From Anaerolineae bacterium (GTDB lineage Bacteria; Chloroflexota; Anaerolineae; 4572-78; J111), in the NCBI GenBank assembly GCA_016931895.1, contig JAFGDY010000043.1:1-52240 (forward strand): a stretch of 52,240 nt of DNA. The letters are read 5' to 3'. Below, one piece after another: positions 1 to 52,240 of this stretch; within the stretch, counting starts at the first letter, position 1, and every line of letters begins with the position of its first letter. The translations under genes and the position numbers were made by a program. The notes under the pieces were generated by a model. The model had not been told where the DNA came from, ran no database searches, and saw only the letters and a program-made list of their open reading frames with translations.

Positions 1-1176
1 CGCGACATCACCCGCGAACTACAACTGGAAGAACAGTATCTCCAGGCGCAAAAGATGCAAGCCGTTGGTCAATTGACCGCCGGTATCGCCCACGACTTTA
101 ACAATTTGTTGACGGCCATCAACGGTTTTGCCGAGTTGGCCCAATCCAGGAGGGAGCCTAACCAGGCTTACCAGGACATGTTGGACAAGATTCTACGCTC
201 AGGCCGGCGCGCCGCCGATCTGGTGAAGCAACTGATGGCTTTCTCCCGCAAACAAGTTTTAGAATCTCAAGTTGTGAATCTTAATGCGGTTGTGACCGAT
301 ATAGAAAAGATGTTGCAGCGCATCATTGGCGAGCACATCACCTTGAAGACGGCGCCTGCGCCCGATTTAGGGTTGGTCAAAGTGGACCCCGCCCAATTTC
401 AACAGGTCATCGTCAATTTGGCCGTCAATGCCCGCGATGCCATGCCGGATGGCGGTTGCCTGACCATTGAAACGGCCAACGTGACCTTGGACGAAAACTA
501 TACGGCTGAACATCTGGAGATGCAGCCGGGCGAATACGTGTTGCTGACGGTCAGCGACAACGGCTTTGGCATGAGCGCGGCGGTTAAGGCGCGCATCTTT
601 GAGCCATTTTTTACAACCAAAGAGCCGGGTCAGGGCACCGGCTTGGGGTTAGCTACAGTTTTTGGCATTGTCAAACAGAGCGGCGGTTATATTTGGGTTT
701 ACAGCGAAGAGGGCCTTGGCGCCACCTTCAAGATTTACCTGCCGCGCATCCACCAAGCAGCCGGCCATGTGTCTTTTTCTGAATCTACTCAAGATTTGCC
801 GGTTGGAACAGAGACGGTTTTGGTGGTTGAAGATGATGCCGGGGTGCGCGAGTTTATTACCCGCAGCCTGAATCAGCAAGGTTATGCCATGTTAGAGGCG
901 GCCGATGGCCGCGAAGCGATGCGCCTGGTTCAAAACCACCGGGGAGCGATTCATCTTTTGTTGACCGACGTGATTATGCCCGGCGCCAACGGCAAAACCC
1001 TGGCCGCCGAACTGGGGCAAATCTGCCCCGGCCTGAAGATACTGTTTATGTCCGGTTATACCAACGCTGCCCTTGCCCAGCATGGCGTGTTAGAGCCAGG
1101 GATCGCCTTTTTGCCCAAGCCTTTTACAACCTTGGGCTTGGCCCGCAAGGTGCGCGAGGTGCTGGATGTGGCTTAA
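1..1176 (+). CDS. Hybrid sensor histidine kinase with C-terminal receiver (5' end outside window)
   Basis: The frame is open from base 1, so the N-terminal sensory part lies outside the window. The first residues (RDITREL) look like the end of a PAS domain. A HisKA dimerisation domain follows with the H-box GIAHDFNNLL (His at about residue 31 of the visible part). The HATPase domain shows the N-box NLAVNARDAMPDGG, DNGFGM and GTGLGL. A receiver domain begins near residue 272, with phospho-acceptor Asp about 323 (LLTDVIMPG) and the conserved Lys in LPKPF. This is the usual layout of a PAS hybrid kinase that autophosphorylates on His and passes the phosphate to its own receiver. No output domain is present. 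The signal cannot be guessed. A terminator follows 30 bases after the stop. Confidence 0.93.
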   Translation, partial: RDITRELQLEEQYLQAQKMQAVGQLTAGIAHDFNNLLTAINGFAELAQSRREPNQAYQDMLDKILRSGRRAADLVKQLMAFSRKQVLESQVVNLNAVVTDIEKMLQRIIGEHITLKTAPAPDLGLVKVDPAQFQQVIVNLAVNARDAMPDGGCLTIETANVTLDENYTAEHLEMQPGEYVLLTVSDNGFGMSAAVKARIFEPFFTTKEPGQGTGLGLATVFGIVKQSGGYIWVYSEEGLGATFKIYLPRIHQAAGHVSFSESTQDLPVGTETVLVVEDDAGVREFITRSLNQQGYAMLEAADGREAMRLVQNHRGAIHLLLTDVIMPGANGKTLAAELGQICPGLKILFMSGYTNAALAQHGVLEPGIAFLPKPFTTLGLARKVREVLDVA

Positions 1177-1206
1177 CTCAACTAAGGTAGTTTGGCCCCC
1201 TCCCCG

Positions 1207-1232
1207 GCCGGTGATGCTCCACCGGCTTTTTT
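1207..1232 (+). terminator. Rho-independent terminator of the hybrid kinase
   Basis: A 7-bp GC-rich stem (GCCGGTG with CACCGGC), a 6-base loop, then TTTTTT. It lies 30 bases after the kinase stop codon. Confidence 0.85.
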
Positions 1233-1317
1233 GTTTGGGCTAATTCTCCAAAACCTAACTTTTGATAGGTGACTCTTTGCCAGTCTGAATGATATACTCA
1301 ATTCAGGAGGTAAAGTG

Positions 1318-1887
1318 ATGCATAAAATACAATTGAAGCGCCTTTTGCTTCTGGCCTTGTTTTTTGTATTCCCGGCTTGTACGCTTCAGAGTAATGAGCT
1401 ATCCAAACCAAATAGCGCCGCAGGACTTAACGGCAGTTTTGAAACCACTGACTCCGGCTACCCCATTAATTGGGCCTTTGGCCCAAATCCGGAATCTGGT
1501 GACATTTTCCAGGTTTCTGTTGACCCAACCAAAGCCCAGGCCGGGAATCAGTCGCTTAAGCTTACTACCAATCAGGGCGATAGAACGGTAGGCTGCCGCA
1601 GCCGCGAAATTCCTATCCAACCGGGAAAGACATACAAGCTTTCTTTTTCTATGCAGAACGCTGGATGTACCCTAAAGGTCAATCGTATCATCCAGGATGC
1701 ATCAGGAAAAACCAATTTACGTTCAAAGATTATTGCGCACACGTCTACCCCCACCAGTGATTGGAAAACATTTGCCGAAACATTGGTAGCGTCCGCCGGT
1801 GAGGCCCAGGTGATTTTGATTTTTTTGGTTGATGGGCCGGGCACAATCTGGCTTGATGAGGTTAAAGTTGAAGAAGTTTTAGATTAG
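1318..1887 (+). CDS. Secreted lipoprotein with a carbohydrate-binding-like beta-sandwich
   Basis: ATG 1318 is preferred over the adjoining GTG 1315 because AGGAGG at 1305-1310 then lies 7 bases upstream. The 189-residue product begins with a basic n-region (KIQLKR), a hydrophobic core and the lipobox FPAC, placing the lipidated Cys at residue 21. The mature part (NGSFE..., GNQSLKL, PGKTYKLSFSMQ, W..F..T, IWLDEVKVEE) has the pattern of a CBM4/9-like galactose-binding fold, commonly found in proteins that bind polysaccharides. No catalytic domain is present. It probably sits on the outer face of the cytoplasmic membrane. The ligand is unknown; the fold is inferred from sequence pattern only. 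Confidence 0.75.
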   Translation: MHKIQLKRLLLLALFFVFPACTLQSNELSKPNSAAGLNGSFETTDSGYPINWAFGPNPESGDIFQVSVDPTKAQAGNQSLKLTTNQGDRTVGCRSREIPIQPGKTYKLSFSMQNAGCTLKVNRIIQDASGKTNLRSKIIAHTSTPTSDWKTFAETLVASAGEAQVILIFLVDGPGTIWLDEVKVEEVLD

Positions 1888-1952
1888 AACCAGGCCAATC
1901 CAGCTTCGTTGAGGGTTGAATTGGCTTAAGCTGGCAATACAAGGAGGTGATT

Positions 1953-2354
1953 ATGGTAGGGTTATCTATTCTTATGTTCGTAACCAGTGTCATCCTGGCG
2001 ATGGTGGTTTTCCGCCAAAACCCTGATCAAGGGGTGGTTTCTAACAGGCGGGCCAAATGGTTCCTGGGTGGGGGTCTTATCTTAATGGGGGCTTATGGCG
2101 TTTTCTGGCTAATATTTGGCATTGGCGAAATGCTCTCGGGAGATTTGAGTGGGGTGATACACTTTATACCGGTGCTGATGATCGTCATCCTGATGCTGCT
2201 GGCGATCATGCGCCCCCTTGAGGCAGGAATAGTGCTGGTTGGCCTCGGCATCTTTGCCTCAATTTTCACCAATGTTTTGATTGGCGGTATCCCCTTTCTG
2301 GTATTTGGTTTGCTCTTTCTCGCCGGCGCGGCCGTGGCTCATCTTGGCCGATAA
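1953..2354 (+). CDS. Small integral membrane protein, unknown function
   Basis: ATG 1953 follows AAGGAGG (1941-1947) with ideal spacing. The in-frame GTG at 1947 overlaps that site and is rejected. The 133-residue product has about four hydrophobic segments (LSILMFVTSVILAMVVF, FLGGGLILMGAYGVFWLIFG, FIPVLMIVILMLLAIM, and a C-terminal pair rich in Gly, Ile and Leu) joined by short loops. No catalytic or binding motif stands out. It starts 65 bases after the lipoprotein gene on the same strand and may be co-transcribed with it. Confidence 0.65.
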   Translation: MVGLSILMFVTSVILAMVVFRQNPDQGVVSNRRAKWFLGGGLILMGAYGVFWLIFGIGEMLSGDLSGVIHFIPVLMIVILMLLAIMRPLEAGIVLVGLGIFASIFTNVLIGGIPFLVFGLLFLAGAAVAHLGR

Positions 2355-2399
2355 TAAAGATTAATAATTTTCTTCGGTAGTGTTACTCCAAAGGCTCCA

Positions 2400-2430
2400 G
2401 ACCCTAAAGGTCTCAGAGACCTTTAGGGTC
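2400..2430. repeat. Perfect 15-bp inverted repeat between genes
   Basis: The arms (GACCCTAAAGGTCTC and its exact complement) flank one base. No T-run follows directly, so it is at best a weak terminator. It is more likely a small dispersed palindromic repeat. The rest of the 220-base gap shows no gene. Confidence 0.7.
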
Positions 2431-2574
2431 TTCAATTTTACCGAACCATTTTGTAAAACTACATTAAAACCTGTCGGGTCTCTTTGGATCACTCACAACT
2501 TGACCAGGATTTGTGCGTATTAAGTAATGCCAGATACATTCAAACCAATACAAATAAATTAGGAGAAGGTTATT

Positions 2575-3804
2575 ATGCCAACGCACGAATCAGTAACTTC
2601 AAACCCTCAATCAAACAAACCCGCAAGACGCCACGACATTGATTGGCTGCGGGTGCTGGCGGTATTGCTGCTCATCATCTTTCATACCGCCCGTATCTTT
2701 GATATTTGGGAACCTTTTTATGCCAAAAATAGCCAAACCAGTGTTAGCCTGACCTACCTCTTCATCAGCAGCATCTTTGTTTGGCACATGCCGCTGTTTT
2801 TTTTGCTGGCCGGCGCCTCAACCTGGTTTGCCTTGCAATTTCGGAGCGGCCAACAGTATGCGTTAGAACGTTTTAAGCGGCTGTTGTTGCCTTTTATTTT
2901 TGGGCTGTTGGCGCTGGCGCCGCCGCAAGCCTATGTTGGGGCGCTCACCTATGGTTATTTTGAGGGATCATTTTTTGAATATTACCCCCTGTTTTTCCAA
3001 ATTGGTCCTACCGGCGACTTGACCGGCTATATGGGCGGCTTTACCCCCGGCCACTTGTGGTTCATTCTCTTTTTGTTTGTTTTAGCCCTGGCCGGGTTGC
3101 CCCTTTTTCTCTGGCTCAAACAAGAAAGTGGCCGGCGCCAAATCAACCGGCTGGCCAATTTCTTCGCCCACCCCGGAATGATCTATTTGCCGGCGCTGCC
3201 CCTGGTGGTAACCCTGGCCTTACCCGACCTTGGCGGCAAGAACCCCTTCTACTATTTTGTCTTTTTTACCTATGGTTATGTCCTGATGGCGGATGCACGC
3301 TTTAAGCAGATAGTGGCCCGGCACAAGGGCCTGGCCCTGCTCTTGGGGCCGGTGGCCCTGGTGGCCGTGCTGATGGCCGAGATTTTGCTGGGGCCTAGCA
3401 CCGGCTGGCTCAACCTAGCGGCCAATATCTATTTTCCCACTATGGGCAGTTGGTGCTGCCTGATTGCGCTGCTGGGTTATGGTCAAAAATATCTAAACTT
3501 TACCAACCGATTTTTGCAATATGCCGGCGAAGGAGCTTATGCCTTTTACATTCTGCACCAAACGGTCATCATTGTTATTGGGTATTACGTAACGCAGTGG
3601 GACCTTGGCGTATGGCCCAAATTTTTGATCATCGTCGTAGCCGCCCTGCTGGCCACTACCCTTGTTTATGATCTCCTGGTCAGGCGCGCCAACATGACCC
3701 GCTTCCTGTTTGGCATGAAACCCCGGCCCAAGGGGTCTATAAGGCCGGCCATAGGCCACCCTGCGCCGGCAAATCTGGGGGACATCGCTTCGCCAAAGTT
3801 GTAG
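2575..3804 (+). CDS. Acyltransferase-3 family membrane protein (OpgC/OafA-like)
   Basis: This 409-residue polytopic membrane protein starts at an ATG with AGGAGAAGG just upstream. The N-terminus carries the family hallmark R-X10-H (Arg26 to His37, in DWLRVLAVLLLIIFH), and about ten hydrophobic segments follow. HMPLFFLLAG in the third segment and HLWFILFLFVLAL in the middle are typical of acyltransferase 3 proteins, which move acyl groups such as acetyl or succinyl onto sugars or lipids across the membrane. The arrangement resembles the glucan-succinylating OpgC branch, but the substrate cannot be read from sequence. The C-terminal tail (about 35 residues, basic, Pro-rich) is probably cytoplasmic. 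No polysaccharide operon surrounds it. Confidence 0.85.
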   Translation: MPTHESVTSNPQSNKPARRHDIDWLRVLAVLLLIIFHTARIFDIWEPFYAKNSQTSVSLTYLFISSIFVWHMPLFFLLAGASTWFALQFRSGQQYALERFKRLLLPFIFGLLALAPPQAYVGALTYGYFEGSFFEYYPLFFQIGPTGDLTGYMGGFTPGHLWFILFLFVLALAGLPLFLWLKQESGRRQINRLANFFAHPGMIYLPALPLVVTLALPDLGGKNPFYYFVFFTYGYVLMADARFKQIVARHKGLALLLGPVALVAVLMAEILLGPSTGWLNLAANIYFPTMGSWCCLIALLGYGQKYLNFTNRFLQYAGEGAYAFYILHQTVIIVIGYYVTQWDLGVWPKFLIIVVAALLATTLVYDLLVRRANMTRFLFGMKPRPKGSIRPAIGHPAPANLGDIASPKL

Positions 3805-3816
3805 AAATTAGGAGAC

Positions 3817-4018
3817 GTGAAAAGGCGCGCTACCGGCGCAGAAAGCGCTATCTAAATGAGGTTCCCGATAAAACCGGACTGTTGAAGTTATCGGGCGCCT
3901 GATAATCGAATATGGCGGGTTCCCGGTATATCAAAGTTAGCGATTCCCGGCTTGGGCAGAAAGCTTCCCCTGTGAACCAAGGCTCTGCCTTCACCCAATC
4001 AAGGAGATTCCTTTTCAC
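3817..4018 (+). ncRNA. Candidate structured RNA of about 200 nt, family not identified
   Basis: The ends pair perfectly over 9 bp (GTGAAAAGG at 3817-3825 with CCTTTTCAC at 4010-4018). Inside are CCCGATAA/TTATCGGG (3864-3871 with 3888-3895), AGGCGC/GCGCCT (3823-3828 with 3895-3900, competing with or stacking on the closing stem) and GGGCAGA/TCTGCCT around 3955-3990. The motif TTCCCGRTA-like recurs three times. A strong terminator follows 4 bases later. No reading frame fits. I could not match it to tmRNA, RNase P, SRP or a common riboswitch. 6S RNA is possible by size and by its long closing helix, but this is a guess. It begins 12 bases after the acyltransferase stop and no promoter of its own is obvious. 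Confidence 0.4.
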
Positions 4019-4022
4019 CCAA

Positions 4023-4057
4023 AAGAGCCTGGTCTACGGACCAGGCTCTTTTTAATT
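4023..4057 (+). terminator. Rho-independent terminator of the candidate RNA or acyltransferase transcript
   Basis: A perfect 12-bp stem (AAGAGCCTGGTC with its complement), a TACG tetraloop and a TTTTTAATT tail. Confidence 0.88.
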
Positions 4058-4120
4058 ATGTCTAACAATACCCTGCGCCGGGAAAAAGTTTTGGGTTAGG
4101 GGGCGACATTCTTGAATAGT

Positions 4121-4265
4121 AGACTCGGTAGATCCAAAATGTTGTTTGGAGTGGGTATTTTAATGCCTAAAAAAACGCACTAAAGTGCGGACTACCAGCC
4201 CAAATTTGGATCTACTAAGACTCGATAGATCCAAATTTATCGTAGGACGGCATCCCTATGCCGTC
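4121..4265. repeat. Mosaic of short direct and inverted repeats upstream of lon
   Basis: AGACTCGGTAGATCCAAA (4121-4138) recurs with one change at 4218-4235. AAATTTGGATCT (4202-4213) is an inverted copy of 4227-4238. GACGGCAT/ATGCCGTC (4246-4253 with 4258-4265) forms a hairpin with a CCCT loop. Together with the GC/AT-mixed segment at 4168-4198 this looks like decayed dispersed repeats. The ATG at 4258 lies inside the last hairpin and is therefore a poor start for the lon frame. Confidence 0.6.
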
Positions 4266-4389
4266 TACCAAAAATTGGGCCGGTAGTACGCGCTTTTGCT
4301 ACCCTGCGCCTTCACTAATTGGGCAAATTTTTCTTTTGTGGTACTATATCTTTGATAAATTATTTCTTTGGCGGAGCATCTTGACCTTG

Positions 4390-6777
4390 ATGGATCTCTT
4401 TGAACAAGAATCTCTACCCTCAATAGCTGCTGACGAAGTAGATTTACCCCTGTTGCCGGTGCGCGACACGGTGGTTTTTCCCCGCATGTTGACGCCTCTT
4501 TTTGTGGGGCGCGATCGCTCGATGCTGGCCCTGGAGGCGGCGCTGGCCGAAGGCAGCGAAATGATTGTGGTGGCCCAGCGTAACATTGATGTGGAAGAGC
4601 CGGTTATTGACGACCTCTACACGGTGGGCACTGACGTGGTGGTGGGCCGCATGTTAAAAATACCCGACGGCAGCATGAATATCCTGGTTCAGGGCCAACA
4701 ACGGGTAAAAATTATTGAATTTACGCAACAAGACCCCTTTTTTAGAGTTCGGGTGCAGCGCCTGGATGAAGAAGCAGAAAAAACCCTTTCTTCCGAAGCC
4801 CTGATGCGGGCTGTTTTGGCCCTCTTTGAAAAATGCGTGCAACTGAATCGTAACATTCCCGACGATGCCTATATTGCGGCCATGAACATAGATGAACCGG
4901 GCTGGCTGGCCGATATGGTCTCCTCGGTGATGGACTTTAAGGTGGAACAGCGCCAGCAAATTTTAGATTCGGCCGATCCCACGGCCCGGCTCCAGCACTT
5001 GAGCATTATGCTGGCCCAAGAATTGGACGTGTTAGAACTGGAGTCGCATATCCAGGACCAGGTGCAGCAAGAAGTGGACAAAGGCCAACGCGAGCACTTT
5101 TTACGGGAGCAGATCCGGGTCATTCAAAATGAGTTGGGCGAACTGGATTTTCAAACCGCCGAGATCAATGAACTGCGCCAGAAATTGGCCGGTATCGAAT
5201 TGCCGGAACAGGTCAAGACCAAGGTAGAAAAAGAACTCAACCGCCTGGCCGCCATGCCTCCGGCGGCCCCTGAAGTGGGGATCATTCGCACTTACCTGGA
5301 TTGGCTCATTGAAGTGCCCTGGTTCAAAACCACAGAAGACAGCCAGGACATTAACCACGTGGCCAAAGTATTAAACGATCATCATTACGGCATCCCCAAA
5401 GTGAAAGAGCGGATCCTGGAACACATTGCCGTTAAGCAGCGGGCCGGCGACAGGATGCGCACGCCTATTTTGTGTTTTGTCGGCCCGCCCGGCACGGGCA
5501 AAACCTCCCTGGGGCGTTCGATTGCCGAGGCCCTGGGGCGTGAATTTGTCCGGTTTAGCCTGGGCGGCATTCACGACGAGGCCGAAATCAGGGGCCACCG
5601 CCGCACTTACATTGGCGCTTTGCCCGGCCGCCTCATCCAATACATGCGCCGGGCGGGCACAATCAACCCCGTTTTTATGTTGGATGAAATTGACAAACTG
5701 GGCGCTGACTTTCGGGGCGACCCCGGCGCCGCCCTGCTGGAAGCCCTGGACCCCGAACACAACAACAACTTTACCGACCATTACCTGGAACTGCCCTACG
5801 ACCTTTCTAAAGTTTTTTTTATCACTACCGCCAATATCTTAGACCCCATTCCCCCGGCCCTGCGCGACCGGACAGAGGTGATTGAATTTTCGGGCTATAT
5901 TGAAGAGGAAAAACTGCAAATTGCCCGCCAATTTCTCATCCCCCGCCAAATTGAGGAGCATGGCCTGGGCGACGTGGCCCTGAAAATAACCGACAGCGCG
6001 GTACAGGGCATTATCCGTGAATACACCTACGAGGCCGGCGTGCGCAACCTGGAGCGAGACATTGGGCAGATTTGTCGCAAGCTGACCCGCCGGTTGGCCG
6101 AACAAAAAACAAACCCCAAAACCATTACCCGGCAATCATTAGCCAAATATTTGGGGCCGCCCCGTTTTACCGAACAACTGGCCGAAAAAGACGACGAAGT
6201 GGGCGTGGCCACCGGCATTGCCTACACCGAAGCCGGGGGCGATATTATGCCGGTGGAAGTCACCCTCATGCCGGGCAAAGGCCAATTAACCCTAACCGGC
6301 CAATTAGGTGAGATAATGCAAGAATCGGCCCAGGCCGCGCTTTCTTTTGCCCGCGCCCACGCCAAAGAATACGACATCAAACCCTCCTTTTTTGAGAGTT
6401 ACGATATTCACCTGCACGTGCCCGAAGGCGCTATTCCCAAAGATGGCCCCAGCGCCGGCGTGACCATGGCCACGGCCCTTGTTTCGGCGCTCTCCAACGC
6501 CAAAGTGCGCCACGATGTGGCCATGACGGGCGAGATTACGCTGCGGGGAAATATCTTGCCCATCGGCGGCCTCAAAGAAAAGATTTTGGCGGCGCATCGG
6601 GCGGGCATTACCACCGTCATTGCTCCCTCTCGCAATAAAAAGGATTTGGTTGACGTGCCCAAAAAAGTGCAGCGCGAGTTGAACATTATTTTTGCCGACA
6701 AGCTGGAAGAAGTGTTAAAAACCTCGCTGATTGCCCCCCCCAAGAAAAAACGAAGCAAGAGTGCGGCCGCGTCCTAA
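4390..6777 (+). CDS. lon: ATP-dependent Lon protease (LonA type)
   Basis: This is a cytoplasmic AAA+ serine protease that degrades damaged and regulatory proteins. The 795-residue product has the LonA order: N-terminal substrate-binding domain (DLPLLPVRDTVVFPRMLTPLF near the start), helical linker, AAA+ module with Walker A GPPGTGKT (about residue 365) and Walker B FMLDEID, then the protease domain with catalytic Ser about 688 (PKDGPSAGVTM) and Lys about 731 (GLKEK), 43 residues apart as in E. coli Lon. The frame extends upstream to an ATG at 4258, but that codon lies in a repeat hairpin and adds 44 atypical residues. Start 4390 (or TTG 4387) with GGAG at 4373-4376 fits the family. The C-terminus ends in a basic KKKRSKS tail. 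A MITE-like element separates the gene from its terminator. Confidence 0.97.
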   Translation: MDLFEQESLPSIAADEVDLPLLPVRDTVVFPRMLTPLFVGRDRSMLALEAALAEGSEMIVVAQRNIDVEEPVIDDLYTVGTDVVVGRMLKIPDGSMNILVQGQQRVKIIEFTQQDPFFRVRVQRLDEEAEKTLSSEALMRAVLALFEKCVQLNRNIPDDAYIAAMNIDEPGWLADMVSSVMDFKVEQRQQILDSADPTARLQHLSIMLAQELDVLELESHIQDQVQQEVDKGQREHFLREQIRVIQNELGELDFQTAEINELRQKLAGIELPEQVKTKVEKELNRLAAMPPAAPEVGIIRTYLDWLIEVPWFKTTEDSQDINHVAKVLNDHHYGIPKVKERILEHIAVKQRAGDRMRTPILCFVGPPGTGKTSLGRSIAEALGREFVRFSLGGIHDEAEIRGHRRTYIGALPGRLIQYMRRAGTINPVFMLDEIDKLGADFRGDPGAALLEALDPEHNNNFTDHYLELPYDLSKVFFITTANILDPIPPALRDRTEVIEFSGYIEEEKLQIARQFLIPRQIEEHGLGDVALKITDSAVQGIIREYTYEAGVRNLERDIGQICRKLTRRLAEQKTNPKTITRQSLAKYLGPPRFTEQLAEKDDEVGVATGIAYTEAGGDIMPVEVTLMPGKGQLTLTGQLGEIMQESAQAALSFARAHAKEYDIKPSFFESYDIHLHVPEGAIPKDGPSAGVTMATALVSALSNAKVRHDVAMTGEITLRGNILPIGGLKEKILAAHRAGITTVIAPSRNKKDLVDVPKKVQRELNIIFADKLEEVLKTSLIAPPKKKRSKSAAAS

Positions 6778-6844
6778 ATTTTATTCGGCTGTCAGCCGCT
6801 ATTCATCAAAAAGTGACTGGCATCCTCTAATTACGCACATCCTA

Positions 6845-6986
6845 AGAGCGTGTTTCTTAAATCGAATTTGACCGCAAAATCACCTCAAAATGTCACTCTG
6901 AGCGACCATCGGGAGCGAAGAGTCTCCAATCCGCAGGCGGAGATTCTTCGGCTTCGCCTCAGAATGACATTTAAGAAACAGGCTCT
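6845..6986. mobile_element. MITE-like element, 142 bp, with 18-bp terminal inverted repeats
   Basis: The ends (6845-6862 and 6969-6986) are inverted repeats that differ at one position. Inside, a second imperfect inverted pair pairs the TGTCACTCTGAGCG region with the CCTCAGAATGACA region, and GAAGAGTCTCC with GGAGATTCTTC. There is no transposase. The 67-residue reading frame through it is a by-product. Such palindromic, non-coding, terminal-repeat elements are typical of miniature elements mobilised in trans. Confidence 0.75.
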
Positions 6987-7001
6987 AAAATCAATAGACT
7001 C

Positions 7002-7036
7002 CGGCCCGGGTTATCACAATCCGGGCCGATTTTTTG
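7002..7036 (+). terminator. Rho-independent terminator, probably for lon
   Basis: CGGCCCGG (7002-7009) pairs with CCGGGCCG (7021-7028), followed by ATTTTTTG. It lies 225 bases after the lon stop because the MITE-like element sits between them. Confidence 0.8.
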
Positions 7037-7078
7037 TTATGAGCCTGGTTTGACATAATCCAAATCTTTAACAAACGT

Positions 7079-7107
7079 TTGCACTTTATGTCTACATAGT
7101 GTAGAAT
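7079..7107 (+). promoter_or_regulatory. Sigma70-type promoter for the downstream membrane-anchored protein
   Basis: TTGCAC, 17 bases, TAGAAT. The predicted start near 7114 leaves a leader of about 140 bases before TTG 7254. Confidence 0.5.
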
Positions 7108-7253
7108 TTAAGAAAAAGCGTATTGTTACCCCAAGCCCTTGTTGCCACTGTAAACCGATGTTTTTGGCAGCAACAAATTGCCCGTTTCTGGCAAAAAGTT
7201 TATGGCGTTGTCGCTGATATTAAAATGGAAATGGGCTTGTCAGGAGGTCTATT

Positions 7254-8603
7254 TTGGCTCTTGATCTCAGAATATGGTTTTTATTTTTTCTGGCCATAAC
7301 CGCTTTTCTCTTCATTTTGCGCCGCGGCCCATTTTTGAGCCTGAACGATTTGCTGCAAATTGTGGTGGATTTCTTTTTGGTTTTGGCTATGGCCGGGACC
7401 GCCCTCACCTTTGGTTTCTTGCTAACCAGGCAGGATCCCCTGCCTTTGCTGCGCAATACAGCCTACCAATTGAGTCTACAACAGCTTGTTTCTTTTGAGC
7501 ATATTGTGCCTGAACACCTTGAAAAGAGTTTAGCCACCAATAACATTTTGCGGCTGGATACGGATGGGGACAACTATAAAGAGTGGATTGTTTTTTATCA
7601 ATTTGACCTGCAAAACTCGTCAAATCCCGTCCAGGCAATGGTTTACGACAATGACCGGGGCAACCCGCCCGTTATCTTCCCTTATGCCTTACGCCCTCCC
7701 CATCGAGATTACCTGGGTGAAGGCGAAGTTTCACTTGAATTGGAAAATGCCACCATAGATCAAAATGGGCCTGACCAGGAAGACCTGCAAGAAATTTTGG
7801 TCCGGGGGTCAAATGAGTTGGGCATTTTCCGCTTCAGGCAAAATTCTGAACAATGGGACTTTCCGCGCGACGCCCCCCCCCGCTATCAACCGATTGGCTT
7901 CTTCCGGGGCAGCGGCGGGGTGAGCTTTGATAAAAACACCAAAAATGTCACCGTGCTCGACCGGGCCGGTTTTGAACGCAGTCAATTGGTCAATCGTTTG
8001 GTTTATGCCGTCAACAAGGCTACCAATACTTATTGGGATCAGTTTTACGATCCGGCGGAGTTAGACCGAAAACTGGCCGCGCCGCTCATCTCTACCATAG
8101 ACTTTCTGGGCGACCCGCCTCAAAATATACACGATTCCACGTTTCCAGAAAAAATTGTCCTGGCTTTTTATGCTTCTACTTGCGGTAGCAAAGCCGATGG
8201 GCTTTGCCGTAATTACAACACCGGCTGGAATCCCGACGATTTTTTAGACCCCAACGGTGACGCCTTTGCCGAATTGAAAAACGGAAACCCCGGCGACTTT
8301 GGCTTGCCCAGTTTTAACCACACATCAGATATTTTGGTAAAATACCTTCAATACTTTCCCCAATTGGAAACCGACCCGGATTTGCGAGAGACAGGTGGCG
8401 GACGGGACGTTGTCACCGGCGAAGAAGCAGGCAGAAATGTTGTAGACATAACGTTTGCCGTCAAAGATCGAAATGGTGTTTCTCAAGAAGAAACTCGTCG
8501 TTATCACATGACTTCGGTTAACGGCCAGTGGAAAATTCATAGGCGGTTAGAACTTGACGAGATGCCGGAATTGGGCCAACCCACCCAAATCCTTAACCGT
8601 TGA
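7254..8603 (+). CDS. Membrane-anchored protein with extracytoplasmic domain, unknown function
   Basis: The start is TTG 7254, 6 bases after AGGAGG at 7242-7247. The 449-residue product has two N-terminal membrane segments (IWFLFFLAITAFLFIL and a second around residues 35-60), then a soluble part of about 380 residues that probably faces outwards. Residues near 100 (LDTDGDNYKEWIVFY) resemble the Asp-rich calcium loops of FG-GAP or dockerin-like repeats. The C-terminal 80 residues (VVDITFAVKDRNG..., RRYHMTSVNGQWKIHR) look like a small NTF2- or lumazine-like beta-rich module, typical of proteins that end with a W-K-I pattern. I do not recognise the family. It has its own promoter and no clear operon partner. 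Confidence 0.7.
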   Translation: MALDLRIWFLFFLAITAFLFILRRGPFLSLNDLLQIVVDFFLVLAMAGTALTFGFLLTRQDPLPLLRNTAYQLSLQQLVSFEHIVPEHLEKSLATNNILRLDTDGDNYKEWIVFYQFDLQNSSNPVQAMVYDNDRGNPPVIFPYALRPPHRDYLGEGEVSLELENATIDQNGPDQEDLQEILVRGSNELGIFRFRQNSEQWDFPRDAPPRYQPIGFFRGSGGVSFDKNTKNVTVLDRAGFERSQLVNRLVYAVNKATNTYWDQFYDPAELDRKLAAPLISTIDFLGDPPQNIHDSTFPEKIVLAFYASTCGSKADGLCRNYNTGWNPDDFLDPNGDAFAELKNGNPGDFGLPSFNHTSDILVKYLQYFPQLETDPDLRETGGGRDVVTGEEAGRNVVDITFAVKDRNGVSQEETRRYHMTSVNGQWKIHRRLELDEMPELGQPTQILNR

Positions 8604-8666
8604 AATGTCCTGGCTAATATCCATCCCTATAGAACCGGGGTCAAGTCCCATGTCTCCCCCCTCAGT

Positions 8667-8695
8667 TTGATAAAGTCGGCATATTTTGGTACAAT
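8667..8695 (+). promoter_or_regulatory. Sigma70-type promoter for the zinc-ribbon protein
   Basis: TTGATA (8667-8672), 17 bases, TACAAT (8690-8695). The leader to ATG 8780 is about 78 bases. Confidence 0.6.
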
Positions 8696-8779
8696 CGGTT
8701 TGAGTGGACATGCGGAAATCAGTTGGCCTTGTTCGTTTTCCGATTTTTGGTAAGCTAAAAAAGGAAAGGTATCAAAATC

Positions 8780-9214
8780 ATGAATTGTCCAACGTGTGGC
8801 GCTGCCAATGAACCCGAGGCCCGTTTTTGCGCCGAGTGCGGGGCGCCTCTTGAAAGTCAAACTGACCGGCCGGTGGAAGATGATGATCGCACTATTCTAT
8901 CCACCGTCAGCCAAATCTCTGAAGAGGCAAAAACAGTGGCCGTTACTCAAGAAGATATAGCCGAATTAGAGGCTGACCTGGAGCAAGCCGGGGAATATAA
9001 GTCAGAACCGCCCTCTCCGCCACCCGCTTCACCGGCAGGAGGAGGCGGCAGCAGTAATACCCAACGCTACATTATTATCGCCGTAGTGGTGCTTTTGGTA
9101 TTGTGCTGTTGTTGCTGCTTGTTGTCCGGTATTTTCGGTTATATGTCCAATCCAGACATAATAGACGAGTTTAGCTTTATGCGTATGTTCCACCCGATGT
9201 TGGCTTTTATTTAA
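8780..9214 (+). CDS. Zinc-ribbon protein with one membrane segment
   Basis: The 144-residue product starts with a treble-clef-like zinc ribbon CPTCG-X11-CAECG (residues 3-21). An acidic stretch of about 60 residues follows, then a Pro/Gly/Ser-rich linker (SPPPASPAGGGGSS) and a hydrophobic helix IIIAVVVLLVLCCCCC that contains five consecutive Cys. The N-terminal ribbon is probably cytoplasmic and the last 25 residues outside. Zinc ribbons of this kind usually mediate protein contacts; no enzyme motif is present. It has an AGGAAAGG site, its own promoter and its own terminator, so it is a single-gene unit. The poly-Cys run could be palmitoylation-like, metal-binding or structural; this is open. 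Confidence 0.75.
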   Translation: MNCPTCGAANEPEARFCAECGAPLESQTDRPVEDDDRTILSTVSQISEEAKTVAVTQEDIAELEADLEQAGEYKSEPPSPPPASPAGGGGSSNTQRYIIIAVVVLLVLCCCCCLLSGIFGYMSNPDIIDEFSFMRMFHPMLAFI

Positions 9215-9233
9215 AATGGTTGAGTTACCTGAT

Positions 9234-9266
9234 AAAGGCCGTCCGGTGGGGACGGCCTTTTTTATT
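9234..9266 (+). terminator. Rho-independent terminator of the zinc-ribbon gene
   Basis: A perfect 11-bp stem (AAAGGCCGTCC, 9234-9244, with 9250-9260), a 5-base loop and a T-rich tail. Confidence 0.9.
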
Positions 9267-9306
9267 TGTAAGTTTGATCTTAAGTTATCTATTTGGGGAG
9301 GATACC

Positions 9307-10497
9307 ATGCATAAAATTAATTGCCTGATCAAAGACCCACCTTCTGGCCTGGCTTTTAACCCAACAAGTATTTACCCTACGGTAGACTTTTTGCCCACCT
9401 CGCCGGAAACCAAAACAAACGCCGGCGGCGACCAGCACGCTTCCAGACCCGGCGCGGCCAAAAACGCCACCCGCTCGACCCGTTACTTGCACTACCTGGC
9501 GCAAAGGCATCAGCAGGCCAGTTTTGAACGTCAACCGGCGTTGGCGGCCCAAATTGATGATTTCGATTGGCAAAACGTCAAAAAATATGTAGCCGATAAT
9601 GCAGCCAGACTAAACACAGATTCGGTGGAGGAAGCATTATTTAAGCGGGGCTGTTTGCTTAAAGACGAGCAAGGCCGCCCGTACCCTACCAATGCGGGTC
9701 TGCTGCTTTTTGGCCGCGACCCCGCCCATCTTTTTCCCTCCGCCGAAATCATTGCCGTGTGTTATCAAGGTTGCCAGGCCGACGACCCCCTTGCCCGCGA
9801 GGATATTCGCGGGCCGCTGCCCACCCAGATCCGGCAGGCCGAGGCGTTTGTATTGAAATATCTGACGCCCAATTTCCATTTGCAAAACCTGGAGTGGACG
9901 GAGCAGCCGGGCCTCCCCCTCGACGTGGTCCGCGAAGTGATGATCAATGCTGTGGCGCATCGCGCCTACGATATCAGGGGCGACAGCGCCCGGCTCAGCA
10001 TTTTTGCCGACCGGCTGGAGTGTTATAGCCCTGGCCGTTTGCCTGGCCAGGTAACGGTGGACAACCTGCTTGTTGAACGGTTCAGCCGCAATGAAACGAT
10101 GGCGCAGGTTCTTGCGGAGATGGGCTTTATGGAACGATTAGGAGCCGGCCTTGACCGGGTAGTGCGCCGGATGGCCGAGGAAGGATTGCCCGGGCCAAGA
10201 TTTGAGGAAACGGCGGCGGGCTTTAAAGTTACCCTCTTCAGCCAGCCTGCGGCGGTGCTGGCCGGCCAGCCGGATGTCCCTTCTCTGCACAAATGGCTGG
10301 CGCAAGGGTTATCCGCGCGACAGATCAAATTGATGAATTTTGTTTGGGAAAAGGGGCGGCTGGCCCACAGCGACTACGGCCAATTGTGCCCCGATGTGGC
10401 CGGAGAAACTTTACAGCGCGACCTGGCCCACCTGGTGCAGCGGGATTTATTGCTGCGGGTAGGGGACAACGGCGGAACCTACTACATTTTAAAATAA
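9307..10497 (+). CDS. RecG-C-like (HATPase_c_4) ATP-binding regulator lacking the usual AlbA_2 domain
   Basis: ATG 9307 follows GGGGAGG at 9295-9301. The frame continues upstream through the preceding terminator, which cannot be coding, so the product is 396 residues. Residues about 105-320 match the C-terminal module often annotated as RecG C-terminal or HATPase_c_4: YPTNAGLLLFG, PLDVVREVMINAVAHRAY (N-box), DRLECYSPGRLP, RNETMAQVL and ERLGAGLDRVVR. In most relatives this follows an AlbA_2/Schlafen-like DNA-binding domain. Here about 80 residues of low-complexity sequence take its place. The last 70 residues (ARQIKLMNFVWEKG..., VAGETLQRDLAHLVQRDLL) look like a winged helix. Likely a transcriptional regulator, not a helicase. 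Confidence 0.8.
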   Translation: MHKINCLIKDPPSGLAFNPTSIYPTVDFLPTSPETKTNAGGDQHASRPGAAKNATRSTRYLHYLAQRHQQASFERQPALAAQIDDFDWQNVKKYVADNAARLNTDSVEEALFKRGCLLKDEQGRPYPTNAGLLLFGRDPAHLFPSAEIIAVCYQGCQADDPLAREDIRGPLPTQIRQAEAFVLKYLTPNFHLQNLEWTEQPGLPLDVVREVMINAVAHRAYDIRGDSARLSIFADRLECYSPGRLPGQVTVDNLLVERFSRNETMAQVLAEMGFMERLGAGLDRVVRRMAEEGLPGPRFEETAAGFKVTLFSQPAAVLAGQPDVPSLHKWLAQGLSARQIKLMNFVWEKGRLAHSDYGQLCPDVAGETLQRDLAHLVQRDLLLRVGDNGGTYYILK

Positions 10498-10502
10498 AAA
10501 AA

Positions 10503-10575
10503 TGCCCTCGACGGGATTTGAACCCGTGTCGCAGCCTTGAAAGGGCTGTGTCCTAGGCCCCTAGACGACGAGGGC
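10503..10575 (-). tRNA. tRNA-Glu (anticodon TTC)
   Basis: Read on the minus strand the acceptor stem GCCCTCG pairs with CGAGGGC, with discriminator A. The D-arm contains CTAGGGGCCTAGGA, the anticodon stem CAGCC/GGCTG encloses CTTTCAA with anticodon TTC at 10539-10541, and the T-arm is ACGGG-TTCAAAT-CCCGT. The 73-nt gene does not encode CCA; a T-run follows the 3' end. It ends 5 bases from the convergent RecG-C-like gene. Confidence 0.97.
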
Positions 10576-10600
10576 AAATAACGCCATCCGGCAGGCGGAT

Positions 10601-10629
10601 ACTATACCATTGTTGATGATTTCGGTCAA
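10601..10629 (-). promoter_or_regulatory. Promoter of tRNA-Glu
   Basis: On the minus strand TTGACC, 17 bases, TATAGT, preceded by TGG. The predicted start is about 19 bases before the tRNA. Confidence 0.75.
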
Positions 10630-10665
10630 ACTGAAGGTTGACTATTATGGGTGGTTGGCCCTCTT

Positions 10666-11772
10666 TCAGCTTAGAAGCGTATTTGCCAGCCCTATGATGG
10701 CCGTTGCCCCGGCGCAGTTGGGGCTATTGAGCACCAGCGGCTTGCCGCTATTGATGGCTCTAATCATTTCAGGTTCATAAGGGATGCTGGCTGCCACCGG
10801 TCGTTTAATAGCCTTTTGAATGGTTTCCAGGGGTAGCGCCCCCTGGGCCATAATCTGATTGACCACCAGGGCAATTTTATCTTCAGTAACGCCCAGCCGG
10901 GCCAGGCTTTGCAGGGCAATGGCTGTGGATTGCAAGGAGGGCATATCGGGGGAGAGGACCAGACCTATCTTGTCAAATAATTGCAAGGCAGCGGCAAAGT
11001 CTGGTTCTAAAAAACAGGGAATGTCTAAAACTACAAAAGGAAAACCGGACTTCAAAAGAGACACCAGTTGCTCTAACCGATGATCGGCTAACGACAACTC
11101 ATGCCCATAAACATGGGATGAAGCCAGCAAATGCAGCCCGGCCGGATGCGGCATTAGATGGGGTTTGATGGCGTCGGGGGTGAGCGTGTTTGAGGCGTTG
11201 GTCAGGGCCTGGGCCAGGCTGCCGGTTGGGCGCAGGCCCAACATCAGGGCGGCGTGCCCGCCCAAGCGGGCCAAATCTACCAGAGATGTTGGCTTTTTCT
11301 GGGATTGAGCCAGAACCACGGCTAAATTAACGGCCAGGCTGGTTACCCCGGCGCCGCCGCGCAGGCTAAACAGCCCCACCACGCCCCGGGCGGCCACAGG
11401 CTTTTGGCTGGTTGAAATAAGTTCATTGATGCGTTTAATCAAATGATCAGGGGAAGTGGTTTTGGGCAAATAATCCGTGGCCCCGGCCTCCAACGCGGTT
11501 TGTTTGTCAACCGGCTGGAAGCGGGCCGAAAAAACAATGATGGGCGTTTCCTGGAGAACGGGATTGGCCCGGGCCTGCTTGCAGAATTCGTAGCCGGTCA
11601 TATTGGGCATCATCACGTCGGCCACAATCAGGTCGGGTTTTTGGGCCTCGGCCTGGGCCAATCCTTGCAGGCCATCGGTGCTGGTGATGATATTGTGCCC
11701 GGCCCGTTTGATGGTAAATTCCAGCAGGCGCAAGATGCTCTGGTCGTCGTCTATTACTAAAATAGTGGCCAT
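10666..11772 (-). CDS. Receiver domain fused to a CpaE/TadZ-like ATPase with degenerate P-loop
   Basis: The start at 11772 (MATILVIDDD) leaves a 10-base gap after the upstream gene; longer versions would run into it. The 368-residue product has a CheY-like receiver at residues 1-122 (acidic pair Asp8-Asp9, phospho-acceptor Asp52 in IVADVMMPN, Lys104 in YLPKTT). A MinD/ParA-fold domain follows from about residue 130. Its P-loop is LRGGAGVTS (137-145) in place of KGGxGKT/S: both lysines are replaced (Arg138, Val143), so ATP hydrolysis is doubtful. Such degenerate loops occur in CpaE/TadZ proteins, which localise Tad pilus machinery. No pilus genes are in the window, so the role here is inferred only. 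Confidence 0.85.
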   Translation of the reverse strand: MATILVIDDDQSILRLLEFTIKRAGHNIITSTDGLQGLAQAEAQKPDLIVADVMMPNMTGYEFCKQARANPVLQETPIIVFSARFQPVDKQTALEAGATDYLPKTTSPDHLIKRINELISTSQKPVAARGVVGLFSLRGGAGVTSLAVNLAVVLAQSQKKPTSLVDLARLGGHAALMLGLRPTGSLAQALTNASNTLTPDAIKPHLMPHPAGLHLLASSHVYGHELSLADHRLEQLVSLLKSGFPFVVLDIPCFLEPDFAAALQLFDKIGLVLSPDMPSLQSTAIALQSLARLGVTEDKIALVVNQIMAQGALPLETIQKAIKRPVAASIPYEPEMIRAINSGKPLVLNSPNCAGATAIIGLANTLLS

Positions 11773-11782
11773 GGCTTCTTTC

Positions 11783-12307
11783 TTATTTTTTGTCGCCGAT
11801 ACACAGCATTTCCACTCTGGGTTTATTGACCAGTATAGCCGGCCCCTCAAAGGTAACGTCGGGGAAGTGGGCGTTACGGGCCGTGCCCTTCAAAATGGGT
11901 AAAAATCTTTGGGTGTCGGTGGCCATAATCTTTTTAACTTCAAGGTCGCCCAGCCATTGAAATTGGCCTTGTATTTCAAAGGAGGGGACGGTGATAAAAA
12001 TGGGTAGCGTGACCCGGTTGGGCGTGTAAAACCGGTCTTTGGAGATACTCTCGCTTAAACTGGACAGAAGAATGAAGTTGATCTCTTGTTTAACCAGCGA
12101 GCCTCGGGGATAAGTAGCCACAATATTGCCGGGGCTATTAATCCGAGAAACATAAACGTCAACCAGGTCCAGATAGTCTGTGGTTCGATCAGCCAAAATA
12201 TCAACCAGGCGCCGTTTGTAAACCAGAACGCTGGCCGAAAGACGATAGCTGCCGGTAAAAAAATCGGCTGTAACCCGACCCGTGGAAAGCGGACGAATAT
12301 TGCTCAT
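11783..12307 (-). CDS. Conserved-looking cytoplasmic protein, unknown function
   Basis: The 174-residue product starts at ATG 12307, 7 bases after AGGA. It has no signal peptide and no membrane segment. The sequence alternates beta-strand-like stretches (SYRLSASVLVYKRRLVDIL, YLDLVDVYVSRIN, RVTLPIFITVPSFEIQGQF) without catalytic motifs. The phrase TDYLDLVDVYVSRINSPG recalls a small beta-barrel that follows promoter-like prefix residues, but I cannot place it. It lies 10 bases upstream of the receiver-ATPase gene and is probably translated with it, so it may be a partner or target of that protein. Confidence 0.65.
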   Translation of the reverse strand: MSNIRPLSTGRVTADFFTGSYRLSASVLVYKRRLVDILADRTTDYLDLVDVYVSRINSPGNIVATYPRGSLVKQEINFILLSSLSESISKDRFYTPNRVTLPIFITVPSFEIQGQFQWLGDLEVKKIMATDTQRFLPILKGTARNAHFPDVTFEGPAILVNKPRVEMLCIGDKK

Positions 12308-12358
12308 AAAACATTCCTGAATTTGGGGGTTGTCTTTATGCCGTATTTCCGGCTGTTT

Positions 12359-12583
12359 TTAAGTATTACTGCTAGAGATGGTTCTGGCCGGAGGCGGCGG
12401 ATAAGACCAGAGCAATTGCTGCAAACTTTCTACCGCGTCGTGGTCGTAAATGCGGTCACCGCATACATCGCACACGACAGCCGGCATACGGTTGGCAATG
12501 AGCAGGGTATCATCGTGCCATTGCAGGTAAACCATAATCCGTCGCTGTAAACGACCAACATGACAGGATGGGCAGATGTTCAT
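12359..12583 (-). CDS. YgiT-type zinc-finger protein, 74 residues
   Basis: Two CxxC pairs, CPSC near residue 4 and CDVCG near residue 38, form a YgiT/MqsA-N-like zinc finger. The segment between them is typical of the family (MVYLQWHDDTLLIANRMPAVVC). The MqsA DNA-binding helix-turn-helix is absent; the C-terminus is a short Pro/Ser-rich tail. In other genomes such short proteins often sit beside a DUF4258 or MqsR-like toxin gene, but none is found here. It starts 51 bases before the next gene on the same strand. Confidence 0.75.
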   Translation of the reverse strand: MNICPSCHVGRLQRRIMVYLQWHDDTLLIANRMPAVVCDVCGDRIYDHDAVESLQQLLWSYPPPPARTISSSNT

Positions 12584-12675
12584 GATGCTTACGCCTCTTT
12601 AGCAATTTTTACGCCGACGCTACCCCCCAATCAGTAGCGCCCGCAGCAATCATTTTTGCAGTACCGGTCAGAGCC

Positions 12676-13644
12676 TCATTCACTCCCCGCATTCGCGTCG
12701 GGAATCAGTTTGCCAAAAAAGTGCTTGAGCGTCGCCTGTTCAGTGGGCGCATCATACGGAATAACGCCCCACTCGTGGGGCGGCCAATAAGATATCCAGG
12801 CCCGCCCCACAATATTTTCAATGGGTAAAGGCCCCCAGTTGTGCGAGTCGTTAGAATTATTACGATTATCGCCCAAAACATACACGTGGCCTTCAGGGAC
12901 CACCTGCGGCGCCAACTGATAGGCCGGCGTTTTTGGCTGGAAAGGTTCCGGCAACTCCTGGCCATTAATGTATATCTTGCCGCCTGTGATTTCGATGGTT
13001 TCACCCGGCAGGCCAACAATGCGTTTGACGTAATCTTCGCCGGGATGGCTGGGCGGCTCAAACACCACCACGTCGCCGTGGCGGGGACCGCTCCAGCCCA
13101 AGGTTTCTCTGAGCAATTTACTGTAGGTCAACTTATCAATAATCAGGTATTGGCCGTCGTGCAGGTTATCAACCATGCTGGTGCCCACCACGCGAAAGTT
13201 GCGGATAACGGTTTGGATTAAAAAGAAAATGATCAGGGTGAGAATGATGGTTTCGCCCACCTCACGCAGCACTGCCCACGCTGTTTGCCAGCCGGAGGGG
13301 GATTCTGGTTCGGGCGCTTCATCTTGAAGGGGGGGCAAACTATAATCCGACCAGTCTGGCTCTGCCGGCGAGATTTGGTAGATATGTTTGGGGGGTGGGG
13401 GAAGCGCCAGCCTTTCGTTATTCAAGATAGCCGCTAACTCCGGCAAGGTATTGACCAGGGCTTTAAGGGGGGCCTCGTTTTCCGTTTTGGTGGGATCAAA
13501 AGCAGGGAGAGGCGTTTCTTCCGGCCCAAACGGGTAATCATCAGCAGGGTCAGGGTTGGCCTGCCTATCCAGAAAATCAGCATTATCAAAATCTGATTCT
13601 GAAGAAGGATTGGGCTTTTGAGGATTGTTCAATGAAAATGACAT
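12676..13644 (-). CDS. lepB: Signal peptidase I with long N-terminal extension
   Basis: This membrane serine protease removes signal peptides from exported proteins. The 322-residue product keeps catalytic Ser156 (VVGTSM) and Lys207 (YVKRIVGLPGE), plus the later boxes YVLGDNRNNSNDSHNWG. One membrane helix (ETIILTLIIFFLIQTVI) precedes the Ser. The first 120 residues, before that helix, are acidic and Pro-rich and unusual: most type I peptidases start within 20 residues of the helix. They are likely cytoplasmic and disordered. Transcription starts from a good promoter 76 bases upstream. The many secreted proteins of the window are natural substrates. Confidence 0.95.
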   Translation of the reverse strand: MSFSLNNPQKPNPSSESDFDNADFLDRQANPDPADDYPFGPEETPLPAFDPTKTENEAPLKALVNTLPELAAILNNERLALPPPPKHIYQISPAEPDWSDYSLPPLQDEAPEPESPSGWQTAWAVLREVGETIILTLIIFFLIQTVIRNFRVVGTSMVDNLHDGQYLIIDKLTYSKLLRETLGWSGPRHGDVVVFEPPSHPGEDYVKRIVGLPGETIEITGGKIYINGQELPEPFQPKTPAYQLAPQVVPEGHVYVLGDNRNNSNDSHNWGPLPIENIVGRAWISYWPPHEWGVIPYDAPTEQATLKHFFGKLIPDANAGSE

Positions 13645-13719
13645 ATTTTTAGACTGCGGACATAAAAAGTAGTTTTTTGCCTTGCCCCTCGCACCAGAAT
13701 TTTAATTGGGCTAATTGGA

Positions 13720-13748
13720 ATTATAGCCAACATAAGGTTAGGAGGCAA
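13720..13748 (-). promoter_or_regulatory. Promoter of lepB
   Basis: On the minus strand TTGCCT, 17 bases, TATAAT. The leader is about 70 bases. Confidence 0.7.
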
Positions 13749-13826
13749 GATAGGGAGATAAAGCATCTAATCAGCGGTTGCCGATCTTTATTAAGGAATT
13801 GTACTCTAGCAGGCAGTGAGCGTCAA

Positions 13827-13852
13827 TTCACGCCGGCGTTTGCCGGCTTGAA
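13827..13852 (-). terminator. Palindromic hairpin after the herA-like gene
   Basis: TTCA-C-GCCGGC and GCCGGC-T-TGAA surround a GTTT loop. It lies 14 bases after the stop codon of the HerA-like gene. It lacks a T-run, so it may stabilise the 3' end and not terminate strongly. Confidence 0.45.
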
Positions 13853-13865
13853 TAGTGACAAATTT

Positions 13866-15518
13866 TTAATCAATCCCTGTCTCCGGCTCGCCGCGCAGCA
13901 GGTTGACCCGTTCCTCCCGGTTGTGGCGCAAATTAGTAGAACCCACCGCAGCATAAAAACTGGCGTCGTAGGTGCGGGTGTGGATAACAACAGGCATGGG
14001 TACGGCATGGCCCAAAATGAGGGCCTGCTGCCTGGTGTCCAAACGAGCCAACACCTCCCGTAACGCCCCCGCGCCGGAAACGCCGGTAAATACGGCATTA
14101 ATATCCCGTTCGTTATCCAGCAGCGCGGTAACGCGAGTGCCAACTTGGCTCATTACCTCGTCGTCAATGCCGGAGGGGCGCTGGTCAACAATCAACAAAG
14201 TCACGTTATATTTGCGCAGTTCGCGCGCAATCACGCCAAAAATCGTTTGGCGGGCAATTTGGGGGTCCAGGAATTTATGCGCCTCTTCGATGACAATGAG
14301 CAGTTGGGGCGGTTCCTGGGCGGCTTCACCCAGGGCGCGTTCCATCCGTTCCACATACATCTGGTGGATGCGGCGCGTCAAATAATTGGCTACCAAAATG
14401 TAAGCTTCCAGCGAGTTGCCGTATCGGCCAAACTCCAGCACCACGCTGATGCCCTTTTCCAGGTATTCAATAATCCGCTGGGCCGAGTCGCCTTTCCAAC
14501 TGTCGCGCAAAAAGTCAAAGCGGGTCAGCCGCTCCAGACGGCGGTTGAGCGCGTCCAGGCTGGAACGGTTGATGGTGGTGCTTTCCACCAACATGTCAAT
14601 TTCATCTTTTTCGGCGCCGAGCAGTTGTTTGATCCAACCTCGTCCCCAGGCCCGGCGCAGGGTATAGGCGGCGCCAATCATCTGGTCGCTCAGGTCAAGG
14701 GTGGTGCGCAGCATTTCCAAATCTTCAGGCTGGATGTCGGACCAGTCCAGGACCACGGTAAAATCAGGCCGCACCCGCCGCCGCCGGCTAGATTCTTCGT
14801 CCAGGGTAAAAATGGCCACCTGCTGCTCAAAAAGTTGTTTCAGCCCTTTAACTTTGGTGCGACCCTCGCTTTGCACTTCCCAGCCGTAATCGTTGTGCAT
14901 GTCAAAAATAAGGCTAACGGCCACCCGGCGCTGGATCACGCCGGCCAGCAGCATGCGCGTCAAAAAGCTTTTGCCCGTGCCGCTTTTGCCAAAAACGCCC
15001 ACGCTCCGCTCCACCATCCGGTGGAGGTCCAGATTGATGTGGACATCCTCCATATCCAGCGGCTGGCCCACGTGAAAGTGCTGCTCATCTTCCCGGCCAA
15101 AAACCATATTAACATCCTCCTCGGCGGCCACGCGCACGGCGGCAAAGTGGCCGGGAATGGTTTTGACCGGGCGGGGTTCGCCGGCGCTTTTATCCAGCAC
15201 CAGCATGGGGGCAACGTGCAGGCGGCCAAACACGCTGTTGCCGGTATACACGGTCCGCAAAAATGGGTCGCTGACATCGGGCGGGATTTTTTCAATTTGG
15301 GGATTAATATTGTCCAGGGCCACGTCGGTGATCATGCCAAAAAATTTCAATTGAGACCCCTGGATGGTAACGTAACGCCCTACGGCAATCTCTTCCACCG
15401 GCGCGTCGGGATTGAGTTTTACCTCCAGCCCCTGGCTCAATGAGCCGCTGATGACCACGCCCAATTCGCGGGTGGGGCGAGGGAAAAATTCATCGAGTTC
15501 GTTCATGTTATCGGCCAT
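13866..15518 (-). CDS. herA: HerA-type hexameric DNA translocase ATPase with HAS-barrel
   Basis: HerA proteins are FtsK-like hexameric ATPases that drive DNA past the NurA nuclease during end resection; bacterial relatives also serve in phage defence. The 550-residue product starts at ATG 15518 with AAGGA 8 bases upstream. The N-terminal HAS-barrel (about residues 15-130, ELGVVISGSLSQGLEVKL) is followed by the RecA-fold core: Walker A GKSGTGKS at 177-184, Walker B LLIVIEEAH near 410 and an arginine-finger region (VDQRPSGID, SQVGTRV). The C-terminus is complete. The gene stands alone between lepB and an opposite mscS-like gene; the NurA homologue is about 5.5 kb further along the same strand. 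The long open frame on the opposite strand is a shadow. Confidence 0.92.
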   Translation of the reverse strand: MADNMNELDEFFPRPTRELGVVISGSLSQGLEVKLNPDAPVEEIAVGRYVTIQGSQLKFFGMITDVALDNINPQIEKIPPDVSDPFLRTVYTGNSVFGRLHVAPMLVLDKSAGEPRPVKTIPGHFAAVRVAAEEDVNMVFGREDEQHFHVGQPLDMEDVHINLDLHRMVERSVGVFGKSGTGKSFLTRMLLAGVIQRRVAVSLIFDMHNDYGWEVQSEGRTKVKGLKQLFEQQVAIFTLDEESSRRRRVRPDFTVVLDWSDIQPEDLEMLRTTLDLSDQMIGAAYTLRRAWGRGWIKQLLGAEKDEIDMLVESTTINRSSLDALNRRLERLTRFDFLRDSWKGDSAQRIIEYLEKGISVVLEFGRYGNSLEAYILVANYLTRRIHQMYVERMERALGEAAQEPPQLLIVIEEAHKFLDPQIARQTIFGVIARELRKYNVTLLIVDQRPSGIDDEVMSQVGTRVTALLDNERDINAVFTGVSGAGALREVLARLDTRQQALILGHAVPMPVVIHTRTYDASFYAAVGSTNLRHNREERVNLLRGEPETGID

Positions 15519-15566
15519 GTTGATTTTCCTTACTGATCCTGTTTGGATTTGCTTATTAGACCAGTT

Positions 15567-15575
15567 TTTATACCA
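15567..15575 (-). promoter_or_regulatory. Possible extended -10 promoter for the herA-like gene
   Basis: On the minus strand TGG-TATAAA without a good -35. The leader would be about 42 bases. The same short region must also hold the opposite mscS promoter. Confidence 0.4.
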
Positions 15576-15619
15576 TTAGAGTATTGGACACATTTGTTAT
15601 TTTTAGAGGAGATATGGTT

Positions 15620-16456
15620 ATGGATTACAATTTTTTCAACGCGCCCATCCAAAAACTGCTTGAAGAAGTGCTTATTTTTATTCCCAAACTCGTCGTGGCC
15701 ATTGTTATTTTTTTGGTGATGCTCTACGTGGCCAACCTGGCCGCCAAAGCGGTTAAAAACGCAACCCAAAAACGCCGGTTTGACGCCGAACTGTCCATGC
15801 TATTTTGCCGTTTGACCCGCTGGTCGCTCATTATTCTGGGCACTATCTGGGCCTTGCAGCAGGTTAGTTTTAATGTGACCGGCTTTGTGGCCGGCTTGGG
15901 CATTGCCGGCTTTACCATTGGCTTTGCCCTCAAAGACATTGCCGAAAATTTTGTGGCCGGTATCCTGCTCTTGCTGCAACAACCCTTTGACATTGGCGAA
16001 TCAATTGAAGTGGCCGGTTACAGCGGCACCGTTACGGATATTCAGATTCGGGCCACCACCATCCATACCTGGGATGGTCTGCTGGTGTTAGTGCCCAATG
16101 CCAGTGTTTACACCAGCGCCATCACCAACTACTCAAAAGTAGACAAACGCCGCATTGGCCTGGACATCGGCGTAGGTTACGAAACCGACCTACAAAAAGC
16201 CCACGATACCATGCTCAAGGTTGTATCCGATCTGCCCGGTGTTATCAAAGACGATCCAGAGCCAACCGTTATCTTTAAAGAATTTGCCGACAGCGCTATC
16301 AATGCTTCCCTCTATTTTTGGGTTGACCTGCACCAAGCCGATTATTTTCCCACCCTGGATGCAGCTGTCAAAGCGATCAAAGTGGCTTTTGAAAAGGAAG
16401 GCATTAATATTCCCTATCCTATTCGTACGGTTTATGTAAATCAAGTAGCAAGGTAG
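15620..16456 (+). CDS. MscS-family small-conductance mechanosensitive channel
   Basis: ATG 15620 lies 8 bases after AGAGGAG; ATG 15614 is too close to that site. The 278-residue product fits the short MscS type: three membrane helices (VVAIVIFLVMLYVANLAA, a second near residues 75-95 and the pore helix rich in Gly/Ala, GFVAGLGIAGFTIGFALKD), then the beta domain (FDIGESIEVAGYSGTVTDI, LVLVPNASVYTSAITNYS) and the alpha/beta C-terminal domain. MscS channels open under membrane tension and release solutes during osmotic down-shock. It is transcribed away from the herA-like gene and converges with the next gene. Confidence 0.93.
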   Translation: MDYNFFNAPIQKLLEEVLIFIPKLVVAIVIFLVMLYVANLAAKAVKNATQKRRFDAELSMLFCRLTRWSLIILGTIWALQQVSFNVTGFVAGLGIAGFTIGFALKDIAENFVAGILLLLQQPFDIGESIEVAGYSGTVTDIQIRATTIHTWDGLLVLVPNASVYTSAITNYSKVDKRRIGLDIGVGYETDLQKAHDTMLKVVSDLPGVIKDDPEPTVIFKEFADSAINASLYFWVDLHQADYFPTLDAAVKAIKVAFEKEGINIPYPIRTVYVNQVAR

Positions 16457-16492
16457 CAGAGTAGCCAAGTAACAAATTTTATTACCTGCCTG

Positions 16493-16503
<11 letters not shown>
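16454..16503. repeat. 12-bp inverted repeat between convergent genes
   Basis: TAGCAGAGTAGC (16454-16465) pairs with GCTACTCTGCTA (16492-16503) across 26 AT-rich bases and overlaps both stop codons. It could act as a weak two-way terminator. Confidence 0.45.
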
Positions 16504-17254
<751 letters not shown>

Positions 17255-17386
17255 GGATCATTTTTCAAATGAAAGATTGATGAGACTTTTAGAAATCTGC
17301 AGATTTTGGGCGCACTTTGATAAAGGGGGGCACATCCAACCCGTTCCGCCTCATCATCCCCGGCCAACGAGAAGGCCAATGGTTTA

Positions 17387-19837
17387 TTACGCTGCCTTAA
17401 ATTGGATCAGGGTAACGGCCCCCTCCTCGTTATGAAGCGACAACTCTCCCCGCAACCCGCCCTGGACAATGGTTTGGATCAAATACAGGCCTACGTTATG
17501 ACGCTCCAATTGCAAAACGTCCGCCGGGTAGCCTGGCCCATTGTCGCGGAATTTGAACCTGATCACGTTTTCATCTTCACCTATACGCACGCTGATTTTG
17601 GCCTTTTCCTGCTCGCGCAGGGCATATTTTATGGAATTGGTAGCCAGTTCATTAATAATCAGGGCCAGGTGATTGGCCTGGGCCGGCGACACCTCGATGG
17701 GTGAGGAAGACACGTCTACCGATACAGTTTGCACCGGCGAGAGCGCGTGCACGGCCGCGTGGATGATTTGGGTGGCCAAATCACTCAACGGCAGGGGGCG
17801 CCACTCGGCGGCAGACAAAAGTTCATGCACGGTGGCCAGACCCTGCACCCGATTGACCAGGGCATTAATAATCTCCTCGTAGGGGCGCGTTTCCTGGGCA
17901 TGGCGTCGTTCGGCGTAGAGCAGGCCGATGATGGCGGTAAGATTATTCTTGACCCGGTGGTTGACTTCGTGGAAGAGGGCTAACTTGGTTTCCGCATCTT
18001 GACGCGCCTGCTCGTACCACTGGGCGTTCTGAATGGCAATGGCCGCCGTGGCCGCCAGCGATTCCAGCAGGGTCTCGTGGGTTTCGTCAAAACGATGCGG
18101 GCGCTCGTCCACCACCTGCATCACGCCAAGCACCTTTTGTTTAACCAGCAGCGGCACGGTAAGAATGGAGCGCAAGTGCAGCCCGGTTTTTTGGTCAACG
18201 CCTTTAAAGTGACGGACCTCGGCCAGCACATCCGGCACATTCAGGCTCTCTTTATGCTCAACCACCCAACCGCCAAGGCCCTGCCCCGGCGCCAGCCGCC
18301 AGCCTCGCACAAGCTGGCCCTGCGGTTCGGTGACCTGGCGGCACACCAATTCGTTTGTCTCCGGGTCAATCAACCACACCGAGCAAGCTAAAACGTTGAG
18401 CAAACGCTGCACCTCTCCCAACACGTTAGCCAGCACCTCGTCCAAATTGAGCGAAGAACTGAGCGCCCGGCTGGCCTGGTTGAGCATGGCCAGTTCGCGG
18501 TTGCGTTGGCGAAGAATTTCTTCGCTCTCCTTGCGCTCGCTCACGTCACGCGAGATACCAAACAAAACGTCTTGCCCACTCCATTTACCTTGCGTAACCT
18601 TGGTTTCAACCGGAATCTGGGTGCCATCCCTGGCCAGTAAGGGGATGGCACAAACGGTAGCCTTTCCGGCCAACATATCCGCAATAACGACGGCGGCTTC
18701 GCGCTGCTCCGCCGGATGTACAGTGAGTATGCTGGCCCCCACCAATTCTTCGGCCGAGTATCCCAATCGAGCCTGGAAGGCCGGATTGACCCGCACAATC
18801 CGGCCCTCGGCGTCAAGAATAATCAAAAAATCATCCAGGGCGTCAAAAAAAGCCTGCAAATTTGCCTGACTCTCCCGCAGCGCGGCTTCAGCCTGCATGT
18901 GGGCAATCGCCCCGCCAACTTGAATAGCCACAGTCTCCAGCACCTCTCGCGCCCTGCCGGGAATCTCGTCGTGCGTGTGCGAGGCCAGGTTGAGCGCAGC
19001 CATAACCTGCCCCTCATACCGGATGGGGATGACGGCCATAGCGCGCAAGCCTTCACCCTGCCGGACTTCATCCGTGATAGGGACAATTTCAGCATAGGAG
19101 CGGTAGACAGGCTTGCCGGCCATAATCAAGCGCGTTTGGGGCGAGTTAGCCTTGTAATGAGAAACCCGCTCCACAAATTGAGGCGGCAAACCTTTATGAT
19201 AGATCAGGTCCAGCTCCCCCGTATGCCTATTAACCAGATACACCCCGCCGCAATCAAGGCCCTCTATATTGAAGGTGGCCTCCAGTAATCGGCGCAAAGC
19301 CTCTGCCAACTCGTTGGTTGAACTTAAGGCCAGGGCCAGGTCTCGCTGAAGTTGCAGCGCCTGCTCTGCGTGGGCCCGTTCGGTAACGTCTTCAATGGTA
19401 AAAACCACCCGCTCTACCTGATCTGACTCATCAAGTAGCGGCGCGCCGTTGACGGAAAGCAAAACCCGCCGTCCATCAGGCCACTCAATGGCGTGCCGCA
19501 CGTTGGACACCGGTTGGCCGGTGGCCATCACCCGGCGGAAGGGTAGTTTTTCGTCGGGGAAGGGCCGACCTTGATAATCGGTAATGCGCCACTCTGGCGC
19601 ATTGTAAGCGCGGTCGGTAATTTCAGTCTTGGTCAAGCCCAATACCTTTTCGGCCTGAACATTAGCAAATATAATTTGCCCGGCCCGGTTGACGATAGTA
19701 ATGCCGGCCGGGCTGGTCTCCATAATCCAGGCCAATAAACTGTGCTCGCGGCGCAGCGCCTGCTCTGTTTGCTTGCGGGCGGCCAAACCGTTTTGAAAAA
19801 ATCGTTTTATCCCGGCGGGCCAAGGCCAGAACTTCAT
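17387..19837 (-). CDS. Sensor kinase, PAS-GAF-PAS-GAF-HisKA_2-HATPase, last gene of the nurA operon
   Basis: ATG 19837 (MKFWPWPAG) is 4 bases after the stop of the pentapeptide gene, with GGAG just upstream; this gives 816 residues. Domains by sequence pattern: PAS about 30-140 (ETSPAGITIVNRAGQIIFAN), GAF 155-310, PAS 325-435 (FDALDDFLIILDAEGRIVR), GAF 445-605, then a HisKA_2 dimerisation region with the motif EVNHRVKNNL near residue 626 and an ATPase domain (LIINELATNSIKYAL, FRDNGPGYP). HisKA_2 kinases are often soluble and pass phosphate to small response regulators. No membrane segment is visible, so the sensor is cytoplasmic. No receiver gene lies next to it. Position in the operon suggests it senses a state linked to nuclease function; that is inference. 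Confidence 0.92.
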   Translation of the reverse strand: MKFWPWPAGIKRFFQNGLAARKQTEQALRREHSLLAWIMETSPAGITIVNRAGQIIFANVQAEKVLGLTKTEITDRAYNAPEWRITDYQGRPFPDEKLPFRRVMATGQPVSNVRHAIEWPDGRRVLLSVNGAPLLDESDQVERVVFTIEDVTERAHAEQALQLQRDLALALSSTNELAEALRRLLEATFNIEGLDCGGVYLVNRHTGELDLIYHKGLPPQFVERVSHYKANSPQTRLIMAGKPVYRSYAEIVPITDEVRQGEGLRAMAVIPIRYEGQVMAALNLASHTHDEIPGRAREVLETVAIQVGGAIAHMQAEAALRESQANLQAFFDALDDFLIILDAEGRIVRVNPAFQARLGYSAEELVGASILTVHPAEQREAAVVIADMLAGKATVCAIPLLARDGTQIPVETKVTQGKWSGQDVLFGISRDVSERKESEEILRQRNRELAMLNQASRALSSSLNLDEVLANVLGEVQRLLNVLACSVWLIDPETNELVCRQVTEPQGQLVRGWRLAPGQGLGGWVVEHKESLNVPDVLAEVRHFKGVDQKTGLHLRSILTVPLLVKQKVLGVMQVVDERPHRFDETHETLLESLAATAAIAIQNAQWYEQARQDAETKLALFHEVNHRVKNNLTAIIGLLYAERRHAQETRPYEEIINALVNRVQGLATVHELLSAAEWRPLPLSDLATQIIHAAVHALSPVQTVSVDVSSSPIEVSPAQANHLALIINELATNSIKYALREQEKAKISVRIGEDENVIRFKFRDNGPGYPADVLQLERHNVGLYLIQTIVQGGLRGELSLHNEEGAVTLIQFKAA

Positions 19838-19841
19838 CACC

Positions 19842-20426
19842 CTACTCCGCCACCATGCCGTTGGGCATAATGGCAAATTCTAAATCAGCGCCGGCTAAAC
19901 TTGCCTCAACCAGATTGGCCCCACTCAGGTCGGCTTCCCGCAGCGTGGCTTCTCTTAGATTGGCTCTATACAGATTCGCCTGGCGCAGATTGGCTTCACT
20001 CAGGTTAGCCTGGCTCAAGTCGGTTTCACTAAGATTGACACCACTCAGGTTGCTCTCGCTCAGATTGACCTGGTTGAGCGCGGCCTTGCTGAAATCCGCC
20101 CCGCTCAAAGTAGCCCGGCTCAAGTCAGCCTCGGTCAAGGTAGCCTGGCTCAACACGGCCTGGCTCAAATTAGCGCCGCTTAAAGCAGCCTGGGTTAAAT
20201 TGGCCCCATTCAGCTTGGCCTGGCTCAAATTGGCATAAGTCAGATCGGCCCCGTTGAGGTTTGCCCCGTTGAGGTTTGCCCCGCTCAAATTGGCCCGCAA
20301 TAAACGGGCCTGGCGCAAATCTGCTCCCTGGAGGGTTGCCCCGCTCAAATCGGCGTTGGTCAACCAGAGGGGACGCTGGCCGCTTTGGAGGAGTTGGTTG
20401 AGTTGGGTTTGGGTGTATTTCATCAT
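19842..20426 (-). CDS. Pentapeptide-repeat protein
   Basis: The 194-residue product is almost all A(D/N)LXX pentapeptides (more than 30 repeats from NADLSGATL on), which fold into a right-handed square beta-helix. The first 22 residues (TQTQLNQLLQSG) are a short helical cap like that in many such proteins. MfpA and Qnr members mimic B-form DNA and bind gyrase, but many other family members have no known role, and the surface here is not strongly acidic (many Ser, Gln and Asn). Its ATG overlaps the stop of the HAS-barrel gene (ATGA). A second ATG at 20423 is equally possible. The gene before it and the kinase after it are in the same operon. Confidence 0.92.
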   Translation of the reverse strand: MMKYTQTQLNQLLQSGQRPLWLTNADLSGATLQGADLRQARLLRANLSGANLNGANLNGADLTYANLSQAKLNGANLTQAALSGANLSQAVLSQATLTEADLSRATLSGADFSKAALNQVNLSESNLSGVNLSETDLSQANLSEANLRQANLYRANLREATLREADLSGANLVEASLAGADLEFAIMPNGMVAE

Positions 20427-21022
20427 GCCTCGGGTTTAATGCGTTTCAAAATTCCGTCCAGTCGTACCAGGTCAAAACTGAGCAGACGGGCCAACTCGCG
20501 TCCGGCATTTAGCAAAAATTGGCGACGGGTTTCAGGAGAGTACACCGCCGCAGCCTGGCGCAAGTTGGCAATAAGCAATTCATCGGCCGGAATCTGGCCG
20601 GCGTTAAGCACCAGCCGCATATAGTCTAACTGTTTGGTGAACGCCCGAATGTCGGTTTCGTCGCACATTACCAACACATCCAGGCTGATCGGCGGTTGGG
20701 GCGGCAAGCCTTGAATAATTTCCTGGCCCTGTTGATAACCCACCACCAGCACCCCAATTTCAATGGGCACCAGCCGGTTCTCCCGTTGGTCCAGGATTGC
20801 CTCTGTTTCCATCTCTCCGGCTAAAATCAGTTGGCGGACGGCCGGGTCGTCCTGCACTTGCACGTCGTAGATCAGGCCAAAGATGTGGGTTTTTTCATGG
20901 GGCAACGGCACTTTAACCAGATTGCCAAATTGGGGCACGCTGGGCTGCAATACGCGGCAGCCAACGGTAAAACCAACGGTGCTGGCCCGCAAAACCCAGC
21001 CAATGGTGAATGTTGCGCTCAT
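20423..21022 (-). CDS. Free-standing HAS-barrel protein next to NurA
   Basis: The 199-residue product overlaps the stop codon of the nuclease gene by ATGA. Residues about 5-130 (GWVLRASTVGFTVGCRVL, VPQFGNLVKVPL, HIFGLIYDVQVQDDP, VPIEIGVLVVGY) resemble the small HAS-barrel that forms the N-terminus of HerA ATPases and mediates NurA contact. No ATPase follows; the rest is helical (TDIRAFTKQLDYMRLVLN, ETRRQFLLNAGRELARLLS). It could act as an adaptor or regulator of NurA that competes with or replaces the HerA N-terminus. The HAS assignment is by pattern similarity and needs profile confirmation. Confidence 0.7.
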   Translation of the reverse strand: MSATFTIGWVLRASTVGFTVGCRVLQPSVPQFGNLVKVPLPHEKTHIFGLIYDVQVQDDPAVRQLILAGEMETEAILDQRENRLVPIEIGVLVVGYQQGQEIIQGLPPQPPISLDVLVMCDETDIRAFTKQLDYMRLVLNAGQIPADELLIANLRQAAAVYSPETRRQFLLNAGRELARLLSFDLVRLDGILKRIKPEA

Positions 21023-22227
21023 AATCTAAAACCTTCCTTGCCGGTGAGTAGGGTTTTGTTGAACTCTTTGGGAGAAAGCGCCGGCAGCAAACCCTGGCGA
21101 CGCATTTCCACGGCCAGCATCATTTCCACCGCCTCCCGTTCCTCGCCGGAAATAATCGCCAGTTCATGGGCGCGACTCAAAACATAAGGATAACTGCCGG
21201 TAATGCGGGCTTGCCGAACCAGCGTGGCGTGTAGGAGGTCAATGGATTGAGGATTGGCCGCCACCCAGGCTGGAATTTCTACCCGGGCCAGGTTGGGGCT
21301 GGCCTGGTTACTGCCAACGTTCAGATAAAAGAAATGGATGGCGTGTCCGGCCAGGCTGTATTTTTCCACGTTTTTGGCCTTAATGGTAAAAATGGCGCTC
21401 CGCTCGCCCGGGTCAAGAAAAGTGAACAGATCCAGATCGGTCAGATGGCGGAACGGATTCTGGCGCAAGTTTTCTTCGGTGATGGCCGCCGGGTCCAGGG
21501 AGGCCAGGTGCAACAGGGCCAAAACAAAGGTGCTGCGGGGGCGGTCAACATAACCGGACGGCAAAACCTGGGTTTCCCGCAGGCGGTGGAGTAGCTCAAT
21601 GTATTCGTTTTGACACGCCTCTTGCCGGTCAAACGGCAAATCAATAACTCGCAGGGTCAACCGGCCATCCATCAGGGCCACTACCGGCTCTGTTCCGGCG
21701 TGGGTGTAGGCCGGGGCCAAGTCGGCCAACACCCCCAATTCCGCCAAATCACGTTTCACATTGACCTCGCCCGGCGAGATGAGGCGGCCTTGCGCGTCAA
21801 GAAGTTCATCCGGGGCGTAACAGAGCAGGGGCTTGGGGTTGTAGGTTTCCGGCTTTTGGTTTGAACCATGCCGGTAAACAATACTGCCAATGTTAACCAG
21901 ATAGTAGAGGGTGATGGCGTGACGGCTGGGCAGTATCTGAGAGCCGTCACTGGCAATCACGGTGACGCGCTCCGGGCAGGGAGGGAGAGGGTAGGCCTGG
22001 CCCAGGGCTTCGGCGGTGGGGGCCGCGCCTACCCAATCAAAGCGTAATTTTTGCTGCACTTTTTCGGCCAGGCGGATGCGCTCGTGGAGCGTGGACTGGT
22101 TGGTAGAAAATTGTTGTAAAAGTGCTTGCGCCTGTCGCCCGGCTGCATCGCGCAGCGGGTTTTGTTCGGCCAAACTACGTCCCATGGCTTTCACCTGGGG
22201 GGCAACTTGATTGAGTTCAAGCGTCAT
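21019..22227 (-). CDS. nurA: NurA-domain nuclease
   Basis: NurA enzymes are manganese-dependent nucleases that work with HerA. The 402-residue product keeps the family pattern: catalytic VIASDGSQ (Asp about 94), ALMDGRLTLRVIDL (Asp about 187), a helical middle, FFYLNVG...ARVEIPAWVA and the C-terminal GSYPYVLSRAHELAIIS. These are the acidic and His positions expected of an RNase-H-like fold. ATG 22227 overlaps the stop of the metallophosphoesterase gene (ATGA). The length matches cyanobacterial and Chloroflexota NurA-domain proteins (about 400) and exceeds archaeal NurA. Tight coupling to the phosphoesterase upstream and the HAS-barrel protein downstream suggests that they act together. Confidence 0.88.
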   Translation of the reverse strand: MTLELNQVAPQVKAMGRSLAEQNPLRDAAGRQAQALLQQFSTNQSTLHERIRLAEKVQQKLRFDWVGAAPTAEALGQAYPLPPCPERVTVIASDGSQILPSRHAITLYYLVNIGSIVYRHGSNQKPETYNPKPLLCYAPDELLDAQGRLISPGEVNVKRDLAELGVLADLAPAYTHAGTEPVVALMDGRLTLRVIDLPFDRQEACQNEYIELLHRLRETQVLPSGYVDRPRSTFVLALLHLASLDPAAITEENLRQNPFRHLTDLDLFTFLDPGERSAIFTIKAKNVEKYSLAGHAIHFFYLNVGSNQASPNLARVEIPAWVAANPQSIDLLHATLVRQARITGSYPYVLSRAHELAIISGEEREAVEMMLAVEMRRQGLLPALSPKEFNKTLLTGKEGFRL

Positions 22228-23582
22228 AGGCTTCTGTTTCCAAAAATACGGACCAGCCAGCTAAATTTTTGCTGAAAAAAGTTTTGGGTTTCCGCTTCTG
22301 CTTTTTGCTCAAAAAATAAAAGTTGGGCGGTGGGGAGATGGTGTTCGTTATAATCAATGCGGGCGTAGGGCAGGCGAGCGGCGGCATGATGGGACTGCCA
22401 GGAGCCGCTAAAAAGCGCGGCCCAGGTTTCAGGCGAAGCATCGGAAAAATCTTCTATCCAACTGCCGGTATTAATGTAAACACTGTCGTTGTTTAAAAAT
22501 TCTTGAACCGGATAGTGGGTGTGTCCAAACAGAACCACCCTGGCCCCTTCTCGTTTGACTATTTCTGTAGCCGCATGATGTAGCATGGCTTGTTGTCGCT
22601 GCCGGTCGGCCTGGCCTATGGCCAAAGCATTATCGCCAACGACAAGTTGAGGAGAGGAGGCGACTTCCCGGTTATCTTCATCCGTTAGCCGGAGATACGG
22701 TTGCAGTTGTTGATGAAACTGCTGCCGAAAAGTCGGATCATTGGCGTAACGCCGGGCCATAGCCCCCCGTTTCTCATCATCTTCCAAATCTTGTAACAAA
22801 TCGTCTTCCGTTGAAACCGTATGGCGGATATAGTGGGCCAACATTTTACCGGCAAAGTCAAAATCCCAGGGCAGGGCGTACCAGATTAAAGTGGTGATAG
22901 GTTTAATATGGTCCACAAACCAGTATTCATTTTCAAGTTTATGGCCGGCATTAATCACCAGCCGGGAGCCAACCGGGTAGTGAAGTTGGGTGGGATTATC
23001 GGGCGAGCGAGGGTCAAAAAAATCGGGATAACGATTCATTTTTTCGGCGCGCTGGTGGCCATGTTCAACGTATATTTTTTCCCGGCTCACAAATTCGTCG
23101 GCAAAAAGCAACAGCGAGGCCCGGGTGCCCGAAGCGCCCAATATCTCGCGCAAACGGCTTTTAACGCCGGGCCAAAAGAGGTTGACATCGTGATTGCCCT
23201 TGATAAGGGTAATCCGGCGTTGGGGCTGTTCAACGTGCATAAAGTCTGAAAGGGCATTGAATACCTCGGGATGGCCTTCGGCAATAATGTTGAGCCGTTT
23301 GATCGAGGCTGCTTGAGAGGAGTCAAGGTAAGCTTCCAGAGGATAATGTTTGAGGGGTTCGTAAACTTCTACGGCTGGCACTTGTAGAAACTCAAAAAAA
23401 TCGCCATTGATGATCAGTTCAATTTCACGCTGCTCTCTTTCGCTTTCGCGCCAAATTGTATGCAAAAAATCACATAATTCCCGGTCGGCGGTAAAACCTT
23501 TCCGGCGATTTTGGCTCTCCCGGGCATAGCCGGCGCCCAGGTGTAAATCTGAAAGAACAAATTTTAGTTTTTGGCCCGTCAT
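22224..23582 (-). CDS. Calcineurin-like metallophosphoesterase, first gene of the nurA operon
   Basis: The 452-residue product has the full metal-binding set of the calcineurin superfamily: VLSDLHLG (Asp12, His14), INGDFFEF, KGNHDVNLFW, EHGHQ and LFGHTHYP, with insertions between them. The LSDLHLG start is like LpxH-type hydrolases; it is not obviously SbcD/Mre11, and no SbcC/Rad50 gene is present. It may act on a nucleotide, a phospholipid or DNA; the sequence does not decide. It has a strong promoter 33 bases upstream, and its stop overlaps the nuclease start. The last 80 residues are unlike known LpxH proteins. Confidence 0.9.
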   Translation of the reverse strand: MTGQKLKFVLSDLHLGAGYARESQNRRKGFTADRELCDFLHTIWRESEREQREIELIINGDFFEFLQVPAVEVYEPLKHYPLEAYLDSSQAASIKRLNIIAEGHPEVFNALSDFMHVEQPQRRITLIKGNHDVNLFWPGVKSRLREILGASGTRASLLLFADEFVSREKIYVEHGHQRAEKMNRYPDFFDPRSPDNPTQLHYPVGSRLVINAGHKLENEYWFVDHIKPITTLIWYALPWDFDFAGKMLAHYIRHTVSTEDDLLQDLEDDEKRGAMARRYANDPTFRQQFHQQLQPYLRLTDEDNREVASSPQLVVGDNALAIGQADRQRQQAMLHHAATEIVKREGARVVLFGHTHYPVQEFLNNDSVYINTGSWIEDFSDASPETWAALFSGSWQSHHAAARLPYARIDYNEHHLPTAQLLFFEQKAEAETQNFFQQKFSWLVRIFGNRSL

Positions 23583-23614
23583 GCCCTACATTCTCCGCTG
23601 TAGTTTATGAGGGC

Positions 23615-23643
23615 ATTATACCACACTCAAGGGGGAACGTTAA
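23615..23643 (-). promoter_or_regulatory. Promoter of the metallophosphoesterase-nurA operon
   Basis: On the minus strand TTAACG, 17 bases, TGG-TATAAT: a perfect -10 with an extended TG. The leader is about 26 bases. Confidence 0.75.
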
Positions 23644-23747
23644 ACAGCGTCAATTTGCATAAAGAAAAGTTGCTTTTGCTAATTGGGGGTAACGTGATAA
23701 ACTCATGGGGGAGAATTTAAAATTGTAAAATTAAAGAGGAGGTTGAC

Positions 23748-24248
23748 ATGCTCATCGGCGTTTTTTCAGACGTACACGACAATCTTGAGAATTTGCACAA
23801 AACTCTGGAAATCTTCAACGCGCAAAGGGTTGGCGCGCTGATATTTTGCGGTGATTTTTGTTCGCCCATTCCCTCCAGGGTGATAGCCGGTGAATTTAAG
23901 GGCGATATTCATTGTGTATTTGGCAATGGAGATGGGGACAGGTTTGCTATTTTAAATGCGGCCCACACCCAATATCCCAATCTTAAATTACACGGCGAGT
24001 ATGCCGAGCTTGAGTTTGAGGGAATCAAAATTGCGGTTACACATTACCCGTTTTACGCCAAAGCGTTGGCGCGCACCGGGGATTACCAGGCTGTATTTTC
24101 GGGACACACCCACCAACGCCACCAAGAAAAAATAGGCCATTGCCTGTGGCTGAATCCGGGCGAGGTGTTGGGCTGGCAAGGTGAAGCAACGTGCGCCATT
24201 TATGATACCGCCACCAATTCGGCGGAATTCGTCAGGATAGGGGTTTAG
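23748..24248 (+). CDS. MJ0936/YfcE-type phosphodiesterase
   Basis: The 166-residue product is the short calcineurin-like type: GVFSDVHDN (Asp, His), FCGDFC, FGNGDGD (in place of the usual GNCD), VTHYPF and FSGHTHQRHQ. These enzymes hydrolyse phosphodiesters such as cyclic nucleotides or RNA ends in vitro; the cellular substrate is unknown. AGAGGAGG lies just upstream of the ATG. It is divergent from the nurA operon and converges with the GAF gene, leaving 3 bases between the stops. Confidence 0.9.
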   Translation: MLIGVFSDVHDNLENLHKTLEIFNAQRVGALIFCGDFCSPIPSRVIAGEFKGDIHCVFGNGDGDRFAILNAAHTQYPNLKLHGEYAELEFEGIKIAVTHYPFYAKALARTGDYQAVFSGHTHQRHQEKIGHCLWLNPGEVLGWQGEATCAIYDTATNSAEFVRIGV

Positions 24249-24251
24249 CGG

Positions 24252-24887
24252 CTAATCGCCAAACAAATCATCGCCCTCTTCAGGTTGCCGAGGGGCAAAG
24301 TTGGGGGGCATTGTTTGCAATACTGCTGCCGCCACCTGATTTAAAATTAAAAGCAAAGCTACATCGGCCTCGGTGAATTCATTATCCTGTTTGTTGACCA
24401 ATTCAATCACGCCAATGGGTTTGTTATCGGCCAGCACCGGGGCGCACACAATTGAGCGGGTGGAGAAGCTAAATTCCTGGTCAACGGCCAGCGAAAACCG
24501 CCAATCCTGGCGGGGGTTGTTGACGATGATGGGCTTTTGATTACTGATAGCCCAGCCAACCACGCCGGCATCGCCTTTAAGGCGATACCCCGGCAGTTGC
24601 TCTCGCAGATCGCCGTGGACGAGGACAAAAACTAATTCGCCGGTTTCTTCATCCAGGCGTGATAAAGAACCATCTTTGGCCCCCACGGTGTTTATCACCT
24701 GGTAGAGCAGTTGATCGAGCACATCAAGCGGTTTTTCGGCAAAGGGTATTTCTTGATTGGCCTGGTAAATCTCTTTAACAATGTCCAGGTAATGATACAG
24801 CGTTTTGTTCTTCTGTTTCAACGCCTCGTTCTCTCTTTTTAAACGGATATTCTCTTGCTGCAAAAATCGGGTGGCTGACGTATCCAT
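24252..24887 (-). CDS. Coiled-coil and GAF-domain protein
   Basis: ATG 24887 (MDTSATRF) lies 7 bases after AGGAGG and is preferred over the upstream start that lacks one. The 211-residue product starts with a coiled coil (LQQENIRLKRENEALKQKN) and a GAF domain from about residue 55 to 190 (AKDGSLSRLDEETGELVF, VVGWAISNQKPIIVNNP, RSIVCAPVLADNKPIGVIEL). It ends in an acidic tail (EEGDDLFGD). GAF domains bind small ligands or sense redox; no output domain is present, so it likely signals by protein contact. Confidence 0.85.
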   Translation of the reverse strand: MDTSATRFLQQENIRLKRENEALKQKNKTLYHYLDIVKEIYQANQEIPFAEKPLDVLDQLLYQVINTVGAKDGSLSRLDEETGELVFVLVHGDLREQLPGYRLKGDAGVVGWAISNQKPIIVNNPRQDWRFSLAVDQEFSFSTRSIVCAPVLADNKPIGVIELVNKQDNEFTEADVALLLILNQVAAAVLQTMPPNFAPRQPEEGDDLFGD

Positions 24888-24937
24888 TGGCAACCTCCTG
24901 AACAAACCCTGTCACTTTTCTCTAAACATTTACCACC

Positions 24938-24946
24938 AGTATAACA
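24938..24946 (-). promoter_or_regulatory. Extended -10 promoter of the GAF gene
   Basis: On the minus strand TGT-TATACT. No good -35 is visible; the leader would be about 44 bases. Confidence 0.45.
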
Positions 24947-25013
24947 AAAATAAGCTTAAAACAAAAGAAGATGTTGGTACTAAGGCTGCTGCTTGCATAA
25001 ATTTTGCTTAAAA

Positions 25014-25042
25014 TTGACATATCCGGTAAATCGTGCTATCGT
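25014..25042 (+). promoter_or_regulatory. Promoter of the three-repeat secreted protein
   Basis: TTGACA, 17 bases, TATCGT. The leader is about 150 bases. Confidence 0.65.
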
Positions 25043-25200
25043 GTTTTGTTATGCCCGGCCAAATGGGAACACTCCGGTTGGAGAATGGGCCGGTTTGAAG
25101 GAGTTGCGGCGCAGAGCCAGGCGATTTTTTGTTGCCTGCCCGCAGCTTTTGGCGATTTATCTGGATAGTGTTTGTTAGTGTTTGCAGGAAGGATGCGTGC

Positions 25201-26979
25201 ATGATGAAAACAGTCACCAAATTAGTGGCTTTGGCGGCGGTATTGCTGCTGTCCACGGCCCTTCCGGCCTGGGCCAGCCAGGGCGTGGGCGGCAGTCCCT
25301 ATACCGCGGACCTGTTGATTAGCGGTTTGAATACCGGCCAACTCAATCCCGGCCAGGAGTATTGGTATGCCTACAGCCGGATAGACCTGGGCGATCCGGG
25401 CTACAACTCCGTTATTCTCAGTTTGAACTTTGAAGCCGAAGGCCGGTCCATCGCCAGCCGGGTTAATTTTCAGGTCTTCAACTTTTCGCAGGTGGAAGCC
25501 TGGCTCAAAGATAACAGCGGCCCGGTTGACAGCCTGGGACTGGGCATCCCGGCCAGCGCCGATTTTGACGTAACTACCGGCGAACGTTTCTGGGCCGGCT
25601 CGGTTGCGCCCAATGATATTTACTACGTGCGCGTATTTAACATCTCGCCCAGCCCGGTCCAATACCGGCTGACCGCCCTGGGCCAAAAAAGCGCCGGGCT
25701 TGAACCCCTGGCCGCCTCTGCCGCTGCTTTTGAGCCGCAAGTGATTCCGGCGGCCATCAGCGTGCATAATCCGGCCGCTCCCGGCAAAGCTGCCGCCCCG
25801 GTTTCGGTGGCCCCGCCTGTTTCCGCCCAACCTTCCGTTATTGATACGTTGCCTATTCAACCGGACGACAGTTCCCCGGTTTCCACGGGTTGGCTGCTGG
25901 CCGCCCAGGCCATCAACGGCTTGCCTCCGGCTGAAGCGGCGGCCTGGCTCATGTCGGCGGCCTCATTGGGTTGGCTGCCGGTCGGTTCACCGGCCCTGGC
26001 GCCCATTAATCCCGACGCCCAGGTAGCCGGGGTGACGACGCCCGGAGGTGACAGCGGCAATGCCTCAGGGGTTGTAGTCACTACCCCCCCTGACCCCAGC
26101 CAGGGTTATAGCATTTATCCCAACCAACCCATTAAACTTTTGCAAGGCCCTAACATCGGCCGGCTGGCCCCCAAAACGGAGCATTGGTATACCTTTACCG
26201 CGGGTAAAGTGGATGATATCCGTTTTGAAGATATGTCGCTAACCATCTTCTTCACCCCCGGCGAACCCAACCTTGCCAGTAATGTTATCTTTGAAATGTT
26301 TACTGCCGGGCAATATCACATCTGGGAACGCGGCACCCCAAACGATATGGAGCATTTTGGCGTTGGCTCGTGGGTTTCCCGGGACGGCGACTATAATACC
26401 GGGGAACGCCTCTGGCGGGGCATGGTCATTGACGGCGACCAATATTTTGTCAAGCTGACCAACGGCAGCAACGAGTGGATTGATTATTACCTGATTCCCG
26501 GCGACATCATCAACATTGAAATGGGGCCAAAAACCGAAACAAAACCCCAGCCCGTTGCATTGACGCCCACCGGCCACGACATCGGCTCGCCCTTGCCGTT
26601 GAGCCTGGGCCACACCCGGGCCACCCTGGCCGCCGGAGAAGACATCTGGTTTCAGTTTGAATATAACCTTGCCGACCCCGACGAATTTGAATTTCACCCC
26701 TATTTGATTGAGTTGAATCACACTCCCGGAGCCGGGCATATCACCAATCACGTTAATTTTGAAATTTATCCCTTCCAGGAACAACATCTCTGGCGGCGCG
26801 GCGATACCGACAAAATTACCCCTTTGGGCGTCGGCAGCGACCTGAAGTACGATAAAGCCAGCGACACGCATACCTGGGTTTGGGACGGCCACCTGGTTTC
26901 CAATACCATTTACTTCATCCGGCTCAGAAACGATTCGCCCCACCCCATAGATTATGATTTTTTCATCAAGCGAAAATAA
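25201..26979 (+). CDS. Secreted protein with three related beta-rich repeats
   Basis: ATG 25201 follows AGGAAGGA by 7 bases. The 592-residue product has a signal peptide (KLVALAAVLLLSTALPAWA, cut after AWA). Three copies of a domain of about 130 residues follow: about 22-170, 315-455 and 470-592. Each has a conserved opening (GQLNPGQEYWYAYS, GRLAPKTEHWYTFT, ATLAAGEDIWFQFE), then a region ending in NFEV/NFEI-like strands and a W near the end (FWAGSV, LWRGMV, WVWDGH). The pattern recalls bacterial pre-peptidase C-terminal (PPC-like) domains. A Pro/Ala-rich linker separates copies one and two. It lacks the LP-type C-terminus of other secreted proteins in this window. Likely an extracellular scaffold; no enzyme motif. 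Confidence 0.85.
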   Translation: MMKTVTKLVALAAVLLLSTALPAWASQGVGGSPYTADLLISGLNTGQLNPGQEYWYAYSRIDLGDPGYNSVILSLNFEAEGRSIASRVNFQVFNFSQVEAWLKDNSGPVDSLGLGIPASADFDVTTGERFWAGSVAPNDIYYVRVFNISPSPVQYRLTALGQKSAGLEPLAASAAAFEPQVIPAAISVHNPAAPGKAAAPVSVAPPVSAQPSVIDTLPIQPDDSSPVSTGWLLAAQAINGLPPAEAAAWLMSAASLGWLPVGSPALAPINPDAQVAGVTTPGGDSGNASGVVVTTPPDPSQGYSIYPNQPIKLLQGPNIGRLAPKTEHWYTFTAGKVDDIRFEDMSLTIFFTPGEPNLASNVIFEMFTAGQYHIWERGTPNDMEHFGVGSWVSRDGDYNTGERLWRGMVIDGDQYFVKLTNGSNEWIDYYLIPGDIINIEMGPKTETKPQPVALTPTGHDIGSPLPLSLGHTRATLAAGEDIWFQFEYNLADPDEFEFHPYLIELNHTPGAGHITNHVNFEIYPFQEQHLWRRGDTDKITPLGVGSDLKYDKASDTHTWVWDGHLVSNTIYFIRLRNDSPHPIDYDFFIKRK

Positions 26980-27006
26980 ATTCTGCTTCAAAAAAGATTG
27001 AACATT

Positions 27007-27044
27007 AACACGCGAAGTAGCTCTACTTCGCGTGTTTTGTTTTT
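27007..27044 (+). terminator. Strong rho-independent terminator
   Basis: A perfect 14-bp stem (AACACGCGAAGTAG with its complement), a 2-base loop and TTTTGTTTTT. Confidence 0.92.
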
Positions 27045-27075
27045 AGACCTTGCAATAAAATTGTAAGATTTCTGA

Positions 27076-27396
27076 CATAAGCTAAATTCACCGGTATGGA
27101 GGGAATGGCATAACCAGTACAAAAACGATGGCCTGGTCATCATCGGCGTGCATACTCCCGAATTCAGCCACGAAAAAGATATTGACAACATGAAAGAAGC
27201 CATCAACCGCCTGGAGGTGCCTTACCCCGTGGTCATTGACAACAATTGGCAAACCTGGCGAGCTTACAATAATCACTACTGGCCCGCCAAATACATCATT
27301 GACAAAACAGGCCATATCCGTTACATTCATATTGGCGAAGGCGGTTATGAAAAACAGGAGCAGATTGTTAAGGCGCTGTTGGTTGAAGAAACGTGA
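27076..27396 (+). pseudogene. C-terminal remnant of a redoxin/TlpA-like protein
   Basis: The frame 27076-27396 reads WREWHNQYKNDGLVIIGVHT and later YWPAKYIIDKTGHIRYIHIG, the C-terminal two-thirds of a thioredoxin-fold domain found in DipZ/TlpA-like proteins. The N-terminal part with the CxxC active site is missing, and the frame meets a stop at 27073. A GTG at 27148 could start an 82-residue protein but has no ribosome site. A terminator lies just upstream. Most likely a decaying gene fragment. Confidence 0.75.
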
Positions 27397-27442
27397 TAGG
27401 CCATACGTAGTGCCTAAATCTGGCAAATGAAACGAGGTCTGT

Positions 27443-28162
27443 ATGTCTGCCAAACAACGCATCCTGGTTGTTGACGACGAACCAAATATCCGTGAAGTTG
27501 TAGAACTATACCTGCGCCGGGAAGGGTTTGAGGTGGAAGTTACGGCCGATGGGCCAACGGCTTTGGCCGCCATTGAGCGCAAAATTCCGGATTTGATTGT
27601 GCTTGATTTAATGTTGCCGGTGGTGGATGGCCTGCAAATAACCCGCATTCTGCGCCAGGGCGACTACGATATTCCCATTATCATGCTCACCGCCAAAGGC
27701 GAGGAGTCGGACCGCATTGCCGGCCTGGAATTGGGCGCAGACGATTACGTGAGCAAACCCTTTAGCCCCAAAGAATTGGTGGCCCGCGTTAAAGCTGTGC
27801 TGCGCCGGGCCGGGGCTAAACCCCTGGTAGACCCTCACGCCCAACCCCTGAGCAGGGGCCAGATCACGCTTAATCCCGCCACGCGCCAGGTGTGGGCCAA
27901 AGACGGCCAGGAAGTAATGTTAACGGCCAAGGAGTTTGATTTGCTCTGGTTTTTGATGAATCATCCCAACCAGGTTTTTACCCGCGATCAGTTGCTTGAT
28001 AACGTGTGGGGTTATGACTTTTTTGGCGATGCCAGCACCGTGACCGTGCATGTGCGCCGGTTACGGGAAAAAGTTGAGCAAGACGCCACCAAACCGGAAC
28101 ACATTTCCACCGTGTGGGGCGTTGGCTATAAATTTAACGCCCAGGCGCAAGCAGACAGGTAA
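27443..28162 (+). CDS. OmpR/PhoB-family response regulator
   Basis: The 239-residue product has a receiver (acidic pair DDE near residues 11-13, phospho-acceptor Asp55 in IVLDLMLP, Lys in YVSKPFSP) and a winged-helix DNA-binding domain from about 135 ([40 protein letters not shown]). It binds DNA when phosphorylated. The cognate kinase starts 8 bases after its stop. Target genes are not evident. Confidence 0.96.
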
Positions 28163-28170
28163 GAGAACCG

Positions 28171-29415
28171 ATGAACACCCAAATGAACTGGAAAAAAATC
28201 TGGTGGCTCTCGCTGTTGGGCTTGGCGGGGGCTTTTTTAACGGCGGTGGGCATTGCCATTTACATCATGCAGGCTCCCGCCGATGATTTAAGGGCCTTGC
28301 TTAGATTTTTGTTAACCTCCAGCGTGCCTTCGTTGTTGGCCGGTTACCTTATTTTTATGCTGGGGCGTAAGTGGCTGCACAGCATCCGTTATAAAATGCT
28401 GCTGGCTTACGGCCTGGGCATTGTCATTGCCCTTATCAACATTTATGTAACCTCCCAATTGATGTTTGTTTCTATGCACGACTTTCTGTTGCTGGGACTG
28501 CTATTGATTTTTGCCGGTATGCTCTCGGTGTCATTTGGCTATCTATTGGCGGCCAGTATGGCCCAATCCTTGGGCCAGCTCCAGGAGAGCGCCCACAAAA
28601 TTGCGGCCGGGGATTTTTCAACGCGGGTCAGCGTGAGCGAGGCCGACGAGTTGGCCGACATGGCCCAGGCTTTTAACAAAATGGCCGACGAGTTAGCCAG
28701 GTCGTTTGCCCGGCAAAAAATGCTGGAACAGGCTCGCCGGGATTTAATTGCCGCCGTCAGCCACGATTTACGCACGCCGCTCACCTCGATGCAAGCCATG
28801 ATCGAAGCCCTTGAAGACGGCGTGGTTTCCGACCCGCCCACTGTGCAGCGCTACTATGGCACCATCCGCTCGCAAATAGAAAACCTATCCCATCTCATTA
28901 ATGACCTGTTTGAATTATCCAAACTGGAAAGCGAACACGTTCAACTCCAACTGGAGCCGGTCAATCTGAACGATCTTCTTTCAGATGTGCTGGAGTCTAT
29001 GCAGGCCCAGGCCAGGGCCAGACAAATTTTGGTGCGGGGCGTTTTTGGCCGAGACTTGCCCATGGTCCAGGCCGAGTTAGCCAAAATCCAACGGGTGTTG
29101 GATAACCTGGTGCAAAATGCCCTGGCCCACACCCCGGCTGATGGCTCAATCACCCTGACCACCCACACAACGCCGGAGGGGGTGCAGGTAGATGTCGCCG
29201 ATACCGGCGAGGGCATTACCCCCGCGGATTTGCCCCACGTATTCGACCAGTTCTTCCGGGGCGAAAAAAGCCGCAGCCGTAAAACCGGCGGGGCTGGCCT
29301 GGGTCTGGCCATTGCCAGGCGCATTGTTGAAGCGCATGGCGGCCGGATTTGGGTGGAGAGCCAGGTGGGGCAAGGAGCGCGATTCAGTTTTGTATTGCCG
29401 GTTTTGTCACTATAA
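28171..29415 (+). CDS. Membrane sensor histidine kinase, partner of the OmpR-type regulator
   Basis: The 414-residue product has about four membrane helices in the first 125 residues with short loops, so it probably senses the membrane or a small ligand and not a large extracellular signal. A HAMP domain (about 125-180, [18 protein letters not shown]) is followed by HisKA (His about 198 in [13 protein letters not shown]) and a HATPase domain ([35 protein letters not shown]). Pair architecture is like PhoR/ResE-type kinases. Confidence 0.95.
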
Positions 29416-29474
29416 GGGATTGTCCCCAGGGAGACGCTTGGGAGAGACTCGCCCGGCCATTCTGGCGCTGCCTT

Positions 29475-30557
29475 TTAAGTTTCAGCGGCTAAATCATTTA
29501 ACAGCGCGGCCAGCGTGTCTGCATTGTTTTGAGGGGCGGCCCGGTAATTTTGACAGGCCAGTTCAAACAAGCCTTCAGCTATCTGCTCAAAGTTGTATTG
29601 GGGATTGGCCCGGCGCAATGTTTCAATATGTTCAAGGGGGATAACGTCAAACGTTTGCCAGGCCCCGGCCAGGGCGCAGGCAATGGCCCCCACCGTATCG
29701 GCTTTGCCCGACAGGGCAGCGGCAAACATGGCCGTTTCAACCGGGTCGCCGTTGGCCATGGCTAACACCCCAAAAGCACAAGGGACAGTATCGGCGGCGG
29801 AAAGGGTTGAGCCGATCAGGTCGTAGAGGTTGCGCAGGCGGTCGCGTTCGGACAGGCGGGCCTCAACGGCCCAATTGACCGCTACATCAATTTTCCGGGC
29901 CACCGAGGCTCCCAAACCGGGCCGACCGTTTTCGCGGCCTATCTGAGCGCCGTGGACGGCCACGTTAACAATCTCTTCCAGGGTGGTATCGGCCGACATG
30001 GCCTGGGCTACGGCCGCCGCTACGGCGCACGCCCCGGCAATAGCCACGTCTACAAAGTGGGTGGGGGTGCAAACGGTAATGGCGTCGGCAATGGCCGCAT
30101 CAGGGTTGCCGGAATGGATCAAACCAACCGGGCTAATGCCCATGGCCATGGTGTTGGTATTACAATCCAGGCCAGATAGGCTCACGTTTGCGCCAGATTT
30201 AAGGGCGGCTACAAGGCGGCGGGTGTTGGGGGCCACAAAGGGAGCGTTGTCGCCATTTACGTGATCGTACCAGTTTATAATGGCCCTGGTGGCGCCCTCA
30301 AGGGTCACCTGGCCATCCGCAATAATGGTTTGAGCCAGGGTCAGGGCCAGGTGGGTGTCGCCCGTAACCTGTCCGGCTTGCAGACCGGCATGCAGGGGAT
30401 GGTCGTCGGGAGCCGGCAGCAGGGTTTCCAGCCAGCCATCGAAATGTTCCCAGGTTTGTTCGGGCCGGAAATAGGCCGGCATGGCCCAAGCATCGCCCAG
30501 AGCCTGCCCGTACAACGCGCCCGCAATATGGCTATAAGCATAACTTTCGAATTCCAT
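29475..30557 (-). CDS. ADP-ribosylglycohydrolase family protein
   Basis: The 360-residue product matches the DraG/ARH family: opening GALYGQALGDAWAMP, metal-binding TGDTHLAL (usually TDDT), ISPVGL and C-terminal DTVGAIACALAGAW. These enzymes remove ADP-ribose from proteins, DNA or small molecules, or act on related N-glycosides, using a two-metal centre. Here the first metal motif has Gly-Asp-Thr where Asp-Asp-Thr is usual, so metal binding may differ. It lies 33 bases after the radical SAM gene on the same strand and is probably co-transcribed. Confidence 0.88.
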   Translation of the reverse strand: MEFESYAYSHIAGALYGQALGDAWAMPAYFRPEQTWEHFDGWLETLLPAPDDHPLHAGLQAGQVTGDTHLALTLAQTIIADGQVTLEGATRAIINWYDHVNGDNAPFVAPNTRRLVAALKSGANVSLSGLDCNTNTMAMGISPVGLIHSGNPDAAIADAITVCTPTHFVDVAIAGACAVAAAVAQAMSADTTLEEIVNVAVHGAQIGRENGRPGLGASVARKIDVAVNWAVEARLSERDRLRNLYDLIGSTLSAADTVPCAFGVLAMANGDPVETAMFAAALSGKADTVGAIACALAGAWQTFDVIPLEHIETLRRANPQYNFEQIAEGLFELACQNYRAAPQNNADTLAALLNDLAAET

Positions 30558-30590
30558 CTATCCTCTTTTGGAATTCCGGTTTCTAATCCG

Positions 30591-32039
30591 CTAAGCTTCC
30601 ATTTTTAAGAAGTGCGCGGCGTTATCCCAAATGATTTTGGGCGTAATTTTGATTGGATGCACGCGGCGCGTAATGGCCCATCCTTTCCACAATTTGTGAT
30701 TCCACCAGTAGAGGGTGTCTATAAATTTATGGCGAGGCGCTTTGATCAGCACCCGGATTACCGGTTCTAGCCAGGGATGTTCAACGCCCAGGGCAAACCA
30801 GCGTTGTAGATATTCCATCTGGTTTTTTTCTTTTTTATCGCGGATGAGAATGGACCTATCCCAGGCAATGGCCCCAATATCCTCAAAGCTGCCGGCCATG
30901 TGGCCATTTTGCAGGGTAAATTCACCCAACTCGGTGGCCGGATACGGCTGGAACAAAAAAGCGTGGGCATACTTTACTTTGGCGGCGGCATTAAGGCGCA
31001 TGGTTTCAAGGTCGTCTTCCAGGGTGGCGGTGGGTAGGGCCAGGATGTTGGTGGCGGTCAGGTTAATACCGGCCTTGTGCAACATCCGGCCCGATTCGAT
31101 GATGGTTTCGCGGGACATTTTGCGTTTGAGCAGTTCATTGCGCAGCCGATCGTTGCCGGCCTCAATGCCCATGCTCACGGTGTTGGCCCCTGCTTTTTTG
31201 AGCAGGGCCACTTTTTCGGGGGTTAGCAAATTGGAACGCACGTTGCAGAAGAAGGGCAGGCCCACCTCTTTGGGGAAACGCTCGGCAAATTCTTCCAGCC
31301 AATCCATGTAGATGATGAACAGGTCATCCAGAAAAACAACCTGTTCCAGCGGATAGCGTTCCCGCACCCAATTGACCTCTTCGATGACGGAATCAATGGT
31401 GCGCTGGTAGCCGCGCTTTTCGCGGGTGTAGATTTTGTACCAGGCGTGGTTGAAGCAGTAGGTGCAATGGTAGGGGCAACCCCGGCTGGCCATAAAGTGT
31501 TTGATGGGGCTGTTGCGGGTGGGGGCGTGTTTGCTGTAAATCAATTCGCGGTCGGGCATGGGCAAGTTGCCCAATTGGCGGATGAGCGGGCGCACCGGGT
31601 TTTTGATGATCTCGCCGTCAACGTCGAACCACCAGTTGAGGAGGTTCGGCCGGAAGCCGCCGTTGTCCAGGGCATTGGCCAGGTCCACTATTGGGCCTTC
31701 ACCTTCACCCACGCAAACGCCATCAACGCCCTCTTCGTGAATGATGTCGGGGAAGAAGGTGGGATGCGGGCCGCCAAAAACGCTCAACACTCGTTTGCCC
31801 CGGCCGTTCAAGGCTTCCTTGAGACGGCGGTTGAGTTTAAAATAATAATGCTGCGAGCCGGTCATGGTGCTAAACCCGAGAATGTCGGGCTGAAAATCTT
31901 TGGCAACCTGCACCGGGTCTTCCTGGGCGGCAATGGTGAGGGCCACGTGATGCCCGGCCTCTTTTAACACCGCAGACATAGACATGATGCCCTGCGGTTC
32001 GTAATCAATTTGTTTTTCTACCCATAGAACTCGGGCCAC
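30591..32039 (-). CDS. B12-binding radical SAM protein
   Basis: Start is GTG 32039, 6 bases after AGGAGG. The 482-residue product has an N-terminal cobalamin-binding-like domain (about 10-140; [26 protein letters not shown]) and a radical SAM core with the cluster motif CPYHCTYC (Cys188, 192, 195). The C-terminal part is helical. Such class B-like proteins methylate unactivated carbons or do ring chemistry (BchE-, hopanoid- or antibiotic-type). The base pattern DxHxxG of strict B12 binding is not clear, so cobalamin use is inferred. It has a perfect consensus promoter and probably heads a two-gene operon. Confidence 0.92.
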
Positions 32040-32081
32040 GGGGAACCTCCTGCAAAAGCAGTATTGGAAATGAACGGTTAG

Positions 32082-32110
32082 ATTATAGAGGAGGCTATTT
32101 GTTTTGTCAA
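32082..32110 (-). promoter_or_regulatory. Perfect consensus sigma70 promoter of the radical SAM operon
   Basis: On the minus strand TTGACA, 17 bases, TATAAT. The leader is about 36 bases. Confidence 0.85.
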
Positions 32111-32156
32111 CTTTGAGGTGATTTTATAAACTTTTAGATTACTAAAGTTTATTATT

Positions 32157-32861
32157 TTATTTGCGTTCGTATATCCCTACTAATTCTGTTTGGGCCAGGA
32201 TGTGGGCTGGCATGGCCTGCAACACTTCTTCTTTGGTGGCGCCGGCGGCCAGGTTGAGGCCGGTATCCAGAGCGTAAAGGCTAAAAACATAGTGGTGAGG
32301 GAAACCCGGCGGCGGGCAAGGGCCGCCATAACCCATCCGCTTAAAACTGGTGGTGCCGCTCAAACTGCCGTCAGAAAGTTGAGCGTCTGCCGGAACATTT
32401 TCGGGCAAGGAACGGGTAGAGGCGGGTACATTGTAGAGCACCCAATGCACCCAAACGATACCGGCCACCTGCACCGCGTCGGGGTCATCAACAATGAGGG
32501 CAAAACTTTGCGCGCCGGAAGGTGGTTCGTTCCAACTCAGCGGGGGGGAGATGTTTTCGCCATCACAGGTATATTGCTGAGGAACTGTGTCGCCTGATCC
32601 AAAGGCGCCGCTTTTCAGGGCAAACGGTACAGTTGTTGGCGTGGGGGGGGCAAGGGCAGCGGTGGGTGGAGGGGTGGCAGTAGGAGGGACAGGGGTAGCG
32701 GTGGGCGAAGGGATGGGCGTAGGAGGCACTGAGGTGGTGGCTGGCCGGAGTGTAGGGGTTGGGAGAAGGGCCGTTTCCGCCGGGGGAGACGTTGCGCCGC
32801 AGCCGTTTAACATCAAAGTAAGCGCAATTATCAAGCAAACCAATAAGCACTGCTTTTTCAT
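32157..32861 (-). CDS. YbhB/YbcL (PEBP)-type lipoprotein
   Basis: The 234-residue product has a signal peptide with lipobox LNGC, then a Pro/Thr/Ala-rich spacer of about 55 residues and a PEBP-like domain (about 78-232): QQYTCDGENISPPLSW, ALIVDDPDA, WVHWVLYNVPA and GYGGPCPPPGFPHHYVF. These are the conserved ligand-pocket segments of YbhB/Raf-kinase-inhibitor-like proteins. Most bacterial YbhB proteins are cytoplasmic or periplasmic; a lipid anchor plus spacer is less usual. It has GAGGAGG before ATG 32861. An AT-rich hairpin (32126-32152) follows the stop. Confidence 0.92.
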   Translation of the reverse strand: MKKQCLLVCLIIALTLMLNGCGATSPPAETALLPTPTLRPATTSVPPTPIPSPTATPVPPTATPPPTAALAPPTPTTVPFALKSGAFGSGDTVPQQYTCDGENISPPLSWNEPPSGAQSFALIVDDPDAVQVAGIVWVHWVLYNVPASTRSLPENVPADAQLSDGSLSGTTSFKRMGYGGPCPPPGFPHHYVFSLYALDTGLNLAAGATKEEVLQAMPAHILAQTELVGIYERK

Positions 32862-32930
32862 TGTTGCCTCCTCAGTAGCTATAGGACACTTGTAAGTTGC
32901 TGCTATTTAATAGGATTGGATTGGCAGGGT

Positions 32931-33299
32931 TTATTTTTTTAGTTGCGTCTGAATTGTTTCAAGCAAGTTGCTGGAACTAAAAGGTTTGGTCAGGTAAGCG
33001 TCGGCGCCCATTTCCGAGGCTTTGGCCACTTCTTCTTCCTGACCAATGGCGGTAATCACGATGATGGGGATGTGCCGGGTTTCGGGGGATTCTTTGGCGG
33101 CGGTCAAAAATTCGTAGCCGTCCATAAGCGGCATAGAAATATCACAGGTAACCACGTCCGGTTTTTGTTCTCTTAACAAAAGTAAACCCTCAAGCCCGTC
33201 GGCCGCTTGCAACGTGGAAAAACCGGCCTGTTCTAACATTCTGGCTACCAGGCGGCGGATATGTACGGCATCATCAATTATCAAAATGGTTGCGCTCAC
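32931..33299 (-). CDS. Single-domain response regulator (CheY-like)
   Basis: The 122-residue product starts at GTG 33299. It is a receiver alone: Asp9-Asp10, phospho-acceptor Asp53 (VVTCDISMP) and Lys about 104 (AYLTKPFSS). It follows two STAS genes with gaps of 13 and 19 bases, so it likely belongs to the partner-switching module. It may accept phosphate from an unlinked kinase and act by protein contact. Confidence 0.93.
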   Translation of the reverse strand: MSATILIIDDAVHIRRLVARMLEQAGFSTLQAADGLEGLLLLREQKPDVVTCDISMPLMDGYEFLTAAKESPETRHIPIIVITAIGQEEEVAKASEMGADAYLTKPFSSSNLLETIQTQLKK

Positions 33300-33318
33300 A
33301 GAAATTTACACGGTTCGC

Positions 33319-33657
33319 TTAAATCAGGCTTTGCCTGGCATCGTTATAGGTAGGATGAATGGGAAAAATCCGGTCGAGCATGGTTAAACGAAAAACGGTT
33401 TGGGCCTGGGGTTGGATGCCGCTCAAAGCAATAATTCCATTTTTTTCGCGCGCCAAACGCAAGCCCGACACCAACGACGCCAAGCCAGAACTGTCAATAA
33501 AAGGCACCTCTTGCAGGTCAATAATTATTTTTGGCTCATCTTTTTCCAATAATTTTTGCAGGGTGGCCCTGACTTCCGGGCTGGTGGTGGCGTCGAGCCG
33601 GCCATTGAGGCGAACCAGCATAACGTCCGTCTCGAGGTTTTGGGATATGATGTCCAT
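33319..33657 (-). CDS. STAS-domain anti-sigma-factor antagonist
   Basis: The 112-residue product is a STAS domain like RsbV/SpoIIAA: MLVRLNGRLDATTS near the start and the phospho-site VPFIDSSGLASLVSG (Ser within DSSG). Kinase-phosphatase pairs switch such proteins between free and bound states. The neighbouring STAS protein is similar in length and motif. Confidence 0.92.
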   Translation of the reverse strand: MDIISQNLETDVMLVRLNGRLDATTSPEVRATLQKLLEKDEPKIIIDLQEVPFIDSSGLASLVSGLRLAREKNGIIALSGIQPQAQTVFRLTMLDRIFPIHPTYNDARQSLI

Positions 33658-33670
33658 TGGCTTTTGCCTT

Positions 33671-34012
33671 TCACTCTTCCGGACTATTCAAGGCATCCTC
33701 AACACTATCATGAATTTCAAAAACGCGATCAAACATGGTCAGTTCAAACAACAAACGAGCCTGTGATTGGGGAGCGGCCAGTTTGAGATTGGCGGATTCG
33801 CCGCCCAATGTTTTTAAACCGGAAACCAGGGCGGCCAGGCCGGAACTGTCAATAAAGGGCACCTCTTTTAGATCAACAATTACCTGGGTGACACCCTGTT
33901 CAACCAAGTTTCTGAATGTCTGTTTGGCCTCTTCAGCCGAACGCGCATTCAAGGCGCCGTTGAATGAAACAATATTGACCGCCGAGGATACAGACTTTGT
34001 AGTGATCTCCAT
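33671..34012 (-). CDS. STAS-domain anti-sigma-factor antagonist
   Basis: The 113-residue product has the STAS pattern (VNIVSFNGALNARS, VPFIDSSGLAALVSG). GGAGG lies 6 bases before the ATG. The two STAS genes are adjacent and similar in their core, consistent with an old duplication. It is the first gene of a three-gene unit with its own promoter. Confidence 0.92.
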   Translation of the reverse strand: MEITTKSVSSAVNIVSFNGALNARSAEEAKQTFRNLVEQGVTQVIVDLKEVPFIDSSGLAALVSGLKTLGGESANLKLAAPQSQARLLFELTMFDRVFEIHDSVEDALNSPEE

Positions 34013-34170
34013 AGATTTCCTCCAAATGTGTTTGCAAGTTGATACAATTAGGGTCAGGGTAACTTTTTTGTTTGGCTGAACCCGGTCCGCCGGTGGCTCA
34101 AACCCAGGCCGAGGGGTTTCGACAAACGGTTAGAACATGTTACAGATTGTTGTTTACTCAGTCAGGCTCT

Positions 34171-34199
34171 ATTGTAATCATTAAAGAAACAAGATGCAA
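34171..34199 (-). promoter_or_regulatory. Promoter of the STAS-STAS-receiver unit
   Basis: On the minus strand TTGCAT, 17 bases, TACAAT. The leader is about 150 bases. Confidence 0.65.
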
Positions 34200-34235
34200 T
34201 TTAAGCGATACAGTATGATCACCAGGCCTTGCGGC

Positions 34236-36296
34236 TCAGGCAGGTGGCAATAGTTTTAAGAGACGCCAATGATTACCTGTTTCAGCATTGTAATCATAAG
34301 AAACAACATCCATTATCTGGCGGACAATGTGCAAGCCATAGCCGCCTTCTTCCAGCCGGTGAGGGTCGGAGTTGGGCGGTGGAATAACGGTGGGATCAAA
34401 ACTTTCGCCGGTATCGTAAAGGTCTAATTGCAACCCGTTATTGAGCAAGGTTATCTGGCCTTTGATCTGACCGTCTTTACGGGCATAGGCATGTTTGATA
34501 ATGTTGGTGCAAATTTCTGAAATAGCCAATTCAACCAGGTAGATAAAATCATCGGCATTGGGGGAAACCGGTAAGGCGGGTAACTCCTGGCAGGCAGCGC
34601 TTACTGTTTGGGAAATGTCGCCCAGGTATTTCACATCAGCGGGATAAGAAAAGTTCACGGTTTTGATGATGGTGGAAATATCTTTAGGCGCGACCCCCTC
34701 TGATTGGGGCAGGATTTTAACAATAAGCAGCGTGGCGTCATCTCGTCCCAGCGCATTGCGCCGAAAATTGGCAATTTCAGACTGGATGGCCTGCTGGAGC
34801 ACTTCGGGCGGCTCGTTAACCCGCGACTCAATGGTGTAAATGAGGCGATTAAGGCCAAACAGGTTGCCGTTGGGCGCTTGCGCCTCGGTAATGCCGTCGG
34901 TGTAAAGAACCAGGGTATCGCCAGGGTTGAGGTGAATGGTGTCCACCGCTTTGCTCTGATGGCCAAAAATGCCTATCGGCGGCGAGGTGGCCCGCAATTG
35001 TTCGGTGGTGCGCGTATTGACCCGCCAGAGAATACCGGGGGTGTGACCGGCGCTGGCATAATTGAGGGTGCTTTCGTAAGTATCTATCACCGCCACAAAG
35101 GCCGTGGCAAACGAGTCGATCCGGCTTAAATCTTGGTGCAGCACGTTATTGGCCTGGTCAATGATCAGGTGGGGGAGTTCGCCCCGCATGGCCTCTACCC
35201 GCAGCATGGTTCTGGTAACCGAGGTGAGCATGGCCGCCGGAATGCCCTTGCCGGCCACATCGCCAATAACCAGGGTCAGATTGCGCTCGTCAACGGTGAT
35301 AAAGTCATAAAAATCGCCGCCAACTTCTGAGGCGGGAATAGAGGCCACGGCAATGGCCAACCCGCCCATTTGGGGCAACTTGGTTGGCAAAAAACTTTCC
35401 TGGATTTCGGCGGCAATTTCCAGTTCGCGGGTCAAACGCTCTTCCAGAATTAGCTTTTGGTGGGTCAGGAAATTTTTAATGATCGTGCCCACCTGTTGGG
35501 CCAGGGCGGCCAATAGTTTCACATCGCCTGCCGTAAAGTTTTTATTGGCTTTGTTAATTAGCCCCAGGGCTACTTTGGTTTCTTCTTCATCCAGGATAAG
35601 CAAGGGCGTGGCCAGTAAATTTTCAACATAGGCCGGCGCATCCGGCCAAAGGTCACGACAGGTCGCGATATCGTTGCACAACACTACATGATTGGCCTTA
35701 ATAAGATTGTCCAGCAGTGTTTCATTATGCACTTGATGGCGCAAACCGGGCGTACAGGTGACACACTCTAAACTACCGGCGCGTTTTAGTAAAATAAAGC
35801 CGTTTTGGGTGTCAATCACTTTGCGGATTTCTTGGAGGATGGATTTGAGCGTGGCAATCAGGTCTGACGTGAGGGCCAGGTTTTGGGTCACTCGATAGAC
35901 CAATTCCAGTTGATCCCAGGCCCCAATCAACTCGTCGGTCATATCTTGCAAGGCCATTTCGTCGGTCAGGCGGGCCACGATGGTTTCTGCGCCCCAGGTT
36001 AACAAGGGGGTATCCTGGGGCTGGGCATCGAGCGCCACCAGATAACCGTGGGCCTGGTGACTATCGGCCAGGGGCGCGATTAATACGGCCTGGTTGGCAT
36101 GGGTTAAAAAAGTGGGATGGTTGGGCGCGGCTTGGGCTAATATTTCCGGCCAGTTGTTGGCCGGGACGCCGTTGGAATTGGCCAGCACTTCTCCGGCCGG
36201 CGATAGAAACAGAATCTCGCTGCCAACAATGCCCTGCCAGCGTTGAATAAAGTGATTAAAAAGATTAAGTTTGAGCGGCGCCGCCAAGTTAGACAT
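34236..36296 (-). CDS. GAF-SpoIIE phosphatase with C-terminal anti-sigma-kinase-like domain
   Basis: ATG 36296 (MSNLAAPLKLNLF) gives 686 residues; no strong ribosome site is visible. After an N-terminal region of about 130 residues there is a GAF domain (about 140-285), a short coiled coil (EERLTRELEIAAEIQESFLP) and a PP2C-type SpoIIE domain (about 310-505; EVGGDFYDF, GDVAGKGIPAAML, LYTDGITEA, RDDATLLIVK). The last 140 residues form a HATPase_c_2 domain (AISEICTNIIKHAY, DTGESFD, GYGLHIVRQIMD). Phosphatase and kinase-like modules in one chain suggest that it can both remove and add phosphate on STAS partners. The STAS genes are just downstream. Confidence 0.93.
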   Translation of the reverse strand: MSNLAAPLKLNLFNHFIQRWQGIVGSEILFLSPAGEVLANSNGVPANNWPEILAQAAPNHPTFLTHANQAVLIAPLADSHQAHGYLVALDAQPQDTPLLTWGAETIVARLTDEMALQDMTDELIGAWDQLELVYRVTQNLALTSDLIATLKSILQEIRKVIDTQNGFILLKRAGSLECVTCTPGLRHQVHNETLLDNLIKANHVVLCNDIATCRDLWPDAPAYVENLLATPLLILDEEETKVALGLINKANKNFTAGDVKLLAALAQQVGTIIKNFLTHQKLILEERLTRELEIAAEIQESFLPTKLPQMGGLAIAVASIPASEVGGDFYDFITVDERNLTLVIGDVAGKGIPAAMLTSVTRTMLRVEAMRGELPHLIIDQANNVLHQDLSRIDSFATAFVAVIDTYESTLNYASAGHTPGILWRVNTRTTEQLRATSPPIGIFGHQSKAVDTIHLNPGDTLVLYTDGITEAQAPNGNLFGLNRLIYTIESRVNEPPEVLQQAIQSEIANFRRNALGRDDATLLIVKILPQSEGVAPKDISTIIKTVNFSYPADVKYLGDISQTVSAACQELPALPVSPNADDFIYLVELAISEICTNIIKHAYARKDGQIKGQITLLNNGLQLDLYDTGESFDPTVIPPPNSDPHRLEEGGYGLHIVRQIMDVVSYDYNAETGNHWRLLKLLPPA

Positions 36297-36325
36297 AAAG
36301 ATTGAACACAACCAAAATATGTTTT

Positions 36326-36334
36326 ATTATACCA
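36326..36334 (-). promoter_or_regulatory. Extended -10 promoter of the SpoIIE-type phosphatase gene
   Basis: On the minus strand TGG-TATAAT, weak -35. The leader is about 24 bases. Confidence 0.6.
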
Positions 36335-36444
36335 TATTTTTGCCATGTGGTGCAGGGAGAATGTTACTATTTTTAGAGTTTTTTCAAAACCAAAAATCTG
36401 GCTCTCCTGACTATCAAACTTCCAATTTATCTGGAATTTAAAAT

Positions 36445-36472
36445 TTGAAACGCATCCGAGATAAAGTACAAT
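36445..36472 (+). promoter_or_regulatory. Promoter of the DNA glycosylase gene
   Basis: TTGAAA, 16 bases, TACAAT. The leader to GTG 36505 is about 26 bases. Confidence 0.6.
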
Positions 36473-36504
36473 GACGTTTCATTATCTTATCCTATTGGTG
36501 ATTT

Positions 36505-37107
36505 GTGACCACAAACATTATCAAACAAGATTTTTTTGCTCAACCTACCTTAACCGTGGCCCGGATGTTATTGGGCCAGCGCCTGGCGCGAGAAATTGAA
36601 GGCCATTATTTGAGCGGCCTGATTGTTGAAACCGAGGCCTACATTGGCCCGTTTGATACGGCCAGCCACGCCAGCAAAGGACGCACGCCTCGCACCGAGA
36701 TAATGTTTGGCCCGCCGGCGCGCGCCTACATTTATCTGGTCTACGGCATGCACTATATGCTGAACGTGGTCACTGAACCGTTAGATTTTCCGGCGGCAGT
36801 GCTTATTCGGGCCATAGAGCCAACGGCAGGCGTGGCGGTTATGCAGGCCAACCGGCGGGGGCATCCGGCCAACGCGCCAAATTTAACCAATGGACCGGCC
36901 AAACTGTGCCAGGCGCTGGCTATTGACAAAACCCTCAATAATTGGGACATGACCTTGGGCCAAAAATTGTGGCTGGAATTTACCGCCCCCATCCCTGAAG
37001 CCCGGATTGCCACCGGTTCTCGCATTGGCATTGATTATGCGCAGCCCCAGGATCAAATAGCGCCCTGGCGTTTTTGGCTCAAAGGCAATCGGTTTGTGTC
37101 AAGATAG
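36505..37107 (+). CDS. 3-methyladenine DNA glycosylase (AAG/MPG family)
   Basis: The enzyme removes alkylated bases from DNA as the first step of base excision repair. The 200-residue product starts at GTG 36505 with GGTGA 5 bases upstream. Family features: DFFAQPTLTVARMLLGQ at the start, catalytic GLIVETEAYIGPFDTASHA (Glu), MFGPPARAYIYLVYGMHYMLNVV and NLTNGPAKLCQAL. Length equals that of the family (about 190-210). It has its own promoter. Confidence 0.95.
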   Translation: MTTNIIKQDFFAQPTLTVARMLLGQRLAREIEGHYLSGLIVETEAYIGPFDTASHASKGRTPRTEIMFGPPARAYIYLVYGMHYMLNVVTEPLDFPAAVLIRAIEPTAGVAVMQANRRGHPANAPNLTNGPAKLCQALAIDKTLNNWDMTLGQKLWLEFTAPIPEARIATGSRIGIDYAQPQDQIAPWRFWLKGNRFVSR

Positions 37108-37142
37108 GGGCTGTTTCAAATGACAACAATTATCTGCCGCCG

Positions 37143-37171
37143 TTGTAATAGAATTGGAGTTATGATATGAT
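37143..37171 (+). promoter_or_regulatory. Promoter of the sensor kinase-NarL-type operon
   Basis: TTGTAA, 17 bases, TATGAT. The leader to ATG 37210 is about 32 bases. Confidence 0.5.
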
Positions 37172-37209
37172 AAAATGGTCTAACGGCTAGTGATGAAGGA
37201 GATAGGACC

Positions 37210-39261
37210 ATGGCGGTTCGGGTGTTGGTGGCTGAAGACGAAGCCACTTTGGCGATGAATACTGAGCATAAACTCCAAGCGTTAGGCTACAATGTGGTGG
37301 CGGTTACTGCTATGGGGGAAGAGGCTGTTCATCTGGCGGTTGAAACCCGGCCTGATTTAATCTTGTTAGACATCAAACTGAAAGGCAAATTAGACGGCGT
37401 GGAAACCGCCGCCCAAATTCGGCAGCGTTTTGACATCCCGGTAATTTATCTTACCGCGTACGCCGACGCGGAAACTATCCACCGCGCCAAAATCACCGCA
37501 CCCTTTGGTTATCTGCTAAAACCATTTGCTAAAGAGGAACTGCACGCCGCCATTGAAACAGCCCTCTACCGGCATGGCCTGGAAAAAAAACTGCGGGAAT
37601 CAGAAGAGCTGTACAAAACAATGGCCGAAACCTCGCCCGACGCCGTGATGGTGATTGATCTGGCCGGCAACATTACTTACGCCTCTCCTCACATCCTTGA
37701 TCTCCACGGCTTTGACACGTTAGAAGAAGTATATGGCCAAAACATCTTTGACTTCATCGCCTCAGAAGACCGGAAAAGAGCGATGGCCAATCTGCAAAAA
37801 ACCATCCAAGAAGGGACGACAAAAAATATTGAATATACCCTGCTGCGCCAAGATGGCGTTTGTTTTCCCGGTGAAATCAGCGCAACCTTAATCAAGGAAG
37901 CTTCGGGAAAACCTTTTGCGCTGATGACTGTGACCAGAGACATCAGCGAGCGCAAGCAAATAGAAGAGGCCCTGCAAGAGAATTTTCAGCAATTAAAAAT
38001 TGCTTACGAGCAGGCCAGAATCTATGCCCAGGAACTCACCCAAGAAATTAGCGAACGCAAACAAGCCCAGGCCGAAATCCAAAAACTCAACACAGAATTG
38101 GAGCAACGAGTTGTGGGCCGCACCCGGGAACTATCGGCTCTGTACGACGTATCCGCAGCAGCCAGCGAATCTCTGGACCTCAAAACAATCCTGGAACAAT
38201 CCCTGGCGCGATTGCTGGCCGCTATGGAGGCCAATGCAGGCGCTATTCATTTATTGGAAGAAGACCCGTTGGCCGGGGAAACGCTTCGGTTGGCGGTGGA
38301 ACAGGGCATCCCTGGTTTGATGGGCCGGCTAGACTCCCCGACCGGAGACAGCGGTTTAGGCAGTTGGATCATTGAACACGGCGAGCCGTTGGTGGTGTCT
38401 GATGTAACTGCCGACGCCCGTGTGCCGCTGGCTATCCGCCAGAGTAACTTTAAGGCTTATGCCGGCGTGCCCATGCGCGCCAGGGGGCGGGTATTGGGCG
38501 TAACCAGCGTGCTTGGCCCGGCCGGCCATCAATTCAACGTGGAAGAAGTCGCTTTGCTGGCTTCCATTGCCGACCAGGTGGGTGTGGCTGTGGAAAATGC
38601 CCGGCTGCGCTGGCAGGCCGAACAGGCAGCCGTAATGGAAGAACGAGCGCGATTGGCCCGGGAACTGCACGACTCGGTGACCCAGTTACTGTACAGCCTG
38701 AACCTGTTGGCCGGGGCCGGGCAACGCCTGGCCAAAGAAGGAAACCTGGAAAACGTTGAAACTTACATGACCGACCTGGGGGACATTGCCCAACAGGCCC
38801 TTAAGGAAATGCGTTTACTGGTTTACGAATTGCGACCGCCAACCCTGACCCAGGAGGGACTGGTTGGCGCATTACAACAACGACTGGATGCGGTTGAAGA
38901 ACGGGCCGGTGTAAAAACCCGGCTGTTGGTGGCAGGCGTAGAGTTGCTGCCGGCCATTGTGGAAGAGAGTCTCTACCGCATTGCCCAGGAAGCCCTGAAC
39001 AACGCCCTCAAACACGCCTCAGCTAACTCCGTTGTGGTGCAGCTTCAGGCAGAAGACGGTTTAGTGACGCTTGAAGTGGCCGATGACGGCCAGGGCTTTA
39101 ATCCTGACGCCGTCGGCGATAGGGGCGGCATGGGCCTGATGAGCATGCAAGAACGAGTCGAGCGACTGGGCGGCTTCTTGACCGTTGTGTCGAACCCTGG
39201 CGAAGGCACGACGGTCAAAGTGAGGGTCAAAATGAACCAAAGTATGGAGGAGTCGTTATGA
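37210..39261 (+). CDS. Sensor kinase with N-terminal receiver, PAS, GAF and HisKA_3 domains
   Basis: ATG 37210 follows AAGGAGA by 7 bases. The 683-residue cytoplasmic product has a receiver (1-125, Asp54 in LILLDIKLKG, Lys in YLLKPFAKE), PAS (about 138-255), a coiled coil, GAF (about 310-470), a HisKA_3 dimerisation domain (His about 487, ARELHDSVTQLLYSL) and a HATPase domain (IAQEALNNALKHA, DDGQGF, GGMGLMSMQERV). This is a NarX/DegS-type kinase that takes input both from a ligand or PAS signal and from an upstream phosphorelay via its receiver. Its stop overlaps the start of the NarL-type regulator by 4 bases. Confidence 0.95.
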   Translation: MAVRVLVAEDEATLAMNTEHKLQALGYNVVAVTAMGEEAVHLAVETRPDLILLDIKLKGKLDGVETAAQIRQRFDIPVIYLTAYADAETIHRAKITAPFGYLLKPFAKEELHAAIETALYRHGLEKKLRESEELYKTMAETSPDAVMVIDLAGNITYASPHILDLHGFDTLEEVYGQNIFDFIASEDRKRAMANLQKTIQEGTTKNIEYTLLRQDGVCFPGEISATLIKEASGKPFALMTVTRDISERKQIEEALQENFQQLKIAYEQARIYAQELTQEISERKQAQAEIQKLNTELEQRVVGRTRELSALYDVSAAASESLDLKTILEQSLARLLAAMEANAGAIHLLEEDPLAGETLRLAVEQGIPGLMGRLDSPTGDSGLGSWIIEHGEPLVVSDVTADARVPLAIRQSNFKAYAGVPMRARGRVLGVTSVLGPAGHQFNVEEVALLASIADQVGVAVENARLRWQAEQAAVMEERARLARELHDSVTQLLYSLNLLAGAGQRLAKEGNLENVETYMTDLGDIAQQALKEMRLLVYELRPPTLTQEGLVGALQQRLDAVEERAGVKTRLLVAGVELLPAIVEESLYRIAQEALNNALKHASANSVVVQLQAEDGLVTLEVADDGQGFNPDAVGDRGGMGLMSMQERVERLGGFLTVVSNPGEGTTVKVRVKMNQSMEESL

Positions 39262-39920
39262 CCGGTTCAAACCCGATCCGCCTGCTCATTGTTGACGACC
39301 ATCCCGTGGTGCGGCGGGGTTTACGCGCCCTTATCTCCAGCGAGCCGGATATGGCCGTGGCAGACGAGGCCGTAGATGGATTGGAGGCCATAGCCAAAGC
39401 CCGTTCTTTGCAGCCCGACGTTATCTTGCTGGATTTAGTGATGCCGCGCATGAGTGGTTTAGAAGCCATCCCGGGGATCAAACAAGCGTACCCTGAGGCG
39501 CGAATTCTTATCCTGACCAGTTTTGCCGAAGACGATAAAGTCTTTCCCGCCATCAAGGCCGGCGCCCTGGGCTACCTGTTGAAAGACTCATCGCCTGATG
39601 ACTTGCTGGCCGCCATCCGGGATGTCTATCAAGGCCGGTCGTCGTTACACCCTACCATTGCCCGCAAACTGATCAACGAACTCAACCAACCTTCCGACTT
39701 ACCGCCCACCCCGGACCCCCTGACCGGACGCGAGGTTGATATTCTGAAACTGGTTGCGCGGGGGTTGACCAACCAGGAAATCGCCGCCGAATTGGTCTTG
39801 AGCGAATGGACGGTCCGCACGCACGTGCGCAATATTTTAGACAAACTCCACCTGGCCAATCGCACCCAGGCCGCCCTGTACGCGCTGCGCGAAGGCCTGG
39901 CCAATTTAGATGGGCCTTGA
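39258..39920 (+). CDS. NarL/FixJ-family response regulator
   Basis: The 220-residue product has a receiver (phospho-acceptor Asp59 in VILLDLVMP, Lys in YLLKDSSPD) and a LuxR-type helix-turn-helix (about 155-215; LTGREVDILKLVARGLTNQE, SEWTVRTHVRNILDKLHL). ATGA overlap with the kinase gene. Partner regulator of that kinase. Confidence 0.96.
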   Translation: MTGSNPIRLLIVDDHPVVRRGLRALISSEPDMAVADEAVDGLEAIAKARSLQPDVILLDLVMPRMSGLEAIPGIKQAYPEARILILTSFAEDDKVFPAIKAGALGYLLKDSSPDDLLAAIRDVYQGRSSLHPTIARKLINELNQPSDLPPTPDPLTGREVDILKLVARGLTNQEIAAELVLSEWTVRTHVRNILDKLHLANRTQAALYALREGLANLDGP

Positions 39921-39957
39921 TGTTGGCCGGGTAAAAACAAATTTTGGTTTTACGACC

Positions 39958-40758
39958 ATGCATTTCAACACCTTTGATCGTTACGTAACCAAAGAGAGTC
40001 TGATCCACCACCTGGACCCTCGCGTTAAGGTAGTGGGCGCCCTTCTTTTTATTATCTCCAATGTGCTTTTGCCCGATGGAGCCTGGCCGGCTTTTTTACT
40101 GGCCTGGGGTTTGATTTTGGGGGTCAATGGGCTGGCTCGCCTGGAATTGACGTATGCCTTTAAGCGATCCTTCATTGCCCTGCCCTTTGCCCTGGCCGCA
40201 ATGACCGTGATTTTTACGCTGCCGGGCCAACCCATCTTCACCCTGACGCTTGGCCCCTGGCAGGCCGTAGCCACGGATGCAGGCTTGACCCGCTTTGCCA
40301 GCGTTGTCATCCGCAGTTGGCTGTCGGTGCAGATGGCTATTTTGCTCATTGCTACCACCCAATTTCCAGATCTGATGCACGCCCTGCGCCACCTGCGTTT
40401 TCCCCATTTGTTGGTGGCCGTCATCTCCTTTACGTATCGCTATTTGTTTGTGCTGGTTGACGAAACAATACGCCTGTTACGCGCCCGCGAGGCCCGCAGC
40501 GCAAAACCGGCCGGTGGGAGAGGAGGCGGCTCGATTATCTGGCGGGCGCGCGTGGCCGGGAATATGGCCGGGCAGCTCTTTTTGCGCAGCTACGAGCGCA
40601 GCGACCGGGTGTATAACGCTATGCTGGCCCGCGGCTACCAAGGCCATTTCCAAACCCTTAACCCCCACGTAATGCGCTTCAGGGATTGGGCAATGGGGGG
40701 CATAGCCCTGGTAATGTTAACCGCGCTGCAAATAATTGGGCGAGTGCCCCTGCGTTAG
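39958..40758 (+). CDS. Energy-coupling factor transporter transmembrane protein (EcfT/CbiQ)
   Basis: ATG 39958 (MHFNTFDRYVTKES) is chosen because it matches the family N-terminus; an in-frame ATG at 39910 would overlap the regulator gene. The 266-residue product has about five membrane helices (VVGALLFIISNVLLP, AFLLAWGLILGVNGL, IALPFALAAMTVIFTLP and others) and the coupling motif region AMLARGYQG. It couples an ATPase to a substrate-binding S component or to CbiM/NikM. Neither is encoded in this window. A promoter of its own is not clear; transcription from the regulator operon is possible (37-base gap). Confidence 0.9.
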   Translation: MHFNTFDRYVTKESLIHHLDPRVKVVGALLFIISNVLLPDGAWPAFLLAWGLILGVNGLARLELTYAFKRSFIALPFALAAMTVIFTLPGQPIFTLTLGPWQAVATDAGLTRFASVVIRSWLSVQMAILLIATTQFPDLMHALRHLRFPHLLVAVISFTYRYLFVLVDETIRLLRAREARSAKPAGGRGGGSIIWRARVAGNMAGQLFLRSYERSDRVYNAMLARGYQGHFQTLNPHVMRFRDWAMGGIALVMLTALQIIGRVPLR

Positions 40759-40851
40759 AACCAAGGCATGTAATGTACACAGGGTATTCGCACGGGATAC
40801 GCAATACGAGTTACGCCCGCTATTCAAACTAAAATTTTCTGGACAATCAAG

Positions 40852-41622
40852 ATGCCTGTAATTCACGAAGCAAAACAAAAAAAAACAGCCGGACCATGTA
40901 CCCCGGTTGATGACCAGCCTACCCTGGTGGTAAAAAATCTTCATTTCAACTACCCGGATGGGCGAACAGCCTTGCGCGGTGTATCGCTGCAAATAGAGCC
41001 GTGCGAAAAGGTGGCCCTGGTGGGACCAAATGGGGCCGGCAAAAGCACGCTCATGCTACACCTCAACGGCATTTTGACCGGCGACGGGCACATTCAGGTG
41101 GCCGGGCTGCCGGTGGTCAAGCCCAACCTGCCGGTTATCCGGGCCAGGGTGGGGCTGGTTTTTCAAAACCCGGACGACCAACTTTTTTCACCCACGGTTT
41201 TTGAGGACGTGGCCTTTGGCCCGCTGCACATGGGCTTTCCCGAAGCCGAGGTGTACGCCCGCGTGAATGAGGCCCTGGCCCAAGTGGCCATGCTTGATTA
41301 TGCCCACCGCCTATCGCACCACCTCAGCGTGGGCGAGAAAAAACGCATTGCCATTGCCACCGTTCTTTCGATGAAGCCGGATATTCTTATCCTCGATGAG
41401 CCATCGGCCGGGTTAGACCCCCGCGCCCGGCGCAGTCTCATCAACCTGTTGCACGACCTGCCCCTGACCATGCTTGTTTCCACGCACGACATGTTAATGG
41501 TACGCGAGCTTTTTCCCCGGATGGTGATTATGGACGAAGGTCGCATTGTGGCCGACGGCCCCACGATTGAACTAATGAACAACGAGGCGCTGCTGGAAGC
41601 GCACGGCCTGGAACGGCCCTAA
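40852..41622 (+). CDS. Energy-coupling factor transporter ATP-binding protein (EcfA/CbiO)
   Basis: The 256-residue product has Walker A GPNGAGKST, the Q-loop VFQNPDDQLFSPTV typical of CbiO/EcfA, signature LSVGEKKRIAIA and Walker B ILILDEPSAGLDPRA. It powers EcfT. The first 28 residues (KQKKTAGPCTPVDD) are extra. Only one ATPase gene is present; group II ECF systems use two EcfA subunits, while CbiO in nickel/cobalt systems forms a homodimer, so the pair fits a CbiMNQO-like importer whose CbiM part lies elsewhere. Confidence 0.94.
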   Translation: MPVIHEAKQKKTAGPCTPVDDQPTLVVKNLHFNYPDGRTALRGVSLQIEPCEKVALVGPNGAGKSTLMLHLNGILTGDGHIQVAGLPVVKPNLPVIRARVGLVFQNPDDQLFSPTVFEDVAFGPLHMGFPEAEVYARVNEALAQVAMLDYAHRLSHHLSVGEKKRIAIATVLSMKPDILILDEPSAGLDPRARRSLINLLHDLPLTMLVSTHDMLMVRELFPRMVIMDEGRIVADGPTIELMNNEALLEAHGLERP

Positions 41623-41660
41623 AAAACAGGCCTTTCGGGTCTAAAAAGACCCGAAAGGCC
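41623..41660 (-). terminator. Rho-independent terminator of the BNR-repeat gene
   Basis: A perfect 14-bp stem (41629-41642 with 41647-41660), an AAAA loop; on the minus strand it is followed by TGTTTTTT. Confidence 0.85.
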
Positions 41661-41698
41661 CTGATGCGCTCAACAACCTATCGTTTTCGGGCAGGTCA

Positions 41699-43906
41699 TC
41701 AAGAATTCTTGCGGATAATGGGCAAAAATATGCCGCCGGCCGCGCTGCGGGCATATAAACCGGCTGCGGTGCCCACATAAAGTATATCCTTATCGGCCTG
41801 GTAAAAAACGGACAGGATCATCACTGAGGGCAGCCCGTCGCCCATTACCCGGCTCCAGGTAACCCCATCATCGCTGCTGGATACCAGACCATACTGGTGC
41901 AGGGCCGCGTAAATTACCCCCGCCTTGCTGTCGTAAGCCAGTTGGCCAAAAAGCGGGGGGAACGGCACCAACGAGGGCTTGAACGTGGTTAAGCCCAGGC
42001 TGGCGGTGATGTAGGCGGGTGTCCAGGCAGCGCCATCGTTAAGACTCTTCAAAAAAACGCCCTGGCAATCCATGGCATAAACCGTGCTTGGCGTAATGGG
42101 GTTGACCAGCACATCGTTGCCGCCACAGCCGCTACTGGTGATGAGATCGGTCCAGGTCAATCCGCCGTCACTGCTTTTAATGGTCACGGTAGGCCCAGTA
42201 TGGGTAGCATAGAGGACCAGTGGATTGGTGGGATGCACGGCTATGGCTGTCCCACCTATGGCCAATCCGGTTAGAGGGGTCCAGTTCTGGCCGCTATCGG
42301 TGCTTTTTGCTAACAGGCCAAAACTTGAAGCGCCATAAATGGTGGCCGGCGTGGTCGGATCAATGGCCAAGTCTGAAGGCAAATCTGGCCAGCCAGAGGT
42401 CGAGGCCACCCAGAGGTTGCTATCGGTGGTGCGCCACACATCAGGCACTCCAAGGGAAGATAGGCCGCCAAAGTAAGCGATGTTGGGATTGGTGGGATGG
42501 ATAGCTACAGCTCCGGCATAGTTGCTTTCCCCGCTGCTGGACCGGCTCCAACTTTGGCCGCTGTTGGCGCTTTGGATAAGGCCCTGGCCACTAATCAAAA
42601 GACCATCAGAAGCGCCTGTGGCCGCGTAAACCGTATTGTTCAGAGCAGCAATGCCATTGACCGGGTAAGCTCGCAGGTCAGTATTGGCCGCCACAAACTC
42701 AAAGGCAGTGGCCCCCACCTGGTAACTGGCCGGTGTTTTATATACCCCGGCTGAATTATCGTTGGCAATGCTGGCAAAATAGAGTACGCTATCACTGTTG
42801 GGGTCAACGGTCAAATGGTTGATACTCTTTTGGCTGGGTGCCTGGCCCAGCAAGCCCCAACTATTCCCCTGATCCGTGCTGCGATAGACAGCGCCAAGGA
42901 CCGGCGGAAGAGGAAAAAGAAGGGGCTGCGTTGTGGCCACGTAAAGCCACCCCTGGCTGTCAATCGCCATGGCGTTGGGGACATAAAAGAGCATTCCGGG
43001 TTGGTTAGGCAGTTCGGTCCAACTCTGGCCCCGGTTGGTAGTCGAGTACACCGTGCCCGCGGCACTGGCAACCGGGGAGAGATCCCCTCCTACCAAAGCA
43101 TAGGCCCGGTTAACGTTGGTGGGGTCGGCCACAATTTGCATAAATACTTCATTGTCGCTGCCGATATAGGCCTGGGTCCAATTGACCCCGTCGGTGCTGG
43201 TATAAACAGTTTCGTTATAGCCGCTGCCGTTATCGGCTTCGCCACCGGCATACATAAAGCCGCCCCCGCTTTCGGCCAGGGTGTGAATATTGGCCGTAAT
43301 TGGGGTTACATTGGCCAGGTTCCAGGCAGCGCCATTACTGCCGTAAAAGAGGGGCCGGGTGATAGGCGCGCCACCAATTGCGCCGGGGTCTGAACCGGCG
43401 ATGATCCTGCCAGCGCTGCTGAAGTGGGCCAGGGCAAAGATATTGCTATTGGGTAGCACCACGCTGTTCCAGCTATTGCCCCCATCCGCGCTCCGCCACA
43501 GGCGAGAATGTTGCGGTGTAGGCCCACCCACCTGGCCAATCAGGCTGGAGACATAAATATTTTGGCCGTTAGTCACCACAGCGACGGCCGTTAACCCCTG
43601 GTGTACACTTTCGTGGTCAACTTCGACGGGCAGGCCGGTTAGTTGCCAAGTTGCGCCGGCATCGGCACTTTTCCACAGGCCGGCGCCGGGTTCAAAATAT
43701 GCTCCGGAAAACAGGGCATCGCCGGCGCGGGCGTAGAGGGTGGTGGGGTTGGTTGGGACCGCCACAATTTCAAACACCCACCCGCCGTCAACCCCTATTG
43801 CCTGCCAGTTGCCGGCAGCGGCCACCAGGCTAATGGCGACAAATACCATCAGGCCGGCCAATCCCAGGCTAACGTTTATCATTAATAGTTTTTTCAACAT
43901 GGACAT
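41699..43906 (-). CDS. Secreted BNR/sortilin-like beta-propeller protein
   Basis: ATG 43906 follows AGGAGG. The 735-residue product has an N-terminal membrane-spanning signal (INVSLGLAGLMVFVAISLVA) and then many BNR-type Asp-box repeats of the form S.D.G.TW (SADAGATWQLTG, SADGGNSWNS, STDGVNWTQAY, STDQGNSWGLLG, SSDGGLTWTDL, SSDDGVTWSRV). Asp-box beta-propellers occur in sialidases, sortilin-like domains and photosystem II assembly factors; no sialidase Arg triad is apparent. The last residues, GGIFLPIIRKNS, resemble the C-termini of two other secreted proteins here. Likely an extracellular or surface protein. Confidence 0.9.
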   Translation of the reverse strand: MSMLKKLLMINVSLGLAGLMVFVAISLVAAAGNWQAIGVDGGWVFEIVAVPTNPTTLYARAGDALFSGAYFEPGAGLWKSADAGATWQLTGLPVEVDHESVHQGLTAVAVVTNGQNIYVSSLIGQVGGPTPQHSRLWRSADGGNSWNSVVLPNSNIFALAHFSSAGRIIAGSDPGAIGGAPITRPLFYGSNGAAWNLANVTPITANIHTLAESGGGFMYAGGEADNGSGYNETVYTSTDGVNWTQAYIGSDNEVFMQIVADPTNVNRAYALVGGDLSPVASAAGTVYSTTNRGQSWTELPNQPGMLFYVPNAMAIDSQGWLYVATTQPLLFPLPPVLGAVYRSTDQGNSWGLLGQAPSQKSINHLTVDPNSDSVLYFASIANDNSAGVYKTPASYQVGATAFEFVAANTDLRAYPVNGIAALNNTVYAATGASDGLLISGQGLIQSANSGQSWSRSSSGESNYAGAVAIHPTNPNIAYFGGLSSLGVPDVWRTTDSNLWVASTSGWPDLPSDLAIDPTTPATIYGASSFGLLAKSTDSGQNWTPLTGLAIGGTAIAVHPTNPLVLYATHTGPTVTIKSSDGGLTWTDLITSSGCGGNDVLVNPITPSTVYAMDCQGVFLKSLNDGAAWTPAYITASLGLTTFKPSLVPFPPLFGQLAYDSKAGVIYAALHQYGLVSSSDDGVTWSRVMGDGLPSVMILSVFYQADKDILYVGTAAGLYARSAAGGIFLPIIRKNS

Positions 43907-44015
43907 TATTTTCCTCCTGAAAACAACTTAAATCAATTCCCCAACCCTGTAAAACGTTGTTAGCAAATATCAACCCCTTTCTAATAGATAAATCTCTTAA
44001 AAGTCATACAACTAT

Positions 44016-44044
44016 TACTGAGATGCACGGCCGTGCGTCTCTAC
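44016..44044. repeat. Imperfect palindrome around GCACGGCCGTGC
   Basis: A 12-bp perfect core palindrome with imperfect arms (TGAGAT / GTCTCTAC). Its pattern of a GTAGAGAC-like arm next to a GC core resembles dispersed palindromes seen in many genomes. It sits upstream of the BNR-repeat gene. Confidence 0.5.
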
Positions 44045-44075
44045 AAGAATCCTAATGCCAATTTTGTGAAACGGG

Positions 44076-44106
44076 TTGTATGAGGTTTATCTGGTTTCCC
44101 TATAAT
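44076..44106 (+). promoter_or_regulatory. Orphan promoter in a non-coding interval
   Basis: TTGTAT, 19 bases, TATAAT. The -10 is perfect but spacing is long. No plus-strand gene follows for at least 6 kb. Confidence 0.4.
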
Positions 44107-44112
44107 AAGGGT

Positions 44113-44246
44113 TCTATAAACTCATCTAACCTGGGAGAATATAAGAACAGGCTACAAATAGGTTCAAAGTGAGGACACCTGACGGCAAGGTAAAGTGATG
44201 AGTTGAGGTTAATGACGATTAGCCATAAAAGGCCTGGCTATTTTTG
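44113..44246 (+). ncRNA. Candidate small RNA downstream of the orphan promoter
   Basis: The interval starts at the predicted transcription start and ends at a hairpin (TAGCCA 44220-44225 with TGGCTA 44235-44240) followed by TTTTT. No reading frame is plausible. The remaining bases to 44343 show nothing else. This is a weak prediction that rests on promoter and terminator signals only. Confidence 0.25.
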
Positions 44247-44343
44247 GAAGCAGGCAGTTTTGTAACCCGGCTTCCAGTTTAACCGATATAGCGGGAAAAA
44301 GCAATAGGAAGATTTTTAAACCTGACCGCTAACCCATAACATT

Positions 44344-45009
44344 TTACCGATACGCCGTTGGCCGCAAGGCCCAGGCCAGCTGGCGCTCAAAGCGCCCCCG
44401 CCGGTCCAGAGTATGGGCCAACCCCAGTAACCACTCGATAAGGTGTTCCCGGATATTATCCAACCGGCCGGGCAACGAAGCAATAATCATAGCTCGTAAT
44501 TCGGGCAGCAGGTCGGCATACTCCGCCGGAAATGTTATCTCGGCCAGGATGGCGGGGTGAACCGGAATAACGGCGGCGTTGAGCCAGGCTTCATCCAGGT
44601 AACGCTGGGCGCGAGGCGCGTGATAAAGGTGGGTGATGGCAAAAATTTGGGCCAGGCCGTAAGCGCGGCGCAAGGCCCGCGCCGCTCTCACTTCCAGCAT
44701 GGTGCAGTTGGCTCGCCGGCGCACAATCAGATAGTCGGCGGGAATCTGGAATTTTTCTAACAAGGTTGATTTCACCACTTTCGCGTCGGGCCGACGCGCC
44801 GGCCCGTGAACGTCTGAGGCTACAAAAAGGAGATAAGGTTTGGGCTGCGGGGCGCTATACCACAGGGCGGCGGCCATAGCCACCCGGCCCCGCAATTGTT
44901 TATTCTCTTTTTTTGTGCCCTGGCGTTTGCCCATAATGAGAATGGCCGAAGGGGTTTCAGGCCAGGTGAGTTCGTCTTCAGACGCAGAGAGTTTTTGATC
45001 CGGTCCCAT
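44344..45009 (-). CDS. DUF218 (YdcF/ElyC-like) family protein
   Basis: ATG 45009 lies 6 bases after AGGA and is preferred over the adjoining GTG. The 221-residue product keeps the DUF218 pattern: AILIMGKRQ, an internal LFVASDVHGP, NCTMLEVRAARAL and IFAITHLYHAPRAQRYLD. The family is linked to cell-envelope or vancomycin-sensitivity roles (SanA, ElyC) but usually has a membrane anchor; none is seen here. It has a good promoter 34 bases upstream. Confidence 0.78.
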   Translation of the reverse strand: MGPDQKLSASEDELTWPETPSAILIMGKRQGTKKENKQLRGRVAMAAALWYSAPQPKPYLLFVASDVHGPARRPDAKVVKSTLLEKFQIPADYLIVRRRANCTMLEVRAARALRRAYGLAQIFAITHLYHAPRAQRYLDEAWLNAAVIPVHPAILAEITFPAEYADLLPELRAMIIASLPGRLDNIREHLIEWLLGLAHTLDRRGRFERQLAWALRPTAYR

Positions 45010-45042
45010 CACGTATCCTGGGCTAACAAACTTCTGCGTTTG

Positions 45043-45071
45043 AATGTACCTGATTTGTTAGGGCTGGTCAA
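45043..45071 (-). promoter_or_regulatory. Promoter of the DUF218 gene
   Basis: On the minus strand TTGACC, 17 bases, TACATT. The leader is about 27 bases. Confidence 0.65.
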
Positions 45072-45098
45072 GTTGTTGAGTGATTGTGGCTCTGACTC

Positions 45099-45135
45099 AA
45101 AAAAGAGGTTGTCTCTTAAACGCGACAACCTCTTT
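45099..45135 (-). terminator. Rho-independent terminator of the beta-helix gene
   Basis: A perfect 12-bp stem (45102-45113 with 45124-45135) and, on the minus strand, a TTTTTT tail. Confidence 0.88.
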
Positions 45136-45155
45136 GGCTGACAATTTATAGGAGA

Positions 45156-48035
45156 TTATTTATTCTTGAGAATAATGGGCAAATAAATGCTCATTTTCTC
45201 TGAACTGAACACATACGTGTTGCCCCCCACAATGGCATCAACCAAGGCTACGCCCGGCCCCCCATCAATGGCTTCGTAGATCGTCACCGTGGTCGTATCA
45301 ACCGACGGCGCATTGACCCACAAGGTGACGGTTTGGGTCTCACTGCCGTACATCGGAATACCGGCAATGGTGCCCGAACTGGCGTTGGTGATGGTTATCA
45401 CACTGCCCCCGGTCCAGGCAATCCCACTGGATTTGGCATATCCATTCACGCTGGCCCAGCGCCCGGCCAACTCACTGTCCAGGTCCAGCCGCACCGCGTT
45501 GGCATCAGGCACATTGGACACATCCACAATGAGGTCAACGGGCTTGGGCGCGCTCTTGATATTGGTCACCTCAAACACAATGGCCCCCACTGCCTGCGCT
45601 CCGGCTCCACCGGGAATGATGTCCACATTGCGCTGGCTGAGGTTGTTGTCCCAGGGGATGTCACACTGGTGCACCACCGGGTCATCAGCAGAGTTGATTT
45701 CGCCGTGCAAACAGGTGTGACCGGTGCGGGTCGGTATCCAGCTAAATTTGAGGAGTTGCGTGCCGGTGGTGGGGGCAATACTGTTTGTCGTCGCCGTGCC
45801 AATGAGCGCCCAATCGTCGCATTTGATGCCCAGTGACGGTTCGTGCCAGTAGACCTTGATAGTATCACCCGTATGAGAGGCCGCGCTGCCCCGGTTACGC
45901 ACGATCATATAAACATAGTTGGTCGTCCCGCTAAGGGGGTTCTGATGTTCCAGGCCGCCGTCATCGGCATTGCGCACCCAGATGTCGGGGCTTTGCCAGA
46001 AGGAGGTGGTGGGAACGTCGCCATTGTCACTGTCATTATCCCGGGCCCACAGGTCAATCACGTCGCTGGACACGGCAACGGTCTGGGTCTGCACATCATT
46101 GCTGGTATCCTGGTCGCCGGTCAGGGTGACGGTAGTGGTGAAGTGGTAGCTGCCCACATTAGCGGGCGTGAGGGAGGGAAAGCTCAATGTAGCATAGCCC
46201 AACGGCGGTAGGTCTGTAGATTGGTTGTGAGGGCCGTAGTCTGCGCTCAGGGCTGTCCCACCGGCCTGCACCGACACGTTGATGCCAGTCTCAGCCGTAG
46301 TGCCCGCATTGCCGATTTTGACCGTCGGGATGACCGATTGCCCTTGTTTGCCCGCCTTTTTAGGTTGGAGAATGGCAATCACCTGCACATCCACCAACGG
46401 CTCGTAGGCCGAGGAGAACTCCGAGGTGTTGCCGGTGTTATCGGTGGCGGTGGCCGTCACGTTGGTGCCGGTGAAGGCGCTGGCCTGGGTGAAGGTGAAG
46501 TTACCGGAGGCGTTGGCAGAAGTGGAGCCGTGATAGTACTGTCCTTCGTCCTCGGCGTCAGAGAAGATTTCCACTGTGCTGTTGGGTGGGGCCTGGCCCG
46601 AAACGGTGTTGGTGCTGACGTTGGTCAGAATGGGCGGGAAGAGTTCCTGGTTGCCGCCGTCTCTCAAAAGAATGCCATTGTCGTCATTATGGTAAATGCG
46701 GTTCTGCCGCAGCGTATTATTAATGCTACCGTTCTCCATAACAAAAATACCGGGGCCGGGTCGTTGATCAACTCTGTATTTTGTATAAGCAATCAAATTG
46801 TTCTCCGCCAGGTTGTCGTGAGCGCCGTAGCGGAATAAGATGCCGTAGCTGGTGTTTCCCAAATCAATGGTACCACTTGCGTCGGTGCCAATGTAATTCC
46901 CTTTAACAATATTGTTGTGAGCGCCCACAGAAATAATGATACCACCATAAGCGTTACCACTGACCAAATTACGCTCGGCTGGGGTATTACCGCCAATCAG
47001 ATTATGCCCAGCCCAATCAATAATAATCCCCAGGTTTGTATTGCTGACGATTGATGTTCCTGTTATATTGGTGCCAATGTAATTGCCGCTAACCGTATTG
47101 CTCATCGTGTCAAGGTCTCTGATGATCACGCCATCAACATTGCCGCTGATGAGATTGCGCTCTCCAGGGGTATTACCGCCAATGATGTTGTACCGTGCCC
47201 CTTCAGAAATAAGCACCCCCGACATAGCATTACCTATTGCAGCCAAACCATTAATATTAGTGCCAATGTAATTAGCTTTGATGGTATTGCTCATTGTGCT
47301 ACTACCATCAACCCGCACACCGTATTCCTTGTTGCCTGAAATCAGGTTGCGTTCACTGGATGTGGTTCCACCAATGGTATTGTTGGTCGCGCCATCATCA
47401 ATGGAAACACCACTCCCGCCGTTGTCACCGTTGTTCAGAATGTGGTTGCCACTGACGGTGTTACCTGTTGTGGCGCTGCCATCCAGATCCACCCCATCAT
47501 CTTGATTACCGATGATGAGATTACAATCACCGGCGCAGCCCGTATCAGGTGAACTGTTTATGCCGCCAATCGTGCTGGTACTTGCATTGGTCAGGTGGAT
47601 GCCATTGCCGGGGAAATCTTGGATTTGTAATCCCCTGATGACGGCATTATTGGTTCCGGTAATGACCAGTCCATCGCCAACCCCTAAACTACTCCCATCT
47701 ATAATGACGCCCGCATTACTGCCGTCAATCGTAACAGTATCGGTGGTAATAAAAGGCAAGAAACCGGAAGTTAGCGTAATAGTAGCCGGAGTGCCTAGTG
47801 GAAAAACAGAGTTACTAAACGTAATCGTCGCTCCTGCCTGCAAGCCCAACATACACTGCCGCAACGAACCCGGCCCGCTGTCTAAGGTGCTGGTCACTGT
47901 ACAATCGCCGGGCGCGTAGAGCGGCCGAACCGGCGGCGCAGCCTGGGCCGGGCCAGCAGCCAGGATACCAAAAACTACTACCAGAGCCATCAGCGGTAGA
48001 CTGACGGCGACAATCATAGGATAAAACTTCTTCAT
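45156..48035 (-). CDS. Large secreted beta-helix protein with CARDB-like domain
   Basis: ATG 48035 follows GGAGG by 5 bases. The 959-residue product has a signal peptide (SLPLMALVVVFGILAAGPAQA), then a right-handed beta-helix of about 400 residues with recurring N-x-I-x-G-N/NYIGT patterns (GNYIGTNITGTS, GNYIGTDASGTI, ERNLISGN repeated), typical of NosD/pectate-lyase-like folds. An Ig-like segment (SGQAPPNSTVEIFSD) and a CARDB-like domain (VDVQVIAILQPKKAGKQGQ) follow, then a further beta-rich region and the C-terminus SIYLPIILKNK. No lyase catalytic set is apparent. Probably a surface or extracellular adhesin-like protein. Confidence 0.9.
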   Translation of the reverse strand: MKKFYPMIVAVSLPLMALVVVFGILAAGPAQAAPPVRPLYAPGDCTVTSTLDSGPGSLRQCMLGLQAGATITFSNSVFPLGTPATITLTSGFLPFITTDTVTIDGSNAGVIIDGSSLGVGDGLVITGTNNAVIRGLQIQDFPGNGIHLTNASTSTIGGINSSPDTGCAGDCNLIIGNQDDGVDLDGSATTGNTVSGNHILNNGDNGGSGVSIDDGATNNTIGGTTSSERNLISGNKEYGVRVDGSSTMSNTIKANYIGTNINGLAAIGNAMSGVLISEGARYNIIGGNTPGERNLISGNVDGVIIRDLDTMSNTVSGNYIGTNITGTSIVSNTNLGIIIDWAGHNLIGGNTPAERNLVSGNAYGGIIISVGAHNNIVKGNYIGTDASGTIDLGNTSYGILFRYGAHDNLAENNLIAYTKYRVDQRPGPGIFVMENGSINNTLRQNRIYHNDDNGILLRDGGNQELFPPILTNVSTNTVSGQAPPNSTVEIFSDAEDEGQYYHGSTSANASGNFTFTQASAFTGTNVTATATDNTGNTSEFSSAYEPLVDVQVIAILQPKKAGKQGQSVIPTVKIGNAGTTAETGINVSVQAGGTALSADYGPHNQSTDLPPLGYATLSFPSLTPANVGSYHFTTTVTLTGDQDTSNDVQTQTVAVSSDVIDLWARDNDSDNGDVPTTSFWQSPDIWVRNADDGGLEHQNPLSGTTNYVYMIVRNRGSAASHTGDTIKVYWHEPSLGIKCDDWALIGTATTNSIAPTTGTQLLKFSWIPTRTGHTCLHGEINSADDPVVHQCDIPWDNNLSQRNVDIIPGGAGAQAVGAIVFEVTNIKSAPKPVDLIVDVSNVPDANAVRLDLDSELAGRWASVNGYAKSSGIAWTGGSVITITNASSGTIAGIPMYGSETQTVTLWVNAPSVDTTTVTIYEAIDGGPGVALVDAIVGGNTYVFSSEKMSIYLPIILKNK
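47939..48035 (-). repeat. Copy 1 of a 97-bp near-identical signal-peptide DNA
   Basis: This segment (start codon through the AAGPAQA cleavage region) differs from 50473-50569 at about 12 of 97 positions by eye, while the proteins differ completely after it. Confidence 0.8.
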
Positions 48036-48127
48036 TTTGTCCTCCGTTGAGATTTTGATTAATAAGGGGTCATGGGTCCCTTTACCCTACCATTCATTGA
48101 TTGATATGGCCAAATTCCGAAAACGCA

Positions 48128-50569
48128 TCAGTTCTTGAATATAGTCGGCAGGTATACTTTTCCCCTGGTTTCCGAGGTATAACGATATATCCCGGCTTCA
48201 ACCAATGTCTCTTCGGCCATACCATCCAATTGCATCCCGCCGGTAGTGACACTGCCGCCGGCGGTACCGGCATATAGAATCACCCGCTCTGCTGCTATTC
48301 CGGCTGCCAGCGAATTCACATTGGCATAGCCTAAAGCCCCGGCGGCCCGCTGCCAAGAGTTACCCAAATTGAACGAGCGAAACAGGCCGGTTGTTGTGGC
48401 TTGATAGAGAGCCAGGGTGGGGGGAATACCGGCAAAATAGAGTTGCTCTACCTGTAACCCTAAATGTTGGCCAACCATCTGCCAGGATACCCCCCCATCA
48501 CTTGACCTATATACCCCGCTGCCATTGCCAGCAAACACCCGGTAGGGCGATGTCGGCTCTACCAGGATGTCAGTAGCCAGACGTAACTCCGCAGTCTGAG
48601 CGCCAATGTCCAGCCAACTATCGCCATTATTAGTACTCTTAAAAAGGCCGCTCCCCGATGTAGCGGCGTAAACTACGTTTGAGTTTATGGGATCAAAGGC
48701 CAAATCAGTGACCTGGCTGATTTCCTGGCTAAAACTCATGCGGGTCCATTGCGCCCCATAATTGGCACTTTTGTAAATGCTACCTTGAGCGGAGAAAGCA
48801 CTCCCACACGCATGTTGAATCCCAGCCAGCAGAACGCCAGAATTTAACGGGTCGGCTTTTAATACTTGTGGCCATAGCCAGCAACCGGCATATTGCGGCG
48901 GCGACATAAGCGTACCGGATATGGGCCAGGTTACCCCGCCGTCGCTGCTGATATAAACCTTTTCATTGGTGCCATAGTAAGCCCGGCCCGGTATAAATGG
49001 GTCCAGCAACAAACTGCTGCTTCCTTGTATCCCATTTTCCAAAAATTGCCAGGCTCCCCCCCCGGAGTCGGTTTTAAAAACGCCCGGCCAGCCGTCCACC
49101 AGGGCATAAACCTTTTCTGGATGGCCGGGGGCCACAGCCAACTGTTTGGGTCTGATTGCTGCCAAACCTTGATTAACGATGGTCCAATCTGTACCATTGT
49201 TGGTTGTTTTCCAAACTCCATATTGGCTGTCGGATGCGAAAATGGTATTGGGGATGGTTGGGGGTAAGGCAAAGTCTGTTACCAAATTATTAGGGCCAAA
49301 AGAGGTCCAATTTGCGCCGCCATCAACCGTTTGATGATTACCCGAATGGCCGGCAATAAATACGCGGTTAGCCGTAGCCGGGTCAAAAACAATCATCGAA
49401 GCGCAGCTTGGCTGGCCGGTAAAGATTTCAACGGGCGACCATGTGGTCAAGTCTGAACCGGTACTCTTTTTAATTATGGCCCCGGCTGGACAGCCGGTGA
49501 AATAATCGCTCCCTATCCATACTTCATGAGGACTAAAGGGATTGACGGCCAAACCGATAATAGTTACATCAGCAGTGACCGTAACCGGCCGAGAGGCAAA
49601 GGTCCATGAGTCGCCGCCGTTGGCTGTGCGAAAGAGATAACCATTCTCGGTGGCCAGGTACATAGTCAGGGGGTTGGTTGGATGAAACGCCAGGGCGGCC
49701 ACTTCTGTATCGGTCAGGCCAGTCATTGCGCTTGCCCACGTTTGACCATAATCAACAGATTTAACCAGCCCCGTCCCCGGATTGGGCGTACCCGGCACAG
49801 ATTGAGCCGTGCCGTATATAACTCCCGGACTTGTAGGGTGGGGGTATATCTGAAAATGGCTGGGGGTGCCGCCACCGGCCCACAATGAAGGGGAAATAGG
49901 AATAGGCGTCCAGGTGTCACCCTCATTATCTGAGCGATAGGGGCCTGCCTGTCCATGATTAGCATATACTCTGTTAGGCGACAGGGGGTCTACCGCCAAC
50001 GCGCTGGTGTTTCTATCAGCAAATACAAACACCCAACTGTCACCTGCATCTCGGCTACGGAATATACCTACGTCAAAGGCGCGCGCATAGAGCGTAGTAG
50101 GAAGGAGAGGGTTGAGAGCAAGCTGATTGATGGTGCCGCCATACGGCCCACCCGTAGTCCATATCCCAATGGCTTGGGTCACGGTAAAAGCGTTAGACAG
50201 GCCGGCGGAAGCGCCATCCGGGTTGGTCACAGTTAAGGGGTAAACGCCAGGCTGCAAGCCCCACGGTACGGTTGCAGTTAAGGTGGCGCTACTGACCCAC
50301 CCTACATCTACCAACGTTGTGCTGCCCACCTGCACCGTGGGGGGAGTGATGACAACAGTACCGGACAACTCGGCAGTAAAATTACTGCCGGTGATAACAA
50401 TCGCTGTCTCAAGGTCATTGGGCGCAGATGAGGGGTCAACCTGGGTTACGACAGGGGGAGACTTCAGGGGCGCAGCCTGGGCCGGGCCAGCGACCAGGAT
50501 ACCAAAAACTACTACCAGGGCCACCAACGGCAGGCTGGTGGCGACAATCATTGAAAAAAACTTCTTCAT
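48128..50569 (-). CDS. Secreted IPT/TIG and BNR-repeat protein
   Basis: The 813-residue product has a signal peptide almost identical to that of the neighbouring beta-helix protein. An IPT/TIG Ig-like domain follows (about 37-130; PPVVTQVDPSSAPNDLE, VVITGSNFTAEL), then a long array of Asp-box repeats (SRDAGDSWVFV, SVDYGQTWASAM, TANGGDSWTFA, TVDGGANWTSFG, SSDGGVTWPIS, STNNGDSWLDIG, SSDGGVSWQMVG) that should form one or two beta-propellers. The C-terminus GKVYLPTIFKN matches the LP-type ending of the other two secreted proteins. It resembles the 41.7-43.9 kb protein in repeats and could share a role at the cell surface. Confidence 0.9.
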   Translation of the reverse strand: MKKFFSMIVATSLPLVALVVVFGILVAGPAQAAPLKSPPVVTQVDPSSAPNDLETAIVITGSNFTAELSGTVVITPPTVQVGSTTLVDVGWVSSATLTATVPWGLQPGVYPLTVTNPDGASAGLSNAFTVTQAIGIWTTGGPYGGTINQLALNPLLPTTLYARAFDVGIFRSRDAGDSWVFVFADRNTSALAVDPLSPNRVYANHGQAGPYRSDNEGDTWTPIPISPSLWAGGGTPSHFQIYPHPTSPGVIYGTAQSVPGTPNPGTGLVKSVDYGQTWASAMTGLTDTEVAALAFHPTNPLTMYLATENGYLFRTANGGDSWTFASRPVTVTADVTIIGLAVNPFSPHEVWIGSDYFTGCPAGAIIKKSTGSDLTTWSPVEIFTGQPSCASMIVFDPATANRVFIAGHSGNHQTVDGGANWTSFGPNNLVTDFALPPTIPNTIFASDSQYGVWKTTNNGTDWTIVNQGLAAIRPKQLAVAPGHPEKVYALVDGWPGVFKTDSGGGAWQFLENGIQGSSSLLLDPFIPGRAYYGTNEKVYISSDGGVTWPISGTLMSPPQYAGCWLWPQVLKADPLNSGVLLAGIQHACGSAFSAQGSIYKSANYGAQWTRMSFSQEISQVTDLAFDPINSNVVYAATSGSGLFKSTNNGDSWLDIGAQTAELRLATDILVEPTSPYRVFAGNGSGVYRSSDGGVSWQMVGQHLGLQVEQLYFAGIPPTLALYQATTTGLFRSFNLGNSWQRAAGALGYANVNSLAAGIAAERVILYAGTAGGSVTTGGMQLDGMAEETLVEAGIYRYTSETRGKVYLPTIFKN
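50473..50569 (-). repeat. Copy 2 of the 97-bp signal-peptide DNA
   Basis: Counterpart of 47939-48035; same length, same reading frame, same distance to the start codon. Confidence 0.8.
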
Positions 50570-50845
50570 TGTGACCTTCCTGTCATTTTTATGCTGATGT
50601 TAAGAGAATTTTTAAGGATGGTGATTGTACTGATGGAGAGAGTGGCAGTGGTTGCTTCTGATGCTCGGACAGAATTTTTGTGGTTAGGCGTTGGCCCAAT
50701 GATACTTTAAATTCTGGAATGTGCAACTAACCCATTGTAACAAAATACCCCTCCCTATTGATGGGTTTGGGTACATTAGGATTTTTGTCCGATTCCCCTT
50801 TTTGGGCAGACTGAGTATCATAAACCATGCAAACTGCCGGGAACT

Positions 50846-52162
50846 ATGCTGATGCTTCACATCCATTTATTGGGTCAACTCCGTGTCTTTTTCAATAACC
50901 ACCCTCTTGACGTTGCCGCTCGCCCTAAAGTAGAGTCGCTGCTGGCGTACCTCTTGCTGCAACGAAACCAGACCCTCTCCCGCGATACAGCAGCCTTTGC
51001 GCTCTGGCCCGATGTGTCCGAAACCGACGCCCGCGCCAACCTGCGCCGACATTTGCATGCCCTCAACCGCGCCCTCCCCTTACCCAACCCGCCGGCCGAA
51101 ACCTGGATTTTACGCGACCACCAAACCATCCAATGGAATCCCCAAGCCGATTACTGGTTGGATGTCGCTGAATTTGAGCAACAAAGCCGGACGGAGGCGA
51201 CTCTGGCGGCGGCTGTCCAACTTTATACGGGCGATCTGCTGGAAAACTTGTACGAAGATTGGCTCTTTTACGAGCGCGAACGACTGCGCGATCTTTACTT
51301 TGCCCTCCTGACCCGTCTCACCGCCGGGTATCGCGCCCAACGCAACTTTGCCCAGGCGTTGCATTACGGCCAGGAAATCTTGCGGCGCGATCCATTGCGC
51401 GAAGACGCGGCGCGACAACTGATGATAATTTATCAAGAAAGCGGCAACCGCGCCGGCGCGCTGACCACCTACGAACGATTTGCCCGGCACCTGGCCGAAG
51501 AACTGGCCGTTGAGCCGATGCCCGAAACGGTAGACCTTTACCAACGCATCAAGCGCAATCTACCCGTAACTGAGCCGCAACAAGCCCCACTGGTAATCGC
51601 TGCCTCAACCGGCCCAAAACCGAGGGAACTATTGCCCTTTGTGGGCCACCAGACCGAACTGGAGCAATTACATACCGCCTGGGGTCGAACGGCGCAGGGG
51701 CGGGGCAGCCTGGTGTTGGTCGGCGGTGAAGCCGGTATTGGCAAAACCCGGTTACTCAATGAACTAACTAAAATGATTGACCCGGAAGAAGGGCGGGTAT
51801 TGTTGGGCGCAACCACGTTTACCGAGCCAATGCCCTATCAAGCCATCGTGCAGGCCCTGCAAAGTGCCTTGCCTTTAGTGGCGGCGCTGGACATTTCTGA
51901 ACTGTGGCTGGCGGCCTTGCAGCCTATTTTGCCCGGTTTGCAGGCCCGCCGACCCCATTTATTCCATGCGCCTCCCCTTGAGATTGACCAGGAACGCGAC
52001 CGGCTCTTTGAAGCGATGGCCCATTGTCTCATCGGCTTGGCCCAACCGCGCCCGGTACTTTTGGTATTGGAAGATTTTCATTGGGCCAGCGCCAGTTCGG
52101 TGCTGCTGCTGGAATTTTTAGCCCGCCGCCTGGCCGAGCATCCGGTGCTGTTGGTAGTTTGA
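50846..52162 (+). CDS. SARP/BTAD-type transcriptional regulator with AAA ATPase, truncated
   Basis: ATG 50846 has only a weak site (GGGA). The 438-residue product starts with a winged-helix DNA-binding domain (about 1-95; IHLLGQLRVFFNNHPLD), a BTAD helical domain (about 105-240; YTGDLLENLYEDWLFYERER, LRREDAARQL-like LREDAARQLMIIYQESG) and the first part of an AAA_16-like ATPase (FVGHQTELEQL, Walker A GGEAGIGKT, PVLLVLEDFHWAS). Relatives usually continue for 500 or more residues with further ATPase and TPR segments. Here the frame stops at TGA 52160 right after HPVLLVV, where an AT-rich sequence begins. The gene is most likely interrupted. Upstream TTGTGG (50678), 17 bases, GATACT is a possible weak promoter. 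Confidence 0.88.
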   Translation: MLMLHIHLLGQLRVFFNNHPLDVAARPKVESLLAYLLLQRNQTLSRDTAAFALWPDVSETDARANLRRHLHALNRALPLPNPPAETWILRDHQTIQWNPQADYWLDVAEFEQQSRTEATLAAAVQLYTGDLLENLYEDWLFYERERLRDLYFALLTRLTAGYRAQRNFAQALHYGQEILRRDPLREDAARQLMIIYQESGNRAGALTTYERFARHLAEELAVEPMPETVDLYQRIKRNLPVTEPQQAPLVIAASTGPKPRELLPFVGHQTELEQLHTAWGRTAQGRGSLVLVGGEAGIGKTRLLNELTKMIDPEEGRVLLGATTFTEPMPYQAIVQALQSALPLVAALDISELWLAALQPILPGLQARRPHLFHAPPLEIDQERDRLFEAMAHCLIGLAQPRPVLLVLEDFHWASASSVLLLEFLARRLAEHPVLLVV

Positions 52163-52240
52163 CAATGTTAGATTATTATGTCAAGTAAAAAAACAGAATA
52201 GAAAAATGGACAAAAAAGATAAAAGCCGGTAAAAAACAGA
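52160..52240. mobile_element. Probable end of an insertion element that truncates the SARP-like gene
   Basis: Base composition drops sharply to AT-rich at the premature stop. A TTGACA/TGTCAA inverted pair (52159-52164, 52179-52184) and two AAAAAACAGA copies lie close together, as at the ends of IS21-like or similar elements. No transposase is reached before the window ends. Confidence 0.4.

Follow-up and report, generated by a model that had tools for sequence, protein, structure and literature searches.

Three neighbouring genes encode secreted proteins with a similar C-terminal tail

The window is the whole stretch of DNA that was analysed, 52,240 nucleotides of an Anaerolineae bacterium of the Chloroflexota (contig JAFGDY010000043.1), and the genome that it comes from is referred to here as G000. 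On its reverse strand lie three open reading frames for large secreted proteins. The first (41699..43906) encodes a sortilin/Vps10-like beta-propeller of 735 residues (PF15902, E 1.4e-18) that ends in IFLPIIRKNS, with the coding sequence of this tail (41702..41731) abutting the stop codon. The second (45156..48035) encodes a protein of 959 residues with a right-handed beta-helix (PF13229, E 4.4e-11) and an Ig-like domain (PF17936, E 3.6e-07) ending in IYLPIILKNK (45159..45188), and the third (48128..50569) a protein of 813 residues with a TIG domain (PF01833, E 1.1e-06) and a further sortilin/Vps10-like propeller (PF15902, E 2.3e-32) that ends in VYLPTIFKN (48131..48157), a tail that was also recovered by whole-genome pattern matching.

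A sequence-only reading of this DNA had described the three proteins as secreted, unrelated and sharing a tail of the form aromatic-L-P-x-I-x-K-N. All three open reading frames do end as described, the pattern fits each of them and a Sec-type N-terminal signal sequence was called in each by our heuristic. The description of the proteins as unrelated holds for the beta-helix protein and fails for the two propellers, which are paralogues with 31% identity over their alignment. The adjacent beta-helix protein and second propeller have different bodies and a near-identical signal peptide, which suggests that the 5' end was recombined or duplicated. As two of the three proteins are paralogous and two of the three share a signal peptide, the window represents about two independent instances rather than three, and taken alone it is weak evidence for a shared tag and would not prove one. 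A predicted structure of the first protein with its paralogue was uninformative (mean pLDDT 40) and a search of genome contigs with one of the window proteins returned one weak Bacteroidales locus.

The tail exceeds chance and is concentrated on secreted proteins

In order to assess the tail beyond the window we counted the core pattern [YF]LP[LIVM][ILVM]x[KR] within the last 12 residues of open reading frames. It was present in 10 of 737 frames of a G000 sample that is partly biased, as it comprises the window together with 10 stretches whose contigs were picked for pattern matches; the mean for shuffled tails was 0.02 and the core occurred internally only 3 times in 252,929 residues of the sample. 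Two further genomes of the phylum, G166 and G168, gave 13 of 346 and 25 of 225 frames respectively, with shuffled tails giving 0.02 to 0.035, although these stretches were picked around motif matches or on contigs bearing them so that the fractions are not genome rates. Unbiased scans of the whole G000 genome with degenerate codon patterns for tail plus stop gave 8, 6 and 9 matches against 1, 0 and 2 for the reversed patterns, while a narrower first codon pattern matched nowhere in that genome. Across 201 genomes of the phylum the form ending in K/R-N-stop had 29 matches in 14 genomes compared with 3 for the reversed pattern. The form ending in K/R-stop had 127 matches compared with 58 reversed in 70 genomes, the excess being concentrated in particular genomes such as G012, G061, G166, G198, G088, G192 and G011 (58 against 0). 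Among 562 G000 frames from stretches picked independently of the motif the strict tail was found on 1 of 75 secreted frames and on none of the cytoplasmic, membrane, lipoprotein-like or other frames; a looser pattern found 6 tails of which only 2 were on secreted frames, and is therefore noisy.

Compartments were called in the samples of G000, G166 and G168 with our own signal-peptide heuristic rather than SignalP. An equal frequency of the motif in cytoplasmic proteins had been named in the sequence-only reading as the outcome that would speak against a signal, and the counts run the other way: the strict tail was carried by 49 of 219 secreted frames and by 2 of 753 cytoplasmic ones (Fisher p about 2e-31), and while the use of motif-chosen stretches raises the rates, the contrast far exceeds what that choice could add. 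It was also found on 1 of 40 lipoprotein-like frames (p 0.002 against the secreted class), a single case which may be a Sec substrate, and was missing from all 119 multi-membrane and all 177 other frames. On a loose test an AxA-like site follows the hydrophobic core of the signal sequence in all 49 tagged secreted frames.

The tag is found behind a wide range of domains. We scanned a subset of 47 tagged proteins, from which very long and very short ones were omitted and to which five from other genomes were added, and these matched 93 Pfam families including beta-helix, Kelch, FG-GAP, laminin G, Ig-like and subtilase domains. The kinship between the two window propellers might have pointed to the last strand of a common domain, or to coincidence among paralogues, as the source of the similarity. 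This explanation is already contradicted by the counts, with 10 to 25 tails seen where shuffling gives 0.02 to 0.035, and given the number of families and the fact that some tagged proteins are merely 88-132 residues long with the signal peptide included, we regard it as scarcely credible.

The box closes the protein and has a genome-specific register

The motif sits at a set distance from the C-terminus. The proline is followed by four residues in most tails of G166 (11 of 12) and G168 (24 of 26) and by five in most of those of G000 (8 of 11), and these differences between genomes are significant (p 0.003 and 3e-05), with the reservation that the strict pattern permits few lengths and that longer tails, for instance in G011, fall outside the count. 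The distance from tag to C-terminus is thus constant in a given genome and varies from one genome to another. In the tails examined the motif was followed by neither a membrane helix nor a cytoplasmic basic cluster, and in the window only 5 or 6 residues remain after the proline with no helix.

In G168 and G000 the leucine and proline positions of the tag are encoded by freely varying synonymous codons, which indicates selection at the level of the protein. A ribosome-stalling or other nucleotide-level signal is disfavoured by this synonymous variation, though in G166 the proline codon is CCG in 12 of 12 cases.

A tail that is hydrophobic with a terminal K/R might also be a passive peptide adhering to the membrane or to a hydrophobic sheath with no specific reader, and our failure to find a reader gene near tagged genes (see below) would fit with this. 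Stickiness however needs neither a near-invariant proline nor a register, and besides the fixed C-terminal position we found by eye a Leu/Ala-Pro box in 14 of 17 short tails that had been picked blind to their ends on the basis of a preceding choice-of-anchor Q domain. We therefore consider passive adhesion to be quite improbable.

The tail corresponds to the YLP-box of NCBIfam

Two NCBIfam entries, NF050076.1 (sort_motif_YLP, 11 positions, cut-off 15 bits) and NF053834.1 (ultrashort_CTERM), are both named as YLP-box putative sorting motif-containing protein. Like the tails described here they have a C-terminal Y/F-L-P-hydrophobic-x-K/R box, and by anatomy the window tails belong to this group, each of the secreted proteins having an aromatic-Leu-Pro-hydrophobic box no more than about 10 residues from its C-terminus. 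The tail is the already named YLP-box motif, of a kind that is known but unexplained: the entries name no reader or mechanism and we found no papers on the motif in the literature searched. What the present analysis adds to the entries is the lack of a helix, a tag-rich genome in which sortase was not detected, the exchange with other anchors in one slot and the genome-specific register.

In contrast with their anatomy, none of the three window tails was matched by either model at E<=10, so the curated models miss the form ending in KN. Other G000 tails come near to the NF050076 cut-off (11.2 and 12.9 bits against 15), and 3 matches to the YLP models were obtained in this genome at E<=0.3. At the same threshold NF050076 matched 10 and NF053834 2 of the 47 scanned tagged proteins. 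Of the 201 genomes of the phylum, 53 passed the NF050076 cut-off at E<=0.3, compared with 1 of 14 control genomes. At the loose threshold of E<=10, where 12 of the 14 controls also had matches, the numbers per genome were 119 in G011, 41 in G166, 38 in G192, 34 in G061 and 21 in G000, down to 2 in each of G142 and G010 and 1 in G005. The lone matches of several genomes were internal and spurious and single counts are often noise. Genomes with a single tag were also considered as a route to a dedicated enzyme and were abandoned after 20 neighbourhoods, among them three f17 cases without a C-terminal tag.

The tag takes the place of established surface anchors

The choice-of-anchor Q domain, whose family name implies that varied anchors follow it, was found in 10 of the 47 scanned proteins. 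We searched for it in 44 genomes, looking at 30 loci and then at 63 matches by domain position together with 8 in stretches fetched by tag; the matches examined are a selection from a longer list and the 8 tag-fetched ones, all of them tagged, are excluded from the counts that follow. Among 40 matches in tag-bearing genomes there were 24 with the tag, 13 with none by regular expression, 1 with a helix, 1 with LPXTG and 1 open frame, and inspection by eye added 6 more tagged frames (30 of 39), three of them with longer ends. The 23 matches in tag-free genomes comprised 6 with SLH repeats, 1 with a helix plus basic residues, 11 with no recognised anchor and 5 open frames, and none had the tag. 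Tagged closed frames therefore number 24 of 39 in tag-bearing and 0 of 18 in tag-free genomes (p 5e-06, or 2e-08 with the cases called by eye), p-values that serve as a guide only since the matches are not all separate proteins and the genomes are related.

SLH repeats were confirmed in the choice-of-anchor Q frames of G112 (loci L171-L176). In the tag-free genome G126 the domain precedes LPNTG and a helix, and elsewhere it is followed by LPETG, a helix and RRRR in one G000 copy (L191), by a cysteine, a helix and RR in G120 and by a cysteine, a helix and RRR in one protein of G011. Judged by domain order, the tag occupies the slot that is held in relatives by SLH repeats, a Cys-helix-Arg tail or LPXTG, and this exchange behind one domain family favours anchoring as the role of the tag. 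On the other side, 11 of the 18 closed choice-of-anchor Q frames of tag-free genomes have no recognised anchor and the domain is thus not always anchored. SLH was rejected as a general substitute for the tag, as G112 was the sole genome of 46 with SLH at E<=1e-5 (38 matches).

At two loci, L144 and L182 from G120 and G055, the choice-of-anchor Q ends consist of a Pro/Thr-rich linker, a cysteine, a short helix and Arg-Arg, an arrangement that looks like a separate tripartite sorting tag.

A cluster of five adjacent secreted frames in G168 (L130:6417-11887), possibly a surface scaffold cluster, encodes one cohesin domain in each, and the frames end in a YLP tag, in a helix with KK or in neither, an exchange of tag and helix like that seen with choice-of-anchor Q.

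The tail could instead be an export signal for a second transport step across a sheath, S-layer or outer layer after which the protein is released, comparable to the C-terminal signals of some dedicated secretion systems. The fixed C-terminal register fits secretion as well as it does retention and so do hydrolase-like cargoes such as a subtilase and an ExeM-type nuclease. Release is however harder to reconcile with a slot that is common to SLH, LPXTG and helix anchors and with cohesin-domain proteins in G168 that bear either the tag or a C-terminal helix, and we consider it unlikely.

Known processing enzymes do not follow the distribution of the tag

The sequence-only reading had called for a search for a co-occurring processing enzyme, and none was found. 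Profile searches of 40 genomes matched sortase (PF04203) in 34 of them, 33 over the cut-off, irrespective of the tag, with 5 matches in G000. There was no sortase match in G168 and G200 in this search, so sortase is not found in every tag-bearing genome: G168 is 97% complete and carries 26 strict tails on secreted frames. Exosortase (PF09721) was matched in 3 of the 40 genomes, over the cut-off in G011 and G145 and below it in G192, with no match in G000. Rhombosortase (TIGR03902) and the myxosortase MrtX (NF040593) were both over their cut-offs in 0 of 24 genomes; sub-cut-off matches to TIGR03902 were present in all 24 and in 14 of 14 controls and were taken as general rhomboids. The window tags also lack the cysteine that characterises MYXO-CTERM. 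All four enzymes were rejected as readers on their genome distribution, and on these profile searches none of them is the general reader unless a diverged relative acts.

In three tag-free genomes, G005, G028 and G160, the sortase domains are embedded in open frames of great length, 1080 to 3165 residues.

These data also bear on whether the tail is a degenerate tripartite substrate of sortase, exosortase, rhombosortase or myxosortase. The Leu-Pro that the tail has in common with LPXTG and the sortases over the cut-off in most of the genomes, including G000, lend this idea some appeal. A substrate of that type would be expected to keep the helix and the cytoplasmic basic cluster that are missing after the motif, and the many tagged secreted proteins of G168, where sortase was not detected, the restricted distribution of the other three enzymes and the coexistence of a normal LPETG protein in G000 all stand against it. 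We regard it as very improbable.

All-against-all comparison of the frames neighbouring tagged genes, in G000 with G166 and then in these two with G168, gave no convincing dedicated reader. What recurred beside tagged genes were members of large and common families, among them response regulators, kinases, ABC ATPases and glycosyltransferases.

A candidate surface-retention tag that lacks a membrane helix

The proposal in the sequence-only reading that the shared tail is a sorting or anchoring signal is supported, at the level of sequence, by the contrast between secreted and cytoplasmic proteins, by the independent naming of the motif at NCBI and by the anchor swap. We propose that the YLP-box probably acts as a very short C-terminal surface-retention tag that is captured after Sec export by a putative reader, a reading to which we assign a probability of roughly 0.6. 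A tagged protein would leave the cytoplasm through Sec and lose its N-terminal signal peptide by cleavage, as is suggested by the signal sequences. With no membrane helix behind the motif, the chain should clear the membrane entirely, and the free C-terminus, consisting of [aromatic]-L-P-hydrophobic-hydrophobic-x-[K/R] and 0-3 further residues, would then be caught outside. The captor would be a putative component of the envelope dedicated to this task, a receptor that binds the tail or else a transpeptidase, and would hold the protein on the surface. As far as sequence can show, the carriers are secreted, the register is fixed, the tag follows many unrelated domains and it occupies the slot of established anchors; from these features we infer that tagged proteins would be captured and retained at the surface.

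Like LPXTG the YLP-box is a Leu-Pro C-terminal tag of secreted surface proteins that can occupy the same slot after the choice-of-anchor Q domain, but it has no membrane helix, no basic cytoplasmic tail and no TG, and sortase was not found in G168, which is rich in it. The PEP-CTERM/exosortase, GlyGly-CTERM/rhombosortase and MYXO-CTERM/myxosortase systems are described as having one C-terminal tag across otherwise unrelated secreted proteins of a genome (PMC11980579, PMC1569441), and on that description the YLP-box resembles them. It differs in that the known C-terminal sorting tags are outlined as tripartite, with a motif, a membrane helix and a basic cluster (PMC11980579), whereas the YLP-box is a motif alone. 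The choice-of-anchor Q domain also carries SLH repeats in G112, but the Pfam model of SLH describes a folded repeat with 44 positions and the YLP-box has about 9 residues.

In the known C-terminal surface-sorting systems named in the two papers, a helix keeps the substrate in the membrane until an enzyme acts. A nine-residue tag without a helix, carried by tens of proteins per genome across several lineages of the phylum, would have to work by another logic. More tentatively, and with rather less confidence than we place in surface retention itself, we suggest that the YLP-box could be the signal of a further class of C-terminal surface sorting that lacks a membrane-spanning stop-transfer segment. 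The putative reader of such a class would grip the free C-terminus of the fully translocated protein in a lineage-specific register, with K/R last or K-N last, and would be unrelated to sortase, exosortase, rhombosortase and myxosortase. The tag-rich G168 with no sortase match, the anchor swap and the fixed register turn an unexplained catalogue entry into claims that can be tested.

Among the smallest tagged proteins we also observed a gene pair conserved between G000 and G168, in which the gene for a tagged secreted protein of about 100 residues adjoins that for a larger secreted protein, which belongs to the same family in both genomes and has 451 residues in G000 (L053:3451-5113) and 380 residues in G168 (L135:5337-6759).
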